64,000 bases of DNA, from positions 3,286,001 through 3,350,000 of the forward strand of contig NZ_CP088297.1 of assembly GCF_024666615.1 (NCBI RefSeq), read 5' to 3'. Shown one piece after another: positions 1-64,000 of this stretch. The translations under genes were made by a program, and so were the position numbers. Under the pieces are notes generated by a model that was given only the letters and a program-made list of their open reading frames with translations, ran no database searches and was not told the DNA's origin. This DNA comes from Aquabacterium sp. J223. GTDB lineage: Bacteria > Pseudomonadota > Gammaproteobacteria > Burkholderiales > Burkholderiaceae_C. Within the stretch, counting starts at the first letter, position 1. The number at the start of each line of letters is the position of its first letter.

Positions 1-17
1 CCGCCGCGGGCTGACCC

Positions 18-1073
18 ATGGCGCAGAGTTCACGGCCGCAGGACTTCCTGCGCCGCGGCGGCCTGACGGCGGTCATCTGCGTGGCCATCGCGCTCGGGCT
101 GTCGCTGATGCGCGGCAGCCCGCTGGACCGGCAGCTCGTCTACGCGCTCGGCACCGGCCTGCCGATCTGGCTGCTGCTGGACTTCGGCCGCTTCGCCTTC
201 CAGCACGATGCCAACCGCGGCTGGCCCGAGGGCTGGCGCGCCTGGGTGCTGCAGGTGGGCGGCATCGGCAGCGGCTTCGTCGTCGGCAACCTGCTGGGCG
301 ACGCCTACAGCGGATGGTCGACGCTGTCGCTGTGGCGGCAGTCCCCGCGCGCCTTCGCCGGCTACCTGCTGGTGTCGCTGCTGTTCAGCGCGGGCGTGTC
401 CTACTTCTTCTACGCCCGCGGCCGGATGCAGTACCAGCTGCGGCAGCTGGCCGCCGCGCAGCGCGACGCCGCCGAAGCGCAGCTCAAGCTGCTGCAGGCC
501 CAGCTCGAGCCGCACATGCTGTTCAACACGCTGGCCAACCTGCGGGTGCTGATCGGGCTGGACCCGCCGCGGGCGCAGGCCATGCTCGACCGGCTGATCG
601 CCTTCCTGCGCGCCACGCTGGCCGCGTCGCGCAGCGAGCGCCACGCCCTGGCCGCCGAGTTCGAGCGCCTGGCCGACTACCTGGCGCTGATGCAGGTGCG
701 CATGGGCGACCGGCTGGCGGTGCGCTTCGACCTGCCCGACGAGCTGCGCGGCCAGCCGGTGCCGCCGCTGCTGCTGCAGCCGCTGGTGGAGAACGCCGTC
801 GTGCACGGGCTGGAGCCGAAGGTCGAGGGCGGCCGCATCGAGCTCAGCGCCCGGCGGCAGGACGGCATGCTGCAGCTGAGCGTGCGCGACACCGGCGTCG
901 GCCTCGGCCAGGCACCCTCGTCGGACGGCACCCGCTTCGGCCTCGACCAGGTGCGGCAGCGGCTGCAGTCGTTGTATGGCCCGGCCGCTTCGTTCGACCT
1001 GCAGGCTGCCGCCGATGCGCCGGGCGGCACGCTGGCCGTCATCCGGCTGCCGGCGCAGGAGGACGCCCGATGA
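18..1073 (+). CDS. LytS/AlgZ-type sensor histidine kinase
   Basis: This is a membrane sensor kinase of the LytS family (His_kinase, PF06580) that should phosphorylate the LytTR regulator encoded next. The N-terminal 130 residues hold about four hydrophobic segments. A short coiled linker leads to the H-box AQLEPHMLFNTLANL, with the likely phosphorylated His at residue 166. The N-box LVENAVVHGLEP and the glycine-rich DTGVGLG follow, so the catalytic ATPase domain is complete. An in-frame TGA two codons before the ATG fixes the start. The stop overlaps the next ATG (ATGA), as expected for a translationally coupled kinase/regulator pair. The signal sensed is unknown. Confidence 0.9.
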   Translation: MAQSSRPQDFLRRGGLTAVICVAIALGLSLMRGSPLDRQLVYALGTGLPIWLLLDFGRFAFQHDANRGWPEGWRAWVLQVGGIGSGFVVGNLLGDAYSGWSTLSLWRQSPRAFAGYLLVSLLFSAGVSYFFYARGRMQYQLRQLAAAQRDAAEAQLKLLQAQLEPHMLFNTLANLRVLIGLDPPRAQAMLDRLIAFLRATLAASRSERHALAAEFERLADYLALMQVRMGDRLAVRFDLPDELRGQPVPPLLLQPLVENAVVHGLEPKVEGGRIELSARRQDGMLQLSVRDTGVGLGQAPSSDGTRFGLDQVRQRLQSLYGPAASFDLQAAADAPGGTLAVIRLPAQEDAR

Positions 1074-1881
1074 CCACCGCCCTGATCGCCGAAGACGAAC
1101 CGCTGCTGGCCGAAGCGCTGCGCCAGGACCTGCTGCGGCTGTGGCCCGGGCTGCAGGTGGTCTGCATGGCGGCCAACGGGGAGCAGGCGGTGCAGCAGGC
1201 CCTGCAGCACCGGCCGCAGCTCGCCTTCCTCGACATTCGCATGCCCGGCCTGAGCGGCCTGGAGGCCGCGCAGGCCCTCGCGGAGGAATGGCCCGACGCC
1301 GACGACGCGCCGCCCTTCCCCTGCTGGTCTTCGTCACCGCCTACGACCAGTACGCGCTCGACGCCTTCGAGCGCCAGGCGGTGGACTACCTGCTGAAGCC
1401 GGTGCAGCCGGAGCGGCTGAAGGGGGCGGTGCGCCGGCTGCAGCAGCGCCTGGCCGAGCGCCAGGCGGCGCCGGCGCCGCAGGCGCTGCAGGCGGCGGTG
1501 GCCCAGCTGCGCGGGCTGCTGGCGCCGTCCGCGTCCGCGGGCGCCGCACCGCCGCAGCGCCTGGAGGTGCTGCAGGTGGGCAGCGGCAACACCATCCACT
1601 TCGTGCCGGTCGACGAGGTGCTGTACTTCGAGGCCGCCGACAAATACCTGCGCGTCGTCACGGCCGGGCATGAGCACGTGATGCGGCTGGCCCTGCGCGA
1701 GCTGCTGCCGCAGCTCGACCCCCAGCGCTTCTGGCAGGTGCACCGCGGCACGGTGGTGCAGGTGCGCTGCATCGAGCGCGCCCAGCGCGACGAGGCCGGC
1801 AAGCTGTCGCTGTCGCTGCGCGGCCGCCCCGAACGGCTGGCCGTGAGCCGGCTGCACGCCCACCTGTTCAAGGGCCTCTGA
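1070..1881 (+). CDS. LytTR response regulator, one-base frame break
   Basis: This is the partner regulator of the preceding kinase. The receiver domain starts MTTALIAEDEP and carries the phospho-acceptor Asp55 in FLDIRMPG. After residue ~83 the reading frame breaks. The remainder of the receiver (LLVFVTAYDQYALDAF, then the conserved Lys of DYLLKPV) and a full LytTR DNA-binding domain (VLYFEAADKYLRV to the end) continue in another frame. Adding one C to the CCCC run at 1318-1321 restores an uninterrupted protein of about 270 residues. The same kind of error recurs in this window, so I regard the gene as intact and the break as a sequencing error. A real frameshift mutation cannot be excluded. 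Confidence 0.82.
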
Positions 1882-1976
1882 GGCCCCGGCCCCGCCGCCC
1901 CGGCCCGATAAGCCGCCCACATCGGCCCCTCGCAAACCTCATCCCGCCCGGCCCGCATCCGCCATAGGCTCGGGCG

Positions 1977-2873
1977 ATGCAAGATACCGATCTGATCGTC
2001 GTCGGCGGCGGCCTGGCGGGCCTGACCGCCGCGGCCGACGCCGGCCGTGCCGGGCTGCGCTGCACCGCCTTCGCCGGACCGGTGCCCGGCGGCCTGCTGC
2101 TGTCCATCGAATCGGTGGAGGGCCTGCCCGAGCATCCGGACGGCATCCCGGGCTACGACCTCTGCCCGATGGCCCAGGAAGCGGCGATGGACGCCGGCGT
2201 GCACTTCGTCGACGAGGAGGCCGAGGCGCTGGAGCCGACCGCCGGCGGCTGGGTGGTCCGCAGCGCGGGCGCCGCCTGGCAGGCGCGCGCGGTGATCCTG
2301 GCCCCGGGCAGCCGCCTGCGCACGCTCGGCGTGCCGGGCGAGGCCGAACTGGCCGGCCAGGGCGTCAGCCACTGCGCCAGCTGCGACGGCCCGCTGCTGC
2401 GCGGCAAGCCGGTGGCGGTGGTCGGTGGCGGCGACGCCGCCTGCCAGGAGGCGTTGACGCTGGCCCAGCACGCCAGCGCCGTGCACCTGCTGGTGCGGCG
2501 CGACCGGCTGACCGCCCGCGACGCCTGGCAGCAGCGGGTGCAGGCGCAGCCGAAGATCACCGTGCACACCGGCGCCTGCGTCGAGGCGATCGAAGGCGGC
2601 GGCGCCGTGGAGGCGGTGCGGCTGGCCGACGGCCGGCGGCTGCCGGTGCACGGCGTCTTCGTCTACGCCGGCCTGCTGCCGAACACCGACTGGCTGCGTG
2701 GCGTGGTCGAGCTCGACGCCGACGGCCGCATCCTCACCGACGCCGGCTGGCGCACCGCATCGCCCGGCGTCTTCGCCGCCGGCAGCGCCCGCGCCGGCCA
2801 GGGCGGGCAGGCCGCCGACGCCGTCGCCGACGCGGCGGGCGCCGTGCTTGCCGCCAAGAACCACCTGGGCTGA
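1977..2873 (+). CDS. thioredoxin-reductase-like FAD/NAD(P) disulfide reductase
   Basis: This two-nucleotide-binding flavoprotein of the thioredoxin reductase fold is 298 residues long (E. coli TrxB has about 320). It shows the N-terminal FAD motif VVGGGLAGLTAA, a redox-active CxxC in SHCASCDG (Cys133/Cys136) and the NAD(P)H motif VVGGGDAACQEA near residue 148. In classical TrxB the C-terminal FAD motif is AAGD; here it reads FAAGSARAGQ, so the usual Asp is replaced. It lies 34 bases upstream of the selenoprotein gene on the same strand. I infer that it supplies NAD(P)H-derived electrons to that protein's Sec/Cys pair. A housekeeping thioredoxin reductase is the alternative, but the divergence and the location favour a dedicated partner. 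Confidence 0.85.
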   Translation: MQDTDLIVVGGGLAGLTAAADAGRAGLRCTAFAGPVPGGLLLSIESVEGLPEHPDGIPGYDLCPMAQEAAMDAGVHFVDEEAEALEPTAGGWVVRSAGAAWQARAVILAPGSRLRTLGVPGEAELAGQGVSHCASCDGPLLRGKPVAVVGGGDAACQEALTLAQHASAVHLLVRRDRLTARDAWQQRVQAQPKITVHTGACVEAIEGGGAVEAVRLADGRRLPVHGVFVYAGLLPNTDWLRGVVELDADGRILTDAGWRTASPGVFAAGSARAGQGGQAADAVADAAGAVLAAKNHLG

Positions 2874-2907
2874 CGCCCCCGATGAATCCATGACAGGAGA
2901 CCCCACG

Positions 2908-4542
2908 ATGTCCCGAACGATACAGGTCCACGACCCCCGCGGCTACCCGCCGAAGGTGTCGGCCAAGCGGCTGGCGGCGCGCCTGCCGTCGCTGGACGGC
3001 AAGACCGTCCACCTCGTCGACTGCCTGTTCGACAACTCCGACGCCTTCATGCGCGAGCTGCAGATCTGGTTCGGCGAGCACATGCCCAGCGTCAAGACCG
3101 AGATCGTCAGGCCGCGCGAGAGCTGGGTCGACGACCCGGAGATGCGCGCGCGCATCGTCAAGGACGCGGACGCGGCGATCTTCGGCGTCGGCCTCTGAAG
3201 CACTTGCTGCCCGACGGTCGCCGGGCTCGCAATGGCAGTCGAGGCCGACGGTGTTCCCACCGTCGCCATCCACACCCATCCCTTCGCCCGCCTGGTCAAA
3301 CAGGCGGCCCGTGCCAACGGCACACCCACCGCGCGGCAGCTGTTCGTGCCGCAGCCCATCGTCGGGCTGTCGCCGTCGCAGCTGCGCGAGTACATCCACG
3401 GCACCAACCCGGTGAGCAAGCGGCCCTTCCTGGCCGAGATGCTCGACGGCCTGACCGGCGAGCTGACGGCCGAGGACATGGCCGGCGTCGGCTTCGAGCG
3501 CGACACCCCGCGCCTGCTGGAGCCGGCCACCGAGGACGACCTTCACCGCCGCTTCGAGGACGAGCGTTGGACCGACTTCCTGCCCATCGTGCTGCCCACC
3601 GAGGAACGGGTGGAGGCCATGCTGCGCGGCACCAGCCACCCGCGCGACAAGGTCGTCGGCCAGCTGCGGCCGGCCAACTTCCGCGAGTTCTGGCAGTTCA
3701 CCGTCGAGAAGGTGGCGGTGAACGCGGTGATGGCGGGCGCGCGGCCGGAGTACTTCCCGCTCATCCTGGCCATGGCCGCCAGCGGCATGAGCGCCCGCTC
3801 CAGCAGCACCACCAGCTGGGCGACGCCGTCGATCGTCAACGGCCCCATCCGCCACGAGATCGGGCTGAACAGCGGCATCGGTGCGATGGGCCCCTACGCC
3901 CACGCCAACATGGCGGTGGGCCGGGCGCACGGGCTGCTCAGCCAGAACCTGCAGGGCGGCTCCGTGGTCGGCGAGACCTACATGGGGTCCATCGGCAACG
4001 CCTACAACGTGGCCTGCACCTGGGCCGAGAACGAGGAGCGCAGCCCCTGGGAGCCGCTGCACGTGCAGCGCGGCCTCAAGGCCGAGGACTCGGCGGTCAC
4101 CGTCTACCTCGGCGGCTGGTACACGCTCAGCGGCTTCGGCCCGCGCGAGACCTGGGCAGCGCGCATGCGGCAGGCGCTGCAGGCGGCGGAGAACTACAGC
4201 CCGCCCATCCTGCTGCTCGACCCGCTGGTCGCCCGCGGCTTCGTGGACAAGGGCTTCGTGCGCAAGCAGCAGCTCATCGACTGGCTGCACGAGAACAGCC
4301 GGGTGCCGGCGCGCGAGTTCTGGGACGACCAGTGGGTGCAGACGCTGCTCAAGCCCAAGGCCGTCGACGGCCAGGAGCCCTGGGCCACGCTGCTCAAGGC
4401 CGCGCCGGACGCGCTGGTGCCCAAGTACCGCGCCGAGGACATCAGCGTGGTGGTGCTGGGCGGCGAGACGCAGGGCGCCTGGAAGATGGTGAGCGGCAAC
4501 GGCAGCCGGGCGGTGACGGTGAAGGTCGACGACTGGCGGTGA
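2908..4542 (+). CDS. UGSC-type selenoprotein with in-frame UGA (Sec97)
   Basis: The gene starts at ATG 2908, behind an AGGAGA ribosome site at 2895-2900. It reads to TGA at 3196-3198 and then continues in the same frame to TGA 4540-4542, giving 544 residues with selenocysteine at 97. The codons after the TGA give Ser-Thr-Cys-Cys-Pro, so the redox motif is U-S-T-C, followed by TVAGLAMAVEADGVPTV. This matches the layout of the UGSC (seleno)protein family (Gly-rich strand, UxxC, helix, then GVPT). The remaining ~440 residues are a large conserved-looking domain of unknown function, including GPIRHEIGLNSGIGAMGPY. A SECIS-like hairpin follows the UGA, and selB and tRNA-Sec are next door. A conventional annotation would give a 96-residue protein and a second gene from 3232; both are fragments of this one. 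The substrate is unknown. Confidence 0.9.
3199..3234 (+). promoter_or_regulatory. bacterial SECIS-like hairpin after the UGA codon
   Basis: Immediately 3' of the TGA at 3196-3198 the mRNA can fold. The lower stem is TTGC (3204-3207) with GCAA (3229-3232). The upper stem is GCCCG (3209-3213) with CGGGC (3222-3226). A 1x2 internal loop separates them. The 8-base top loop closes further by C3215-G3220, leaving apical GGUC. The E. coli fdhF SECIS loop also carries GGUC. The apical loop begins about 15-17 bases after the UGA, in the range known for bacterial SECIS elements. It should be bound by the C-terminal domain of the adjacent SelB. Confidence 0.8.
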
Positions 4543-4561
4543 CCCTGGCGGCGGAGGCGCC

Positions 4562-6469
4562 GTGATCGTCGCCACGGCCGGCCACGTCGACCACGGCAAG
4601 ACGACCCTGGTGCACGCCCTCACGGGCGTGCGCACCGACCGCCTGCCGGAGGAGCGCCGGCGCGGCATGACGATCGAGCCGGGCCATGCCCACCTCGACC
4701 TGCCCACCGGCCGCAGCGTCAGCCTCGTCGACGTGCCGGGCCATGCCGACTTCCTGCGCCAGGCCGTCGCCGGGCTGGCGGCGGTCGACGCCGTGCTGCT
4801 GGTCATCGCCTGCGACGACGGCCCGCGCCGGCAGACCCACGACCACCTGGCGCTGCTGGACCTGCTGGGCGTCCATCGCGGCGCGGTGGTGCTGAACAAG
4901 GCCGACCGCGTCGACGCCGGTCGCATGGCCACGCTGCAGGCCGAGGTCGACGCGCTGCTGGCCGGCAGCCCGCTGCAGTCGGCGCCGCGCCTGATGGTCA
5001 GTGCGACCACCGGCCAGGGCCTCGACGGGTTGCGCACGCTGGTCGACGACTGGGCGGCGTCGCCGCCCGTCACGCGGCCCGGCGCCCGTTTCCGCTTCGC
5101 CGTCGACCGCGCCTTCCGCCCGCCGGGCCTCGGCACGGTGGTCACCGGCACCGTGCTGTCGGGCGCCGTGCGGCCGGGCGATGCGCCGGTGCTGTCGCCC
5201 GACGGCACGCCGGTGCGGGTGCGTTCGCTGCAGCGCCACGGCCAGGCCACCGATCGGGCCGAGGCCGGCGAGCGCTGCGCGCTGGCGCTGGCCGGTGTGG
5301 CCCTGGAAGGCCTGGGGCGCGGTCAATGGCTGCTCCACCCCGACCTGCACGCGCCCGCCGCCCGGCTGGACGCCCGCCTGCGCCTGCGGCCCGACGCGCC
5401 GCGTGCGCTGGACGGTGCCGTCCCCACCCGGTGGCGTGTGTACCTCGGCACGGCCGCGGTCGGCGCACGGGTGCTGCCGCTGTCGCCGCGCCGGCTGGTG
5501 CCGGGCGAGAGCGGGCTGGTGCAGTTGCTGCTCGACGCGCCGGTGGCCGCGCTGCACGGCGACCGCTTCGTGCTGCACGACACCGCCGCCCAGGCCCTCG
5601 TCGGCGGCGGGCGGGTGCTGGACAGCGAACCGCCGCGCCGCGGCCGCGCCAGCGACGCCCGGCTGGCGGAATTGCAGGCGCTGGACCACGACGATGCGGC
5701 CGCCGCGCTGGCCGGCCTGCTGGCCGCCCGGCCGCAGGGGGTGGACCCGCAGGCCTTCGCCCGCCAGCGCAACCTCGACCCGTCGGCGTTGGACGACCTT
5801 CGCGCCAGCCAGCCCATCGAAGCGGTGGCCACGTCGCACGGCCCGCGCTGGCTGCACGCGGACCGCTGGCGGCAGTTGCAGCGGTCGCTGACCGACGCGC
5901 TGGACGCCTGGCATGCCGAACGGCCGGACAGCCGCGGGCCGAGCGAGGCCGTGCTGCTGAAGGCCGTGCAGGACCCGGCGGCGCAGGGCCAGGACCGGCC
6001 GCTGCGCCTGGCCGCGCTGCAGGCCGCACTGGCCGCCGGCGCCATCGAACGCGACGGCTTCGCCCTGCGGCGGCCCGGCCACGTCGCCCGGCTGGCCGAG
6101 GCCGACGCCCGCCTGCTGGCCGAACTGCACCGCGTGATGGCGCCGATGGGCCTTCGCCCGCCGCCGCTGGGCGACCTGGCGGCGCTGCTGCAGCGACCGG
6201 TGCCCGACACGCTGCAGGCGCTGCAGCGGCTGTGTGACCTCGGCCACCTGGTGCAGGTGGCCCGCAACCGCTACTTCCTGCCGGAGACGGTGGACGCGCT
6301 GATGGCGGTGGCGCGGGACACCGCGGCCTCGGCGCCCGACGGCCGCTTCGATGCGGCCAGCTTCCGCGACCGCTCGGGGGTGGGCCGCAACCTCAGCATC
6401 CAGCTGCTGGAGTTCTTCGACCGCATCGGCTTCACCCGCTACGCCAGGGAGCGGCGAACGATCCGATGA
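4562..6469 (+). CDS. selB: selenocysteine-specific elongation factor SelB
   Basis: SelB is the GTPase that carries Sec-tRNA-Sec to the ribosome and recognises the SECIS hairpin. The 635-residue length matches the family (about 614 in E. coli). Motifs are G1 GHVDHGKTT (residues 7-15), G3 DVPGH (57-61) and G4 NKAD (112-115), then the beta-barrel domains (FRPPGLGTVVTGTVLSG). The C-terminal winged helices end in RSGVGRNLSIQLLEFFDRIG, the region that binds the SECIS in known SelB. The start is GTG at 4562, with a GGAGG ribosome site, 19 bases after the selenoprotein stop, so the two are probably one operon. Convergent tRNA-Sec follows 19 bases downstream. Confidence 0.97.
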   Translation: MIVATAGHVDHGKTTLVHALTGVRTDRLPEERRRGMTIEPGHAHLDLPTGRSVSLVDVPGHADFLRQAVAGLAAVDAVLLVIACDDGPRRQTHDHLALLDLLGVHRGAVVLNKADRVDAGRMATLQAEVDALLAGSPLQSAPRLMVSATTGQGLDGLRTLVDDWAASPPVTRPGARFRFAVDRAFRPPGLGTVVTGTVLSGAVRPGDAPVLSPDGTPVRVRSLQRHGQATDRAEAGERCALALAGVALEGLGRGQWLLHPDLHAPAARLDARLRLRPDAPRALDGAVPTRWRVYLGTAAVGARVLPLSPRRLVPGESGLVQLLLDAPVAALHGDRFVLHDTAAQALVGGGRVLDSEPPRRGRASDARLAELQALDHDDAAAALAGLLAARPQGVDPQAFARQRNLDPSALDDLRASQPIEAVATSHGPRWLHADRWRQLQRSLTDALDAWHAERPDSRGPSEAVLLKAVQDPAAQGQDRPLRLAALQAALAAGAIERDGFALRRPGHVARLAEADARLLAELHRVMAPMGLRPPPLGDLAALLQRPVPDTLQALQRLCDLGHLVQVARNRYFLPETVDALMAVARDTAASAPDGRFDAASFRDRSGVGRNLSIQLLEFFDRIGFTRYARERRTIR

Positions 6470-6488
6470 GGGCGTGCGGCAAAAGCGA

Positions 6489-6584
6489 TGGCGGAAGGGA
6501 ATGGGAGTCGAACCCACCCGGCGGCGCGTGGCGCCACCCACCGGGTTTGAAGCCCGGCCGACCCACCAGGATCGTTTCCCCTCC
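6489..6584 (-). tRNA. selC: tRNA-Sec (anticodon UCA)
   Basis: Reading the minus strand gives a 96-base tRNA with encoded 3' GCCA. The 8-base-pair acceptor stem GGAGGGGA/UCCCUUCC has one G-U pair. The anticodon stem is CCGGG/CCCGG around loop CUUCAAA, with anticodon UCA (complement of 6548-6550). There is a long GC-rich variable arm, and a T arm with loop UUCGACU. The 8+5 pair acceptor/T arrangement and the long variable arm are hallmarks of bacterial tRNA-Sec. It converges on selB. A TTTT lies just past its 3' end on the minus strand and may help termination. Confidence 0.95.
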
Positions 6585-6761
6585 ACATGCCGCCGGACCG
6601 TTTCGGCGCGGCGGCGAGGCGCATGGTAAGGGCAGTGGCGAGCCGCCGCTGGCGCCGCGCCGGCGGCGTTTCACGCCACGGAGGCGCCGTCTGTCGCGTC
6701 GGCCGGGCGTCGCGACACGCCGCTCGGCACGATGGCGCCCATGTCATCCCAGGAGCCCGCC

Positions 6762-7067
6762 ATGTCACCCGCCTCAGACCTCGCCCATGTCGATCCTGCC
6801 CTGCTGGCCCGCGCCCGCCGGCGCTTGGGGCTGAAGAAGGGGCTGGCCGTCCATGCCACGGTCTATCTGCTGGTCAACGCCGGCCTGCAGCTGATCGACG
6901 CGCTGACGGGCGGCCGGCACTGGGCGGTGTTCCCGCTCGCCGGCTGGGGCCTGGGGCTCGGGGTGCACGCGGCCGTCACCTGGCTGGCCCTGCAGACCGA
7001 CGGCCGGCAGGACGATTGGCTGCAGGCCGAGGTGGCGCGGCTGCGCCGCCGGGACGCGGCGCGCTGA
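6762..7067 (+). CDS. 2TM domain-containing small membrane protein
   Basis: This small inner-membrane protein of about 101 residues has two hydrophobic segments, GLAVHATVYLLVNAGLQLI and FPLAGWGLGLGVHAAVTWL. Basic stretches flank them, notably ARARRRLGLKKG, and the C-terminus is charged. The layout, with a His in the first helix, fits the 2TM domain family (PF13239) of unknown function, which is sometimes fused to histidine kinases. I chose the ATG at 6762, behind AGGAGC, over in-frame ATGs at 6732 and 6741. It converges on the secreted protein gene at 7072, with a gap of four bases. Confidence 0.72.
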   Translation: MSPASDLAHVDPALLARARRRLGLKKGLAVHATVYLLVNAGLQLIDALTGGRHWAVFPLAGWGLGLGVHAAVTWLALQTDGRQDDWLQAEVARLRRRDAAR

Positions 7068-7071
7068 CGGA

Positions 7072-7439
7072 CTACCAGCCGCGCCCGTGGCCGTGGCCAT
7101 GCCAATGGCCATGCCCGTGTCCACGGCCATGCCAATGGCCGGGGCCCCGCCGTGCCAGCGCGGCGGCGGCGCGTAATAGACCGGCGGCGGCGGCGCCACC
7201 ACCACCGGCGGCGACCACACCGAGGGCGGCGGGCCGTACGGATAGGCCGGCCGCACGTACACCGGCTGCGGCACCGAGTAGACCGGCGCCGGATAGGCGA
7301 CGACGCCGGGCACCCCGATGCCGATGGACCAGCTCACGCCGCCGCCCGCCAGGGCGGAGGTGGCGGCCAGGGGGCCGGCCAGCAGCAGGCCGGCGGCGGC
7401 CGCCCGGACCCAGCGCAGTGAAGAAGGCTTGCGGATCAT
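7072..7439 (-). CDS. secreted Pro/Tyr- and Gly/His-rich protein, frame break near the end
   Basis: The protein starts MIRKPSSLRWVRAAAAGLLL, a Sec signal peptide ending near ALA, behind AGGAG. The mature part is rich in Pro, Tyr and Val (repeats such as PPPPVYYAPPPRWHGG) and resembles small periplasmic proteins of unknown function in Burkholderiales. The frame breaks at the GGGGCCCC stretch near 7145-7152. One added base gives a natural tail alternating Gly and His (GHWHGRGHGHGHWHGHG) and ending RGW before the TAG at 7072-7074. The His-rich tail may bind metal. The repeated CATGG/CCATG words in the DNA here encode that tail. Confidence 0.65.
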
Positions 7440-7588
7440 GGTGCAACTCCTGGCGAACGGCCCGCCTGCCAGATGCAGGGCGCGCGTCGCCACAAGGCTT
7501 CGAACGCGGCAGCCGGCCGGCCGGTTCACAGCGGCTTTGTAAAGATTCTTGTGCGCCGCCGGCCGGCGGGCGTGCGAGCCCCGTTCCC

Positions 7589-7594
7589 TAGAAT
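7589..7594 (+). promoter_or_regulatory. possible -10 box for glnS
   Basis: TAGAAT lies 55 bases before the glnS ATG at 7650 and matches the sigma-70 -10 consensus at five of six positions. No convincing -35 box is seen at the right distance, which is common in this GC-rich background. Confidence 0.4.
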
Positions 7595-7649
7595 CGGCGG
7601 GCCACCCCAGCCAACCCTCAGCGCCGGTCCCCGGGCCGTTGCGGCCACC

Positions 7650-9503
7650 ATGTCGTCTTCCCCTGCCAAGCCTGCTTCGACGTCCGCCCCCCGCCCCCAG
7701 CCACAACTTCCTGCGAGGCATCCTCGAGCGCGACCTGGCGCAGGGCACCTACGCCGGCCGCACCTGGCACGGCAGCCCGGGCGACGCGGCGCACCAGGCG
7801 CAGGGCGGGCCTGATCCCGCGAAGGTGCGGCTGCGTTTCCCGCCCGAGCCCAACGGCTACCTGCATGTCGGCCACGCCAAGAGCATCTGCCTGAACTTCG
7901 GCCTGGCGCGCGACTTCGGCGGCGTGTGCCACCTGCGCTTCGACGACACCAACCCGGAGAAGGAAGAGCAGGAGTACGTGGACGCCATCGTCGACGCGGT
8001 GCGCTGGCTGGGCTTCAACTGGGACGCCGACAACGGCGCCGGGGTGGTGACCAGCCACCTCTACTACGCCAGCGACTACTTCGACTTCATGTACCGGGCG
8101 GCCGAGGCGCTGATCGAGGCCGGCCTGGCCTATGTCGACGAGCAGACCCCCGAGCAGATGCGCGCCAGCCGCGGCGACTTCAACACCCCGGGCACCGACA
8201 GCCCGTTCCGCGGCCGCAGCCCGCAGGAGAACCTGGCGCGCTTTCGCGAGATGCGCGACGGCCGTCATCCGGACGGCGCGATGGTGCTGCGCGCCAAGAT
8301 CGACATGGCCTCGCCCAACATCAACCTGCGCGACCCGGCGATCTACCGCATCAAGCACGCCACCCACCACAACACCGGCGACCGCTGGTGCCTCTACCCG
8401 ATGTACACCTACGCGCACCCGATCGAGGACGCGCTGGAGAACATCACCCACAGCGTGTGCACGCTGGAGTTCGAGGACCAGCGGCCCTTCTACGACTGGC
8501 TGCTCGAGCACCTGGCCACGCTCGGCCTGCTCAAGCACCCGCTGCCCAAGCAGTACGAGTTCGCGCGGCTCAACCTGACCTACGTGGTCACCAGCAAGCG
8601 CAAGCTCAAGGCGCTGGTCGACGAGGGCATCGTCGACGGCTGGGACGACCCGCGCATGCCCACCATCCTCGGCCTGCGCCGGCGCGGCTACACCCCCGAG
8701 GCGATCCAGCTCTTCTGCGAGCGCATCGGCGTGACCAAGGACTACAGCTGGATCGACTACGCCACGCTCGACGCCGCGCTGCGCGACGACCTGGAGGGCA
8801 AGGCGCCGCGCGCGATGGCGGTGCTCGACCCGGTGAAGCTGGTGCTGCAGAACTGGGACGAGGTGATCGGCGCCGGCCAGGTGGAACCGTGCAGCGCGCC
8901 GGCCCACCCCCCACCACCCCGACCTCGGCCAGCGCCAGTTCAGCCTCGGCCCCGAGGTCTGGATCGAACGCGAGGACTTCCAGGAAGAACCGCCCAAGGG
9001 CTACCACCGGCTGTACCCGCCGCGCTACGACGGCCAGGGCGGCCGCCTGCCGGGCAGCACCGTGCGGCTGAAGTACGGCTACGTGATCGAGTGCACCGGG
9101 CTGCGCAAGAACTTCGACGGCAGCCTGGCCGAGGTGCACGCCAAGCTGGTCCCCGACACGAAGAGCGGCACCCCCGGCGCCGACCGGGTGAAGACCAAGG
9201 GCGTGATCACCTGGGTCGGCGTGCACGACGCGGTGCCGGCCGAGGTGCGCCTGTACGACCGCCTCTTCACCGACCCCCAGCCCGACGCCGGCGGCAAGGA
9301 CTTCAAGGCGCTGCTGAACCCCGACGCCAAGCGGGTGGTCACCGCCTACCTGGAGCCATCACTGGCCGACGCGAAGCCGGACCACCGCTTCCAGTTCGAG
9401 CGCCACGGCTACTTCGTCAGCGACGCCAAGGACCACCTGCCCAGCCAGGGCCGGGCGGTGTTCAACCGGATCACGGGGTTGAAGGACGGCTGGGGGGAAG
9501 TGA
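7650..9503 (+). CDS. glnS: glutaminyl-tRNA synthetase, three frame breaks
   Basis: GlnRS charges tRNA-Gln. The class I signature [16 protein letters not shown] is present, followed by the Rossmann core ([18 protein letters not shown]) and a KMSKS-like [12 protein letters not shown]. The C-terminal beta-barrels include [20 protein letters not shown]. The protein is interrupted three times. One extra C at 7687-7692 separates [14 protein letters not shown] from [10 protein letters not shown]. One extra C at 8907-8912 breaks [13 protein letters not shown]. One extra G at 9492-9497 hides the natural end DGWGK-stop at 9501-9503. All are in runs of six. Corrected, it is a normal full-length enzyme. 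Loss of an essential gene is unlikely, so sequencing error is the simplest reading. Confidence 0.9.
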
Positions 9504-10107
9504 CCACGCTGGCCGAACAGGTCGCGGTCGTCGGCCTGATCCCCGCAACGCTGTTCGCTGGGCCGGGCGTCGCCATCGGGCTGCTGCAACATCGCAAACG
9601 CCGTGAACGGGCCAGGCGGCGTTCACCCCTGCCGCATGGCTCTACCTGCTGAGGGAGACCGGCCACAGCCTGCGCGAACAGCTGGACGCGTTGCAGACGG
9701 ACGTGATGCTCGACGTCTTCCTGCCGTCCACCATGCCGCTCGCGTTGTTGGCAGTCTGGCTGACCCAGGCCCATCTGGCGGAGACCACGGGCTACACCAC
9801 GCCCCAGGCGCTGAAAGGCCGCGAAGGCGCAACGGTACGATTCGACGGCAACACACTGCAGTTCCCGGCCGGCAAAACAATCGCGCCGTTGGAGCAATCG
9901 AACGCTGACACGGGAAGGCGATGTTTGTTTGATGGCTGTCGGCCAGGAGCGACCTCTCGTGGAGGGCTGCTTTCGTGCAAAGCCAGAGCGCCGCATCAGC
10001 CCCTCGCTCGCCGACAGCGGGGCCGACGCACTGACGCGCGGAAGGAGCCTGCGCACCCGCGATTGCCTAGGCAGCCGCGGACCACACTTGGAGCTCTTGT
10101 CGCCTAG
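9500..10107 (+). CDS. hypothetical membrane protein, poorly defined
   Basis: I do not recognise this. A GTG at 9500 would overlap the corrected glnS stop (GTGA) and open [20 protein letters not shown], a plausible membrane helix followed by basic [10 protein letters not shown]. Near 9609 the sense seems to jump to the +1 frame. There it gives [20 protein letters not shown], then a second hydrophobic stretch ([16 protein letters not shown]) and [20 protein letters not shown]. The tail beyond ~9930 looks non-coding and is less GC-rich (GATGTTTGTTTGATGG near 9920). It may be a small two-helix protein with a frame break, or a decaying remnant at the edge of the following cassette. A GTGAACG/CGTTCAC inverted repeat lies at 9603-9626. 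Confidence 0.28.
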
Positions 10108-11132
10108 CGCGCATCCATCCCGATCTCAAGCGGCAACGGCGCTTCGGGGTGGACGAGGCCACCGGCCCGCAACTCGCGCCAGAAGTCGCTCGGCACCACC
10201 TGCTCCAGCGCGGCGCGGTCCTCGGCGATGCGCCCGGGCCGGCTGGCACCAGGGACCACAGCGGCGACGGCGGGGTGGGCGAGTGCGAACTGCAGCCCGG
10301 CGGCTTTCATGCTGACGCCGTGGCGCTCGGCAACGGCCTTGATGGCTGAAACCCTTTGGAGGATCGCCGGCGTGGCTGGCGCGTACTCGAAGTTTGGTCC
10401 GCCGACCAGCGCGCCCGAGCTGTACGGCCCGCCGACCACGATGCTTAGGCCACGCTCGACCACCTTGGGCATCACGCGCTGCAGCGCGCGCGAGTGATCG
10501 AGCAGCGTGTAGCGGCCCGCCAGCAGGAAGCCGTCCGGCCGCGGCCCTTGCAGGTCGAGCAGCAGCTCGATCGGCTCCACGCGGTTCACGCCCAGGCCCC
10601 AAGCCTTGATGACGCCTTCGTCACGCAGCCGGTCCAGGGTCTTGAAGGCGCCCCGACGCGCGCTGTCGAAGACCGAGAGCCATTCGTCGCCGTAGAAGTC
10701 CTGCGCCACGTCGTGCACCCAAACGATCTCGATGTGGTCTGTCTTCAGGCGCCGCAGGCTGTCGTCGATGGAGCGCAGCGTGGCATCGGCCGAGTAGTCG
10801 TTGACGATGCGGTTCGGCCGACCGTGCTGGAACACCTGGCCCTTTTCGCCGAGGTCGCGCGTGCTCGGGTCCTCCACCTCGTCGAGGATCAGGCGGCCCA
10901 CCTTCGTGCTGATGACGTACTCGTCGCGCGGACGGTCGGCCAGCGCCTCGCCCATGCGAAGCTCGGCCAGGCCCGCGCCGTAGAACGGCGCGTTGTCGAA
11001 ATAGCGGATGCCGTCGTTCCAGGCCGCATCCACCGTCGCCCGTGCCTCCGCTTCCGGGATGTCACGGAACATGTTGCCCAGCGGCGCGGTGCCGAAGCCC
11101 AACTTGCCGGGGAGAAGGTCTCTCAGTGCCAT
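10104..11132 (-). CDS. aldo/keto reductase
   Basis: This is a 342-residue NADPH-dependent oxidoreductase of the AKR superfamily. It shows LGFGTAPLGNMF at the N-terminus, the tetrad Asp/Tyr region FDNAPFYGAGLAELRMGEAL, the Lys in VISTKVGR, and the His in EIVWVHDVAQD. This subgroup resembles L-fucose/galactose dehydrogenase-type and pyridoxal-reductase-like AKRs. The start at 11132 has AAAGGA upstream; a longer upstream frame was rejected. It is the last gene of a three-gene minus-strand set (DJ-1, ABM, AKR) that looks like a carbonyl/quinone detoxification cassette. The exact substrate is not predictable. Confidence 0.88.
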   Translation of the reverse strand: MALRDLLPGKLGFGTAPLGNMFRDIPEAEARATVDAAWNDGIRYFDNAPFYGAGLAELRMGEALADRPRDEYVISTKVGRLILDEVEDPSTRDLGEKGQVFQHGRPNRIVNDYSADATLRSIDDSLRRLKTDHIEIVWVHDVAQDFYGDEWLSVFDSARRGAFKTLDRLRDEGVIKAWGLGVNRVEPIELLLDLQGPRPDGFLLAGRYTLLDHSRALQRVMPKVVERGLSIVVGGPYSSGALVGGPNFEYAPATPAILQRVSAIKAVAERHGVSMKAAGLQFALAHPAVAAVVPGASRPGRIAEDRAALEQVVPSDFWRELRAGGLVHPEAPLPLEIGMDAR

Positions 11133-11160
11133 GTTCAGGTTCCTTTCATGTTCAGCGCCG

Positions 11161-11502
11161 TCAGGGCGTGGGCGGGACGGTGGGCTGAGGGGCTGCGGCA
11201 TGCGCGTCGTGAGGGTGCAGGATCTGCACCTGCCGCGCAAGCAGCAACGGCAGCACCCCTTCGAGCACCTCACGCTGGTAGTGCGGCGAAGCGCGGTGCT
11301 CGTAGAGCGCCTCGCTGTCGCGGTACTGCTCCACCAGCAGCACGGTGTCCGGCGCGTCGACGGCCCGGTAAGCCTCGTAGCTCAGGCATCCCGGCTCGGC
11401 CAGCGAGGCCGAGCGGAGGCGGGCGACGATGTCGAGCACCTGGTCGACATCGCCACTCACCTGCCAGCGCGCCACCACGATCACGGGTGCGCCGGCGATC
11501 AT
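11161..11502 (-). CDS. antibiotic biosynthesis monooxygenase (ABM) domain protein
   Basis: This 113-residue ferredoxin-like-fold protein of the ABM family (PF03992) has VIVVARWQVSGDVDQVLDIV, LAEPGCLSYEAYRA and VLLVEQYRDSEALYEHRASP. The family includes quinol monooxygenases such as YgiN and many stress proteins of unknown function. Its ATG shares one base with the stop of the DJ-1 gene (TGATG), implying translational coupling. With an AKR and a DJ-1 protein it suggests a response to reactive carbonyls or quinones (inference). Confidence 0.85.
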   Translation of the reverse strand: MIAGAPVIVVARWQVSGDVDQVLDIVARLRSASLAEPGCLSYEAYRAVDAPDTVLLVEQYRDSEALYEHRASPHYQREVLEGVLPLLLARQVQILHPHDAHAAAPQPTVPPTP

Positions 11503-12179
11503 CACGCCACCTTCTGCAGTGCGTGGGCGATGGCCTCGCCGACCAGCGTGCCGGAAGCCGGGTTCTGCCCGGTGATCAGGTGGCCGTCGACCATCAGCTT
11601 GGGCTGCCAGGGAGCCGCCGCTTCGTACAGCGCGCCCTCGGCGCGCAAGGCGGTCTCGAGGTCGAAGGGCACGTCGGGGCGGGCGTAGCCGTCTTCCTCG
11701 GCCGTGGAGAAGCCGGCGATCTTGCGCCCGCGCACCAGGGGCGTCCCGTCTTCCAGCGTCACGCCCAGCAGCGCCGCGGGACCGTGACAGACCGCGGCCA
11801 CGACCTTGTCGCCGTCCCAGGCCCGGCGAACCACGGCCTGCACCTCGGGATTGCCGGTGATGTCGACCATCGGGCCGAGGCCGCCGGGAAAGAAGACCGC
11901 GTCGTAGTCGAGCACGTCCACCTCGGAGAGCTTGCGGCTGCGCGACAGTCGACGGTACGACGCACTGCTGCGGAACGCCGCCTGCACGGGATCGCTGGCG
12001 TCGTAGCCGTCTTCGAAGGGCTTGCCGCCCAGCGGCGAGGCGTACTCGATGGCGATGCCCGCCCTTTCGAGCGCTTCGGCCGGATGCGCGATCTCGGGGA
12101 AGAAGAAACCGGTCGGGCGGCGGTTGGGCCCGATCTCGGCGGCGTTTGTCACAACGAATAGGACATGCTTGAGGCTCAT
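11502..12179 (-). CDS. DJ-1/PfpI family protein (type 1 glutamine amidotransferase-like)
   Basis: This 225-residue protein has the DJ-1/PfpI/Hsp31 fold. The nucleophile elbow AAVCHGPAALL holds the reactive Cys. The upstream acidic region (FFFPEIAHPAEAL) and FPGGLGPMVDI are typical of the ThiJ/Hsp31 class of glyoxalase-III or protein deglycase-like enzymes. It is first in the operon, with ribosome site AAGGAG. It is divergent from a LysR-family gene, the normal layout for a LysR-regulated operon. Confidence 0.88.
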   Translation of the reverse strand: MSLKHVLFVVTNAAEIGPNRRPTGFFFPEIAHPAEALERAGIAIEYASPLGGKPFEDGYDASDPVQAAFRSSASYRRLSRSRKLSEVDVLDYDAVFFPGGLGPMVDITGNPEVQAVVRRAWDGDKVVAAVCHGPAALLGVTLEDGTPLVRGRKIAGFSTAEEDGYARPDVPFDLETALRAEGALYEAAAPWQPKLMVDGHLITGQNPASGTLVGEAIAHALQKVA

Positions 12180-12271
12180 GGCAGTGCTCCTTGGCTTTGC
12201 GTTGACACCCGTGGATCCGGGATGGAGCGAAGAATAGGCAGCCCTGCGGTGCAGCAGTAGACCGGCGCGGT

Positions 12272-12301
12272 TTGACGAATTGGCCTACTGCATTTGACAA
12301 T
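12272..12301 (+). promoter_or_regulatory. possible sigma-70 promoter of the LysR gene
   Basis: TTGACG at 12272-12277 and GACAAT at 12296-12301 are separated by 18 bases. The predicted transcription start would fall at or next to the ATG at 12308, so the mRNA could be leaderless. No ribosome site is visible before that ATG. The 128-base divergent region should also hold the LysR binding site. Confidence 0.35.
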
Positions 12302-12307
12302 GACGCG

Positions 12308-13210
12308 ATGGACGAGTCATTGCCGTCGGTCCTCGACGAGTTGCGCGGGATGGCGGTCTTCGCGACCGTCGTGCGCTGCGGCAGCTTCGCCGCGGGGGCC
12401 CGCGCGCTGGGCCTGACCCGTGCCGTCGTGAGCCACCACGTGCGCGCTCTGGAGACGCGGATCGGCGTGCCACTGGCGCAGCGAAGCACGCGCAGCTTCA
12501 GCCTCACGCCCGCAGGCGAGGCGTTTCGTGTGCACTGCGAACGGCTGCTGGACGAGGCCCACGACGGCATGCGCGGCATGGAGTTGCTGCGTGCCGAGCC
12601 ACGCGGGCAGGTCCGCATCACCTGCTCGCACCATTTCGGCAGCAAGCGCGTCCTGCCCGCCCTGCTGGCATTTCGAAGACGCTACCCGTCCATCCGCCTA
12701 CACGTCGCGATGAGCGACGCCAATGTCGACCTGGTGCAGCAGGGCATCGAACTGGCCGTGAGGGCCGGGCCACTGGGCGACTCGGACCTGGTGGCCCGGC
12801 ACCTGGTCAGCGAGCCGACGATGCTGTGTGCCGCGCCGTCCTACCTTCGCCGCCGGCCCGCGCCGGCGTCGGCCGCCGAGCTGGCGCAGCACCGCTGGGT
12901 TCTCTATCCGCCGAGCCAGCGGTCGGTCAGGCTGGGCCAGGCAGGTCAGGAGGCCGAGGTGCCCGTGGACGGCGACATCGTCACCGACAGCGCCGCAGCC
13001 CGCCTCGCGTTCGTGCTGGCCGGAGAAGGCATCGCACGCCTGCCGGCCTACGATGCGGCGACGCCGCTCGCCTCGGGCGAGTTGGTGCAGGTGCTGCCGC
13101 AGTTGCAAACCGCTCCGCTCGAGATCTTCGTGGTGCACGGTCGGCGCATCGGTCCGAGCGCACGGCTGCTGCGGGATTTCCTGCTGGCCAGCGCCAAGGG
13201 CGAGGACTGA
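12308..13210 (+). CDS. LysR-family transcriptional regulator
   Basis: This is a 300-residue LysR-type regulator. The N-terminal winged helix-turn-helix is FATVVRCGSFAAGARALGLT...VVSHHVRALETRIGVPLAQR. The LysR substrate-binding domain follows (GQVRITCSHHFGSKRVLPAL). It is divergent from the DJ-1/ABM/AKR operon and probably controls it. The ATG at 12308 was chosen because an upstream in-frame start at 12272 would overlap the candidate -35 box. Confidence 0.88.
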   Translation: MDESLPSVLDELRGMAVFATVVRCGSFAAGARALGLTRAVVSHHVRALETRIGVPLAQRSTRSFSLTPAGEAFRVHCERLLDEAHDGMRGMELLRAEPRGQVRITCSHHFGSKRVLPALLAFRRRYPSIRLHVAMSDANVDLVQQGIELAVRAGPLGDSDLVARHLVSEPTMLCAAPSYLRRRPAPASAAELAQHRWVLYPPSQRSVRLGQAGQEAEVPVDGDIVTDSAAARLAFVLAGEGIARLPAYDAATPLASGELVQVLPQLQTAPLEIFVVHGRRIGPSARLLRDFLLASAKGED

Positions 13211-13287
13211 GGTCCGCCTTCCGGCAACGAGTTCGGGGGCGCGAGTGTCGCGCCGGGGTCGAGGGCAGTCGGCCGCGATACGAACCG

Positions 13288-13315
13288 AGGGCATGCCCTG
13301 GCTGATCCGATCAGC
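13288..13315. repeat. two perfect palindromes between convergent genes
   Basis: AGGGCATGCCCT (13288-13299) is a 12-base palindrome. GCTGATC-C-GATCAGC (13301-13315) is a 7-1-7 inverted repeat. They sit in the 200-base gap between the LysR gene and the convergent racemase gene. They may form a bidirectional terminator, though no T run follows. Confidence 0.45.
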
Positions 13316-13411
13316 AGAGTCGTCACACCGCCGCTGCGATCCTGCTCCCTTCGATCGCTGCCGCATGCCCGCACATGCCGGCAAGCTGCTGGTGCAACCC
13401 TCGATGGTCCG

Positions 13412-14159
13412 TCACGAAGCTGACCCTATCCGCGCCATCCCCGGACTGACCGCGCTCCACTCGGCGACGAAGCCGTCGCTGGCGCGTTGCGGTGGCGGCG
13501 CGGCGCCGTCCAGCAGCACCTTCAGGCCGGCGTGCGCGCTGTCGATGAGCGGCAGGTCCACCCGCGCCTGAAGCGCCTCGGCGTAACCCGCCAGGCCGGC
13601 ACCGCCGATCACGATCGCGGCCACGCCGGGCCGGGCGGCGGCGCGGCAGGCCTCTGCGAGGTGCCGCAGCGCGCCCTCTGGGTCGGCCTGCAGCTGCGCG
13701 CCGGTGGGCGCCACGGTCTCGATGTGCCGCAGCCGCTCGCCGTGGCCCAGGCTCACCGCCAGCCGCCGCAGCATCGGCTTCCACCGCTCGCCCCCCGGTG
13801 ACGACGGCGAAGCCGCCGTGGCGCGACGCCTCGGTGAACGACGCCTCGGCCAGGCCCGTGACCGGGCAGGCGCTGGACTCGCGCAGTGCGAACAGCCCGG
13901 GGTCGCCGAAGCAGCCGATCAGCACCCCGTCCAGCGGCGCCGAGCCGGCGTCGGCCTCGGCGACGTGCTGGGCCCAGGTGTCGAGCACCGCCACGCCGGC
14001 GACCGCATGGCTGGCCTCGCAGGCGATGTAGCGCGCCCCAAAAGTGGCCGTGCGCACCGACAGGTGCACCCCTTCGGGCAGCCGCGGCCGCAAAGCCCGC
14101 ACCAAACGGTCGGTGGTCGCGGTGCTGGTGTTGGGGTTGATCAGCAGGAGATGGCGCAT
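13412..14159 (-). CDS. Asp/Glu/hydantoin racemase family protein, one-base frame break
   Basis: The protein begins MRHLLLINPNTSTATTDRLV, the N-terminus typical of hydantoin racemase/HyuE proteins (PF01177). The two catalytic Cys regions are visible: ARYIACEASHAV and later sequence ending IVIGGAGLAGYAE. After AVVTGG the frame breaks at a run of six C at 13791-13796. Removing one base gives ERWKPMLRRLAVSLGHGERL and the rest of the domain, about 248 residues. The family racemises hydantoins, allantoin, aspartate or glutamate. Nearby uptake genes suggest a role in using such nitrogen compounds. Confidence 0.8.
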
Positions 14160-14235
14160 CGGACGGGAGGGGCGGCCGGGAAATCTTGGCATGGATTCTG
14201 CGGACGCGCGGCCCTCCTTCTGCCAGGAGTCTTCG

Positions 14236-15225
14236 ATGAAGCGTCGCCTCGTTCTCGCCGCTGGTGCCGCCGGTGCCGCCGCAGTGTCCACGCCCGCCTG
14301 GGTCGGTGCCCAGAGCGCCTGGCCCAGCCGCGGTCCTGTCCGCCTGATCGCCCAGTTCCCGCCCGGTGGCCTGGTGGACACCGTCGCCCGGCTGATGGCG
14401 CCGCACCTGTCGCAGGCCATCGGCCAGACGGTGGTGGTCGAGAACAAGCCGGGGGCCGGCGGCCTGATCGGCACCGACCAGGTGGCCAAGGCGCCGGCCG
14501 ACGGCTACACGCTCCTGGTCAGCCATGCGTCGGTGCACATCTACGCGCCGGCCACGCGCAACACCATGCCCTTCGACGCGGTGAGCGACTTCACCCACAT
14601 GGCCATGCTGGTGGAGGCGCCGATGGTGCTGCTGGTGCGCAGCCAGTCGCCCTACCAGAGCCTGGGCCAGTACGTGGCGACGGCCAAGACCAAGCAGGTG
14701 CGCTACGGCACGTCGGGCATCGGCTCGGCCAACCACCTGTTCGGCGAGCTGCTCAAGCTCGACGGCCAGGCCCCCGAGCACGACCACGTGCCCTACCAGG
14801 GCAGCGCGCCGGCGATGCAGGACCTGCTCAGCGGCCAGATCGACGGCCTGTTCGACCCCATCACCACCAACGTGGCGCAGCTCAAGGCCGGTTCGCTGCG
14901 CGCGCTGGCCGTCTCCACCCCGGCGCGGCTGCCGGCCCTGCCCAACATCCCGACCTTCGCCGAACAGGGCTTCCCCTCGATGACCGGTTCGCAGTGGCTG
15001 GGCCTGTCGGGGCCGAAGAACCTGCCGGCGCCGATCGTGCAGCGCCTGACGGCGCTGATGCCCGAGATCCTGGCCAAGCCCGACGTCATGGCCCGGCTGG
15101 AGGACCTGCAGACCCTGCCGCGCAAGGCCCCGGTGCTGGGCGAGGACTTCAACAAGCTCATCCGCTCGCAGATCGACACCTGGACCAAGGTGGCCAAGCG
15201 GGCCAAGGTCGAAGTGATCGTCTGA
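14236..15225 (+). CDS. Bug/TTT-type extracytoplasmic solute receptor
   Basis: This is a periplasmic tripartite tricarboxylate-type binding protein (PF03401) of 329 residues. The signal peptide MKRRLVLAAGAAGAAAVSTP ends near VGAQ. Typical features are RLIAQFPPGGLVDTVARLM, VVENKPGAGGLIGTDQVA and the VPYQGSAPAMQDLLSGQI region. AGGAG precedes the ATG at 14236. No TctA/TctB membrane partners are nearby, as is usual for the many orphan Bug proteins of Burkholderiales. It faces away from the racemase gene and probably binds a carboxylate-bearing nutrient. Confidence 0.93.
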   Translation: MKRRLVLAAGAAGAAAVSTPAWVGAQSAWPSRGPVRLIAQFPPGGLVDTVARLMAPHLSQAIGQTVVVENKPGAGGLIGTDQVAKAPADGYTLLVSHASVHIYAPATRNTMPFDAVSDFTHMAMLVEAPMVLLVRSQSPYQSLGQYVATAKTKQVRYGTSGIGSANHLFGELLKLDGQAPEHDHVPYQGSAPAMQDLLSGQIDGLFDPITTNVAQLKAGSLRALAVSTPARLPALPNIPTFAEQGFPSMTGSQWLGLSGPKNLPAPIVQRLTALMPEILAKPDVMARLEDLQTLPRKAPVLGEDFNKLIRSQIDTWTKVAKRAKVEVIV

Positions 15226-15250
15226 GCCGGGCGGCGGCGGCGCCGCCCGC

Positions 15251-16012
15251 TCAGCGCCGCCGCACCACGCCCCGCGCCTTGCCGGCCTTCCGGCCCACGG
15301 CCGGCCTGCTCGCCGGCGTGCCCTCCACCTGCGCCGAGTACAGGCTCAGCACCTCGGACAGCGCCGGCGGCGGCGCCGGTTCGGCGTCCAGCGAGGCGCG
15401 CTGCACGATGGCGTCGATGTGCCGGTCCATGGCCTCCATCGCGGCCTCCGGCGCGCCGCTGCGCAGCGTCTCGATGATGTGGCGGTGCTCGCTGATGGCG
15501 CAGTCCTCCGAATGCGGGCGGGCGTGCAGCGCCAGGATGACCGAGCAGCGCGACACCGTCTCGCCCAGGTAGCGCTCGAGCAGGAAGTTGTCGGCCATCT
15601 CGGCCAGCGCCAGGTGGAAGTCGCCGGCCAGCCGGATGGAGGCCCTGCCGTCGCCCGCCTTGCGGGCGTGCTCCTCCTCCTTCACGATGCCTTCGAGCCG
15701 TCGGCCGTGGGCGCTGGTCCAGCGCTCGGCCACCAGCCGCACCGCCTCGCGCTCCAGCGCGCGCCGCACCGCGAAGACCTTGCGCGCCTCGCTCAGGCTG
15801 GGCTCGGCGACGGTGGCGGTGCGGCGCGGGCCGGCACGCACCAGCCCTTCGGACTGCAGCCGCGCCAGCACCGCGCGGATCGGCGTGCGGCTGACGCCGA
15901 ACTGCGCGGCCAGTTCGTCCTCCGGCAGCCGGGTGCCCGGCGCAATCGCCTGCTCGATGATCGCCCGGCGCAGGGTCTCGTAGGCCTTCTCGGCGGTGGA
16001 GGGGCTGTCCAT
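15251..16012 (-). CDS. GntR-family regulator with FCD domain
   Basis: This 253-residue regulator has an N-terminal winged helix (YETLRRAIIEQAIAPGTRLP...ELAAQFGVSRTPIRAVLARL) and an all-helical FCD ligand domain. The FCD metal ligands are suggested by DFHLALAEMADNFLLERYL and EHRHIIETLRSG. It is divergent from the DUF1989/BMP operon at 16102-18996 and likely controls it. An earlier in-frame ATG at 16099 would place coding sequence over the inverted repeats, so 16012 is preferred. Confidence 0.88.
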   Translation of the reverse strand: MDSPSTAEKAYETLRRAIIEQAIAPGTRLPEDELAAQFGVSRTPIRAVLARLQSEGLVRAGPRRTATVAEPSLSEARKVFAVRRALEREAVRLVAERWTSAHGRRLEGIVKEEEHARKAGDGRASIRLAGDFHLALAEMADNFLLERYLGETVSRCSVILALHARPHSEDCAISEHRHIIETLRSGAPEAAMEAMDRHIDAIVQRASLDAEPAPPPALSEVLSLYSAQVEGTPASRPAVGRKAGKARGVVRRR

Positions 16013-16024
16013 CGCCTCGACTGT

Positions 16025-16101
16025 ATGCCATCGGGCAATGGCATCGTCCTTGCTAAACCCACCCGGCTGGATACGAAACATCCAGCGTTTGGTATACACA
16101 A
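16025..16101. promoter_or_regulatory. candidate GntR operators
   Basis: The divergent region holds a perfect inverted repeat ATGCCAT-N6-ATGGCAT (16025-16044), 12 bases upstream of the GntR start. A second dyad, TTGGTATACACAA (around 16089-16101), abuts the next gene's ATG. FCD-type GntR proteins often bind short dyads of the GTATAC kind, so both are candidate autoregulatory/operon operators. Confidence 0.45.
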
Positions 16102-16272
16102 ATGCACCGAATCAGTGTCCCGTTGAACCGGCAGCAGCTCGAGCTGCTCGACCGCACCATCCTGGGCGGCGCCGCGCCCGATCGCGCGGCGCTGCTGCTG
16201 CGGGCGCTGCGCGAGCACGCCCGGCCTTCGCCGGCGCCGGCCATCGCCGCACCGGCGAAGGAGCCGCGGTGA
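16102..16272 (+). CDS. small ribbon-helix-helix-like protein
   Basis: A 56-codon frame, MHRISVPLNRQQLELLDRTI..., continues GGAAPDRAALLLRALREHAR and ends in a Pro/Ala tail. A beta strand followed by two helices resembles CopG/Arc-type ribbon-helix-helix proteins. Its stop overlaps the GTG of the DUF1989 gene, and its 3' end contains that gene's AAGGAG site. No ribosome site precedes its own ATG, so it would be leaderless or may not be expressed. Confidence 0.42.
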   Translation: MHRISVPLNRQQLELLDRTILGGAAPDRAALLLRALREHARPSPAPAIAAPAKEPR

Positions 16273-17228
16273 CGGCGCGCCGCCTGGTCGCCGAATGGCT
16301 GCTGCAGCCGGGCACCGGCAAGGCCGTCGAAGTGCCCGCGCGCCACGTGCTGCGCATCGAGCAGGTCGACGGCGGGCAGTGCGTGGACTTCAACGCCTTC
16401 AACCTGCACGACTACAAGGAGTTCATGCACTGCGGTCGCACGCGCACCGTGCATGGCTTCAACCCCGGCACCGGCGACTTCCTCTGGTCGGCCCCGCCGC
16501 GCGAGCGGGCGATGTTCTACATCCTGGCCGACAGCGTGGGCCGCAACGACGTGCTGTTCCCCCGCTGCAGCGCTTACGTCTACGAAAGCACCTACGGCTT
16601 CCGGCACCACACCAACTGCCACGACATCCAGGCCGAGGCGCAGCGCGAGTACGGCCTGACGCCGGACGACGCGCACGACAGCTTCAACCTCTTCATGGCC
16701 ACCGAGGTGCTGGCCGGCGGCGAGGTGATCATCTCGCGGCAGGACTCCGGCCCCGGCGACCACGTCGAGCTGCTGGCGCTGATCGACACGCTGGCGGTGC
16801 CCAACGTCTGCGGCGCCGACGTGATGCGCACCAGCAACTTCTTCCTCAAGCCGGTGAAGGTGCTGCTGTACACCGCCTCGGACGACGACCTGGCGCAGGT
16901 GCCGCCCACCCCCGTGCTGGCCAGCCAGCGCACACCGGCCGACTTCCGCAACCCGGTGATCAAGGCGGATCGCGAGTTGCGCCGCGACCCGGCCTATGAG
17001 CCGCAGTTCCTCGGCACGCCGCTCACCGTCGAAGAGGTGGCGGTCGAGCTCACCGACGAGGAACTCGCGTGGCTGGACGGCTACGAGCACGCCGGGCTGT
17101 ACCGCGGCGACCGCGGCGCCGTGCTGCGCGACATCTTCTTCTCCTGGTGGGAGACGCAGTACGTCACCAGCCCCAACGGCGCGCCCAGCGTGCGGCGCGC
17201 CGCGTCAACGTCGCCGTCCAACCCCTGA
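16269..17228 (+). CDS. DUF1989 (urea carboxylase-associated) family protein
   Basis: This 319-residue protein matches the DUF1989 family (PF09347), whose members are linked to urea carboxylase and amino-nitrogen metabolism. Visible signatures include VPARHVLRIEQVDGGQCVDF, FNAFNLHDYKEFMHCGRTR and HTNCHDIQAEAQREYGL, giving conserved Cys and His residues that could bind metal. GTG at 16269 follows AAGGAG. The chain is longer than many family members at the C-terminus (ELTDEELAWLDGYEHAGLYR). It is followed within 15 bases by a BMP-type binding protein, suggesting one operon. Confidence 0.85.
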   Translation: MTARRLVAEWLLQPGTGKAVEVPARHVLRIEQVDGGQCVDFNAFNLHDYKEFMHCGRTRTVHGFNPGTGDFLWSAPPRERAMFYILADSVGRNDVLFPRCSAYVYESTYGFRHHTNCHDIQAEAQREYGLTPDDAHDSFNLFMATEVLAGGEVIISRQDSGPGDHVELLALIDTLAVPNVCGADVMRTSNFFLKPVKVLLYTASDDDLAQVPPTPVLASQRTPADFRNPVIKADRELRRDPAYEPQFLGTPLTVEEVAVELTDEELAWLDGYEHAGLYRGDRGAVLRDIFFSWWETQYVTSPNGAPSVRRAASTSPSNP

Positions 17229-17242
17229 GAAAGGCCCTCGCC

Positions 17243-18346
17243 ATGCATCGTCCCGCCCGCACCGACCGCCGCCGCTTCCTCGCGCAGACCGCCGGCACCG
17301 CCGCCCTCGCCACCGGCCTGGTCAGGCCCGCCCACGCCGCCAACGTCACCGTCGGCATCGTCTACGTCGGCCCGCGCGACGACTACGGCTGGAACCAGGC
17401 CCATGCGGTGGGCGCCAAGGCGCTGTCCACCGTGCCCGGCGTGAAAGTGTTCGAGGAGGAGAACGTGCCGGAGACGGTGGCCGTGCGCAAGACCATCGAG
17501 AGCATGGTGCAGGCCGATGGCGCCTCGCTGGTGTTCGGCACCTCGTTCGGCTACTTCGACCCCTTCATGATCGAGGCGGCGAAGAAGTACCCCAAGGTGC
17601 AGTTCCGCCACCCCACCTCGCTGTGGTCGGCCGACAAGCACCCGATGAACCTCGGCGGCTACTTCTGCTTCCTCGACCAGGCGCACTACGTCAACGGCAT
17701 CGCCGCCGGGCTGTCGACCACGTCGAACAAGATCGGCTTCATCGCGGCCAAGCCCATCGCCATCGTGCTGCGCAACATCAACACCTTCACCCTCGGCGTG
17801 AAGCGGGTGAACCCCAACGCCACGGTGCAGCTCATCATCACCGGCGAGTGGTCGCTGCCCGTGCGCGAGGCCGAGGCCACCAACGCGCTGATCGGCGCCG
17901 GCTGCGACGTCATCGCCAGCCATGTGGACAGCCCGAAGATCGTGATCGAGACCGCCGAGCGCCGCGGCGCCAAGACGCTGGGCCACAACGCCTCCCAGGC
18001 GCGGCTGGCGCCCAAGGGCTTCATCACCGGCGCCGAGAACAAGTGGGAGACGGTGTACAAGTCCTTCGCCGCCGCCATCGGCCGCGGCGAGACGCTGCCC
18101 AACCAGTTCTTCGGCGGCTACGACAAGGACATGGTGCAGAGCACCCCCTTCGGCGCCGGCGCCAGCGAGAAGGCGCGCAACGCCGCCACGGCCGCCATCG
18201 CCGACCTCAAGGCCGGCAAGCCGATCTGGACCGGGGAGGTCAGGAGCAACACCGGCAAGGTGGTGCTCGACAAGGGCTACGGCAACTACGATCCGGTGCT
18301 GGACCGCATGGACTTCCTCATCGAGGGGGTGGCGGGAAAAATCTGA
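17243..18346 (+). CDS. BMP-family ABC transporter substrate-binding protein
   Basis: This periplasmic binding protein of the basic membrane protein family (PF02608) has 367 residues. A twin-arginine-like signal, RTDRRRFLAQTAGTAALA, ends near AHA. The mature domain starts VTVGIVYVGPRDDYGWNQAH and carries typical KYPKVQFRHPTS and DVIASHVDSPKIV segments. BMP proteins bind purine nucleosides or related compounds. No permease or ATPase gene is adjacent, so it must use components encoded elsewhere. With DUF1989 and a flavin-dependent protein this suggests uptake and breakdown of a nitrogen heterocycle (inference). Confidence 0.92.
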   Translation: MHRPARTDRRRFLAQTAGTAALATGLVRPAHAANVTVGIVYVGPRDDYGWNQAHAVGAKALSTVPGVKVFEEENVPETVAVRKTIESMVQADGASLVFGTSFGYFDPFMIEAAKKYPKVQFRHPTSLWSADKHPMNLGGYFCFLDQAHYVNGIAAGLSTTSNKIGFIAAKPIAIVLRNINTFTLGVKRVNPNATVQLIITGEWSLPVREAEATNALIGAGCDVIASHVDSPKIVIETAERRGAKTLGHNASQARLAPKGFITGAENKWETVYKSFAAAIGRGETLPNQFFGGYDKDMVQSTPFGAGASEKARNAATAAIADLKAGKPIWTGEVRSNTGKVVLDKGYGNYDPVLDRMDFLIEGVAGKI

Positions 18347-18357
18347 GGCCACGCTGA

Positions 18358-18996
18358 ATGGACATCGACTTCGCCGCCCTGACCGAGTACCAGCGCTACA
18401 AGCTGATGGCCAGCCTGATCGTGCCGCGGCCGATCGCGCTGGTCACCACGCTGGGCCCCGACGGCGTCGTCAACGCCGCCCCGTTCAGCATGTTCAACAT
18501 GCTGGGCGAGGAGCCGCCGATCGTCATGCTCAGCATCAACCGGCTGCAGGACGGCCGGCTGAAGGACACCGCGGCCAACATCGTGGCCCGGCGCGAGTTC
18601 GTCGTGCACCTGGCCGACGAGGCCATCGCCGCGCAGATGCACCGCTGCGGCGAGGCCATTCCCGCCCACCAGAGCGAGCTCGACCACGTCGGCCTGCACG
18701 CCGCGCCGTCCAAGGCGGTGTCGCCGCCGCGCATCGTCGAGGCGCCGGTCGCCTTCGAATGCCGGCTGTGGGAACTGCTGGAGACCGAGAGCCGCCAGAT
18801 CTTCATCGGCCAGGTGCTGTGGCTGCACGCCCGCGACGGCCTGATCGACACCGAACGCTGGCGCGTGCGGCTGCAGGACTACCACCCGGTGGGCCGTTTC
18901 GGCGCCAGCTTCTACGTGCGCAGCCGCGACCGCTTCGCCATCGGCGACGAGGCGGGCGGCCCGACGCCGACCGCCACGCCGATCGACGAGATCTGA
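18358..18996 (+). CDS. flavin reductase-like / FMN-binding split-barrel protein
   Basis: This 212-residue FMN-binding split-barrel protein of the flavin reductase-like family contains RYKLMASLIVPRPIALVTTL and NAAPFSMFNMLGEEPPIVML, the FMN-binding strand region. Such proteins supply reduced flavin to a monooxygenase or act as oxidoreductases themselves. The gene starts 11 bases after the BMP gene and is probably in the same operon. A matching monooxygenase is not seen nearby. Confidence 0.88.
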   Translation: MDIDFAALTEYQRYKLMASLIVPRPIALVTTLGPDGVVNAAPFSMFNMLGEEPPIVMLSINRLQDGRLKDTAANIVARREFVVHLADEAIAAQMHRCGEAIPAHQSELDHVGLHAAPSKAVSPPRIVEAPVAFECRLWELLETESRQIFIGQVLWLHARDGLIDTERWRVRLQDYHPVGRFGASFYVRSRDRFAIGDEAGGPTPTATPIDEI

Positions 18997-19133
18997 CCCC
19001 TGCTCGAGGGGGCGGCCTCACCCGTCTCGATCTCCTGACAGTCAGCGCACCGGCCAGCCGCTACCATCCGAATCAACACGCCGATGTCCGGCGATCCCGG
19101 CCGTGGGGTGCGGCCGACGCCCTTTTGATCGGC

Positions 19134-21974
19134 ATGGTTGAAGCTGGAATCACCGGCGGCGAGGCGGCGGCGCCACGCCGTCCGTCCTTGACCACCGCCC
19201 TGCTCGAAGGGCAGGACTGGTCGGCGCACCCGCTGGGGCCTCCGGCCCAATGGCCACCGGTGCTCGCGGCGCTGGTCGCCTCCATGCAGCGCTGCCAGGG
19301 GCCGATGTTCATCTGCTGGGGCCCGCAGGCGCACCTGCTCTACAACGACCGCTACGCCGACGTGCTGCGGGACAAGCACCCCGCGGCCATGGGACGTCCG
19401 TTCCGCGAGGTCTGGCCGGAGGTCGGCCCCGAGCTGGACGTGATGCTGCGGCAGGTCTACGCCGGCCACGGCCAGCACGGCATCGACACCCCCTTCCACG
19501 CGCGCCGCGACGGTCGCGACGAGACGGCCTGGTTCTCCTTCGTCTGGAACCCGGTGCTGGCGGCCGACGGCTCGGTGGACGGCTTCTTCTCCACCGCCTT
19601 CGAGACCACCACGGCCGTGCGGGCCGACCAGGCGCGCGCGGCCGAGGCCGAGCGCCTGCTGCAGATGTTCGAGCAGGCACCCAACTTCATCGCGGTGCTG
19701 AGCGGCCCGGAGCATGTCTACGTGCACGCCAACCCGGCCTACCTCGATTTCGTCGGCCGCGGCGAGATCATCGGCCGGCGGGTGCGCGACGCCATTCCGG
19801 AGGTGACCGAGCAGGGCTGGGTCGGCGTGCTCGACGAGGTCTACCGCACCGGTGCGCCCTACATCGGCCGGGCCACCCCGCTGCGGCTGCGGCGCAGCGG
19901 CCGCCCGGGGCTGGACGAGGCCTTCGTCGACTTCGTCTTCCAGCCGATGCGCGACGAAAGCGGCGCGATCAACGGCATCCTCGTCGTCGGCCACGACGTG
20001 ACCGACCACCAGCGCACGCTGCGCCGCCTGCGCGACCGCGAACAGGCGCTGCTGGAGGCGGCGCGCACCCTGTCGCTGCAGCGGCGCCAGGTCGAGGCGC
20101 TGCTGGAATCCACCCCGCTGGGCATCGCCTTCGTCGACCGCGAGGGGCGCCTGCTGCTGGCCAGCGCGGAGAACCGGCAGCTGTGGGGCCCCTACCCGTC
20201 GCCGGCGTCGGTGGCCGACTACGCCGACTTCAAGGGCTGGTGGGCCGACGACGGGCCCCGGCACGGCCAGCCGCTGCAGCCCGAGGACTGGCCGCTCGCC
20301 CGCGCGCTGCGGGGCGAGGACGTGCGCAGCCAGGTCATCGAGATCGAGACCTTCGACGACCCGCCGCGCCGCCGCACGATGCTGCTGCACGCGAAGCCCG
20401 TCCGCGACGACGACGGCCACATCGTCAACGCCGTCGTCGCGCAGATCGACATCACCGCACAGGTCGAGGTCGAGAACGCCCTGCGCCAGAGCGAGGCGCG
20501 CTTCCGCACCATCGCCGAGGCGATGCCGCAGATGGTGTGGTCGACCCGACCGGACGGCTTCCACGACTACTACAACCAGCAGTGGTACGCCTTCACCGGC
20601 GTGCCCGACGGCTCCACCGACGGCGAGGCCTGGAACGGCATGTTCCACCCCGAGGACCAGGTGCGGGCCTGGAACCGCTGGCAGCATTCGCTGGGCACCG
20701 GCGATCCGTACGAGATCGAGTACCGGCTGCGGCACCACTCCGGCGAGTACCGCTGGGTGCTCGGCCGTGCCCTGGCGGTGCGCGACGAAAGGGGCCATAT
20801 CGTGCGCTGGATGGGCACCTGCACCGACATCCACGACCAGGTGCGCGCGCAGGAGATGCTGCGCGAGGAAGACCGCCGCAAGGACGAGTTCCTGGCCATG
20901 CTGGCGCACGAACTGCGCAACCCGCTGTCACCGATCACCTCGTCGGCGGCGCTGCTGCCGCGGGTCGCCGACGACCCCGTGCGCGTCCGCCACATCGGCG
21001 CGCTGATCGCCCGCCAGGCGGCGCACATGCGCGGCCTGGTCGACGACCTGCTCGACGTGTCGCGCGTCACCAGCGGGCTGGTGGCGCTGGTCCGCCAGCC
21101 GGTGGACCTGCGCAGCGTGCTCGCCGAGGCGCTGGAGCAGACCCGCCCGCTGATGGATGCACAGGCGCACCGGGTGTCGATCGACGCCGGCAGCGGGCCG
21201 CTCTCGGTGCTCGGCGACCGCAACCGCCTGGTGCAGGTCTTCGCCAACCTGCTCAACAACGCCGGCAAGTACACCCCGCGCGAGGGCCGCATCCACGTCG
21301 GCGCCCGGCTGGAGGACGGGCAGGTGGTGGTCTCGGTGCGCGACAACGGCCTGGGCATGACGCCGGCCCTGCTGTCGCGCATGTTCGACCTCTTCGTGCA
21401 GGGCGAACGCACGCCCGACCGCAGCCAGGGCGGCCTGGGCATCGGCCTGGCCCTGGTGCGGCGCATCGTCGAGCTGCACGGCGGCAGCGTGTCGGGCCAC
21501 AGCGAAGGACCCGGCCACGGCAGCGAGCTGCTGGTGGTGCTGCCGCTGGCGGCGCACGGCGCGGCCACGGCGACCGCGACGACGACCGCCGGCGGTCTGC
21601 CGGCGGTCACCGGCCTGCGCGTGCTGGTGGTCGACGACAACCCGGACGCCGGCGAGTCGCTGGGCCTGCTGCTGCGCGACCTGGGCCACGAGGTGCACGT
21701 CGAGCGCCGCGCCGTCGCCGCGCTGGAGACGGCGACCCGGTTGCGGCCGCAGGTCTGCCTGCTGGACATCGGCCTGCCGGACCTCGACGGCCGCACCCTC
21801 GCCCGGCGGCTGCGCCTGCTGCCGGGGCTGCAGGCCGTCACCATCGCGGTGGTCAGCGGCTATGGCCAGCCGCAGGACCTCCAGGCGTCCCAGGCGCAGG
21901 GCCTGGTCCACTTCGTCAAACCCGTGGAGACGGCCGAATTGCTGGCCTGGCTGGACCGGGTGGCCGGCGGCTGA
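19134..21974 (+). CDS. multi-PAS hybrid histidine kinase with receiver domain
   Basis: This soluble-looking sensor kinase has 946 residues and no membrane segments. About four PAS domains occupy residues ~25-580 (one near FEQAPNFIAVLSGPEHVYVH, another near AEAMPQMVWSTRPDGFHDYY). The HisKA box EFLAMLAHELRNPLSPI has His592, followed by HATPase motifs (NLLNNAGKYTP, GGLGIGLALVRRIV). The receiver has Asp878 in LLDIGLPDLDG. Its core closely resembles the hybrid kinases at 49508 and 53129, so these are probably paralogues. ATG 19134 is the first plausible start; earlier in-frame starts overlap the flavin reductase gene. Confidence 0.92.
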   Translation: MVEAGITGGEAAAPRRPSLTTALLEGQDWSAHPLGPPAQWPPVLAALVASMQRCQGPMFICWGPQAHLLYNDRYADVLRDKHPAAMGRPFREVWPEVGPELDVMLRQVYAGHGQHGIDTPFHARRDGRDETAWFSFVWNPVLAADGSVDGFFSTAFETTTAVRADQARAAEAERLLQMFEQAPNFIAVLSGPEHVYVHANPAYLDFVGRGEIIGRRVRDAIPEVTEQGWVGVLDEVYRTGAPYIGRATPLRLRRSGRPGLDEAFVDFVFQPMRDESGAINGILVVGHDVTDHQRTLRRLRDREQALLEAARTLSLQRRQVEALLESTPLGIAFVDREGRLLLASAENRQLWGPYPSPASVADYADFKGWWADDGPRHGQPLQPEDWPLARALRGEDVRSQVIEIETFDDPPRRRTMLLHAKPVRDDDGHIVNAVVAQIDITAQVEVENALRQSEARFRTIAEAMPQMVWSTRPDGFHDYYNQQWYAFTGVPDGSTDGEAWNGMFHPEDQVRAWNRWQHSLGTGDPYEIEYRLRHHSGEYRWVLGRALAVRDERGHIVRWMGTCTDIHDQVRAQEMLREEDRRKDEFLAMLAHELRNPLSPITSSAALLPRVADDPVRVRHIGALIARQAAHMRGLVDDLLDVSRVTSGLVALVRQPVDLRSVLAEALEQTRPLMDAQAHRVSIDAGSGPLSVLGDRNRLVQVFANLLNNAGKYTPREGRIHVGARLEDGQVVVSVRDNGLGMTPALLSRMFDLFVQGERTPDRSQGGLGIGLALVRRIVELHGGSVSGHSEGPGHGSELLVVLPLAAHGAATATATTTAGGLPAVTGLRVLVVDDNPDAGESLGLLLRDLGHEVHVERRAVAALETATRLRPQVCLLDIGLPDLDGRTLARRLRLLPGLQAVTIAVVSGYGQPQDLQASQAQGLVHFVKPVETAELLAWLDRVAGG

Positions 21975-22044
21975 CCGCCGGCGGCTGACGGGCACGGTGG
22001 CTGCGGGCCCTGCCCGTTCCACCACCGCGGTACCGTCCCGGCCC

Positions 22045-23373
<1,329 letters not shown>

Positions 23374-23449
23374 ACCGGCCGCCCGGTCGGCAACGCCGGG
23401 GGTGCCCTCGCCCGCAACAGCTGGCCCAGCCGGCCGCGCACCCCCGCGG

Positions 23450-23478
23450 TCGGGCGGCGGCACGCAGCCGCCGCCCGA
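23450..23478 (+). terminator. strong hairpin, possible terminator of the mltB-like gene
   Basis: A perfect 12-pair stem TCGGGCGGCGGC/GCCGCCGCCCGA closes a 5-base loop. It lies 77 bases after the stop at 23373. No T run follows, so intrinsic termination is uncertain. Nothing else is seen in the 229-base gap. Confidence 0.5.
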
Positions 23479-23602
23479 GGTGGCCGTCCACTGTGGCGGC
23501 GCAACCTCGCGGCGGCAGAAGGGACACCGGCGGTGGGTGTACCGTGTGACGGCTGCCTCGCGTTCGAACGCCGGCCTGTTCCCCTGAGTTGAAGGACCTG
23601 CC

Positions 23603-23848
23603 CTGACCGATACCGTCCCCACCGACCCGCGACCCGACGCCGCCACGGCGAACGACCTGCTGTGCGACCGCGAGCGCGCCGAACTCGAACGCCAGGGCGC
23701 CAAGGCGGCGGCCCGCGGCGACGCCCCCAAGACCAACCCGATGCTGGAGCCGCAGAACACCGCCTCGGTCACCGGCGAGCCGCAGGGCCAGTGGGAGGCG
23801 CGCCACGATGCGTGGCAAGAGGGCTTCGATGCTCAATCCCGCACCTGA
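23603..23848 (+). CDS. small RMF/CrpP-like protein with a CTG start
   Basis: This 81-residue frame lacks an ATG. The best start is CTG at 23603, six bases after AAGGA; an in-frame TGA lies upstream. The protein is hydrophilic: DLLCDRERAELERQGAKAAA, then KTNPMLEPQNTASVTGEPQG and a tail WEARHDAWQEGFDAQS. The NP...W...W..G(F/W)DA pattern recalls the small Rmf/CrpP-fold proteins (ribosome modulation factor relatives). That is a weak match made by eye. The gene overlaps the next one by 20 bases. Confidence 0.55.
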   Translation: MTDTVPTDPRPDAATANDLLCDRERAELERQGAKAAARGDAPKTNPMLEPQNTASVTGEPQGQWEARHDAWQEGFDAQSRT

Positions 23849-24113
23849 CCCGGCCGCCGCTCCGACGCCGGCGGCCCAGGAGCATGTGCTGATCTACGCC
23901 TCGCTCAGCGGCGGGCCCGCCATGCGGGTGCCCTGCAACGACCATGGCATGGTCGACCTCGACGGCCTGGGCGAGCAGGGTCGGGTGCGCTACCTGCTGG
24001 CCCGCGCGCTGATCGGTCGCGAGTACGACCTGCCGGTGCACGTCGGCCCCGACGAGGCCGGGCACTGCGGCCCGGGCGCCGGTATCAACCGCGTGCCTCG
24101 GCCCGCGCCTTGA
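23829..24113 (+). CDS. small hypothetical protein
   Basis: I do not recognise this 94-residue protein. After a Pro/Ala-rich start it reads EHVLIYASLSGGPAMRVPCN, then DHGMVDLDGLGEQGRVRYLL and ARALIGREYDLPVHVG, which look like a small compact folded domain. It starts inside the end of the CTG-start gene and runs 29 bases into the convergent lyase gene. Codon usage matches its neighbours. Confidence 0.5.
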   Translation: MLNPAPDPAAAPTPAAQEHVLIYASLSGGPAMRVPCNDHGMVDLDGLGEQGRVRYLLARALIGREYDLPVHVGPDEAGHCGPGAGINRVPRPAP

Positions 24114-25065
24114 TGGCCTCGAAGTCGGCCGGCCGCGGGTGCAGGTCCAGCCGCCGGCCGGCCTTGACCAGCTGGCTGGGGATGTCGTGGCCGATGAGTC
24201 CGGGCAGGCGGCGGCCGGCGGCGAGCAGGCGCTCCAGGTCCACTCCGGTGTCGTAGCCCATCAGCGCCAGCGCGTGGGCGATCTCCTCGGTGCAGACATT
24301 GCCCGTCGCGCCGGGCGCGTAGGGGCAGCCGCCGATGCCGCCGACGCTGGCGTCGAAGCGGTCGGCACCGGCGGCGATGCCGGCCAGCACGTTGGCCAGG
24401 CCCATGCCGCGGGTGTTGTGGAAGTGCAGGGTCAGTTGGGTGTGCGGGAAGCGCCGGCGGAAGGCGCGGGTCAGCCGCTCCACCTGCGTCGGGTAGGCCA
24501 TGCCGGTGGTGTCGCACAGGCTGATGCCGTCGCTGCCCATCTCCTGCACGTACCGCGCGCACCAGTCCAGCACCACGTCCTCGGCGACGTCGCCTTCCAT
24601 CGGGCAGCCGAAGCAGCACGACAGCGACACGTTGATGGGCACGCCGGCCTCGCGCGCCACCGCCGCGGTGTCCTTCAGCGCGGCGAAGCTCTGCGCCTGC
24701 GTCATGCGCAGGTTGGTGAGGTTGTGGCTGGCGGTGGCGGACATCACCAGGTTCAGCTCGTCGGCCTTCGATTCCACCGCCCGCTCGGCGCCGCGCGCGT
24801 TGGGCACCAGCGCGCTGTAGACCACGCCGGGCCGGCGGTGGATCTCGCGCAGCACGATCTCGGCGTCGCGCAGCTGCGGGATGGCCTTGGGGCTGACGAA
24901 GGAGGTGACCTCGATCTTGGCCAGGCCGGCATCGGCCAGCGCGTTGACCAGCGCGATCTTGTCCTCGGTGGGCACGAACTGCGCCTCGACCTGCAGGCCG
25001 TCGCGGGTGCCGACCTCCTGCAGGTGGAGGCGCCGCCCGCCGCCGTTCCACACGTCGTTCGTCAT
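24085..25065 (-). CDS. hydroxymethylglutaryl-CoA lyase family protein
   Basis: This 326-residue TIM-barrel lyase of the HMGL-like/DRE-metallolyase group has the N-terminal LQEVGTRDGLQVE (Asp-Gly-Leu-Gln), the metal-binding LTLHFHNTRGMGLANV and the C-terminal active loop SVGGIGGCPYAPGATGN. True HMG-CoA lyases cleave HMG-CoA to acetoacetate and acetyl-CoA. Paired with a family III CoA-transferase, as here, members often cleave other 3-hydroxy-3-methyl-acyl-CoA esters such as citramalyl- or itaconate-derived CoA. The start overlaps the CoA-transferase stop (ATGA). Confidence 0.9.
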   Translation of the reverse strand: MTNDVWNGGGRRLHLQEVGTRDGLQVEAQFVPTEDKIALVNALADAGLAKIEVTSFVSPKAIPQLRDAEIVLREIHRRPGVVYSALVPNARGAERAVESKADELNLVMSATASHNLTNLRMTQAQSFAALKDTAAVAREAGVPINVSLSCCFGCPMEGDVAEDVVLDWCARYVQEMGSDGISLCDTTGMAYPTQVERLTRAFRRRFPHTQLTLHFHNTRGMGLANVLAGIAAGADRFDASVGGIGGCPYAPGATGNVCTEEIAHALALMGYDTGVDLERLLAAGRRLPGLIGHDIPSQLVKAGRRLDLHPRPADFEAIKARAEARG

Positions 25066-26258
25066 GCCACCACCTTCCTGCCGCGCAGGGCGGCGATGTC
25101 CTGCTGCGAGAAGCCGATCTCGCCCAGCACGGCGTCGGTGTCGTCGCCCAGCTTCGGCGCCGACGAGCGCACCGCGCCCGGCGTGCCGAGCAGCTTGGGC
25201 ACGATGCCCGGCACGTCGACCACATGGCCGTCGCGCGTGGTCTGCTTCAGGATCATGTCGCGCGCCCGGTAGTGCGGGTCCTCGACGATGTCCTTGGCGG
25301 TGTAGGCCCGGCCGGCCGGCACCTTGGCCTCGCCCAGCACGGCCAGCACCTGGTCGGTGGGGTGCTGCAGCGTCCAGGCCTCGATCGCGGCGTCCAGCTC
25401 GTCCACCCGCTCGACGCGGCCGGTGTTGTCGGCCAGCGCCGGGTCTTGCCCCAAGTCGTCGCGGCCGATGGCCGTCATCAACCGCTTGAAGATGCTGTCG
25501 CCGTTGCCGGCGACCAGCACCACGCCGCCGTCGGCACAGCGGTAGGCATTGCTCGGCGCGATGCCCGGCAGGGCGGAGCCCGCCGGCTCGCGCACCACGC
25601 CGAAGGCGCTGTACTCGGGGACCAGGCTCTCCATGACGTTGAACACCGCCTCGTGCAATGCCACGTCGATGACCTGGCCCTTGCCGCCGTTCACCTTGCG
25701 GTGGTAGAGCGCCGTCAGCACGCCGATGACGCCGTGCAGCGCGGCCAGCGTGTCGCCGATGGAGATGCCGCAGCGCACCGGCACCCGGCCCGGCTCGCCG
25801 GTCAGGTGGCGCAGGCCGCCCATGGCCTCGCCGATGGCGCCGAAGCCCGGCAGGTCGCGGCAGGGGCCGGTCTGCCCGTAGCCGCTGATGCGCAGCATGA
25901 TCAGCCCCGGGTTGTGCCTGGACAGCTCGTCGTAGCCCATGCCCCAGCCCTCCAGCGTGCCGGGGCGGAAGTTCTCGACCAGCACGTCGGCCTGGGCGAT
26001 GAGCTTCCTGGCGATGTCCTGGCCTTCGCGGCTGCGCAGGTCCAGCGCCACCGAGCGCTTGTTGCGCGACTGCACCTGCCACCAGACGGAGGTGCCGTCC
26101 TGGATCAGCCGCCAGTTGCGCAGCGGGTCGCCGGCGCCCGGCGGCTCGATCTTGACCACGTCGGCGCCGAAGTCGCCGAGCGTCTTGCCGGCGAACGGTC
26201 CGGCAATGAGCTGGCCCATCTCGACGACCTTCAGGCCCTGCAGGGCTTGCGGTTGCAT
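25062..26258 (-). CDS. CaiB/BaiF family III CoA-transferase
   Basis: This 398-residue CoA-transferase has GLKVVEMGQLIAGPFAGKTL at the N-terminus, ADVVKIEPPGAGDPLR, and ISIGDTLAALHGVIGVLTAL with the probable catalytic Asp. The start at 26258 was chosen because it aligns with the usual family N-terminus; a longer frame adds 33 basic residues. It is translationally coupled to the lyase gene and lies downstream of a LysR gene. Together they look like a catabolic pair that activates and cleaves a branched dicarboxylic acid. Confidence 0.92.
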   Translation of the reverse strand: MQPQALQGLKVVEMGQLIAGPFAGKTLGDFGADVVKIEPPGAGDPLRNWRLIQDGTSVWWQVQSRNKRSVALDLRSREGQDIARKLIAQADVLVENFRPGTLEGWGMGYDELSRHNPGLIMLRISGYGQTGPCRDLPGFGAIGEAMGGLRHLTGEPGRVPVRCGISIGDTLAALHGVIGVLTALYHRKVNGGKGQVIDVALHEAVFNVMESLVPEYSAFGVVREPAGSALPGIAPSNAYRCADGGVVLVAGNGDSIFKRLMTAIGRDDLGQDPALADNTGRVERVDELDAAIEAWTLQHPTDQVLAVLGEAKVPAGRAYTAKDIVEDPHYRARDMILKQTTRDGHVVDVPGIVPKLLGTPGAVRSSAPKLGDDTDAVLGEIGFSQQDIAALRGRKVVA

Positions 26259-26420
26259 CTCTCGCTCCTCTCGCTTCGATCCAGGGTCGCGCCGCGTTCC
26301 TCGACGGGCTTCGCCCGCGGCTGGGGCACGATGGGTTGATGGTGCGATTCTGGTCATCGCCCGGGCGCGGCGGAATGACCGGTTCGCGAGCCCTGCTTTC
26401 GCGAAGCGTGAAACGACGGG

Positions 26421-27335
26421 TTAACCCGGCGCCGCGCCGGCCACCAGGTGGTCCAGCAGCAGCCGCACCGGCCGAGCCAGGGCGGTGAGGTCGCGCACGC
26501 CCAGCAGCAGCTCGCGCGCCACCCAGGCGTCGGCGATCTCCAGCCGGGCCAGGCCCATGGAGCGCAGGTGCGGCTGCACCGCGGCGTCGGGCAGCACCGC
26601 CACGCCGAGGCCGGCGGCCACCATCTGGCACATGGCGTCGAAGCTGCGCACGTGGATGCGCACCCGCAGGCGGCGGCCCAGCGCGGTCGTTTCGGCGTCG
26701 AGCCGCTGCGCCAGCGAGGTGCCGGCCGGCAGGCTCACGAAGTCCAGGTCGGTCAACTCGACGAACGGGATGGGGCCCTGGTCGGCGCGTGCCGCCAGCG
26801 CATGGTCGGCCGGCACCACCAGCACCAGCCGGTCGCGGCGGTACGGCAGCGTCTGCAGGCCGAAGGCCGGCGTGCGCTCGGCGAAGATGCCCAGGTCGGC
26901 CCGGCCGTCGACCACCGCCAGCACCGCCTCGCGGCTGTTCAGCTCCTCCAGCTCGAGGCGCAGGCCGGCGTGCGCGGCGACGAAGCGCGCCAGGTCGGCG
27001 GGCAGGAACTGCGTCACCGCCGAGGTGTTGGCCACCAGCCGCACCACGCCGACGATGCCGGCGGCATGGTCCGACAGGTCGGCCGCCAGCAGGTCGACGT
27101 CGGCCAGGATGCGCTGCGCATGCCGGTGCAGCGCCTCGCCGGCCAGGGTGAGCGTCACCCCGCGCGAATGCCGCTCCAGCAGCTCCGCGCCCACCGCGTC
27201 CTCCAGGTCCGAGATGCGCTTGCTGGCGGCGCCCACCGCCAGGTGCGCCAGCTCGGCACCACGGCTGATGCTGCCGCTGCGCACGACGAGGTTGAACAGC
27301 GACAGCGAGACGAGGTCGAGGCGGTGCAGGTTCAC
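26421..27335 (-). CDS. LysR-family transcriptional regulator
   Basis: This 304-residue LysR regulator has the helix-turn-helix LFNLVVRSGSISRGAELAHL...ASKRISDLEDAVGAELLERH followed by an effector domain (VRLVANTSAVTQFLPADLAR). It lies 160 bases upstream of the CoA-transferase gene on the same strand, rather than divergent. The gap contains a basic, low-quality frame and no gene that I can support. Confidence 0.88.
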   Translation of the reverse strand: MNLHRLDLVSLSLFNLVVRSGSISRGAELAHLAVGAASKRISDLEDAVGAELLERHSRGVTLTLAGEALHRHAQRILADVDLLAADLSDHAAGIVGVVRLVANTSAVTQFLPADLARFVAAHAGLRLELEELNSREAVLAVVDGRADLGIFAERTPAFGLQTLPYRRDRLVLVVPADHALAARADQGPIPFVELTDLDFVSLPAGTSLAQRLDAETTALGRRLRVRIHVRSFDAMCQMVAAGLGVAVLPDAAVQPHLRSMGLARLEIADAWVARELLLGVRDLTALARPVRLLLDHLVAGAAPG

Positions 27336-27485
27336 GGCGGCGGCGGTGGGAGCGGCGGCGGACGCGGCAGCGTAACCGCCGCCGGCGCGGCGCGGCCGGC
27401 CGGCCCCACCGCGTGATCACCCGATGGCAGGGCCGGGCCGGCCGGGTTCCACTCGCGCTTGTCGAAAGCCGATGCAAGGACCGCC

Positions 27486-28936
27486 ATGAACCCCCCTCCC
27501 GTCGTCTCCTGCTCGTGGCCGCGCTGGCGCTGGCCGGCTGCGCCACGTCGCCACCGCCGGCCGAGGTGCTGGACCGGGCGCTCAAGGCCACCGGCGCCGA
27601 CCGGCTGGACAGCCTGCGCTACGAAGCCGCCGGCACCGGCGCCACCTTCGGCCAGGCCTACACCGCCGGCGGCGCCTGGCCGCGCATCACCGTGCATGGC
27701 GTCACCCGCCACATCGACTACCGCGCCGCCGCCATGCGCGAGGAGATCATGCTCAGCCGGGCCGAGCCGCAGGGCGGCGGCGGCTACCCGCTGTCGGGCC
27801 AGCAGCGCAACGACCAGTACCTGTCGGGCGAGCTGGCCTGGAACCTGGCCGGCACCAACGTCACGCCCGGCGGCCGCTTCGTCGCCGAGCGCATCCACCA
27901 GCTCTGGGTGACGCCGCACGGCGCGCTCAAGGCGGCGCAGCGCCACGGCGCCACCGCCGCCCGCGGCGAGGACGGCGGCAGCGCCATCGCCTTCACCGTG
28001 CCGGGACGGCTGGCGGCCACGGTGCACGTCGGCGCCGACGGGCTGGTCCGCCGCATCGACTCCACCTTCCCCGACCCGGTGATGGGGGACACCCGCGCCG
28101 TCACCCGCTACGGCGACTGGCGCGACGCCGGCGGCGGCGTGCGTTTCCCGATGCGCATCGAGCAGAGCGTGGGCGGGCACCCCACGCTCGCGCTGGCGGT
28201 CACCGCCGTGCAGCCGAACGCGCCGGTGTCGCTGCCGGTGCCCGACGCCGCCCGCGACACCACCGAGCGCGTCACCGCCGACGTGGCCGCGCCCGGCGTC
28301 TGGTTCCTCGGCGGCGGCTCGCACAACAGCGTGCTGATCGAGCAGACCGACCACCTCATCCTGGTCGAGGCGCCGCTGGGCGACGCGCGCTCGCAGGCGG
28401 TGATCGACCGCGCCAAGGCGCTGGTGCCGAACAAGCCCATCCGCTGGCTGGTCAACAGCCACCCGCACTTCGACCATGCCGGCGGGCTGCGCACCGCGGT
28501 GGCCGAGGGCGCCACCATCGTCACCCACCAGGCCAACGTGCCGTGGCTGGAGCGGCTGTTCGCGCAGCCCAACAGCGTGCGGCCCGACGCAATGGCGCGC
28601 GCCGGCAAGCCGCCGCGCCTGCGTGGCGTCGGCGACCGGGCCGACATCGGCGATGCGGCGCGGCCGGTGGAACTGCACCGCATCACCGGCGGGCCGCACC
28701 ACGACGGCATGGTGATGGTCTGGCTGCCGCGCGAGCGGCTGCTGATCGAGGCCGACGCCTTCACCCCGCCGCCGCCCAACACGCCGCCGCCGGCCGTGCC
28801 CAACGCGAACAACGTCAACCTGGTCGAGAACATCGAGCGGCTGAAGCTGCCGGTGGACCGCATCCTGCCGCTGCACGGCCGGGTGGTGCCGCTGGCCGCG
28901 TTGTACGAGGCCACCGGCCGCACGCCGCCGCGCTGA
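27486..28936 (+). CDS. metallo-beta-lactamase-fold lipoprotein, one-base frame break
   Basis: The protein should read MNPPSRRLLLVAALALAGCA, a lipoprotein signal with lipobox ALAGC. The second half carries the metallo-beta-lactamase zinc motif NSHPHFDHAGG, further metal-ligand His in GGPHHDGM, and the Asp of LLIEADAFTP. The N-terminal half is an uncharacterised domain. The start codon and the rest are in different frames: the C run at 27491-27496 needs one more base. Corrected, the product has about 484 residues. Sulfatase/alkylsulfatase-like or glyoxalase-like hydrolases share this domain order, but the substrate is unknown. Confidence 0.82.
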
Positions 28937-28959
28937 CGGCGGCCGCCCCGGCGCCGGCG

Positions 28960-31170
28960 TCACACCGCCGGCAGCCGGTCGATCAGCTTGTCCAGCGTCA
29001 CCGGGTAGTCGCGCACGCGCACCCCGGTGGCGTGGTGGACGGCGTTGGCCACCGCGGCGGCGATGCCGCAGATGCCCAGCTCGCCCACGCCCTTGGCCTT
29101 CATCGGCGACGAGATGGGGTCGGTCTCGTCGAGGAAGATCACCTCCTGGTGCGGGATGTCGGCGTGCACCGGCACCTCGTAGCCGGCCAGGTCGTGGTTG
29201 ACGAAGAACCCGTAGCCCTGGCGCTTGTCCACCGCCAGCTCCTCCATCAGCGCCGCGCCCACGCCCATGGTCATGGCGCCGATGACCTGGCTGCGCGCCG
29301 ACTTGGGGTTGAGGATGCGGCCGGCCGCGCACACCGCCAGCATGCGGCGCACGCGCACCTCGCCGGTGTAGGCGTCCACGCCCACCTCGACGAAGTGGCT
29401 GCCGAAGGTGGCCTGCTGGTAGCGCTTGTCGAGGTCGCCGTACTCGATGCCGTCCTCGGCCGCCAGGCCGGTCAGGCCGGCCGCCTGCGACAGCGGCCGG
29501 CTGCGGCCGCCGTGGCGGACCTCGCCGTCGGCGAACGTCGCGTCGGCCGGCAGGCCGAGCCGCTGCGCCGCCGCCTCGCGCAGCTTCATGCAGGCGGCGT
29601 AGACGCCCGCGGTCGAGTTGTTGCCGCCCCACTGCCCGCCGGAACCGCAGGACGCGGGAAAGGCCGAATCGCCCAGCCGCACCTTCACCCGCTCCAGCGG
29701 CAGGCCCATCACCTCGGCCGCGGTCTGGGCGATGATGGTGTAGCTGCCGGTGCCGATGTCGGTCATGTCGGTCTCGACGGTGACCCCACCCTGCGGGTCC
29801 AGCCGCACCCGCGCCGCCGACTTGGTCACCAGGTTGTTGCGGAACGCCGCCGCCACGCCCTGCCCCACCCACCAGCGGCCCTCGCGCCGCTGCGCCGGCT
29901 TAGGCGCGCGCTGCGCCCAGCCGAAACGCTCGGCGCCCAGCCGCAGGCACTCGACCAGGCGGCGCTGCGAGAACGGCCGCGGCGGCTTCTCGGGGTCGAC
30001 CTGGGTGTCGTTGAGGATCCGGAACTCCACCGGGTCCAGGCCCAGCTTCTCGGCCATCTCGTCGATGGCGACCTCCAGCGCCATCATGCCCGGCGCCTCG
30101 CCGGGGGCGCGCATGGCGTTGCCTTCGGGCAGGTCCAGCACCGCGAGCTTGGTGGACGTCATGCGGTTCGCGCCGGCATAGAGCAGCCGCGTCTGGTTGA
30201 CCGCGGTCTCGGCCTGGCCTTCGGGCAGGTCGCCCGACCAGCTCTCGTGCGCGATGGCGGTGATGCGGCCGTCGCGTCCGGCGCCGATGCGGATGCGCTG
30301 CAGCGTGGCCGGCCGGTGGGTGGTGTTGTTGGCGATGAGCGGCCGCTGCAGCGCCACCTTCACCGGCCGCCGCGCGGCGCGCGCGCCCAGCGCCGCCAGC
30401 ACCGCGTCGGCGCGCACGAAGAGCTTGCCGCCGAAACCGCCGCCGATGAAGGGCGACACCAGCCGCACCTTCTCCTTCGGCAGGCCGAGCGTCTTGGCCA
30501 GGTCGCCGACGCTCCAGTCGATCATCTGGTTGGAGGTCCACACCGTCAGCCGGTCGCCGCGCCAGGCGGCGAGGGTGGCGTGCGGCTCCATCATGGCGTG
30601 CGACTGGTCGGGCGTGGTGTAGGCCGCGTCGAGCTGCACCGGCGCCGCGGCGAAGGCGGCGTCGAAGTCGCCGACCTTGGTTTCCGACGGCCCGGCGAAG
30701 GGGGTGGGCTCGGGCGGCTGGGCGGCGGACTTCTCGGCGGCGAGGTCGAACCTGCCGGGCTGGCGCTCGTAGGCCACCTTCACCCGCTGCGCGGCGTCGC
30801 GCGCCTGCTCGAAGGTCGCCGCCACCACCAGCGCCACCGCCTGGTGGTAGTGCTGCACCTCGGGCCCGGCCAGCAGCCGGGCGGTGTTGTACTGGCCCTT
30901 GTCCAGCTTGCCGGCGTTGCGCGCGGTGACGATGGCGATCACGCCCGGCATGGCGCGCGCCTCGCGCAGGTCCATCGAGGCGATGCGGCCCTTGGCGATG
31001 CCGGCGCCGACGACGACGCCGTAGGCCGGCTTGCGCGCCACGTCGTGCCGCTCGTAGGCGTAGGGCGCCCGGCCGCTGGTCTTCAGCGGGCCGTCGATGC
31101 GGTCGACGGGCCGGCCCACGACCTTGAGCTGGTCGATCGGGTTGGTGGTGGCGGGGGTGTCGAACTTCAT
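28960..31170 (-). CDS. paoC: aldehyde/xanthine oxidoreductase molybdopterin subunit (PaoC-like)
   Basis: This is the 736-residue large molybdenum-cofactor subunit of the xanthine oxidase family; E. coli PaoC has about 732. It shows VSPFIGGGFGGKLFVRADAV, DMTDIGTGSYTIIAQTAAEV and, near the end, KAKGVGELGICGIAAAVANA with the catalytic Glu. With the two smaller subunits upstream it forms a PaoABC-type periplasmic aldehyde oxidoreductase, exported with the Tat-bearing small subunit. The start at 31170 fits the family; an upstream ATG adds 33 residues. A 185-base gap with hairpins separates it from paoB. Confidence 0.92.
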   Translation of the reverse strand: MKFDTPATTNPIDQLKVVGRPVDRIDGPLKTSGRAPYAYERHDVARKPAYGVVVGAGIAKGRIASMDLREARAMPGVIAIVTARNAGKLDKGQYNTARLLAGPEVQHYHQAVALVVAATFEQARDAAQRVKVAYERQPGRFDLAAEKSAAQPPEPTPFAGPSETKVGDFDAAFAAAPVQLDAAYTTPDQSHAMMEPHATLAAWRGDRLTVWTSNQMIDWSVGDLAKTLGLPKEKVRLVSPFIGGGFGGKLFVRADAVLAALGARAARRPVKVALQRPLIANNTTHRPATLQRIRIGAGRDGRITAIAHESWSGDLPEGQAETAVNQTRLLYAGANRMTSTKLAVLDLPEGNAMRAPGEAPGMMALEVAIDEMAEKLGLDPVEFRILNDTQVDPEKPPRPFSQRRLVECLRLGAERFGWAQRAPKPAQRREGRWWVGQGVAAAFRNNLVTKSAARVRLDPQGGVTVETDMTDIGTGSYTIIAQTAAEVMGLPLERVKVRLGDSAFPASCGSGGQWGGNNSTAGVYAACMKLREAAAQRLGLPADATFADGEVRHGGRSRPLSQAAGLTGLAAEDGIEYGDLDKRYQQATFGSHFVEVGVDAYTGEVRVRRMLAVCAAGRILNPKSARSQVIGAMTMGVGAALMEELAVDKRQGYGFFVNHDLAGYEVPVHADIPHQEVIFLDETDPISSPMKAKGVGELGICGIAAAVANAVHHATGVRVRDYPVTLDKLIDRLPAV

Positions 31171-31237
31171 GTCAATGGCTCCGTCGAACATCGGGCGCAT
31201 GCGACGCACGACGCGGTGGCTGATCCCCGTGGGGACA

Positions 31238-31343
31238 GGTCGCCGCAGGCGACCAGGGGCTGCGGTCATGCAGTCCGCGCCCGACCCGATCCGGGTTTCC
31301 AGTCGGGTTGGGTGCCGCCGCAGGGGCGGCCGCCAGACGGCCG
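31238..31343. repeat. two hairpins in the paoB-paoC gap
   Basis: GGTCGCC-GCA-GGCGACC (31238-31254) and CGGCCG-N5-CGGCCG (31327-31343) are perfect inverted repeats within the 185-base gap inside an operon whose other junction overlaps by four bases. They may adjust the stability or expression of paoC mRNA. Confidence 0.45.
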
Positions 31344-31355
31344 GGGGTGGTCATG

Positions 31356-32306
31356 TCAGGCCCGCGCCTCGGCCAGCACCGCGGCCAGCGTGCGTTCGAC
31401 CAGCGGCAGCTTGAAGGCGTTGTCGTGGCTGGGCCGGGCGCCGGCCATGAGCTGGGCGGCCATCGGCCGCGCGCCCTGGGGCAGCAGCGGCTCGGCGGCC
31501 TCGACCCGCCAGGGCTTGTGGGCGACGCCGCCCACCGCCACCCGCCCGCTGCCGTCGGGCTGCACGATGGCCGCCACCGACACCAGGGCGAAGGCGTAGG
31601 AGCTGCGGTCGCGCACCTTGCGGTAGAGCTGCCGCCCGCCCACCGGCCGCGGCAGGTTGACCGCGGTGATCAGCTCGTCGCGCTCCAGCACCGTCTCGAC
31701 GTGCGGCGTGCTGCCGGGCAGGCGGTGGAAGTCGGCGATCGGGATGACGCGGGCGCGGCCGTCGGGGCGGATGGTCTCCACCGAGGCGTCGAGCACCCGC
31801 AGCGCCACCGCCATGTCGCTCGGGTGGGTGGCGATGCAGGCCTCGCTGCCGCCGATGACCGCCAGCTGCCGCGACACCCCGCCCTGCGCGCTGCAGCCGC
31901 TGCCCGGCTGGCGCTTGTTGCAGGGCTGCGCGGTGTCGTAGAAGTAGGCGCAGCGGGTGCGCTGCAGCAGGTTGCCGGCGGTGGTGGCGCGGTTGCGCAG
32001 CTGGCCCGACGCACCGGCCAGCAGGGCGCGCGACAGCACGCCGTAGTCGCGGCGCACCCGCTCGTCGGCCGCGAGGTCGGTGTTGCGCACCAGCGCGCCC
32101 ACCTTCAGGCCGCCGTCGGGCATCGGCTCGATGCGGTCCAGCCCCAGGCCGTTGACGTCGACCAGGTGCGGCGGCGCCTCGATCTGCAGCTTCATCAGGT
32201 CGAGCAGGTTGGTGCCGCCGGCGATGAACTTGGCGCCCGGCGTGCGGGCGATCGCCGCGGCGGCGTCCGCCGGCAGCTTGGCCTTCTCGTAGGTGAAGGG
32301 CTTCAT
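31356..32306 (-). CDS. paoB: FAD subunit of aldehyde oxidoreductase (PaoB-like)
   Basis: This 316-residue FAD-binding subunit (PaoB has about 318) contains [13 protein letters not shown], the FAD pyrophosphate loop, and [20 protein letters not shown]. The insert with several Cys ([20 protein letters not shown] plus a following Cys) is the PaoB-specific loop that binds an extra [4Fe-4S] cluster. This separates it from ordinary XdhA-type proteins. Its start overlaps the paoA stop by four bases. Confidence 0.92.
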
Positions 32307-32938
32307 GGCTTCACCCCTGCCACCTCGCCCACCGCGTCGATGATGTTGCTGTAGGCGCCGCAGCGGCAGAGGTTGCCGCTGAGCCGCTCGCGCAGTTCGT
32401 CGGCCGACAGCAGCGGGCGCGCCGTCAGGTCGGCGGTGACGTGGCTGGGCACGCCGCGCTGCAGTTCGTCCAGCGCGCCGACCGCCGAGCAGACCTGACC
32501 CGGGGTGCAGTAGCCGCACTGGTAGCCGTCGTGCCGGACGAACGCCGCCTGCAGCGGGTGCAGCTTCTCGGGCGAGCCCAGGCCCTCGATGGTGGTGACC
32601 TGCGCGCCCTCGTGCATCACCGCCAGCGTCAGGCAGCTGTTGATGCGCCGTCCGTCGAGCAGCACCGTGCAGGCGCCGCACTGGCCGTGGTCGCAGCCCT
32701 TCTTCGTGCCGGTGAGCTGCAGGTGCTCGCGCAGCAGGTCGAGCAGGCTGGTGCGGTGGTCGACCGCCAGCGTTCGAGGCGTGCCGTTGACGGTGAGCGT
32801 GAGGGTGGCGGACGGCAGCTCGGGCGTGGCGGCGTGCGCCGCCGGCGCGGCGGTGCCGCCGACGACGGCGGTCGACGCGGCGCCGGCGATCAGCAGCTCG
32901 CGGCGCGACATCGCCGCGGCCTCGTGGAAATCGTCCAT
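32303..32938 (-). CDS. paoA: Tat-exported 2Fe-2S subunit of aldehyde oxidoreductase (PaoA-like)
   Basis: This 211-residue small subunit has a twin-arginine signal [17 protein letters not shown]. It has a plant-type [2Fe-2S] domain ([20 protein letters not shown]) and the second cluster motifs [11 protein letters not shown] and [11 protein letters not shown]. The Tat signal should carry the assembled complex into the periplasm. It is first in the paoABC order and is divergent from an MFS gene. The maturation gene (paoD/xdhC) is not in the window. Confidence 0.93.
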
Positions 32939-33023
32939 CGGCGGATCCTCGTGAAGGGCATAGACGTGCGGCGGCAGCCAACGTCGTGCCCGGGCCGGAC
33001 CCGGGACGCCGACGGCGCCGGGT

Positions 33024-34229
33024 ATGGTGCGGCGCATGGCCGACGCCCCGTTCTCGCTCCGTCGCATCGCCGTCTCCGCCTTCGGCCCGTCGCTGCTCTT
33101 CGGCATCGGCGAAGGCGCCATCCTCCCGGTGGTGCCCATCACCGCGCGCGAGCTCGGCGCCTCGGTGCCGGTGGCGGCGCTGGTGGCGATGCTCATCGGC
33201 CTGGGCGCGCTGGTCAGCAACATCCCCGCGTCGCTGGTCACGCTGCGCTGGGGGGAACGCTGGGCCATCGTCGTGGCCGGGGTCTGGTGCGCGCTCGGCA
33301 TGGCGCTGTGCGCCCTCACCTCGGACCTGGCGCTGTTCGCCGTCGGCTGCTTCATGGTGGGCATGTCGCAGGCCACGTTCAACCTGGCGCGGCAGAGCTA
33401 CCTCACCGAAGCCGTGCCGATCGGCTTTCGCGCCCGCGCGCTGTCGACGCTCGGCGGGGTGATGCGCATCGGCATGTTCATCGGCCCGTTCGCCGCCGCG
33501 GCGGCGATGCACCGCTTCGGCCTGCCGGCGGCCTACGCCGTCGGCGTGGTGGCGCTGCTCGCGGCCACGGCCGTCGCCGCCCGGCTGCCCGACCTGGTGC
33601 CCGAGTCGCAGCGCGTCGCGCCGGGCGAGGCGGCGGCCCCCCGGCCGACGCTGCGGTCCACCCTGCGCGATCACCGGCGCGTCTTCCTCACGCTCGGCCT
33701 CGGCGTGATGTTCATCAGCGCGGTGCGGGCGGCACGCCAGGTGGTCGTTCCGCTGTGGGCCGACCAGCTGGCCTTGGCGCCGTCGGTGGTGTCGCTGATC
33801 TACGGCGTCTCGGCCGGCCTGGACATGCTGGTCTTCTACCCCGCCGGCAAGGTCATGGACCGGCGCGGCCGGCTGTGGGTGGTGGTGCCGTCCATGCTCA
33901 TCATGGGTGGCGGCCTGCTGCTGATGCCGCTGGCCCATTCGGCCGCCGGGCTGCTGCTGGTGGCCGCGGCCATCGGCTTCGGCAACGGCATCGGCTCGGG
34001 GGTGATCATGACGCTCGGTGCCGACCACTCGCCACGCCAGGGCCGGGCGCACTTCCTCGGCGTCTGGCGGCTGATGTCCGACATCGGTTCGTCCTGCGGC
34101 CCGGCGCTGCTGTCCTTCCTCACCGCCGCGCTGTCGCTGGGCGCGGGCATTGCTGCCACGGGCCTGCTGGCGCTGGCCGCGGCGGCGCAGCTGGGGTACT
34201 GGATACCGCGCAGCCGGCGCCGCCCCTGA
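33024..34229 (+). CDS. MFS transporter
   Basis: This 12-helix major facilitator protein of about 400 residues has the loop motif [20 protein letters not shown] after helix 2 and [20 protein letters not shown] in the second half. It resembles drug or metabolite efflux proteins. The frame opens at 33024; the ATG at 33036 ([10 protein letters not shown]) is an equally likely start. TATGGT just upstream could be a -10 box. The substrate cannot be inferred. Confidence 0.85.
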
Positions 34230-34318
34230 GGGGATGGGCAGAATCCGCCCCCGTCGCGGCCGCTGCCGCCGCCCCCGCCGGCCCGGCCGGCGCCCGCCAC
34301 CCGCACCAACCGCCCCCG

Positions 34319-35515
34319 GTGAAGCTCGACGTCCAGACGCTCTTCGTGGCGATGTTCGCCGCCTTCCTGCTCTTCGGCCTGACGCTGACCATGTCGCGCC
34401 GCTCGCTGCCCGACCGGCCCGAACTGGCCGCCTGGGCCACCGGCACCTGGTGCATGGTCGGTGCCTTCGTGCTGCTGGCGCTGCGGCTGGTCGGACCCGA
34501 ATGGGTGTCGGTGATCGGCGGCAACGTGCTGATGTTCGTCGCCATCCACCTCAACGGCCGGGCGCTGCACCGCTTCGTCACCGGCGGGCCGCCGCCGCGC
34601 TGGCAGCTGCTCGCACCGGTGGCGGGCGCGGTGCTGATCACGCTGCTGCACACCCGGCCGGTGGCCGAGCGCACGGCGGTGGTGTCGGTGACGCTGGCGC
34701 TGCAGGGGCTGCCGATGGTGTGGGTGGCGCTGCGCGGCGGCCGCGCCGCCGAACCCTCCCTGCGCACCGTCGGCATCGCGGTGGCCCTCGGCGTGGTCGC
34801 GCTCGCGGCGCGGACGGTGCACGCCCTGTCGTCCCCGGCCGACTACGCCACCTTCTGGCAGACCAGCCTGGGCAACGGCGCCACCTACCTGGCCGGCTAC
34901 CTGTTCCCGCTCGGCGCGGGCATCGGCTTCATCGTCGCCAACCTGGAACGCACCGCCGGCCAGCTGCGCGAGCAGGCCACCTACGACGGGCTGACCGGCT
35001 GCTTGCGGCGCAGCGTCTTCACCACGCTGCTGGAACAAGCCTGCCGGCGCGCCCGCCGCGACGGCCAGCCGCTGGCGCTGGTGCTGCTGGACATCGACCA
35101 CTTCAAGGCCATCAACGACGGCCACGGCCACCAGGCCGGCGACCACGTGCTGCAGCGCTTCGCGCAGGCCGTGCGGGAACGCCTGCGCGCCTCCGACGTG
35201 CTGGGCCGGGTGGGCGGCGAGGAGTTCGCCGTGCTGCTGCCAGCCACCTCGGCGGACGGCGCCCGCCATGTCGCCGAGCAGCTGCGCCAGGCCGTGCAGG
35301 CGCTGGCCGTCGAGGTGGGCGCGTCGCGGCCGCTGGCGGTGACCGTGTCGGCCGGCGTCGCCCTGCTGGGTGCGACCGACGACGCGGCGGCGCTGTTCCA
35401 GTCCGCCGACGCCGCGCTGTACGAGGCCAAGCGCGCCGGGCGCAACCGGGTGCACGGGGCGGTCGCCGCCGCGACCCGTCCGTCCACGCCGCAGGCCGCC
35501 ACACAGGAGCCCTGA
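34319..35515 (+). CDS. membrane diguanylate cyclase (GGDEF)
   Basis: This 398-residue protein makes cyclic di-GMP. Six or seven hydrophobic segments occupy residues ~1-215. A complete GGDEF domain follows, with [35 protein letters not shown] and the active site [12 protein letters not shown]. No clear RxxD inhibitory site is seen upstream of GGEEF. The start is GTG 34319. It is followed directly by the DUF4197 gene, two bases after its stop. Confidence 0.9.
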
Positions 35516-35517
35516 CC

Positions 35518-36186
35518 ATGCAACGCCGCCACGCCAGCCTCGCCCTGCTGCTGCTCGTGCCGCCGCACCGCGCGGTCGCCGCGCTGTCCGAGGGCGACGC
35601 CAGCGCCGGCGTGCGCGCGGCGCTGGAGCGGGGCGCGGGCCTGGCGGTGGCACGGCTGGGCCGGCCCGACGGCTTCTTCGCCGACCCGCGGCTGCGCATC
35701 CCGCTGCCCGGACCGCTGGAGCAGGCGTCGGCGCTGCTGCGGCTGGCCGGCCAGCAGCAGAAGGTCGACGAGCTGGTGCTGGCGATGAACCGGGCGGCCG
35801 AAGCGGCGGTGCCGCAGGCCAGGCCGCTGCTGGTGAACGCGGTGAAGTCGATGAGCGTGGAGGACGCGCTGGCCGTCGTGCGCGGCGGCGACGACTCGGT
35901 GACCCGCTTCTTCGCGGGCAAGACCCGCGAGCCGCTGTTCGCCCAGTTGCTGCCGCTGGTCACCCGCGCCACCGAGAAGGTGGCACTGGCGCAGCGCTAC
36001 AACGCGCTGGCCGAGCGGCTGGCACGCGCCGGCCTGGTCAGGCAGGACGAGGTGCAGCTCGAACGCCACGTCACCGCCAAGACGCTGGACGGCCTGTACC
36101 TGGCCATCGGCGAAGAGGAGCGCCGCATCCGCCAGGACCCGGTGGGCACCGGCAGCGCCATCCTCAAGAAGGTCTTCGGCGGCTGA
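35518..36186 (+). CDS. DUF4197 domain-containing secreted protein
   Basis: This 222-residue protein has a signal peptide (HASLALLLLVPPHRAVAALS). It matches the DUF4197 family, with VRAALERGAGLAVARLGRPD, FFADPRLRIPLPGPLEQA, and a C-terminus KTLDGLYLAIGEEERRIRQD ending ILKKVFGG. The function is unknown; family members are periplasmic. The gene is tightly linked to the diguanylate cyclase and converges on the cardiolipin synthase-like gene. Confidence 0.88.
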   Translation: MQRRHASLALLLLVPPHRAVAALSEGDASAGVRAALERGAGLAVARLGRPDGFFADPRLRIPLPGPLEQASALLRLAGQQQKVDELVLAMNRAAEAAVPQARPLLVNAVKSMSVEDALAVVRGGDDSVTRFFAGKTREPLFAQLLPLVTRATEKVALAQRYNALAERLARAGLVRQDEVQLERHVTAKTLDGLYLAIGEEERRIRQDPVGTGSAILKKVFGG

Positions 36187-36199
36187 TGGAGCCCCCGGC

Positions 36200-36231
36200 C
36201 CCGGTGTACCGGGACCACCCCCGCGGGGGTG
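36200..36231. terminator. tandem hairpins between convergent genes
   Basis: CCCGGT-GT-ACCGGG (36200-36213) and the 16-base palindrome CACCCCCGCGGGGGTG (36216-36231) lie between the DUF4197 stop and the convergent gene end. They probably act as a bidirectional terminator, although no T tract is present. Confidence 0.5.
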
Positions 36232-36275
36232 TTCAGCCGGCGTGGTCGGCCCGGCGCCGGCTGGACTTCGCCTGT

Positions 36276-37547
36276 TCAAAGCTGCTCGTGCAGCAGGTAC
36301 AGCGTGCGGTCGAGCAGCCGGTGGCGCAGGCCGCGGCGCTGCCAGCGGTCGAGCTGCAGCTCTCGGCATTCGGCCTGGTCGCGCTCGAAGATGGCCATCA
36401 GCCGCTGCGCCAGCGCCGGGTCGAGCAGGCCCAGCGTGATCTCGTCGTTGATCTCGAACGAGCGGTCGTCGAAGTTGCTGGAGCCCACCGCGCACCAGCG
36501 GCCGTCGACGGTCATCACCTTCTGGTGCAGCAGGGTGTGCGGGTACTCGAAGATGCGCACGCCGCCGGCCAGCAGTTCGGCGAAGCGGTGGTGCGCCGCG
36601 TGCTGCACGATGGGCATGTCGGACGCTTCGGCCGCCGGCACCATCACCCGCACGTCGACGCCCCGCTTCACCGCGGCGCACAGCGCCCGCACCGCCTCGG
36701 TCTGCGGCAGGAAGTAGGGGTTCTGGATCCACAGCCGTTCGCGCGCGATGCACAGCACCATGTGGTGCAGGATCTTCACCGCCGGCGCGGCGCGCTCGGG
36801 CTTGGCCCGGGCGGCGTGGATGGGCACGTCGCCGGCGGGCGCCAGCACCGGGAACACGCCCTCGCCGACGAACAGCTCGCCGGTCTCGGCCACCCAGTTC
36901 TCGCTGAACGACGACTGCACCGAATGCACCGCCGGCCCGTGCAGCCGCAGCGCCAGGTCGTGGAAGCGCAGGCCGGGGCCGCCGTCGTGCAGCCAGTCGT
37001 CGACGATGCAGTGGCCGCCGACCAGCGCCACCCGGCCGTCGAACACCACCGCCTTGCGGTGGTTGCGCCGGTTGAGCACACCCAGGTTGCGCAGCCGCGC
37101 GGTGTGGTAGCGCACCACCTTGCAGCCGGCGTCGCGCATCTCGCGTTCGCTGGCCTCGCCCATGCCGCTGCAGCCGCGGTCGTCGAGCATCACCCGCACC
37201 ACCAGGCCGTCGCGGGCCCGCTGCGCCAGCGCGGCCGCCAGCCGCCGGCCGACGCGGCCCTCCTTCCACAGGAAGGTCTCGAAGTGGATGGAGGTGCGGG
37301 CGCGCTCGATCTCCTCGAACAGCGCGTCGAAGAAAGCCTGGTTCTCCAGCAGTTCCACCCGGTTGCCGTCAAGAAGCGAGGCATGCGTCAGGCCGCTGAG
37401 CGAGGGCAGCAGCCGCTCCAGCGGGTCGCGGCAGTCGAGGGTGAGTTCGGGGTCGCGGTGGCGCTTGATCGACCAGATGACGATGCCCATCACCACGACC
37501 GCGAACGCCAGCACGGCCGCCAGCAGGGGCGAGGCCATCGAGTCCAT
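36276..37547 (-). CDS. cardiolipin synthase-like phospholipase D family protein
   Basis: This 423-residue membrane-anchored phosphatidyltransferase has one N-terminal transmembrane helix (LAAVLAFAVVVMGIVIW). Two HKD motifs are present: NHRKAVVFDGRVALVGG and HQKVMTVDGRWCAVGS, each with downstream Asn/Ser pattern. This is the layout of ClsA/ClsB-type cardiolipin synthases. The start at 37547 is favoured by family length; upstream frame adds 22 residues. A YbhN-like gene, often next to clsB, is 3.5 kb away in this genome. Confidence 0.87.
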   Translation of the reverse strand: MDSMASPLLAAVLAFAVVVMGIVIWSIKRHRDPELTLDCRDPLERLLPSLSGLTHASLLDGNRVELLENQAFFDALFEEIERARTSIHFETFLWKEGRVGRRLAAALAQRARDGLVVRVMLDDRGCSGMGEASEREMRDAGCKVVRYHTARLRNLGVLNRRNHRKAVVFDGRVALVGGHCIVDDWLHDGGPGLRFHDLALRLHGPAVHSVQSSFSENWVAETGELFVGEGVFPVLAPAGDVPIHAARAKPERAAPAVKILHHMVLCIARERLWIQNPYFLPQTEAVRALCAAVKRGVDVRVMVPAAEASDMPIVQHAAHHRFAELLAGGVRIFEYPHTLLHQKVMTVDGRWCAVGSSNFDDRSFEINDEITLGLLDPALAQRLMAIFERDQAECRELQLDRWQRRGLRHRLLDRTLYLLHEQL

Positions 37548-37642
37548 GGCACCCACAGGCAAGGGCCGTACCCTTTGCCTGTGAGCAAACGTGGCGGTGG
37601 TCTCCGGCATCATCCGGCCGGCGCCACATCGTCCACTGCACC

Positions 37643-38191
37643 ATGTCCGACCCCGAGATCCAGACCGTTTCCAGCCGAGAGGTCTACCGCAACCGCTGGA
37701 TCTCGGTGCGCGAGGACCGCATCCGCCGCGCCGACGGCAGCGACGGGCTGTACAGCGTGGTCGACAAGAAGGACTTTGCCGTCATCGCCGCGGTGCAGGA
37801 CGGGCGCGTCTGGCTGGTCGAGCAGTACCGCTACCCGGTGCGCGGCCGCTTCTGGGAGCTGCCGCAGGGCACCTGGGACCGCGACACGGTGGACCCCGAG
37901 GGGCTGGCCCGCGCCGAGCTGCGCGAGGAAACCGGCCTCGAGGCCGAGCACCTGCAGCACGCCGGCCGGCTGTGCCTGGCCTACGGCCTGACCCCGCAGG
38001 CCTACGACATCTTCCTGGCCACCGGCCTGACCGAGCACCCGCCGCAGCGCGAGCCGGAGGAGCAGGGCCTGATCGCCCGCGCCGTGCCGCTGGCCGAACT
38101 CGACGCGATGATGCGCGACGGCCGCCTGGTGGACGCCACCACCGTGGCCGTGATGGGGCTGCTGCGGCTGAAGGGCCTGCTCGCCGACTGA
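37643..38191 (+). CDS. NUDIX hydrolase (ADP-ribose pyrophosphatase-like)
   Basis: This 182-residue NUDIX enzyme has the box GTWDRDTVDPEGLARAELRE followed by ETGLEA (REEXG core), preceded by VWLVEQYRYPVRGRFWELPQ, typical of ADP-ribose or nucleoside-diphosphate-sugar hydrolases. It cleaves X-linked nucleoside diphosphates, probably for housecleaning. It is followed by the dehalogenase-like gene after 34 bases. Confidence 0.9.
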   Translation: MSDPEIQTVSSREVYRNRWISVREDRIRRADGSDGLYSVVDKKDFAVIAAVQDGRVWLVEQYRYPVRGRFWELPQGTWDRDTVDPEGLARAELREETGLEAEHLQHAGRLCLAYGLTPQAYDIFLATGLTEHPPQREPEEQGLIARAVPLAELDAMMRDGRLVDATTVAVMGLLRLKGLLAD

Positions 38192-38225
38192 GCCCCGCCT
38201 GACCGCTTCTGCAGGAGAACCATCC

Positions 38226-39126
38226 ATGGGCGACCCGCTCTTTCCCGGCTTCGCGGCCCGCGACATCGACGTCGGCGACGGCGTGCGGATCCACACCGTC
38301 ACCGGCGGCGAGGGCCCCCCCGCTGCTGCTGCTGCACGGCTACCCGCAGACGCACGCCCTCTGGCACCGGGTCGCGCCCGCGCTGTCGCCGCATTTCCGC
38401 CTGGTGCTGTGCGACCTGCGCGGCTACGGCGACTCCTCCAAGCCGCCCGGCGGCGACGACCACGCGGCCTACAGCAAGCGCGCCATGGCCGCCGACGTGG
38501 CCGAGGTAATGCGGAAGCTCGGCCACGAGCGCTTCGCGGTGCTGGCCCACGACCGCGGCGCCCGGGTGGCGCACCGGCTGGCGATGGACCACGCGCCGCG
38601 CGTCAGCCGGCTGGTGCTGCTGGACATCGCGCCCACGCTGGCGATGTATGAGGGCACCCGCGAGGCCTTCGCCCGCGCCTACTGGCACTGGTTCTTCCTC
38701 ATCCAGCCGGCGCCGCTGCCGGAGCGCGCCATCCAGGCCGACACCGCGGCCTGGCTGCGCGACACGATGGCCCGGCGCTTCCCCTCCGGCGTGCTGCCCT
38801 TCGACCCCCGCGCCTGGGCCGAGTACGAACGCTGCATCCAGCTGCCCGGCGCGGTGCACGCCATGTGTGAGGACTACCGGGCCTCGGCCGGCATCGACCT
38901 GGCGCACGACCGTGCCGACCGCGAGGCGCAGCGGCGGCTGGCGGCGCCGCTGCTGGTGCTGTGGGGGCGCCAGGGCGTCATCGAGCGCTGCTTCGACCCG
39001 CTGGCCGAATGGCGCGCGGTGGCCGACGACGTGCGGGGCACCGGGCTGCCCTGCGGCCACTACCTGGCGGAGGAAGCGCCCGAGGACCTGCTGTGCGAAG
39101 CGCTGCCCTTCCTGCGGGCCGGCTGA
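38226..39126 (+). CDS. haloacetate (fluoroacetate) dehalogenase-like alpha/beta hydrolase, frame break
   Basis: The fold starts MGDPLFPGFAARDIDVGDGV; the oxyanion region LLLLHGYPQTHALWHRVAP appears only after removing one C from the run of seven near 38315-38321. The catalytic Asp lies in AHDRGARVAHRLAMDHAP, and YWHWFFLIQPAPLPE carries the His-Trp pair that binds halide in fluoroacetate dehalogenases. The late His is in LPCGHYLAEEAPE. These residues match haloacetate dehalogenase (EC 3.8.1.3) rather than epoxide hydrolase. Corrected length is about 300 residues. The stop overlaps the next gene's ATG. Confidence 0.85.
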
Positions 39127-40226
39127 TGCAGGGAGATTGGGAACAGCGGTGGTGGTGGGCCGAGCAGAACGCCGGCTTCGGCGTCTGGGACCTCGACGTG
39201 CCGGGCAACGTCGTGCACTACTCGCCGCAATGGAAGGCGCTGCTGGGCTACCCGGCCACCGAGGGCGCCGAGCCCACCAGCCTGTGGCGCGGCCGGGTCC
39301 ACCCCGACGACCTGGGGCCGATGCTGCAGGCGCTGACCTCCTTGCTCGAAGGCGGCCGGTCGGACTACGAGACCGAGTTCCGCCTGCGCGGCGCCGACGG
39401 CGGCTACCGCTGGGTGCTGTCGCGTGGGCGGGTGGTGCAGCGCGACGGCGAGGGCCGGGCGCTGCGCGCCATCGGCACGCTGACCGAGCTGACCGGCCGC
39501 CGCGAGGCGGAGCAGCGGCGGCTGCTCGCGCAGCAGCAGGTGGCCACCGAACGCGCGGTCGGGCGGTTGATGGGGCTGATGCACCACGGCCTGCGCACCC
39601 CGCTCAACGCGGTGCTCGGTTTCGCCCAGCTGATGCAGCAGCCGGGCCGGGTCGACCCGGCCGACCACCGCCGCTATGCGGCGCAGATCGAACGCGCCGG
39701 CTGGCATCTGCTGCAGATGGTCGACGACCTGCTCGACCTGGCAGGGCTGGAGCGCGGCGCCCAGCTGCGGCTGCAGCCGCTCGCGCTCGAGCGCGCGCTG
39801 CGGGAGGCGGCGGATCCGGTGCGGCGGCTGGCCGATGAACAGGCGGTGACGCTGCTCGCCGATCCGGTGCCGGCCGATGCCCAGGTGCTGGCCGACCCCG
39901 AGGCCCTGCGCCGGGTGCTGGGCCACCTGCTGCGCAACGCCGTGCAGCACCACCGTCGCGGCGGCCAGGTGCGGCTGTCGACCGAAGCGGCCGAGGGCGG
40001 CTGGCATGTGGTGGTCGCCGACGACGGTCGGGGCATCGCCCCCGAACGGTTGGCACGGGTGTTCGCGCCGCTGCACGGCAGCGCCGAACCCGAGCACCCG
40101 AGCGGCGGCCTCGGCCTCGGCCTGCCGCTCAGCCGCGCGTTGGCCGAGGCCATGGGCGGTCGTCTGGCGGTGCTCTCCGCGCCGGGACGGGGCACCGAGG
40201 TTCGGCTGCACCTGCCCACCCCCTGA
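39126..40226 (+). CDS. PAS-domain sensor histidine kinase
   Basis: This 366-residue soluble kinase has one PAS domain (AEQNAGFGVWDLDVPGNVVH to GTLTELTGRREAE), HisKA and HATPase domains (LGHLLRNAVQHH, DDGRGIAPERL, GGLGLGLPLSRALAEAMGG). The H-box reads LMHHGLRTPLNAVLGFAQLM, with the likely phospho-His at 154. The residue after it is Gly instead of the near-universal Glu, which could affect catalysis. There is no receiver domain and no adjacent regulator. Confidence 0.88.
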   Translation: MQGDWEQRWWWAEQNAGFGVWDLDVPGNVVHYSPQWKALLGYPATEGAEPTSLWRGRVHPDDLGPMLQALTSLLEGGRSDYETEFRLRGADGGYRWVLSRGRVVQRDGEGRALRAIGTLTELTGRREAEQRRLLAQQQVATERAVGRLMGLMHHGLRTPLNAVLGFAQLMQQPGRVDPADHRRYAAQIERAGWHLLQMVDDLLDLAGLERGAQLRLQPLALERALREAADPVRRLADEQAVTLLADPVPADAQVLADPEALRRVLGHLLRNAVQHHRRGGQVRLSTEAAEGGWHVVVADDGRGIAPERLARVFAPLHGSAEPEHPSGGLGLGLPLSRALAEAMGGRLAVLSAPGRGTEVRLHLPTP

Positions 40227-40277
40227 ACGGCCGGCGCCGGGGGGTGCACCCGGCGGGCGTGGCATGCTGCGCCCCCC

Positions 40278-41024
40278 ATGCTGTGGCTGCTCATCCTCGT
40301 CGCCGGCCTGTGGGCCGGTCTGCAGAACGCGCTGGCCGGCGGCGGCTCCTTCGTCACCCTGCCGGCGCTGATCGTGGCCGGCCTGTCGCCGCTGGCGGCC
40401 AACATCACCTCCACCGTGGCGCTGTTCCCGGGCCAGGTGACCGCCGGCTGGGCCGGGCGCCGGCTGGTCACCGGCACGCCGTCGCTGTCCTTCCGCGCCC
40501 TGCTGCTGATCAGCCTGGCCGGCGGCGTGGTCGGCGGGCTGCTGCTGCTGAACACGCCGTCGCGGGTGTTCGCGCGGCTGGTGCCCTGGCTGGTGCTGTT
40601 CGCCACGGTGGTCTTCGCCTGGGGCAGCTTCCGGCGCAGGCCCGCCGGCGAGGTCGCCGCCCCGCGCCTGGGGGCCTGGGGCGCGGGCGCGGCGCAGTTC
40701 TGCATTGCCATCTACGGCGGTTACTTCGGCGGCGGCATCGGCTTCCTGATGCTGGCGGCGCTGACGCTGGCCGGCCTGGCCACCCGACATGCCGGGGCGA
40801 CGAAGAACGTGCTGGCGGCGGTGATGAACGCCTCGGCGGTGGCGCTGTTCGTCTTCTCGCCGGAGGTGCACTGGCGCGAGGCGCTGGTGCTCGGTGCCGG
40901 CGCGATGGCCGGCGGCCTGGCCGGCAGCTGGGTGCTGCAGCGGGTCAACGAGCGGTGGCTGCGCGGCGCGATCGTGCTGATCGGCGTGGCGCTGACGGTG
41001 GGCCTGTTCGTGCGTCCGGTCTAG
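40278..41024 (+). CDS. TauE/SafE-family membrane transporter
   Basis: This 248-residue membrane protein with about eight helices belongs to the TauE/SafE (DUF81) family, linked to export of sulfite or sulfonates. It shows GLQNALAGGGSFVTLPALIV at the N-terminus and the duplicate YGGYFGGGIGFLMLAALTL in the second half. The 3' end overlaps the convergent YbhN-like gene by four bases. The substrate is unproven. Confidence 0.88.
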   Translation: MLWLLILVAGLWAGLQNALAGGGSFVTLPALIVAGLSPLAANITSTVALFPGQVTAGWAGRRLVTGTPSLSFRALLLISLAGGVVGGLLLLNTPSRVFARLVPWLVLFATVVFAWGSFRRRPAGEVAAPRLGAWGAGAAQFCIAIYGGYFGGGIGFLMLAALTLAGLATRHAGATKNVLAAVMNASAVALFVFSPEVHWREALVLGAGAMAGGLAGSWVLQRVNERWLRGAIVLIGVALTVGLFVRPV

Positions 41025-42061
41025 GCCGGCGGCGTGCCGCCGGCATCGGACGTCTCGGCGGCCGGGTGCACGCTGGCGTGGCGCTCGAGCAGCGCGTACA
41101 GCACCAGTCCCCAGCCCAGCGGCAGCAGGTAGTACAGCGCGCGGTAGGCCAGCACCGCGCCCATCACCCGGCCCTGGCCGAGGGTGCCGGACAGCAGGCC
41201 GAGGTAGACCGCCTCCAGCACGCCGAGGCCGGCCGGGATCGGCGTCACCACGCCCACCACCGCTGCGGCCATGAGCACCCCGAGGGCGGTGCCATAGCCC
41301 ACCTTGTCGCCCAGCAGCAGCGACATGGCCAGGCCCATCAGCGCCCAGTTCGCCGCCGACAACGCCATCTGCAGCATGGCGGTGCGCGCCGACGGCAGGC
41401 GCAGCGGCCGGCCGCGCAGCCGCCAGCTGCGCCCCTGGCAGGCACGGCAGGCCACCAGGTACGCCGCAGCGAGCCCCAGCATGGCCGCGCCGAGCAGCCG
41501 GAAGCCGTGCTCGCCGATGCGCGCCTGCTGCGGCGGCTCGATCACGCCCGCGGCGAACAACGCGCCGGCCAGCACGCCGTAGCCCAGCCAGTTGGTCGCC
41601 ATGCTCATGCCGACCACCTGCGCCACGGTGGCCTCGTCGAGCCCGGCGCGTGCGTACAGGCGCGCCCTGAGGGCGACCCCGCCAACCAGCGAGCCGAGGT
41701 TCAGGTTGAAGGCATAACTGGCCACCGCGATGGCCCAGGTGCGCCACACCGGCAGGCCATGGCGGGTGTGGCGACGGCCCAGCAGGTCGAAGCTGCCGTA
41801 CAGCGCATGGCTGGCCACCGACAACCCGAGCACCGCCGCCAGCACCGGCAGCGGGGTGCGCTGGAGCGACTGCCAGGCGCCCGACCAGTCCACCTTGTGG
41901 GCGTGCGACACCAGCAGGCCGAACACCAGCACGCCGAGGGCCGGCACCGCCCAGCGGCGGATGCGCGGCCACCAGGCCGCCCGCCAGGAGGAGGGGCCGA
42001 CCGCGGCGTGACCGGCCGCGGCATCGGGCGAGGGGGCGGTGTGGCCGCGGCTGATCGTCAT
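41021..42061 (-). CDS. YbhN/UPF0104-like lysylphosphatidylglycerol synthase TM-region protein
   Basis: This 346-residue membrane protein of the PF03706 family has about eight helices. It lacks the catalytic C-terminal domain of MprF. Signatures include ASYAFNLNLGSLVGGVALRA, RLYARAGLDEATVAQVVGMS and TPIPAGLGVLEAVYLGLLSG. Family members are thought to move lipids or work with cardiolipin synthases; the role is not defined. Confidence 0.85.
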   Translation of the reverse strand: MTISRGHTAPSPDAAAGHAAVGPSSWRAAWWPRIRRWAVPALGVLVFGLLVSHAHKVDWSGAWQSLQRTPLPVLAAVLGLSVASHALYGSFDLLGRRHTRHGLPVWRTWAIAVASYAFNLNLGSLVGGVALRARLYARAGLDEATVAQVVGMSMATNWLGYGVLAGALFAAGVIEPPQQARIGEHGFRLLGAAMLGLAAAYLVACRACQGRSWRLRGRPLRLPSARTAMLQMALSAANWALMGLAMSLLLGDKVGYGTALGVLMAAAVVGVVTPIPAGLGVLEAVYLGLLSGTLGQGRVMGAVLAYRALYYLLPLGWGLVLYALLERHASVHPAAETSDAGGTPPA

Positions 42062-42283
42062 CGAGCGATGGTCGACGCCCGCCGCCCGGCTGCACAGCCC
42101 GCACGGCGCCCGTCGGCTGTCAGCCCTCCCCTACCCCGGTGGCGTGGGTCAGCCGCCACCGACACGGCGTCGCGGCGCCGGCCGGCCGACGGCGCGCGCC
42201 ACGGTCCCTACAGTGGCCTCATCCGGTGCAACGTGAGCACCGTCCCGTGGCCCGTGGGTCACGCCAACGATTGGGGAGTGACC

Positions 42284-42730
42284 ATGAACCGACTGCTTCG
42301 CCTGACACCGATCGCCGTGCTGCTGGCCGCCGCCACCGGCGCGTCGTTCGCCCAGTCGACCGACCTGAACAGCAGCGCCCGCAAGGAGCGCATCAACTCG
42401 GCCTACGACAGCTACCGCAGCGGCGGCAGCGGCGTGGCCAACACCAGCTCGCGCAGCGGCACGCAGGGCGGCCAGGCGTCGACCTCCAACCGCTCCATCC
42501 TCACGCCCGAGAAGGACGACACCCGGGTGACGGCCGGCGCCAAGCGCGCCGGCACCGCGGTCAAGGAAGGCGCACAGACCGCCGGCGGCGTGGTGAAGCG
42601 CGGCGCCCAACGCACCGGCAACGCGGTGAGCAACGCGGCCGCGAAGGCCGACAGCGCCATCCGCAGCAAGGTGGGCGACGGCCCGTCCAGCCCGCCGGCG
42701 CGCCAGACCAACAACCCGTCGCCGGGCTGA
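42284..42730 (+). CDS. small secreted Ser/Ala/Lys-rich hypothetical protein
   Basis: This 148-residue exported protein has signal peptide MNRLLRLTPIAVLLAAATGA ending SFAQ. The mature chain is low-complexity, with Ser/Gly stretches and basic alanine helices (GAKRAGTAVKEGAQTAGGVV, AVSNAAAKADSAIRSKVG) like LEA or histone-H1-like tails. No function is assigned. CTACAGTGGC about 70 bases upstream resembles the -10 region of phhA. A strong hairpin follows the gene. Confidence 0.7.
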   Translation: MNRLLRLTPIAVLLAAATGASFAQSTDLNSSARKERINSAYDSYRSGGSGVANTSSRSGTQGGQASTSNRSILTPEKDDTRVTAGAKRAGTAVKEGAQTAGGVVKRGAQRTGNAVSNAAAKADSAIRSKVGDGPSSPPARQTNNPSPG

Positions 42731-42780
42731 TCGACCGCGCAGGTCGAGCCGACGCATCGAGCCCCGGGGGCCCAGCCCCC

Positions 42781-42822
42781 GCAGCGGCCCCCTCGTTCAG
42801 GGATGAGCGTCGGGGCCGCTGC
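42781..42822. terminator. 11-pair hairpin between convergent genes
   Basis: GCAGCGGCCCC (42781-42791) pairs perfectly with GGGGCCGCTGC (42812-42822) around a 20-base loop. It lies midway between the secreted protein gene and the convergent Lrp gene, fitting a bidirectional terminator. Confidence 0.6.
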
Positions 42823-42836
42823 CTTGGGGCAGACCG

Positions 42837-43319
42837 CTACAGGGGCAGCAGCGCCGCCGCCTTCACCCGCTCCAGCACGAAGCTGGTCTTGCAATCCTGC
42901 ACGCTGGGGTGCTTGAGCAGCGTGTCCATGACGAAGCGCGAGTAGTGCGCCATGTCGGCCACCATCACGCGCAGCAGGTAGTCCATCTCGCCGGTGAGCG
43001 ACACGCACTCCACCACCTCCGGCCAGGCCTGCACCGCCGCGCTGAACAGGTCCATCGGCCGGCGCTTGTCGATGCGCTCGTGCTTCTCGGTGCGCACGGT
43101 GATGAACGCCGTCAGGCCCAGGCCCACCCGCTCGGCGCTGAGCCGCGCCGCATAACCGGCGATGACACCGGTCTCCTCCAGCCGCTTGACCCGGCGCAGG
43201 GCGGCCGAGGCCGACAGGCCGACGCGTTCGGCCAGGGTGTCGTAGGTCATGCGGCCGTCGTTCTGCAGCGCATCAAGGATGCGCCGATCCACTGCATCCA
43301 GTCTGACTTCCTGTGCCAT
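42837..43319 (-). CDS. Lrp/AsnC-family regulator
   Basis: This 160-residue regulator has an N-terminal helix-turn-helix (LDAVDRRILDALQNDGRMTY, LAERVGLSASAALRRVKRL) and a C-terminal RAM ligand domain (VVECVSLTGEMDYLLRVMV). It is divergent from phhA, so it probably regulates aromatic amino acid breakdown. The shared 103-base promoter has GCAG-N5-CTGC near 43371-43386 and TTTTGCAGG near 43330, which are candidate binding sites. Confidence 0.92.
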   Translation of the reverse strand: MAQEVRLDAVDRRILDALQNDGRMTYDTLAERVGLSASAALRRVKRLEETGVIAGYAARLSAERVGLGLTAFITVRTEKHERIDKRRPMDLFSAAVQAWPEVVECVSLTGEMDYLLRVMVADMAHYSRFVMDTLLKHPSVQDCKTSFVLERVKAAALLPL

Positions 43320-43422
43320 GCGGGTTATTTTGCAGGATCCATGCGTCCGCTGGTCGTTTCGCGCCGAATCAGCAGGAAAACTGCGCCGCCCGCGGCCTAC
43401 AGTGGCTGCAGACCGCAACGCC

Positions 43423-44319
43423 ATGTCGACCGCCACGCCCACCGCCCCCAACGTCGCCATCGGCGCCCCTCGGCCACCGGTCGGTGCGGCTGCGGACTGG
43501 ACCGTCGACCAGCGCTGGGCCGACCACTCGCCACAGGAACACGCGGTGTGGTCGACGCTCTTTCGCCGACAGGCGGCGCTGCTGCCCGGCCGCGCCTGTC
43601 GGGCCTTCCTGCAGGGCCTGGACACGCTGCCCCTGTCGCACGACCGCATCCCCGATTTCCGCCGCCTGTCCGACACGCTGATGAAACGCACCGGCTGGCA
43701 GGTGGTCGCCGTGCCCGGCCTGGTGCCGGACGCGGTGTTCTTCGACCACCTGGCGCACCGGCGCTTCCCGGCGGGCCGCTTCATCCGCGGCGCCGACTCG
43801 CTGGACTACCTGCAGGAGCCCGACGTCTTCCACGACGTGTTCGGCCACGTGCCGCTGCTGCTCAACCCGGTGATGGCCGACTACATGCAGGCCTACGGCG
43901 AAGGCGGTCTGCGGGCGCAGGCGCTGGGCAAGCTCGACCAACTGGCGCGGCTGTACTGGTACACGGTGGAATTCGGCCTGCTGCGAGAGGACGGCGCGCT
44001 GCGCCTCTACGGCGCGGGCATCGCCTCGTCCTACGCCGAAAGCCGCTTCGCGCTGGACAGCGCGTCGCCGCACCGCCTGCGCTTCGACCTCGAACGGGTG
44101 ATGCGCACCCGCTACCGCATCGACGACTTCCAGGAAGCCTACTTCGTGCTCGACGGGCTGGACGAGCTGCTGGCGCTGGCCCGCATCGACTTCGCGCCGC
44201 TGTACCGCCGGCTCGACCATGGGCCCGAGCACGACCCCGGCCAGCTGCTCGACAGCGACACCGTCCTGCACCGCGGGGACGGCTCCCACCACCACCCTGC
44301 CCGCCCTGCCTCGCACTGA
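43423..44319 (+). CDS. phhA: phenylalanine 4-monooxygenase
   Basis: This 298-residue iron- and pterin-dependent hydroxylase converts phenylalanine to tyrosine. The iron ligands are in [20 protein letters not shown] (His-x4-His) and the distal Glu in [13 protein letters not shown]. The length fits monomeric bacterial PhhA. ATG 43423 aligns with family members. hppD follows after 16 bases, so the operon takes phenylalanine to homogentisate except for the transaminase step. A phhB gene is not nearby. Confidence 0.95.
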
Positions 44320-44335
44320 CATCAGGAGACCCTGC

Positions 44336-45412
<1,077 letters not shown>

Positions 45413-45542
45413 CCTCCGCAAAGGCCGTGTTACGGTTCGTTCCATTGACCGGAACGGATCCCATGGCCTCGATCGCACCCCCTCGCCCCGCCTCCCACGC
45501 CATCTTCGCGGCCCGGCCGTCGACGAGCCGTCGGGTGCGCGG

Positions 45543-47585
45543 GTGAAGGGCGCCGGTCGCCAGAAGCTGCTGTTCGCCGGCACCATCTTCAGCAGTGCCT
45601 TCCTGCTGTTCCTGGTCCAGCCGCTCATCGCCAAGCAGATCCTGCCCTGGTTCGGCGGTTCGGCCGCCGTGTGGTCCATCTGCATGGTGTTCTTCCAGGT
45701 GGTGCTGCTGGGCGGGTACGGCTATGCGGACTGGGTGACGCGCCGCCTGTCGCCGCGCGGGCAGTCGCGGCTGCACCTGCTGCTGCTGGCCGCCAGCCTG
45801 GCCTTCCTGCCCATCGTCGCGGGCACGCAGTGGAAGCCCGCCGGCGACGAGGACCCGACGCTGTGGATCCTGGGCCTGCTGCTGGCCACCATCGGCCTGC
45901 CCTACTTCCTGCTGTCGACCACGGGGCCGCTGGTGCAGTCGTGGCTGGCGCGGGCGCCATGGGGCTCGCAGGTGTACCGCTACTTCTCGCTGTCCAACGG
46001 GGCGTCGCTGGCCTCGCTGCTGGCCTACCCGGTGCTGATCGAGCCGCACAGCACCCTGCTGCAGCAGGCCTGGGGCTGGTCGATCGGCTACGCGGTGTTC
46101 GCGGTGTTGTGCGCCGGGACGACGCTGTACGCCGCGCGGCTGGCGGCCAGCTCGCCGGCCCTCGCCGACGCCGCCGCCCAGGCCGTCGAGCCCGAGGTCG
46201 GCCCGCCGCCCGGACTCGCCGACCACCTGCTGTGGCTGGCCCTGCCGGCGCTCGGCTCCTGGCTGCTGCTGGCGGTCACCAACCACATCACGCAGAACGT
46301 CGCCGCCATTCCCTTCCTCTGGGTGCTGCCGCTGTCGGTGTACCTGCTGTCCTTCGTGCTCACCTTCGAGAGCGACCGCTGGTACCGCCGCCGCCTGGTG
46401 CTGCCGCTGGCCGGCGCGCTGCTGCTGGGCTGCGCGGTCGGCCTGCAGTCGCACCTCGGCTCGCGGCTGCAGACCGCGCTGCCGCTGTACGTGGGCGGGC
46501 TGTTCGTGCTGTGCCTGTTCCTGCACGGCGAGATGGCGCGGCGCCGGCCGGGCCCGCGCCACCTCACCCGCTTCTACCTGATGCTGTCGCTGGGCGGCGC
46601 ACTGGGCGGCATCGCGGTCGGCCTGGTCGCGCCTCAGGTGCTGCCGGCCTACTACGAGCTCGGCATCGGCCTGGTGCTCACGGCCGCCGCCGGCGCCTGG
46701 GTGCTGCGCGGCCGGCGCTGGGGGGTGGCGCTGTCCCTGCTGCTGGCGCTGGCCTGCGCCGGCTTCCTGGCGCTGCAGGTGCAGGACGACCTGCGCGACG
46801 CACGGCACCTGAGCCGGAACTTCTACGGCACGCTCATCACCGCCGACGTGCAGCGCGACGACGCGCGCGACAACGTGCGCGTCATGTTCCACGGCTCGGT
46901 CAAGCACGGCGAGCAACTGCTGGCCGCCGACCGCCGCCGCGAACCGACCGCCTACTACGGCGAGACCTCCGGCATCGGCCGCGCCCTCGCCGCCGCGCCC
47001 GACGGGCCGCGCCGCATCGGCGTGATCGGCCTGGGCACCGGCACGCTGGCCGCCTACGGCCGGGCAGGCGACGTGATCCGGCTGTACGAGATCAACCCCG
47101 AGGTCTTCGACCTGGCGGCGCGCGAGTTCAGCTTCGTCGGCGACAGCCGCGCACGCATCGAGAACGTGCTCGGCGACGCCCGCCTGGCGCTCGAGCGCGA
47201 GGCGCCGCAGCGGTTCGACGTGCTGGCCATCGACGCCTTCTCCGGCGACTCGGTGCCGGTGCACCTGATCACGGTGCAGGCGATGGACGTCTACCTGCGG
47301 CACCTGAAGCCCGGCGGCGTGATCGCCTTCCACGTCACCAACCGCTTCCTGGCGCTGCCGCCGGTGGTGCAGCAGGTCGCGCAGGCGCGCGGCCTGCACG
47401 CGGTGCTGGTCCACGACGAGGGCGAGCGCGCCCACCTGCGCGCCACCGACTGGGTGCTGGTGGCCCGCGAGGCGGCCACGCTGGACCGGCCGGGGATCCG
47501 CGAGGCGTCCGTGCCGTTCCCGGCCATCCCCGGCCTGCGGCCCTGGACCGACGACTTCAACAACCTCTTCGGCGTGCTGAAGTAG
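45543..47585 (+). CDS. fused membrane / spermidine-synthase-like protein
   Basis: This 680-residue protein has about 10-12 membrane helices in its N-terminal part, starting LLFAGTIFSSAFLLFLVQPL. A soluble spermidine-synthase-like methyltransferase-fold domain follows (RRIGVIGLGTGTLAAYGRAG, VLAIDAFSGDSVPVHLIT). Such fusions are common in proteobacteria, but their product is unproven; the aminopropyl-transfer residues need checking. The start is GTG 45543. A 27-codon ATG frame ending at 45546 overlaps it by GTGA and might be a leader peptide. Confidence 0.82.
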   Translation: MKGAGRQKLLFAGTIFSSAFLLFLVQPLIAKQILPWFGGSAAVWSICMVFFQVVLLGGYGYADWVTRRLSPRGQSRLHLLLLAASLAFLPIVAGTQWKPAGDEDPTLWILGLLLATIGLPYFLLSTTGPLVQSWLARAPWGSQVYRYFSLSNGASLASLLAYPVLIEPHSTLLQQAWGWSIGYAVFAVLCAGTTLYAARLAASSPALADAAAQAVEPEVGPPPGLADHLLWLALPALGSWLLLAVTNHITQNVAAIPFLWVLPLSVYLLSFVLTFESDRWYRRRLVLPLAGALLLGCAVGLQSHLGSRLQTALPLYVGGLFVLCLFLHGEMARRRPGPRHLTRFYLMLSLGGALGGIAVGLVAPQVLPAYYELGIGLVLTAAAGAWVLRGRRWGVALSLLLALACAGFLALQVQDDLRDARHLSRNFYGTLITADVQRDDARDNVRVMFHGSVKHGEQLLAADRRREPTAYYGETSGIGRALAAAPDGPRRIGVIGLGTGTLAAYGRAGDVIRLYEINPEVFDLAAREFSFVGDSRARIENVLGDARLALEREAPQRFDVLAIDAFSGDSVPVHLITVQAMDVYLRHLKPGGVIAFHVTNRFLALPPVVQQVAQARGLHAVLVHDEGERAHLRATDWVLVAREAATLDRPGIREASVPFPAIPGLRPWTDDFNNLFGVLK

Positions 47586-47686
47586 CGCGCACCGGTGCCG
47601 TATCGGTCGGCCCGCTGACACAGCGCAGGCGCACACCCGGCCCGCCGTACCTGGGCACGGGAGGACCGCACGCCTAAGGTGGCGAC

Positions 47687-47905
47687 ATGACCACCCTGCC
47701 CCTCCCCTCCACGCTGGCCGCGGCCGGCGACCGCCCGGCGGCGATCGGCCGCTGGTCCCCCACCGCCCTCTGGCAGCGCTGGCAGCGCCGCCGGCCACCG
47801 GGCACCGACGAGCGCTACCTCGCGCAGGCCGCCGACCTGGCCGAGCTGGAACGCCGCCAGCGCGCGCTGGAGCGCGACGGCCTGCCGGCCCGCTGGCCGA
47901 CCTGA
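47687..47905 (+). CDS. small DUF3563-like protein
   Basis: This 72-residue protein ends ERYLAQAADLAELERRQRAL, close to the short DUF3563 pattern (Tyr-Leu-x-x-Ala-x-Asp...Leu-Glu-x-Arg) found in small Burkholderiales proteins. The N-terminal half is less conserved. The function is unknown. It precedes the MocR-like gene by 61 bases. Confidence 0.55.
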   Translation: MTTLPLPSTLAAAGDRPAAIGRWSPTALWQRWQRRRPPGTDERYLAQAADLAELERRQRALERDGLPARWPT

Positions 47906-47966
47906 ACCGGGCTGCGGCCGCCGACAATCCGCCGAGCCTGAACCCGCCCGGACGAGGAGCCTCGCC

Positions 47967-49382
47967 ATGTTCTCGCTGGACCGCCAGTCCGCCCAGCCGC
48001 TGGCCGACCAGATCGTGCAGCGCCTGCGCGAGCTGATCGGCCGCGGCCAGCTCGCGCCGGGCAGCCGGCTGCCCTCGATCCGCAGGCTCGCGACCCAGCT
48101 GCAGGTGGCGCCCAACACCGTGGTCGCCGCCTACGACCGCCTGGCCGCCGACGGCCTGCTGCTGTCGCGCGGCGGCACCGGCTGCTACGTCGGCGAAGGG
48201 CCGCAGCCGCAGGCCGATTCGCCACCGCTGGAGGCGGCGGACCTGGAAGACCCGCTGTGGCTGGCGCAGCAGGCGCACGACCTGCGCGCCGGCGTGCTGC
48301 AGGCCAGCAGCGGCTCGGTGCCCGCGGCCTGGCTGGAGGACGGCGTGCCGCTGGCCGTGCTGCAGCGCGCCTTCTCGCGCGACGCCGCGCCGGCGGCGAT
48401 GCGCTGTCCGCCGCAGGGGCTGCCGGCGCTGCGCGAGCGGCTGGCGCTGCTGCTGCGCGGGCAGGGCATCCCGGTCGACGCCGGGCGGCTGCTCACCGTC
48501 AACGGCGGCACGCAGGCCATCGACCTCCTCTGCCGCGCCTTCCTCAAGCCGGGCGACGCGGTCATCGCCGAGGACCCCGGCTACTTCCTGCTCTTCGGCC
48601 GGCTGCGCCAGGCCGGCGTGCGGGTGCTGCCGGTGGAACGCCGGCCCGACGGCGTCGACCTGGCCCAGTTCGAGGCCGCCTGCGTGCAGCACCGGCCCAA
48701 GCTGGCGTTCCTGCAGCCGGTGCTGCACAACCCCACCGGCTGGGGCAGCAGCCCGGCCAACCTGCACCGGGTGCTGGGCATCGCCGCCGACCACGGGGTG
48801 CTCATCGCCGAGGACGACGCCTACGGCCACCTGCAGGCCGGCGAGCCGGTGCGGCTGTCGCAGCTGGCCGGGCTGCAGGGCGTCATCCACTACGCCAGCT
48901 TCTGCAAGGTGCTCAGCCCCGCGCTGCGGCTGGGCTACGTGGCGGCCGAGCCGCCGCTGCTGAAGGCCCTGCTGCGCGAGAAGATCTACGCCGTGCTGAG
49001 CACGCCGGCGCTGACCGAGCTGGTGCTGCTGGAGCTGCTGTCCACCGGGCGCTTCCACAAGCACCTGGAACGCCTGCGCCAGCGGGTGGCGCGGGCCCGC
49101 CAGGTGGCGGCGAAGCAGTTGACGAGCGCCGGCATCGGCCTGCCGCGCATGGCCGACAGCGGCCTCTTCCTCTGGGGCGCGGTGCCGCCGGGCATCGCGA
49201 TGACGGCGCTGGTGGAGCAGGCCTGGCAGGAGGGCATCGTGCTGGCCAGCGGCCGCCACTTCCGCGCCGACGCGCAGACCGAGGACCGCCACATCCGCTT
49301 CAACGTGAGCTGGAGCCAGCAGCAGCGGCTGGTCGACTTCCTGCGCCCGCGCCTGCAGGCCGGGCTCGCCGCGCACCCCTGA
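47967..49382 (+). CDS. MocR/PdxR-like regulator (GntR HTH fused to PLP aminotransferase fold)
   Basis: This 471-residue fusion has an N-terminal GntR winged helix (PLADQIVQRLRELIGRGQLA, RRLATQLQVAPNTVVAAYDR). A class I aminotransferase-like domain follows, with the PLP-binding Lys314 in YASFCKVLSPALRLGYV and NPTGWGSSPANLHRVL earlier. MocR proteins are PLP-responsive regulators of vitamin B6, GABA, taurine or other amine genes. No obvious target operon is adjacent, so its regulon is unknown. Confidence 0.9.
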   Translation: MFSLDRQSAQPLADQIVQRLRELIGRGQLAPGSRLPSIRRLATQLQVAPNTVVAAYDRLAADGLLLSRGGTGCYVGEGPQPQADSPPLEAADLEDPLWLAQQAHDLRAGVLQASSGSVPAAWLEDGVPLAVLQRAFSRDAAPAAMRCPPQGLPALRERLALLLRGQGIPVDAGRLLTVNGGTQAIDLLCRAFLKPGDAVIAEDPGYFLLFGRLRQAGVRVLPVERRPDGVDLAQFEAACVQHRPKLAFLQPVLHNPTGWGSSPANLHRVLGIAADHGVLIAEDDAYGHLQAGEPVRLSQLAGLQGVIHYASFCKVLSPALRLGYVAAEPPLLKALLREKIYAVLSTPALTELVLLELLSTGRFHKHLERLRQRVARARQVAAKQLTSAGIGLPRMADSGLFLWGAVPPGIAMTALVEQAWQEGIVLASGRHFRADAQTEDRHIRFNVSWSQQQRLVDFLRPRLQAGLAAHP

Positions 49383-49507
49383 GCGGCGGCACGGGCATTG
49401 CCCGGGCGGACCGATGACGACCCACCGGGGAGGCCCTGGCCGGTGCCGCACCGGCGTCGCTGGGCTAAGCTCGCCGCGCCCTCGCGGGGTCTGCCCGCGG
49501 ACCCTGC

Positions 49508-51547
49508 ATGAACGACCACGAAGAACGACTGATCCGCGACCGCCGGCTGCGCGCGCTCGCCGACCTCAACGCCACCGTCATCTGGATCGCGGACGCCGAC
49601 GGGCGGGTCCACCAGTCGCTGCCGTCGTGGGAGAGCTTCACCGGCCAGGCCTTCGAGGCCCACCGCGGCAGCGGCTGGCTCGCCGCGGTGCACGCCGACG
49701 ACCGCGAGCGGGCGCGCGCCACCTGGGCCGCGGCGGTGCGCGACCGGCAGGCGCTGTCCATGCGCTACCGGCTGCGCCGCCGCGACGGCGAGTACCGCGA
49801 GATGCAGGTGGAGGGCCACCCGGTGCAGGAAGACGGGGCGGTGGTCGAGTGGGTCGGCATCGCGGTCGACGTCACCGAGCGCCTGCGCACCGAGGCCGCC
49901 CTGCGCACCAGCGAGGCACGGCTGCGCTTCCTCGACCGTCTGGGGCAGGCGACGCGCACGCTGGTCGACGCCGACGAGGTCATGGCCGCCACCACCCGGC
50001 TGCTGGGCGAGCACCTGCGCACCACCCGCTGCGCCTATGCCGACGTGGAGATCGACAACGACCGCTTCACCATCCGCGCCGACTGGTCGGTGCCCGGCGT
50101 GCCGTCCAGCCGCGGCCACTACTCGCTGGACCTGTTCGGCCCGCTGGCGGCGGGCAGCCTGCGGCAGGGCCGGTCGGTGGCGGTCAACGACGTCGACGCC
50201 GAACTCGGCGAGGAGGGCGGCGCGCGCATGTTCAACGCCATCGGCATCAAGGCCGTGGTGTGCGCCGCGCTGGTCAAGGGCCAGCGGCTGGTGGCGCTGA
50301 TGGCGGTGCACCAGGACACGCCGCGGCGCTGGACCGCCGACGAGCTGGCGCTGATCGAGGACGTGGTCGAGCGCTGCTGGGTGCACATCGAGCGCGTGCG
50401 CGACGCCGCCATGCTGCGCGAGCAGGACCGCCGCAAGGACGACTTCATCGCCACGCTGGCGCACGAGCTGCGCAACCCGCTGGCCCCGGTGAAGTACGCG
50501 GTCGCGCTGATGCGCAAGCCCAACCTCGACGCGGCGCGGCTGGCGCAGTCGCGCGACATCATCGACCGCCAGGTCAGCCAGATGGCGCGGCTGATCGACG
50601 ACCTGCTCGACGTCTCGCGCATCAACCGCGGGCTGGTCGAGCTGCAGCGGCGGCCGCAGGCGCTGCAGCCCCTGCTGCGCCAGGCCGCCGAGGCCGCACG
50701 GCCGGAGATGGAGGCGGCGCACCACCACTTCGCGATCGACCTGCCCGACGCGCCGCTGTGGCTGGACGTCGACGGCGCCCGGCTGGTGCAGGTGGTGGGC
50801 AACCTGCTGACCAACGCCGCCAAGTACACGCCGGACGGCGGCCACGTCCGCCTGGCGGCGCGGGCCGACGGCGAGGACGCGGTGGTGGAGGTCGCGGACG
50901 ATGGCCTCGGCCTGCCGCCGGCGGGCCTGGGCCGCCTGTTCCAGCCCTTCACGCAGCTCGACCACACCGTCGGCCGCGGCAAGGGCGGCCTGGGCATCGG
51001 GCTGTCGCTGGTGCGGTCGCTGGTCGAGCTGCACGGCGGCCGGGTCGGCGCCGCCAGCCCCGGCGTCGGCCAGGGCAGCACCTTCACCGTGCGGCTGCCG
51101 CTGCTGGCCGAGGCGGCGGCGGCCGACGACGCGCCGACGGCCTCGATGGCGATGCCGCTGGACGGCGCGCCCACCGGCCTGCGCGTGCTGGTGGTGGAGG
51201 ACAACGTCGACGGCCGCCGGTCGCTGGTGTCGCTGCTGGAGCAGGCCGGCCACGAGACGGCCGCCGCCGGGGACGGCGACACCGCGCTGACGCTGGCGCG
51301 CAGCTTCGGCCCGCAGGTGGTGCTGCTCGACCTCGGGCTGCCCGGCATCGACGGCCTGACGGTCGCCCGCGCGCTGCGCCGCGACCCGCCGGCCCCGCTG
51401 CGCGCGTTGATCGCGCTCACCGGCTGGGGCACGGCCCGCGACCGCGCCCGCACCACCGAGGCCGGCTTCGATGCCCACCTGACCAAGCCGGTCGAACCCA
51501 AGCTGCTGCTGCGCCTGCTCGGCGACGTGGCGGCCGCCGCCACGTGA
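49508..51547 (+). CDS. PAS-GAF hybrid histidine kinase with receiver domain
   Basis: This 679-residue soluble kinase has a PAS domain at ~15-130 (ADLNATVIWIADADGRVHQS), a GAF-like domain at ~135-300 (LDRLGQATRTLVDADEVMAA) and HisKA EFIATLAHELRNPLAPV-like box (here DDFIATLAHELRNPLAPVKY) with His319. HATPase motifs are NLLTNAAKYTPDGG and GGLGIGLSLVRSLVELHGG. The receiver has Asp608 in LLDLGLPGIDG. It is a paralogue of the kinases at 19134 and 53129. Its stop overlaps the GTG of the cytochrome c gene. Confidence 0.92.
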   Translation: MNDHEERLIRDRRLRALADLNATVIWIADADGRVHQSLPSWESFTGQAFEAHRGSGWLAAVHADDRERARATWAAAVRDRQALSMRYRLRRRDGEYREMQVEGHPVQEDGAVVEWVGIAVDVTERLRTEAALRTSEARLRFLDRLGQATRTLVDADEVMAATTRLLGEHLRTTRCAYADVEIDNDRFTIRADWSVPGVPSSRGHYSLDLFGPLAAGSLRQGRSVAVNDVDAELGEEGGARMFNAIGIKAVVCAALVKGQRLVALMAVHQDTPRRWTADELALIEDVVERCWVHIERVRDAAMLREQDRRKDDFIATLAHELRNPLAPVKYAVALMRKPNLDAARLAQSRDIIDRQVSQMARLIDDLLDVSRINRGLVELQRRPQALQPLLRQAAEAARPEMEAAHHHFAIDLPDAPLWLDVDGARLVQVVGNLLTNAAKYTPDGGHVRLAARADGEDAVVEVADDGLGLPPAGLGRLFQPFTQLDHTVGRGKGGLGIGLSLVRSLVELHGGRVGAASPGVGQGSTFTVRLPLLAEAAAADDAPTASMAMPLDGAPTGLRVLVVEDNVDGRRSLVSLLEQAGHETAAAGDGDTALTLARSFGPQVVLLDLGLPGIDGLTVARALRRDPPAPLRALIALTGWGTARDRARTTEAGFDAHLTKPVEPKLLLRLLGDVAAAAT

Positions 51548-52014
51548 GCGGGCACCGGCGCACGCTCGTCGCGGTGGGCGCCGCGCTCGGCCTGGCGGCC
51601 GTGGCGGTGTGGACGCTGCGACCGGCACCCGGCGCCGGCCCCCGGCTGCGGCCCGACGACGCGGCGCTGGTCGAGCGCGGCCGGCAGGTCTACGCCCAGC
51701 ACTGCGCCGCCTGCCATGGCGCGCGGCTGGAAGGCCAGGCCGACTGGCGCAGCCGCGGCGCCGACGGCCTGCTGCCGGCGCCGCCGCACGACGCCAGCGG
51801 CCACACCTGGCACCACCCGGACGCCCAGCTGATCGCCATCACCAAGCTCGGCGTGGCCAAGGCCGCCGGGTTGTCCGATTACCGCTCGGCCATGCCGGCC
51901 TACGAGGGCGTGCTCGGCGACGAGGACATCGTCGCCGTGCTGTCGTTCATCAAGGCGCAGTGGCCGCCGGCCATCCGCGCCAAGCACGACGAGGTGAACG
52001 CCGCGGCGCGGTGA
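51544..52014 (+). CDS. membrane-anchored cytochrome c
   Basis: This 156-residue c-type cytochrome has an N-terminal anchor (TLVAVGAALGLAAVAVWTL), one haem site CAACH in YAQHCAACHGARLEGQ, and a distal Met ligand in SDYRSAMPAYEGVLGDEDIV. GTG 51544 overlaps the kinase stop (GTGA), so the two are translationally coupled. That is an unusual pairing and suggests the kinase and the cytochrome share a redox-related job. It converges on terC. Confidence 0.88.
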   Translation: MSGHRRTLVAVGAALGLAAVAVWTLRPAPGAGPRLRPDDAALVERGRQVYAQHCAACHGARLEGQADWRSRGADGLLPAPPHDASGHTWHHPDAQLIAITKLGVAKAAGLSDYRSAMPAYEGVLGDEDIVAVLSFIKAQWPPAIRAKHDEVNAAAR

Positions 52015-52029
52015 CGCCGCGGCGCCGCC

Positions 52030-52797
<768 letters not shown>

Positions 52798-53128
52798 GGA
52801 CGCAGCAGCGGTTGTTGTTGGTGGACGCGATTAGAACCGCGTTGCGTGGAAGGTTTCTTCCGGTTCGAGCCGCCTCGCACCGACCGCGCCGCGACCACGG
52901 TCCACGGCGCGCTGACGGGCTCGACGCGCGACCGCGCCACCCCCCGATCGCCGAGACCCGGCACACGGCGATTGGCGACCCGGGGCCGCTGGCGGGGGAC
53001 GACGGACATGGCAGCGACCGCCGGCAAATTGCGGGCCGATGGCGCCGGCCGGCCGGCGCGGCCGACGGCGCCGGGTACGCCGACTGCCGCGCAGCGCTGC
53101 CGCCACACGCCCGCCACGACGCCCGCCG
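52798..53128. other. 331-base divergent intergenic region
   Basis: It separates terC from the hybrid kinase gene. I see no credible gene, RNA or repeat in it. The terC-proximal 60 bases are less GC-rich (AACAACAACCGC on the minus strand) and probably hold its promoter and leader. Confidence 0.5.
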
Positions 53129-55132
53129 ATGTCGCTTCGCCAACCGGCCATTCCCTCCCCCGACGACGGCGCGCAGCCGCCGGACGGTGGCCTGGACGCG
53201 GTGTGGCAGGCGGTGGTCGAGGGTGCGGCGGCCGCCGTCTTCGTCAAGGACCGCGAGGGCCGCTACCGCTGGGTCAACCGCCAGCTGGAGCTGCTGACCG
53301 GCCGGCCCCGCCAGGCGCTGATCGGCCGCCGCGACGACGAGGTCTTCGCGCCGGCGGTCGCCGCCAGGCTGCGGGCCCACGACCACCAGGTCTGGGCCAC
53401 CGGCCTGCCGCACCGCGTGGACGAGCCCCTCCCGCTGGACGCCGTGGTGCGCCAGTACCGGTTGGAGAGGTTCCTGCTGCGCGACGCCGGCGGCCGCCCC
53501 TGTGCGCTGTGCGGCATCGCGATGGACGTCAGCGACCTGCTGGCCGCCCGCACCGACGCCGACGAGACGGCCCGCGCGCTGGCCGAGCGCGACCAGGAGC
53601 TGCAGGCCTCGCAACGGCGGCTCGAGTCGGCGCTCGCCGCCGGCGGCATGGGCGTGTGGGAGCTGGTGCCCGGCACCGACGAACTGAAGGGCTTCGGGCC
53701 GACCTTCGACCGGCTCGGTCTGGGATCGCCCGGCCGGGCGGTGCGGCGCGGCGAGCAGTTCCGCAGCTTCGTCCACCCGGCCGACCGCCCGCAGCTCGAA
53801 GCCACCGTCGCCCGTGCCCTGCTCGACCGCACCGACTTCAGCCTGGACTACCGCGTCCGCACGCCGGACGGCGTCACCCGCTGGCTGTCCACGCGGGCCG
53901 GTTTCGTCGCCGGCGCGGACGGGGCGCCCGACCGCTTCATCGGCGTCAACTTCGACATCACGGAACGCAAGGCGGTGGAGCAGGCGCTGCAGGACACCGA
54001 CAGCCGGCGCAACGAGTTCCTCGCCATGCTGGCGCACGAGCTGCGCAACCCGCTGGCGCCGATCCACAACGCGGTGCGGCTGCTGGAGCGCGCCGGCGAG
54101 CGGCCGGAACTGCTGGGCCTGGCCACGCAGATGATCAAGCGCCAGTCGGCCCACCTGGCGCGGCTGGTCGACGACCTGCTGGAGGTCAGCCGCGTCACCC
54201 AGGGCCGCATCGAGCTGCGCAAGGAGAACCTGCTGGTGGCCACCGCGGTGCTCTCCGCGGCCGAGACGGTGCGACCGCTGGTGCGCGAGCAGCGGCAGAC
54301 GCTGGCGCTGGACGTGCCCACCGACATCGACCTGGTGGCCGACCCGGCGCGGGTGGTGCAGGTGCTGGCCAACCTGCTGAACAACGCCGCCAAGTACACG
54401 CCCGAAGGCGGCGAGATCCACGTCGCCGCGCGCACCGTCGACGCCGGCCGCCATGTGGAGATCGAGGTGCGCGACAACGGCATCGGCCTGGACGCGGAGC
54501 TGCTGCCGCGGGTGTTCGACCTCTTCGCGCAGGGCGAGGCGACGCTGGACCGGGCGCGTGGCGGCCTGGGCATCGGGCTGTCGCTGGTCAAGAGCCTGGT
54601 CGAGCTGCACGGCGGCACGGTGCGGGCGGCCAGCGCCGGCCTCGGCCACGGCACCACCTTCACCGTCTGCCTGCCGCGCGAGGACCGGCGCGCCGAGCGG
54701 CGGGCGCCTTCGGGCGCCCCGGTCGCGGTCGCCATGCCGCGGCCCTCGCCCACCACCATGCTGGTCGCCGACGACAACCGCGACGCGGCGGAGAGCCTCG
54801 CCATGCTGCTGGAGGCCGACGGCCACCGCGTGCGGCTGGCCTTCGACGGCGAACAGGCCCTGGCCGAGGCCCGGGCCTTCGGCCCCCGGGTGCTGCTGCT
54901 GGACCTGGGCATGCCGCGGCTGGACGGCTTCGCGGTCGCGCGTGCGCTGCGCGCCGACGAGGCCATGCGGGAGGTGGTGCTCATCGCCATGAGCGGCTAC
55001 GGCCAGCGCAGCGACCGCCAGCGCAGCCGCGACGCCGGCTTCGACGCCCACCTGCTCAAGCCCGCCGACCTGGCCGAGGTGTACGCCACCATCACCCGGG
55101 TGCAGGCCGGGCGTGCCGGGGCGGACGGCTGA
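53129..55132 (+). CDS. two-PAS hybrid histidine kinase with receiver domain
   Basis: This 667-residue soluble kinase has PAS domains at ~18-150 (VVEGAAAAVFVKDREGRYRW) and ~165-290 (SALAAGGMGVWELVPGTDEL). The HisKA box EFLAMLAHELRNPLAPIHNA has His303. The ATPase domain carries NLLNNAAKYTPEGG and GGLGIGLSLVKSLVELHGG. The receiver has Asp592 in LLDLGMPRLDG and a conserved Lys in HLLKPADLAE. It shares near-identical H-box and ATPase motifs with the kinases at 19134 and 49508. No output regulator is adjacent. ATG 53129 fits the first PAS. Confidence 0.92.
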   Translation: MSLRQPAIPSPDDGAQPPDGGLDAVWQAVVEGAAAAVFVKDREGRYRWVNRQLELLTGRPRQALIGRRDDEVFAPAVAARLRAHDHQVWATGLPHRVDEPLPLDAVVRQYRLERFLLRDAGGRPCALCGIAMDVSDLLAARTDADETARALAERDQELQASQRRLESALAAGGMGVWELVPGTDELKGFGPTFDRLGLGSPGRAVRRGEQFRSFVHPADRPQLEATVARALLDRTDFSLDYRVRTPDGVTRWLSTRAGFVAGADGAPDRFIGVNFDITERKAVEQALQDTDSRRNEFLAMLAHELRNPLAPIHNAVRLLERAGERPELLGLATQMIKRQSAHLARLVDDLLEVSRVTQGRIELRKENLLVATAVLSAAETVRPLVREQRQTLALDVPTDIDLVADPARVVQVLANLLNNAAKYTPEGGEIHVAARTVDAGRHVEIEVRDNGIGLDAELLPRVFDLFAQGEATLDRARGGLGIGLSLVKSLVELHGGTVRAASAGLGHGTTFTVCLPREDRRAERRAPSGAPVAVAMPRPSPTTMLVADDNRDAAESLAMLLEADGHRVRLAFDGEQALAEARAFGPRVLLLDLGMPRLDGFAVARALRADEAMREVVLIAMSGYGQRSDRQRSRDAGFDAHLLKPADLAEVYATITRVQAGRAGADG

Positions 55133-55202
55133 GAGCGCCCGCCGCCCGCCCGGCGCAGCGGCTCCGATAATGCGGCCCCTGCCGACCCACCCACCGCCCG
55201 AC

Positions 55203-55907
55203 ATGGCCGACTCCGCCCCGCTGACCCTCATCTCCTCCATGGCGACCAAGCCGCTGCTGGCCGAGCTGCTCGCGTTGTACGAACAGCGCCATGGCAGGGC
55301 GGTGGCGCTGACCTCGATCGGCGGGGTGGACGCGGCCAAGCGGGTGGCCGCGGGCGAGCCGTTCGACGTGGTGGTGCTGGGGGCCGATGCGCTGGCCAAG
55401 CTGGCCGCGCCGGCCGCGGGCGCGACCGTGCGGCCGGACAGCGTGACCGCGCTGGTGCGCTCGCCCACCGCCATCGCGGTGCCGGCCGGCACCGGGATGC
55501 CCGACGTCACCACCGAGGCCGCGCTGAAGGCCGCCGTGCTGGCCGCGCCCAGCCTCGGTTACTCCACCGGGCCCAGCGGCGTGGCGCTCGCCAAGCTGTT
55601 CGAGCGCTGGGGCATCGCCGACCAGGTGAAGGACCGCATCGTCACCCCGCCACCGGGCACGCCGGTGGGCTCGCTGGTGGCCGACGGCAAGGTGATGCTC
55701 GGCTTCCAGCAGCTCAGCGAGCTGCTGCCGCTGCCCGGCATCCAGATCGTCGGTCCGATGCCGGCCGAGGTCGGCATCGTCACCACCTTCTCCGGCGGCG
55801 TGACGACGGCCAGCGCCCGTGGCGACGAGGCGCGGGCGCTGCTGGCCTTCCTGGCGTCGGCGGACGCCGACGACGCGAAGCGCCGTCAGGGCATGGAGCC
55901 GGCCTGA
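55203..55907 (+). CDS. ModA-like substrate-binding domain protein without a signal peptide
   Basis: This 234-residue protein of the extracellular solute-binding fold (SBP_bac_11/molybdate-binding-like) begins PLTLISSMATKPLLAELLAL, then VALTSIGGVDAAKRVAAGEP, FDVVVLGADALAKLA and, near the end, EVGIVTTFSGGVTTASARGD. Neither this start nor the upstream in-frame stretch gives a signal peptide, so it may act in the cytoplasm as a small-molecule sensor or enzyme subunit. There are no transporter genes beside it. It ends 31 bases before a lipoprotein esterase. Confidence 0.8.
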   Translation: MADSAPLTLISSMATKPLLAELLALYEQRHGRAVALTSIGGVDAAKRVAAGEPFDVVVLGADALAKLAAPAAGATVRPDSVTALVRSPTAIAVPAGTGMPDVTTEAALKAAVLAAPSLGYSTGPSGVALAKLFERWGIADQVKDRIVTPPPGTPVGSLVADGKVMLGFQQLSELLPLPGIQIVGPMPAEVGIVTTFSGGVTTASARGDEARALLAFLASADADDAKRRQGMEPA

Positions 55908-55938
55908 ACCGGACGGCGACGGCTGCCGTACAACCGGC

Positions 55939-56853
55939 ATGCCGTTCCAACGCTTCCTCCCCGGCCGACGCGCGGCCTTCCTGTTCGGTGGGCTCTCCGC
56001 CCTCGGCCTGACGGGCTGCTCGGCCACCGGCGCGCTCAACGCGCTGGTGCCGCGCGACAGCTACCGCGGCGAATCGGGCATCGCCTACGGGCCGCACCCG
56101 CGTCAGCGGCTCGACGTCTACCGGCCGCTGCCCGACAGCGCGGCGGCCGCCCGCCGGCCGCCGTTGGTGGTCTTCTTCTACGGCGGCAACTGGACCCGCG
56201 GCGAGCGCGCCGACTACCGCTTCGTCGGCGAGGCGCTGGCCGCGCATGGCGTGGTGTCGGTGCTGCCGGACTACCGGCTGAGCCCCGAAGTCGGCTGGCG
56301 CGACATCCTCGCCGACTGCGCGGCGGCCACCGCCTGGGCGCGGCGCGAGGCGGCCACCTTCGGCGCCGACCCGGCGCGGCTGATCCTGATGGGCCACAGC
56401 GCCGGCGGCTACAACGCCGCCATGCTGGCGCTCGACGGCCGCTGGCTGGGCGCGCAGCAGCTATCGCCGCGCCAGCTGGCCGGCTGGATCGGCCTGGCCG
56501 GCCCCTACGACTTCCTGCCCATCGGCGACCCGGAGACACGGGTCGCCTTCTCCTGGCCCGACACCCCGCGCGACAGCCAGCCCATCCACCACGTCGCCGC
56601 GGGCGCGCCGCCCGCGCTGCTGCTGGCCGCGGCCAACGACCGGCTGGTCTATCCCGAGCGCAACACGCTGCCGCTGGCCGCCCGCCTGCGCGCGGCCGGG
56701 GTGCCGGTGCGCGCCGAGGTGCTGGAGCGTGTCAACCACGCCACGCTGGTCGGCGCCATCGCCGCGCCGCTGCGCTGGCTGGCACCGGTGCTGCCGCCGG
56801 TGCTGGACTTCATCGAGGCGCCGGGCGCGGCGAAGGCCCCGACGATGGTGTGA
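55939..56853 (+). CDS. esterase-like alpha/beta hydrolase, lipoprotein
   Basis: This 304-residue hydrolase of the BD-FAE/carboxylesterase type has a lipoprotein signal (FLFGGLSALGLTGC, lipobox LTGC). The oxyanion motif VVFFYGGNWTRG replaces the usual HGGG. The nucleophile Ser is in LMGHSAGGYNAAML, the Asp in LLLAAANDRLVYPERN, and the His in ERVNHATLVGAI. It is probably anchored in the envelope. The substrate is unknown. Confidence 0.88.
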   Translation: MPFQRFLPGRRAAFLFGGLSALGLTGCSATGALNALVPRDSYRGESGIAYGPHPRQRLDVYRPLPDSAAAARRPPLVVFFYGGNWTRGERADYRFVGEALAAHGVVSVLPDYRLSPEVGWRDILADCAAATAWARREAATFGADPARLILMGHSAGGYNAAMLALDGRWLGAQQLSPRQLAGWIGLAGPYDFLPIGDPETRVAFSWPDTPRDSQPIHHVAAGAPPALLLAAANDRLVYPERNTLPLAARLRAAGVPVRAEVLERVNHATLVGAIAAPLRWLAPVLPPVLDFIEAPGAAKAPTMV

Positions 56854-56882
56854 CGGTGCGGCGCGGACCGCGCCGCCGCGTG

Positions 56883-57848
56883 TCAGTCGCTGCGCCCGAG
56901 CCGCCACATCAGCAGCGCGGCCAGGCTGTCGAGCACCGGCGTGGCGACGCCGGCCTGGCGCGCCAGGTCCTGCACCGCCAGCATCTGCGCGTCGATCTCC
57001 ACCGGGCGGCCGGCGCGCAGGTCCTGCAGGAAGGACGGTGGATGCCGGCTGGCGACCAGGCGCTCCATCCGGTGCTCGACGTCGGGCCGGATGTCCGGCA
57101 CGCCCAGCGCCCGGGCCACCGCGGCGCCCTCGTCGATCAGCCGCACGAACACCTCGCGCAGCCGCGGCAGCGGCAGCAGCTCGGCGCAGGCGGCATCGGC
57201 CAGTGCGGCCAGCGGCGAGCTGGCCAGGTTGGTCAGCAGCTTGTTCCAGATGGCGCTGCGGAGGTGCGCGGTGACCGACGTGCCGGGCAGTGCCGGCGCC
57301 AGCGTGCGCGCGATGGCCTGCAGGCGGTGGGTCATCGCGTCGCCCGGCTCGCCGAGGGTGAAGGTGTTCACCGCGTGGTTGTTGCGCACCACACCGGGCG
57401 CGGTCACCTCGTTGGGCGACACCACCACCAGACCGAGGGCGCGCTCGGGGCCGATCTCGCGCCACAGGCGGCCGTCGGGGTCGAGCCGGGTCAGCGGCGG
57501 CATGCCCGGCACGCCGTGCGAGTACCACCAGGGCAGGCCGTTGAGCGCGAAGACCACCGGCGTGTCGGGCCCCAGCAGCGGCTTCAGCCCGTCCACCGCG
57601 GCCGGCAGGCCATGCGCCTTCACCGTGCAGATCACCAGGTCCTGCGGACCCAGCGACTCGGCGCGGTCGGTGGCGCGCAGGCGCACGGTGAAGTCCTCGT
57701 CCGGCGTGACCAGGCGCAGGCCCCGGGCCTGGATGGCGGCCAGGGCCGGCCCGCGCACGACCACCGAGACGTCGAGCCCGGCCCGTGCCAGGCGGGCGGC
57801 GAGGTGGCCGCCGACCGCGCCGGCGCCGAAGATGCAAAGGCGGTTCAT
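56883..57848 (-). CDS. 2-dehydropantoate 2-reductase family (PanE-like)
   Basis: This 321-residue NADPH-dependent reductase of the PanE/ApbA family has the dinucleotide motif CIFGAGAVGGHLAARLARAG, the Lys of VICTVKAHGLPAAVDGLKPL, ALNGLPWW, and a C-terminal helical domain with NKLLTNLASSPLAALADAA and the Glu of GRPVEIDAQM. It reduces ketopantoate for pantothenate synthesis or a related 2-oxo acid. ATG 57848 is followed directly by the Rossmann motif, so the start is secure. It is divergent from DUF456. Confidence 0.9.
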   Translation of the reverse strand: MNRLCIFGAGAVGGHLAARLARAGLDVSVVVRGPALAAIQARGLRLVTPDEDFTVRLRATDRAESLGPQDLVICTVKAHGLPAAVDGLKPLLGPDTPVVFALNGLPWWYSHGVPGMPPLTRLDPDGRLWREIGPERALGLVVVSPNEVTAPGVVRNNHAVNTFTLGEPGDAMTHRLQAIARTLAPALPGTSVTAHLRSAIWNKLLTNLASSPLAALADAACAELLPLPRLREVFVRLIDEGAAVARALGVPDIRPDVEHRMERLVASRHPPSFLQDLRAGRPVEIDAQMLAVQDLARQAGVATPVLDSLAALLMWRLGRSD

Positions 57849-57919
57849 GGGACCCTCTTGTAGCACTGCCTCGGGAATGGCATGTGCCAGCGGTTGCCGA
57901 TCGACACGGAGGACCCTTC

Positions 57920-58402
57920 ATGAACCCCACGGCCTGGTGGGCCCTGTCCTGGCTGCTCATCGTCGCCGGGCTGGCCGGCACCGTGCTGCCGGTGCTGCCC
58001 GGCACGGCGCTGGTGCTGGCCGGCACGCTGCTCGGCGCCTGGATCGACGACTTCACCCGCGTCGGCAGCCTGAGCATCACCGTGCTCGTGCTGCTGGCCG
58101 TGCTGTCGTGGGTGCTGGAGTACGTCGCCGGCGTGCTCGGCGCGAAGCGCGCCGGCGCCAGCAAGCAGGCCATGGTGGGGGCGGCGATCGGCACGGTGGC
58201 CGGCCTCTTCCTCGGGCTGATCGGCGTGCTCTTCCTGCCGCTGGCGGGCGCGGCCATCGGCGAGTTCATCGCCCGCCGCCACCACGGCGCCGCGATGCGC
58301 GTCGGCATCGCCACCTGGATGGGCCTGATGGCCGGCCTGGTCGCCAAGGTCGTCATCGCCTTCATCATGGTCGGCGTGTTCGCCCTGGCGCTGATGTTCT
58401 GA
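57920..58402 (+). CDS. DUF456 domain membrane protein
   Basis: This 160-residue membrane protein of the DUF456 family has about five helices. It includes LAGTVLPVLPGTALVLAGTL, SWVLEYVAGVLGAKRAGASK and GLIGVLFLPLAGAAIGEFIA, the Gly/Pro-rich motif repeats of the family. Its function is unknown. GGAGG precedes the ATG. Confidence 0.88.
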   Translation: MNPTAWWALSWLLIVAGLAGTVLPVLPGTALVLAGTLLGAWIDDFTRVGSLSITVLVLLAVLSWVLEYVAGVLGAKRAGASKQAMVGAAIGTVAGLFLGLIGVLFLPLAGAAIGEFIARRHHGAAMRVGIATWMGLMAGLVAKVVIAFIMVGVFALALMF

Positions 58403-58466
58403 GGCCGCGCTGTCGAAACGGCAGGGGGCGGACCGTCGTCACGATGCGCCAACCAGAATCGCCGGC

Positions 58467-59999
58467 ATGAACATCGCACCACCCGCCCCGCGGGCCACCG
58501 CCCGCGACTGGGTGGGTCTGGCCGTCATCGCCCTGCCCTGTGCCGTCTACGCCATGGACATGACGGTGCTCAACCTGGCGCTGCCCACGCTGGCCGCCAC
58601 CTTCCGGCCCAGCGCCAGCCAGCTGCTGTGGATGGTCGACATCTACGGCTTCCTGGTCGCCGGCTTCCTCATCACCATGGGCACGCTGGGCGACCGCTTC
58701 GGCCGACGGCGGCTGCTGCTGATCGGCGCGGCGGCGTTCGCGGCGGCGTCCACGCTGGCGGCCTTCGCCGACAGCGCGGCGATGCTGATCGCGATGCGGG
58801 CGCTGCTCGGCGTGGCCGGGGCGACGCTGGCGCCGTCGACGCTCAGCCTCATCCGCAACATGTTCCACGACGACACCCAGCGCCAGTTCGCCATCGGCGT
58901 GTGGATCGCCAGCTTCTCGGTGGGCGGCGTCATCGGGCCGCTGGTCGGCGGCGTGCTGCTGGAATGGTTCTGGTGGGGCTCGGTGTTCCTGGTCGCGGTG
59001 CCGGTGATGGCGCTGCTGCTGCTGCTCGGGCCCTGGCTGCTGCCGGAGTACCGCGACCCGCAGGCCGGCCGCATCGACCTGCCCAGCGTCGGCCTGTCGC
59101 TGGCGGCGGTGTTGTCCGTGGTCTACGGGCTCAAGCGGTTGGCCGAGCACGGGCCCGACGCGCAGGCGCTGCTCACCGCCGCCGCGGGCGTGCTGCTGGG
59201 CTGGGTGTTCGTGCGCCGGCAGGCCACGCTGGACTACCCCCTGCTGGACGTGGCGCTGCTGCGCCAGCGCCGCTTCGGCGCCGCCATCGCCGCCTATGGG
59301 CTGTCCTGCCTGGCGATGATGGGCCTGTTCATCTCCATCGCGCAGTACCTGCAGGGCGTGCTCGGCCTGTCGCCGCTGATGGCGGGGCTGGCCACGGTGC
59401 CGTCGTCGCTGGCCTTCGCGGTGGGCTCGCTGGGCACCGCGTGGGCCACGCGCCGCTGGGGCCCGTCGGCCGTGTTCGTGCGGGGGCTGCTGCTGGCGGC
59501 GGCCGGCTTCGGCCTCATCGCGCTGGCCGGCACCGCCTGGGGCCTGGGCCTGCTTGTCGGCGGCACGGTGCTGATGGGGCTGGGCATGGCGCCGGTGTTC
59601 GCGGTGGGCAACGAGATGATCATCACCAGCGCGCCGGCCGAGCGCGCCGGCGCCGCCTCCGCCCTGTCGGAGACCAGCGCCGAGTTCAGCGGCGCGCTCG
59701 GCATCGCGCTTTTCGGCAGCCTCGGCACCGCGCTGTACCAGGCCCGGCTGCTGCCCGGGCTGGCGGCGGGCACCGACCGCACGTCGGTGGCCACGCTGGG
59801 GGCCGCGCTGGACACCGCGCAGGCGCTGCCCGCCGCCGCCGGGGAGGCGCTGCGCACCGCCGCCCGCGCCGCCTTCGTCGACGCGCTGACGCTGGCGGCG
59901 CTGGCGGCCATGGCGCTGGTGCTGGGCGCGGCGTGGCTGGCGGCGCGCCTGCTGCGCACGCCGGCCGGGCCGCAGGGCGCGCGCACCACGCCGGCCTGA
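58467..59999 (+). CDS. DHA2-type (EmrB/QacA/SmvA-like) MFS exporter
   Basis: This 510-residue transporter has about 14 helices. Early motif D1 is VYAMDMTVLNLALPTLAATF, motif A is TMGTLGDRFGRRRLLLIGAA, and motif C-like is ASFSVGGVIGPLVGGVLLEW. This is the DHA2 drug:proton antiporter pattern; closest by eye are SmvA/QacA-like exporters of cationic compounds. It is followed by glutaminase after 37 bases, probably not functionally linked. Confidence 0.9.
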   Translation: MNIAPPAPRATARDWVGLAVIALPCAVYAMDMTVLNLALPTLAATFRPSASQLLWMVDIYGFLVAGFLITMGTLGDRFGRRRLLLIGAAAFAAASTLAAFADSAAMLIAMRALLGVAGATLAPSTLSLIRNMFHDDTQRQFAIGVWIASFSVGGVIGPLVGGVLLEWFWWGSVFLVAVPVMALLLLLGPWLLPEYRDPQAGRIDLPSVGLSLAAVLSVVYGLKRLAEHGPDAQALLTAAAGVLLGWVFVRRQATLDYPLLDVALLRQRRFGAAIAAYGLSCLAMMGLFISIAQYLQGVLGLSPLMAGLATVPSSLAFAVGSLGTAWATRRWGPSAVFVRGLLLAAAGFGLIALAGTAWGLGLLVGGTVLMGLGMAPVFAVGNEMIITSAPAERAGAASALSETSAEFSGALGIALFGSLGTALYQARLLPGLAAGTDRTSVATLGAALDTAQALPAAAGEALRTAARAAFVDALTLAALAAMALVLGAAWLAARLLRTPAGPQGARTTPA

Positions 60000-60036
60000 C
60001 CCCACCACGGCGGCGCGCGCCTTGCCCGTGCGCGGC

Positions 60037-60996
60037 ATGACCACGCCCCCCTGCCGCCTGCCGCTGCCCGACGACGCCGAGGCCGTGCTGGCCGAACTGC
60101 ACCGCGTGCACGCGCCGCTGACCGACGGCCGGGTCGCCGACTACATCCCGGAGCTGGCCAAGGTCGAGGCCGAGCGCTTCGCGCTGGCCCTGGCCACGGT
60201 GGACGGCCGGGTGCTGGCCGTCGGCGACGCCGACCACCGCTTCACCCTGCAGTCGCTGAGCAAACCCTTCGCCTTCGGCCTGGCGCTGACGCTGTGCGGC
60301 CGCGACACCGTGCACCGCCGCGTCGGCGTCGAGCCCACCGGCGACGCCTTCAACTCCCTGGTCGAACTGGAGGACGGCAGCCACCGGCCGTACAACCCGA
60401 TGGTGAACTCCGGCGCCATGGCGGTGTCGGCGCTGATCGCCGAGGCGGCGGGCGGCGAGGCGTGGCCGCGGGTGCAGTCGCTGTTCGACGGCTTCGCCGG
60501 CCGGTCGCTGTCGGTGGACGAGGCGGTGTTCCGGTCGGAGCTCGCCACCGGCCACCGCAACCGGGCCATCGCCCACCTGCTGAAGCACCACGGCGTGATG
60601 GCGGCCGAGGTGGAGGACCTGCTGGCGCTGTACCTGCGCCAGTGCGCGCTGCAGGTGGACGTGCGCGACCTCGCGCGCATGGGCGCCACGCTGGCCGCCG
60701 GCGGCCGCCAGCCGCAGCATGGCGGAACGGTGCTGCCGCAGGACCTGGTCAGGGACCTGCTGAGCCTGATGCTGACCTGCGGCATGTACGACTCGGCCGG
60801 CCGCTGGGCCTACGAGGTCGGGCTGCCGGCCAAGAGCGGCGTCAGCGGCGGCGTGCTGGCGGTGGTGGCGGGCCGCTTCGCGCTGGCCGCCTGGTCGCCG
60901 CGGCTCGACGGCGCGGGCCACAGCGTGCGCGGCATCAAGGCGCTGAAGGCGCTGGCGCAGCGCTGGCGGCTCAGCCTGTTCGACCACCACGGGTGA
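60037..60996 (+). CDS. glsA: glutaminase
   Basis: This 319-residue beta-lactamase-fold glutaminase hydrolyses glutamine to glutamate and ammonia. The catalytic Ser-x-x-Lys is in FTLQSLSKPFAFGLAL, and the family signatures RPYNPMVNSGAMAVSALIAE, RNRAIAHLLKHHG and LPAKSGVSGGVLAVV are present. ATG 60037 is preferred to a TTG at 60022. Confidence 0.95.
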   Translation: MTTPPCRLPLPDDAEAVLAELHRVHAPLTDGRVADYIPELAKVEAERFALALATVDGRVLAVGDADHRFTLQSLSKPFAFGLALTLCGRDTVHRRVGVEPTGDAFNSLVELEDGSHRPYNPMVNSGAMAVSALIAEAAGGEAWPRVQSLFDGFAGRSLSVDEAVFRSELATGHRNRAIAHLLKHHGVMAAEVEDLLALYLRQCALQVDVRDLARMGATLAAGGRQPQHGGTVLPQDLVRDLLSLMLTCGMYDSAGRWAYEVGLPAKSGVSGGVLAVVAGRFALAAWSPRLDGAGHSVRGIKALKALAQRWRLSLFDHHG

Positions 60997-61081
60997 GCCG
61001 GACGCGGCGCCACCGGCACGCGGCGCCACCTGTTGCAACGACGCATCGACAGCCGATCGACAGGTTGGCGTGGGCCAGATT

Positions 61082-61096
61082 GGGCACACTCGTTGC
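61082..61096 (+). promoter_or_regulatory. possible sigma-54 promoter of the rsb module
   Basis: GGGCACACTCGTTGC matches the -24/-12 consensus TGGCACG-N4-TTGC, with correct GG-to-GC spacing and two mismatches. It lies 82 bases before the rsbR-like ATG. Chance matches occur in GC-rich DNA, and no enhancer-binding protein gene is nearby. Confidence 0.35.
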
Positions 61097-61177
61097 CCCC
61101 GATTGCGGCGCTCGCGCCGCACGCCCTGCACGGCGTCGGCGCGCACGCGTCGATCAGAATGGATCGAGGAGGAGTCG

Positions 61178-62038
61178 ATGACCGAGGAGAACGTCGTCCT
61201 CGAAGCAGTGCTTCGCGACGATGAGACGAAAGTGCTGCAGGAATGGCTGCAGGAAGCCGCCGCGCCCAGCGTCGGCGGCCGTGCCCCGCGCATGCCGGCC
61301 ACGCGTGAAGAGGCCCTGCCGCTGCTCAAGGCCTTGCGCCAGGGCCTCGCCGCCGACGGCGCGGACGACCTCGGCGGCCCGGCCTGGGAACCGCTGCGCC
61401 GCGAGCTGCAGAGCCTGTCCGGTGCCCGCGCCGCCCAGGGCGCCGCGGTCGACGAGACCAGCCGCTTCGTGCTGTCGCTCAAGCGGCCGCTGTTCCAGCG
61501 GGTGCAGGAACGCCTGGCCGACCAGCCGAAGGCGCTGGTGGCCACCGTGTGGCGCATCTCCAGCGTGGTCGACCGGGCCGCCGAGCTGACCGTGGGCCTG
61601 TACCAGCAGTCGCGGGAGGACGTCATCAACCGCCAGCAGCAGGAGCTGCTGGAGCTGTCCACGCCGGTGGTCAAGCTGTGGGACGGCGTGCTGTCGGTGC
61701 CGATGATCGGCACGCTCGACTCCAGCCGCACCCAGCTCGTGATGGAGGCGCTGCTGCAGCGCATCGTCGAGACCGGCAGCGAGATCGCCATCATCGACAT
61801 CACCGGCGTGCCGACCGTGGACACGCTGGTGGCCCAGCACCTGCTGAAGACCGTCACCGCCATCCGGCTGATGGGCGCCGACTGCATCATCAGCGGCATC
61901 CGGCCGCAGATCGCGCAGACCATCGTGCACCTGGGCATCGACCTGCAGGGCATCACCACCAAGGCGTCGCTGGCCGATGCGCTGGCCCTGGCGCTGCAGC
62001 GCACCGGCTACCGCATCACGCGCGACACCGTCGAATGA
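61178..62038 (+). CDS. rsbR: RsbR-like stressosome STAS protein
   Basis: This 286-residue protein has a variable N-terminal sensory region and a C-terminal STAS domain (residues ~165-275). The STAS domain carries AIIDITGVPTVDTLVAQHLL, with the threonines that RsbT-type kinases phosphorylate in RsbR. With RsbS it should form the stressosome core that holds RsbT until stress. GAGGAG precedes ATG 61178. The N-terminal domain decides the signal and is not of a type I can name. Confidence 0.88.
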   Translation: MTEENVVLEAVLRDDETKVLQEWLQEAAAPSVGGRAPRMPATREEALPLLKALRQGLAADGADDLGGPAWEPLRRELQSLSGARAAQGAAVDETSRFVLSLKRPLFQRVQERLADQPKALVATVWRISSVVDRAAELTVGLYQQSREDVINRQQQELLELSTPVVKLWDGVLSVPMIGTLDSSRTQLVMEALLQRIVETGSEIAIIDITGVPTVDTLVAQHLLKTVTAIRLMGADCIISGIRPQIAQTIVHLGIDLQGITTKASLADALALALQRTGYRITRDTVE

Positions 62039-62099
62039 ACACGCGGACCGAGCGCCGGACCGCACCCGAGCCGGCCCGCGAGCCCCTCTGGGAGGCCCC

Positions 62100-62498
62100 A
62101 TGAACAGGGTCCCGATTCTGCGCATGGGTCGGTTCCTGCTGGTGACCATCCAGGTCGACCTGCAGGACCAGACGGCGCTGCAGCTGCAGGACGACCTGGC
62201 CAACGAGGTGCAGCGCCACCGTGCCCGCGGCGTGCTGATCGACATCTCGGCGCTGGAGATCGTCGACTCCTTCATCGGCCGCATGCTGTCCGACATCGCC
62301 GGCATCGCCAGCGTGCTGGACGCGCAGACGGTCGTCGTCGGCATGCAGCCCGCCGTCGCCATCACGCTGGTCGAACTGGGCCTGTCGCTGCACGGCGTGT
62401 CCACCGCGCTCAACGTCGAGAAGGGCATGGCGCTGCTGGAGCGGCGCACCGGCGGCTTTGCCGCGCCTGCCGTGGCGGCCCGCAATGCCCGCGCCTGA
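62100..62498 (+). CDS. rsbS: RsbS-like STAS protein
   Basis: This 132-residue single STAS-domain protein has GVLIDISALEIVDSFIGRML; the Ser of ALEIVDS is at the position RsbT phosphorylates in RsbS. It begins VPILRMGRFLLVTIQVDLQD, the RsbS N-terminus pattern. It is the invariant stressosome partner of RsbR. Its end overlaps the rsbT start by 14 bases. Confidence 0.92.
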   Translation: MNRVPILRMGRFLLVTIQVDLQDQTALQLQDDLANEVQRHRARGVLIDISALEIVDSFIGRMLSDIAGIASVLDAQTVVVGMQPAVAITLVELGLSLHGVSTALNVEKGMALLERRTGGFAAPAVAARNARA

Positions 62499-62895
62499 GA
62501 CCGTGGGACGGCTGCCGCTGCGCAGCGAGCAGGACATCGTGCTGGCGCGGCAGGAGGTGCGGCGCCTGGCGCAGTCGCTGCGCTTCTCGCTGGTCGACCA
62601 GACCAAGCTGGTGACGGCGGCCAGCGAGCTGTCGCGCAACACGCTGGTCTACGGCGGCGGCGGCGAGATGCGCTGGGAGGTGCTCAGCCAGGGCTTGAAG
62701 CGCGGCCTGCGGCTGAGCTTCGAGGACCAGGGGCCCGGCATCCCCGACCTGACCCAGGCCATGCAGGACGGCTGGACCTCGGGCGGCGGCCTCGGCCTCG
62801 GCCTGTCCGGCAGCAAGCGCCTGGTGCAGGACTTCGACATCCGCAGCGCGCCGGGCGAGGGCACCTGCGTCACCGTGGCCCGCTGGACGGTGTGA
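62485..62895 (+). CDS. rsbT: RsbT-like serine/threonine kinase
   Basis: This 136-residue GHKL ATPase has N-box TAASELSRNTLVYGGGG, G1 FEDQGPGIPDL and G2 GGGLGLGLSGSKRLVQDFDI. It phosphorylates RsbR and RsbS, leaves the stressosome and then activates a downstream partner. In Gram-negative modules this is usually a phosphatase or kinase/cyclase rather than RsbU. Start 62485; the stop overlaps the next GTG (GTGA). Confidence 0.93.
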   Translation: MPAPETVGRLPLRSEQDIVLARQEVRRLAQSLRFSLVDQTKLVTAASELSRNTLVYGGGGEMRWEVLSQGLKRGLRLSFEDQGPGIPDLTQAMQDGWTSGGGLGLGLSGSKRLVQDFDIRSAPGEGTCVTVARWTV

Positions 62896-63896
62896 CGGTG
62901 CTGCAGCAGCAGGCATTCGAGGTGCGCGAGGCCTCCCAGGTCGGGCAGCTGCGCCGTGCGGTGGCACAGCACACCGCGCGGCTGGGCTTCGACGAGGTCG
63001 CCGCCGGCCGCGCCGCGCTGGTGGCCACCGAACTGGGTCACAACCTGGTGCGGCATGCGCAGGACGGCTGGTGCCTGGTCGGCACGCCGGACGCGGGCAC
63101 GGTGGAGTTGCTGGCACTGGACCACGGTCCCGGCATGGACGACCCGCAGCGCTGCCTGGACGACGGCTTCTCCACCGGGCCGACGCCGGGCACGGGCTTC
63201 GGCGCGGTGCGCCGGCTGTCGCGCGAGTTCGGGGTGTATTCGCGCCCGGGGGTCGGCACGGTGGTGCTGTCCCGGGTGGGACCGCCGGTGCCGGTGCCGG
63301 CCATCGCCTGGGGCGCCGCCCACCTGCCCGCGCCCGGCGAGACGGTCTGTGGCGACGGCTTCGCCGTGCAGGTCGACGGCCACGGTGCCTGCGCGCTGCT
63401 GCTCGACGGGTTGGGCCATGGCCCGCAGGCCGCCGCGGCGGCGCAGGCCGGGCTGGCGGTGCTGGCTGCGCCGCGGCGGCCGCCGGGCCCGGCGGCCCTG
63501 CTCGACGAGGTGCACCGTGCGCTGCAGGGCAGCCGCGGGGCGGCCGGCAGCGCCCTGTCGCTGGACGCCGCGGAGGGCAACGTGCGCTTCGCCGGCATCG
63601 GCAACGTCACCGGGCGCTTGCTCTCCGGCGTGGCCGACCGCAGCCTGCTCGGCGGCCACGGCACCCTCGGGCTGCAGACCCGCCGCGCGCAGGACCAGGT
63701 GCTGGCCTGGCCGCCGCACACCCTGGCGCTGCTGCACAGCGACGGCCTGGCCAGCCGTTGGACCCTGGCCGACGAGCCCGGCCTGCTGCAGCAGGACCCG
63801 GCGGTGATCGCCGCCTGGCTGCTGCGCCGGCACCGGCGCGGCCGGGACGACGCCAGCGTGGTGGTGCTGCGCCGGGGCGCCGCGAGGAACGCATGA
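62892..63896 (+). CDS. RsbX-like phosphatase with an N-terminal ATPase domain
   Basis: This 334-residue protein combines a GHKL ATP-binding domain (ALVATELGHNLVRHAQDG, LDHGPGMDDPQRC) with a SpoIIE/PP2C-type phosphatase domain (GETVCGDGFAVQVDGHGACA, LLLDGLGHGPQAAAAAQAGL). It likely resets the stressosome by dephosphorylating RsbR/RsbS, the RsbX role. The extra ATPase domain is common in proteobacterial modules. GTG 62892 overlaps the rsbT stop. Confidence 0.88.
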   Translation: MTVLQQQAFEVREASQVGQLRRAVAQHTARLGFDEVAAGRAALVATELGHNLVRHAQDGWCLVGTPDAGTVELLALDHGPGMDDPQRCLDDGFSTGPTPGTGFGAVRRLSREFGVYSRPGVGTVVLSRVGPPVPVPAIAWGAAHLPAPGETVCGDGFAVQVDGHGACALLLDGLGHGPQAAAAAQAGLAVLAAPRRPPGPAALLDEVHRALQGSRGAAGSALSLDAAEGNVRFAGIGNVTGRLLSGVADRSLLGGHGTLGLQTRRAQDQVLAWPPHTLALLHSDGLASRWTLADEPGLLQQDPAVIAAWLLRRHRRGRDDASVVVLRRGAARNA

Positions 63897-64000
63897 CCGA
63901 CCACCCCACCCCGCCGCAGCCGCCGGCCCCCGGCCTCGAGGAACGGCTGGCCGCCCAGCAGGCGCAGATCGACGCGCTGTCGGCCGAACTGGAAGAGACC
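63893..64000 (+). CDS. start of the next stressosome-module gene (partial)
   Basis: ATG 63893 overlaps the phosphatase stop (ATGA). Only 36 codons are present: a Pro-rich start followed by a heptad-like LEERLAAQQAQIDALSAELE coiled coil. In proteobacterial rsb modules this position often encodes a sensor kinase, which a coiled-coil linker would suit. That identification is inference. Confidence 0.6.
   Translation, partial: MTDHPTPPQPPAPGLEERLAAQQAQIDALSAELEET

Follow-up and report, generated by a model that had tools for sequence, protein, structure and literature searches.

A predicted UGSC-family selenoprotein gene beside a second, divergent selB gene in Aquabacterium sp. J223

The DNA analyzed here (the window) is a stretch of 64,000 nucleotides from Aquabacterium sp. 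J223 (NZ_CP088297.1, positions 3,286,001 to 3,350,000). A flavoprotein gene at 1977 to 2873 (plus strand) lies 34 bases upstream of a predicted gene for a UGSC-type selenoprotein of 544 residues at 2908 to 4542 (plus strand), which is followed by a selB gene at 4562 to 6469 (plus strand) and by the tRNA-Sec gene, selC, at 6489 to 6585 (minus strand). The flavoprotein, in which a C-A-S-C motif was seen by eye, scores 230.6 bits against TIGR01292, below the cut-off of 343.45, and is therefore referred to here as thioredoxin reductase (TrxR)-like. The SelB protein scores 326.3 bits against TIGR00475 (cut-off, 242.25), with its GTPase, beta-barrel, and winged-helix domains all matched. The genome, a single contig of 4.66 Mb, contains selA, selD, selB, and tRNA-Sec; the tRNA-Sec gene of the window is the only match in the genome above the family cut-off, and 5 of 12 weaker matches were checked and found to be tRNA-Ser or tRNA-Trp. 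The region from 1850 to 6700 yielded no consensus promoter or terminator.

The selenoprotein frame opens with an ATG at 2908, runs for 96 codons to a TGA at 3196 to 3198, stays open for a further 447 codons, and ends with a TGA at 4540 to 4542. The first-pass annotation had proposed that the 96-residue frame and an apparent second gene starting at 3232 are in fact one frame, and its positions are correct: the ATG at 3232 is codon 109 of the frame that begins at 2908. Its reading of the residues around the TGA as G-V-G-L-U-S-T-C-C-P-T-V, its count of the open codons that follow, and its placement of SelB and tRNA-Sec genes downstream were all borne out. The TGA would encode residue 97, the first of a U-S-T-C motif within a UGSC domain (residues 1 to 197; 2908 to 3498, plus strand), and the remainder of the protein forms a C-terminal domain of 347 residues (198 to 544; 3499 to 4539, plus strand). 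Other long open reading frames cross the same region of this GC-rich DNA, one of 838 amino acids on the minus strand and one of 453 amino acids in another plus-strand frame. Open length by itself is thus no evidence for a gene, and the case rests on the relatives.

A search of named genomes returned at least 596 stretches, of which 524 were confirmed and the best 80 kept, a selection that favors close relatives. By title and tree, these 80 come from the Pseudomonadota, Chloroflexota, Rokuibacteriota, Myxococcota, Actinomycetota, Poribacteria, and Thermodesulfobacteriota. When the residue 97 column was aligned with homologues, the check that the first-pass annotation had suggested, the TGA of the window recurred in all 80 relatives (the best 80 of 524), and no other in-frame stop was present in their matched stretches. 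Five close homologues without a TGA in this column were examined, and all five have Cys there: a paralogue in the same genome and the proteins at loci L012, L153, L154, and L155, the last three from the same family as the source organism. Columns 97 (Cys, or U read as Cys) and 100 (Cys) are invariant across 56 aligned sequences. The paralogue is 51% identical to the window protein and carries the motif GVGHCSTC; it is located on the minus strand at 3652129 to 3653754 of the source genome (G000:C1; L039:6127-7785), and by eye, its neighbors include genes for a transport receptor of the TctC type and for an enolase-superfamily protein. The Cys-type gene at L012 (minus strand) has an in-frame TGA elsewhere, within its C-terminal domain. 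In an order-level sample, 36 of 300 genomes (the source genome included) gave a match to the UGSC gene, many of these being more distant proteins with one TGA. Matches in a same-family sample were confined to 5 of 120 genomes; besides the source genome, these were three full-length Cys forms and one match to the C-terminal domain only.

These data bear directly on whether the locus might encode two separate proteins, a 96-residue product and a second protein initiated at the ATG at 3232. An ATG is indeed found at the same codon in 48 of the 80 relatives, but the other 32 have no ATG, GTG, or TTG there. Moreover, residues 98 to 108, which would then lie between two genes, stand out by their conservation, with 75% identity to the window as against 62% before and 61% after them, and the differences are concentrated at third codon positions. 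The Pfam UGSC profile, PF24696, also spans the junction: the two halves score 31.6 and 32.1 bits over profile positions 2 to 91 and 106 to 159, respectively, and the read-through protein scores 84 bits (cut-off, 25) over positions 2 to 159 of 172. Four of the five Cys homologues are uninterrupted, and the fifth, at L012, is interrupted at a different place. Homologues that end at residue 96 and restart near 3232, which the first-pass annotation had named as grounds for rejecting its proposal, were not seen. We therefore regard two separate proteins as very improbable. Because the profile spans both halves, all 80 relatives keep the TGA, and residues 98 to 108 are conserved, read-through stands above what chance would give.

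Behind the UGA, at 3209 to 3226 (plus strand), lies a bSECIS-type hairpin with an apical GGUC loop (3216 to 3219) and a core stem of four pairs. Of 81 Sec genes, 80 have the loop sequence GGTC (L113 lacks it), and so does one of the five Cys homologues, the paralogue of the source genome, whose stem appears by eye to be broken. At the third positions of codons 102 and 105, 65 of the 81 sequences have a G-C pair, 15 a C-G pair, and 1 no pair, and one pair of the stem is an A.C mismatch in the clade of the window (11 of 81). Among 73 distinct rows, compensatory changes, which are synonymous, occur at two of the four core pairs, in 15 and 18 sequences. The covariation score was 0.310, compared with a shuffled mean of 0.117, a value that none of 500 shuffles matched for the observed score; two of five covariation measures, the number of pairs changed on both sides (493 of 500 shuffles as high) and of further pair types (500 of 500), did not rise above the shuffles. 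A control slid by -3 paired equally many cells (94.2%) but had a covariation score of only 0.108. Third-base entropy was lowest at codons 103, 104, and 106 (ranks 1, 2, and 3 of 157 fourfold columns), with codon 102 at rank 7. The fold of the window hairpin alone was not exceptional (z of -0.7 to -2.8), so that it is the comparative test, not the folding of this one stretch, that supports a SECIS. On this comparative footing, the hairpin appears to supply the bSECIS element expected of a bacterial selenoprotein gene.

A further explanation would be that the TGA is a nonsense mutation in a pseudogene or a sequencing error. Two other genes in the window are apparently frameshifted, and base errors may thus exist in this assembly, but a TGA shared by 80 of 80 relatives and backed by a covarying hairpin refutes an error of this kind for the window, and we consider it the most remote of the explanations weighed here. 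The one locus that may be such a case is L113 itself, where a TGA stands in the Sec column without a GGTC loop. We therefore conclude, with a probability of about 0.97, that 2908 to 4542, for which full-length read-through homologues exist, is a single selenoprotein gene in which the UGA at 3196 to 3198 would be read as Sec. When genes are predicted with the standard bacterial code, such a gene is cut in two, and its active site is lost. The two frameshifted genes were noticed by eye: in a response regulator gene at 1070 to 1881, the receiver-like and LytTR parts lie in different frames, and a glnS-like gene appears to shift frame at about 8890 to 9062, near a run of C. Both suggest indel errors in the assembly. 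With regard to L113 (1049 to 1093), the tree places its gene next to the Cys paralogue, and its TGA may be a chance nonsense change; the paralogue is a long branch, making its placement unsure. It was also noticed that L066, from a metagenome-assembled genome (MAG) titled Klebsiella pneumoniae, groups with the betaproteobacterial MAG L071, and its title looks wrong.

The first-pass annotation had called the protein UGSC type. This stands at the level of the Pfam family, PF24696; the motif itself is USTC, and the score of 61.6 bits against the UGSC equivalog NF041046 is under the curated cut-off of 125, for which reason we file the protein under PF24696 and not under the equivalog. It is very probably, judging by its sequence, a divergent, fused member of this known family, with which it shares the Sec/Cys-x-x-Cys domain and from which it differs by the USTC motif and the fused C-terminal domain. 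UGSC selenoproteins, including a fusion to an uncharacterized domain, have been in print since 2008, as UGSC/Unknown_1 in a survey of the Global Ocean Sampling data (PMC2398784), in which Unknown_1 might correspond to the C-terminal domain described here. Others appear in PMC13188914 and PMC9312934, and UGSC-motif selenoproteins are described for the Geodermatophilaceae (PMC5330540). No function of UGSC selenoproteins is stated in the parts of this literature that we consulted, and the open-licence literature yielded nothing on point for UGSC proteins in the Burkholderiales.

The predicted structure of the whole protein has a mean pLDDT of 92.4. The Sec domain is modeled as alternating strands and helices, with Sec97 between a strand (89 to 95) and a helix (100 to 113). 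Its best structural matches are a designed protein (Z of 10.5) and a chain of the methyl-coenzyme M reductase activation complex (Z of 10.3), followed by CheY-like and Rossmann-like chains. As regards a thioredoxin fold, the model is of the beta-alpha alternating type, and the matches listed are CheY/Rossmann-like; other folds may occur outside that list. Searching PDB sequences with the selenoprotein profile gave no match at E values up to 1, and nothing significant was obtained with PrdB-like proteins. The C-terminal domain (pLDDT of 88.9) has no significant match in Pfam. Fumarate hydratase, its best match in structure comparison, was set aside as too weak (Z of 4.2; 164 aligned residues; rmsd of 5.5), and a Foldseek match with an E value of 5.7e-4 had a TM score of about 0.2, so that no fold was assigned.

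The two domains are also found as neighbors. Among 12 short, UGSC-only matches in the order-level sample, 11 have one TGA and a separate match to the C-terminal domain within about 2 kb (genomes G052, G059, G103, G104, G175, G210, G211, G240, G241, G267, and G270). The remaining one, in G002, is free of stops, and its contig lacks such a neighbor. The separate genes near short UGSC frames indicate that the two parts go together, fused or not.

A distant relationship of the Sec domain to PrdB and GrdB, the selenoprotein subunits of D-proline and glycine reductase, is suggested by profile comparison. The PrdB model TIGR04483 matches 7 of 56 chosen homologues at E values up to 1, the best at 5.3e-4 (19.5 bits, against a cut-off of 300), and the window protein itself matches neither TIGR04483 nor TIGR01917 at E values up to 1; some members are also matched by unrelated models, for an SDR and for S-methyl thiourocanate hydratase, with E values of 0.007 to 0.015. 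Using hhalign, the UGSC domain aligned over 70 columns, with Sec against Sec, to a set of 15 PrdB-like proteins that includes two with a TGA in the motif (E value of 4.8e-6); the probability of 86% is not decisive. The C-terminal domain, which the PrdB-like proteins do not have, reached 0.2% in the same comparison. We thus take the Sec domain to be probably a distant relative of PrdB/GrdB and only that, the likeness lying in the U-x-x-C motif and in the 70 or so columns around it. No report of such a relationship for UGSC proteins was found in the literature searched. PF09338, the GrdE/PrdA-type model, matched two homologues weakly within the UGSC domain (E values of 0.22 to 0.27); a search of 398 genomes from the phylum found no partner of this type and matched no control either.

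The gene neighborhood adds a second likeness, as trxB is present in grd operons and a TrxR-like gene lies next to the selenoprotein gene in the window. Gene calling placed a TrxR-like gene in at least 29 of the 80 loci, in at least 24 of them as a same-strand neighbor within 400 bases; none was found in the other 51, where many contigs are cut and gene calling is crude. A SelB gene was present in at least 10 of the 80 loci by gene calling and in at least 12 by tblastn, and since many loci end at contig edges, all these neighbor counts are lower bounds. Altogether, 74 same-strand neighbors were called, 24 of them TrxR-like and 3 SelB. A Pfam tally of the other 47 revealed no common pathway, the largest family being DUF1989 (4 of 47); three have AIR-synthase domains, and one is SelA. 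At L048, the neighbor combines an AIR-synthase domain with a pyridine-nucleotide reductase and is SelD-like.

Based on these observations, we propose how the protein might be made and work. The hairpin would recruit SelB with Sec-tRNA-Sec to the UGA, and the ribosome would insert Sec at residue 97 and continue for 447 codons, steps for which there is comparative support. In PrdB and GrdB, the Sec selenolate is the nucleophile; by analogy, the Sec97 selenolate would attack a substrate held in part by the C-terminal domain, Cys100 would resolve the adduct as a selenenylsulfide, and the adjacent TrxR-like flavoprotein would restore the U-x-x-C pair using NADPH. From the sequence, we infer an NADPH-fed Sec reductase. 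Taken as a whole, Sec insertion combined with a reductase-type U-x-x-C enzyme is highly likely to be the best explanation of the locus. Regeneration by the neighboring flavoprotein is probable on its own account, and for reductive bond cleavage of the PrdB/GrdB kind, rather than plain thiol redox chemistry, we would put the chances just short of even. The protein could also be a thiol-disulfide or peroxide antioxidant enzyme, as was guessed earlier for the family, and the U-x-x-C motif and the TrxR-like neighbor would suit such thiol chemistry; however, the confident model has a beta-alpha domain with CheY/Rossmann-like matches, the profile matches are to PrdB/GrdB, and the large fused domain suggests a specific substrate. 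This antioxidant role is a real possibility that we nevertheless rate below an even chance. The proposed reductase, with its PrdB/GrdB link, fused domain, and reductase neighbor, offers a concrete biochemical hypothesis for UGSC selenoproteins.

Since the UGSC family itself is known, the less expected part of the finding is the adjacent second and divergent selB gene. The first-pass annotation had rightly noted a SelB gene next door and could not see that it is one of two in the genome. The other, resident selB gene above the cut-off (2856320 to 2858227; L158:10321-12228) directly follows selA; a formate dehydrogenase gene that has an in-frame TGA of its own precedes it by about 4 kb. The two SelB proteins are 44% identical and would share the single tRNA-Sec. 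In the same-family sample, SelB was above the cut-off in 28 of 120 genomes, and among the matches listed, two separate SelBs occurred in the source genome only. In the tree, the SelBs that adjoin UGSC genes in Piscinibacter (L045) and Ramlibacter (L046) form a group with the window SelB (support of 100/100, and of 97/94 in a second tree), and the resident SelB groups with the SelBs of the family. Like the resident protein and E. coli SelB, the window SelB belongs to TIGR00475; it differs in having G-R-N in the last winged-helix domain, at a motif that we take to touch the SECIS, where the resident and E. coli proteins have G-R-K. Nothing on point about a second selB gene in one genome was found in the open-licence literature searched.

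In the close clade of 10 genomes (the source genome, G000, and G782 to G790), most of which are MAGs, so that absences are soft, Sec-type FdhA was above the cut-off in five (G000, G783, G784, G786, and G788). Four of the 10 have two SelBs, the second one of G784 being partial, and all four have Sec-type FdhA; G786 has one SelB. The five without Sec-type FdhA have one SelB each above the cut-off, all of the GRN type, and G790 has additional short SelB fragments below it. In both G000 and G783, each SelB adjoins a different selenoprotein gene. A third motif type, GRG, is found in the FdhA-side SelB of G783 and in the second SelB of G788. Another ten genomes (G791 to G800) include none with two SelBs, nine with one, and one (G796) with none above the cut-off. 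The hairpins of the two selenoprotein genes differ in their loops: fdhA has AGUCU or AGUUU at nucleotides 22 to 26 after the UGA in five of six loci (L211 is off the pattern), with the A paired to the last U by RNAfold, and the UGSC gene has GGUC at nucleotides 21 to 24.

It is conceivable that two elongation factors divide the work of one tRNA-Sec, the resident SelB serving with selA and the Sec formate dehydrogenase and the second SelB traveling with the UGSC gene and being specialized for its hairpin, which would make a natural orthogonal SelB-SECIS pair. We put this forward tentatively, with the odds leaning against it, as strict specialization has to contend with G786 and G797, which have UGSC, Sec-type FdhA, and one SelB above the cut-off; with the GRG types of G783 and G788; and with the lack of any two-SelB genome in G791 to G800. 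No correspondence emerged when SelB motif types were compared with the sequences of the UGSC loop. That the second SelB is merely redundant or foreign and serves all Sec UGAs equally we consider slightly better than an even bet. The single SelBs of G797 and G786 fit this well, as does the fact that the UGSC loop does not vary with the type of SelB present, but the low identity of the two proteins, their placement beside different selenoprotein genes in G000 and G783, and the restriction of two SelBs, among the 10 close genomes, to those with both selenoproteins all speak against simple redundancy. Two SelBs, if specialized, would give selenoprotein engineering a natural set of orthogonal parts and would illustrate how the Sec code can be divided between messages. 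Elsewhere, at L174 (G680:C1:580277-582163 and 583135-583713), a GRN-type SelB gene lies about 1 kb from a gene for the C-terminal domain only, in a genome without Sec-type FdhA above the cut-off.
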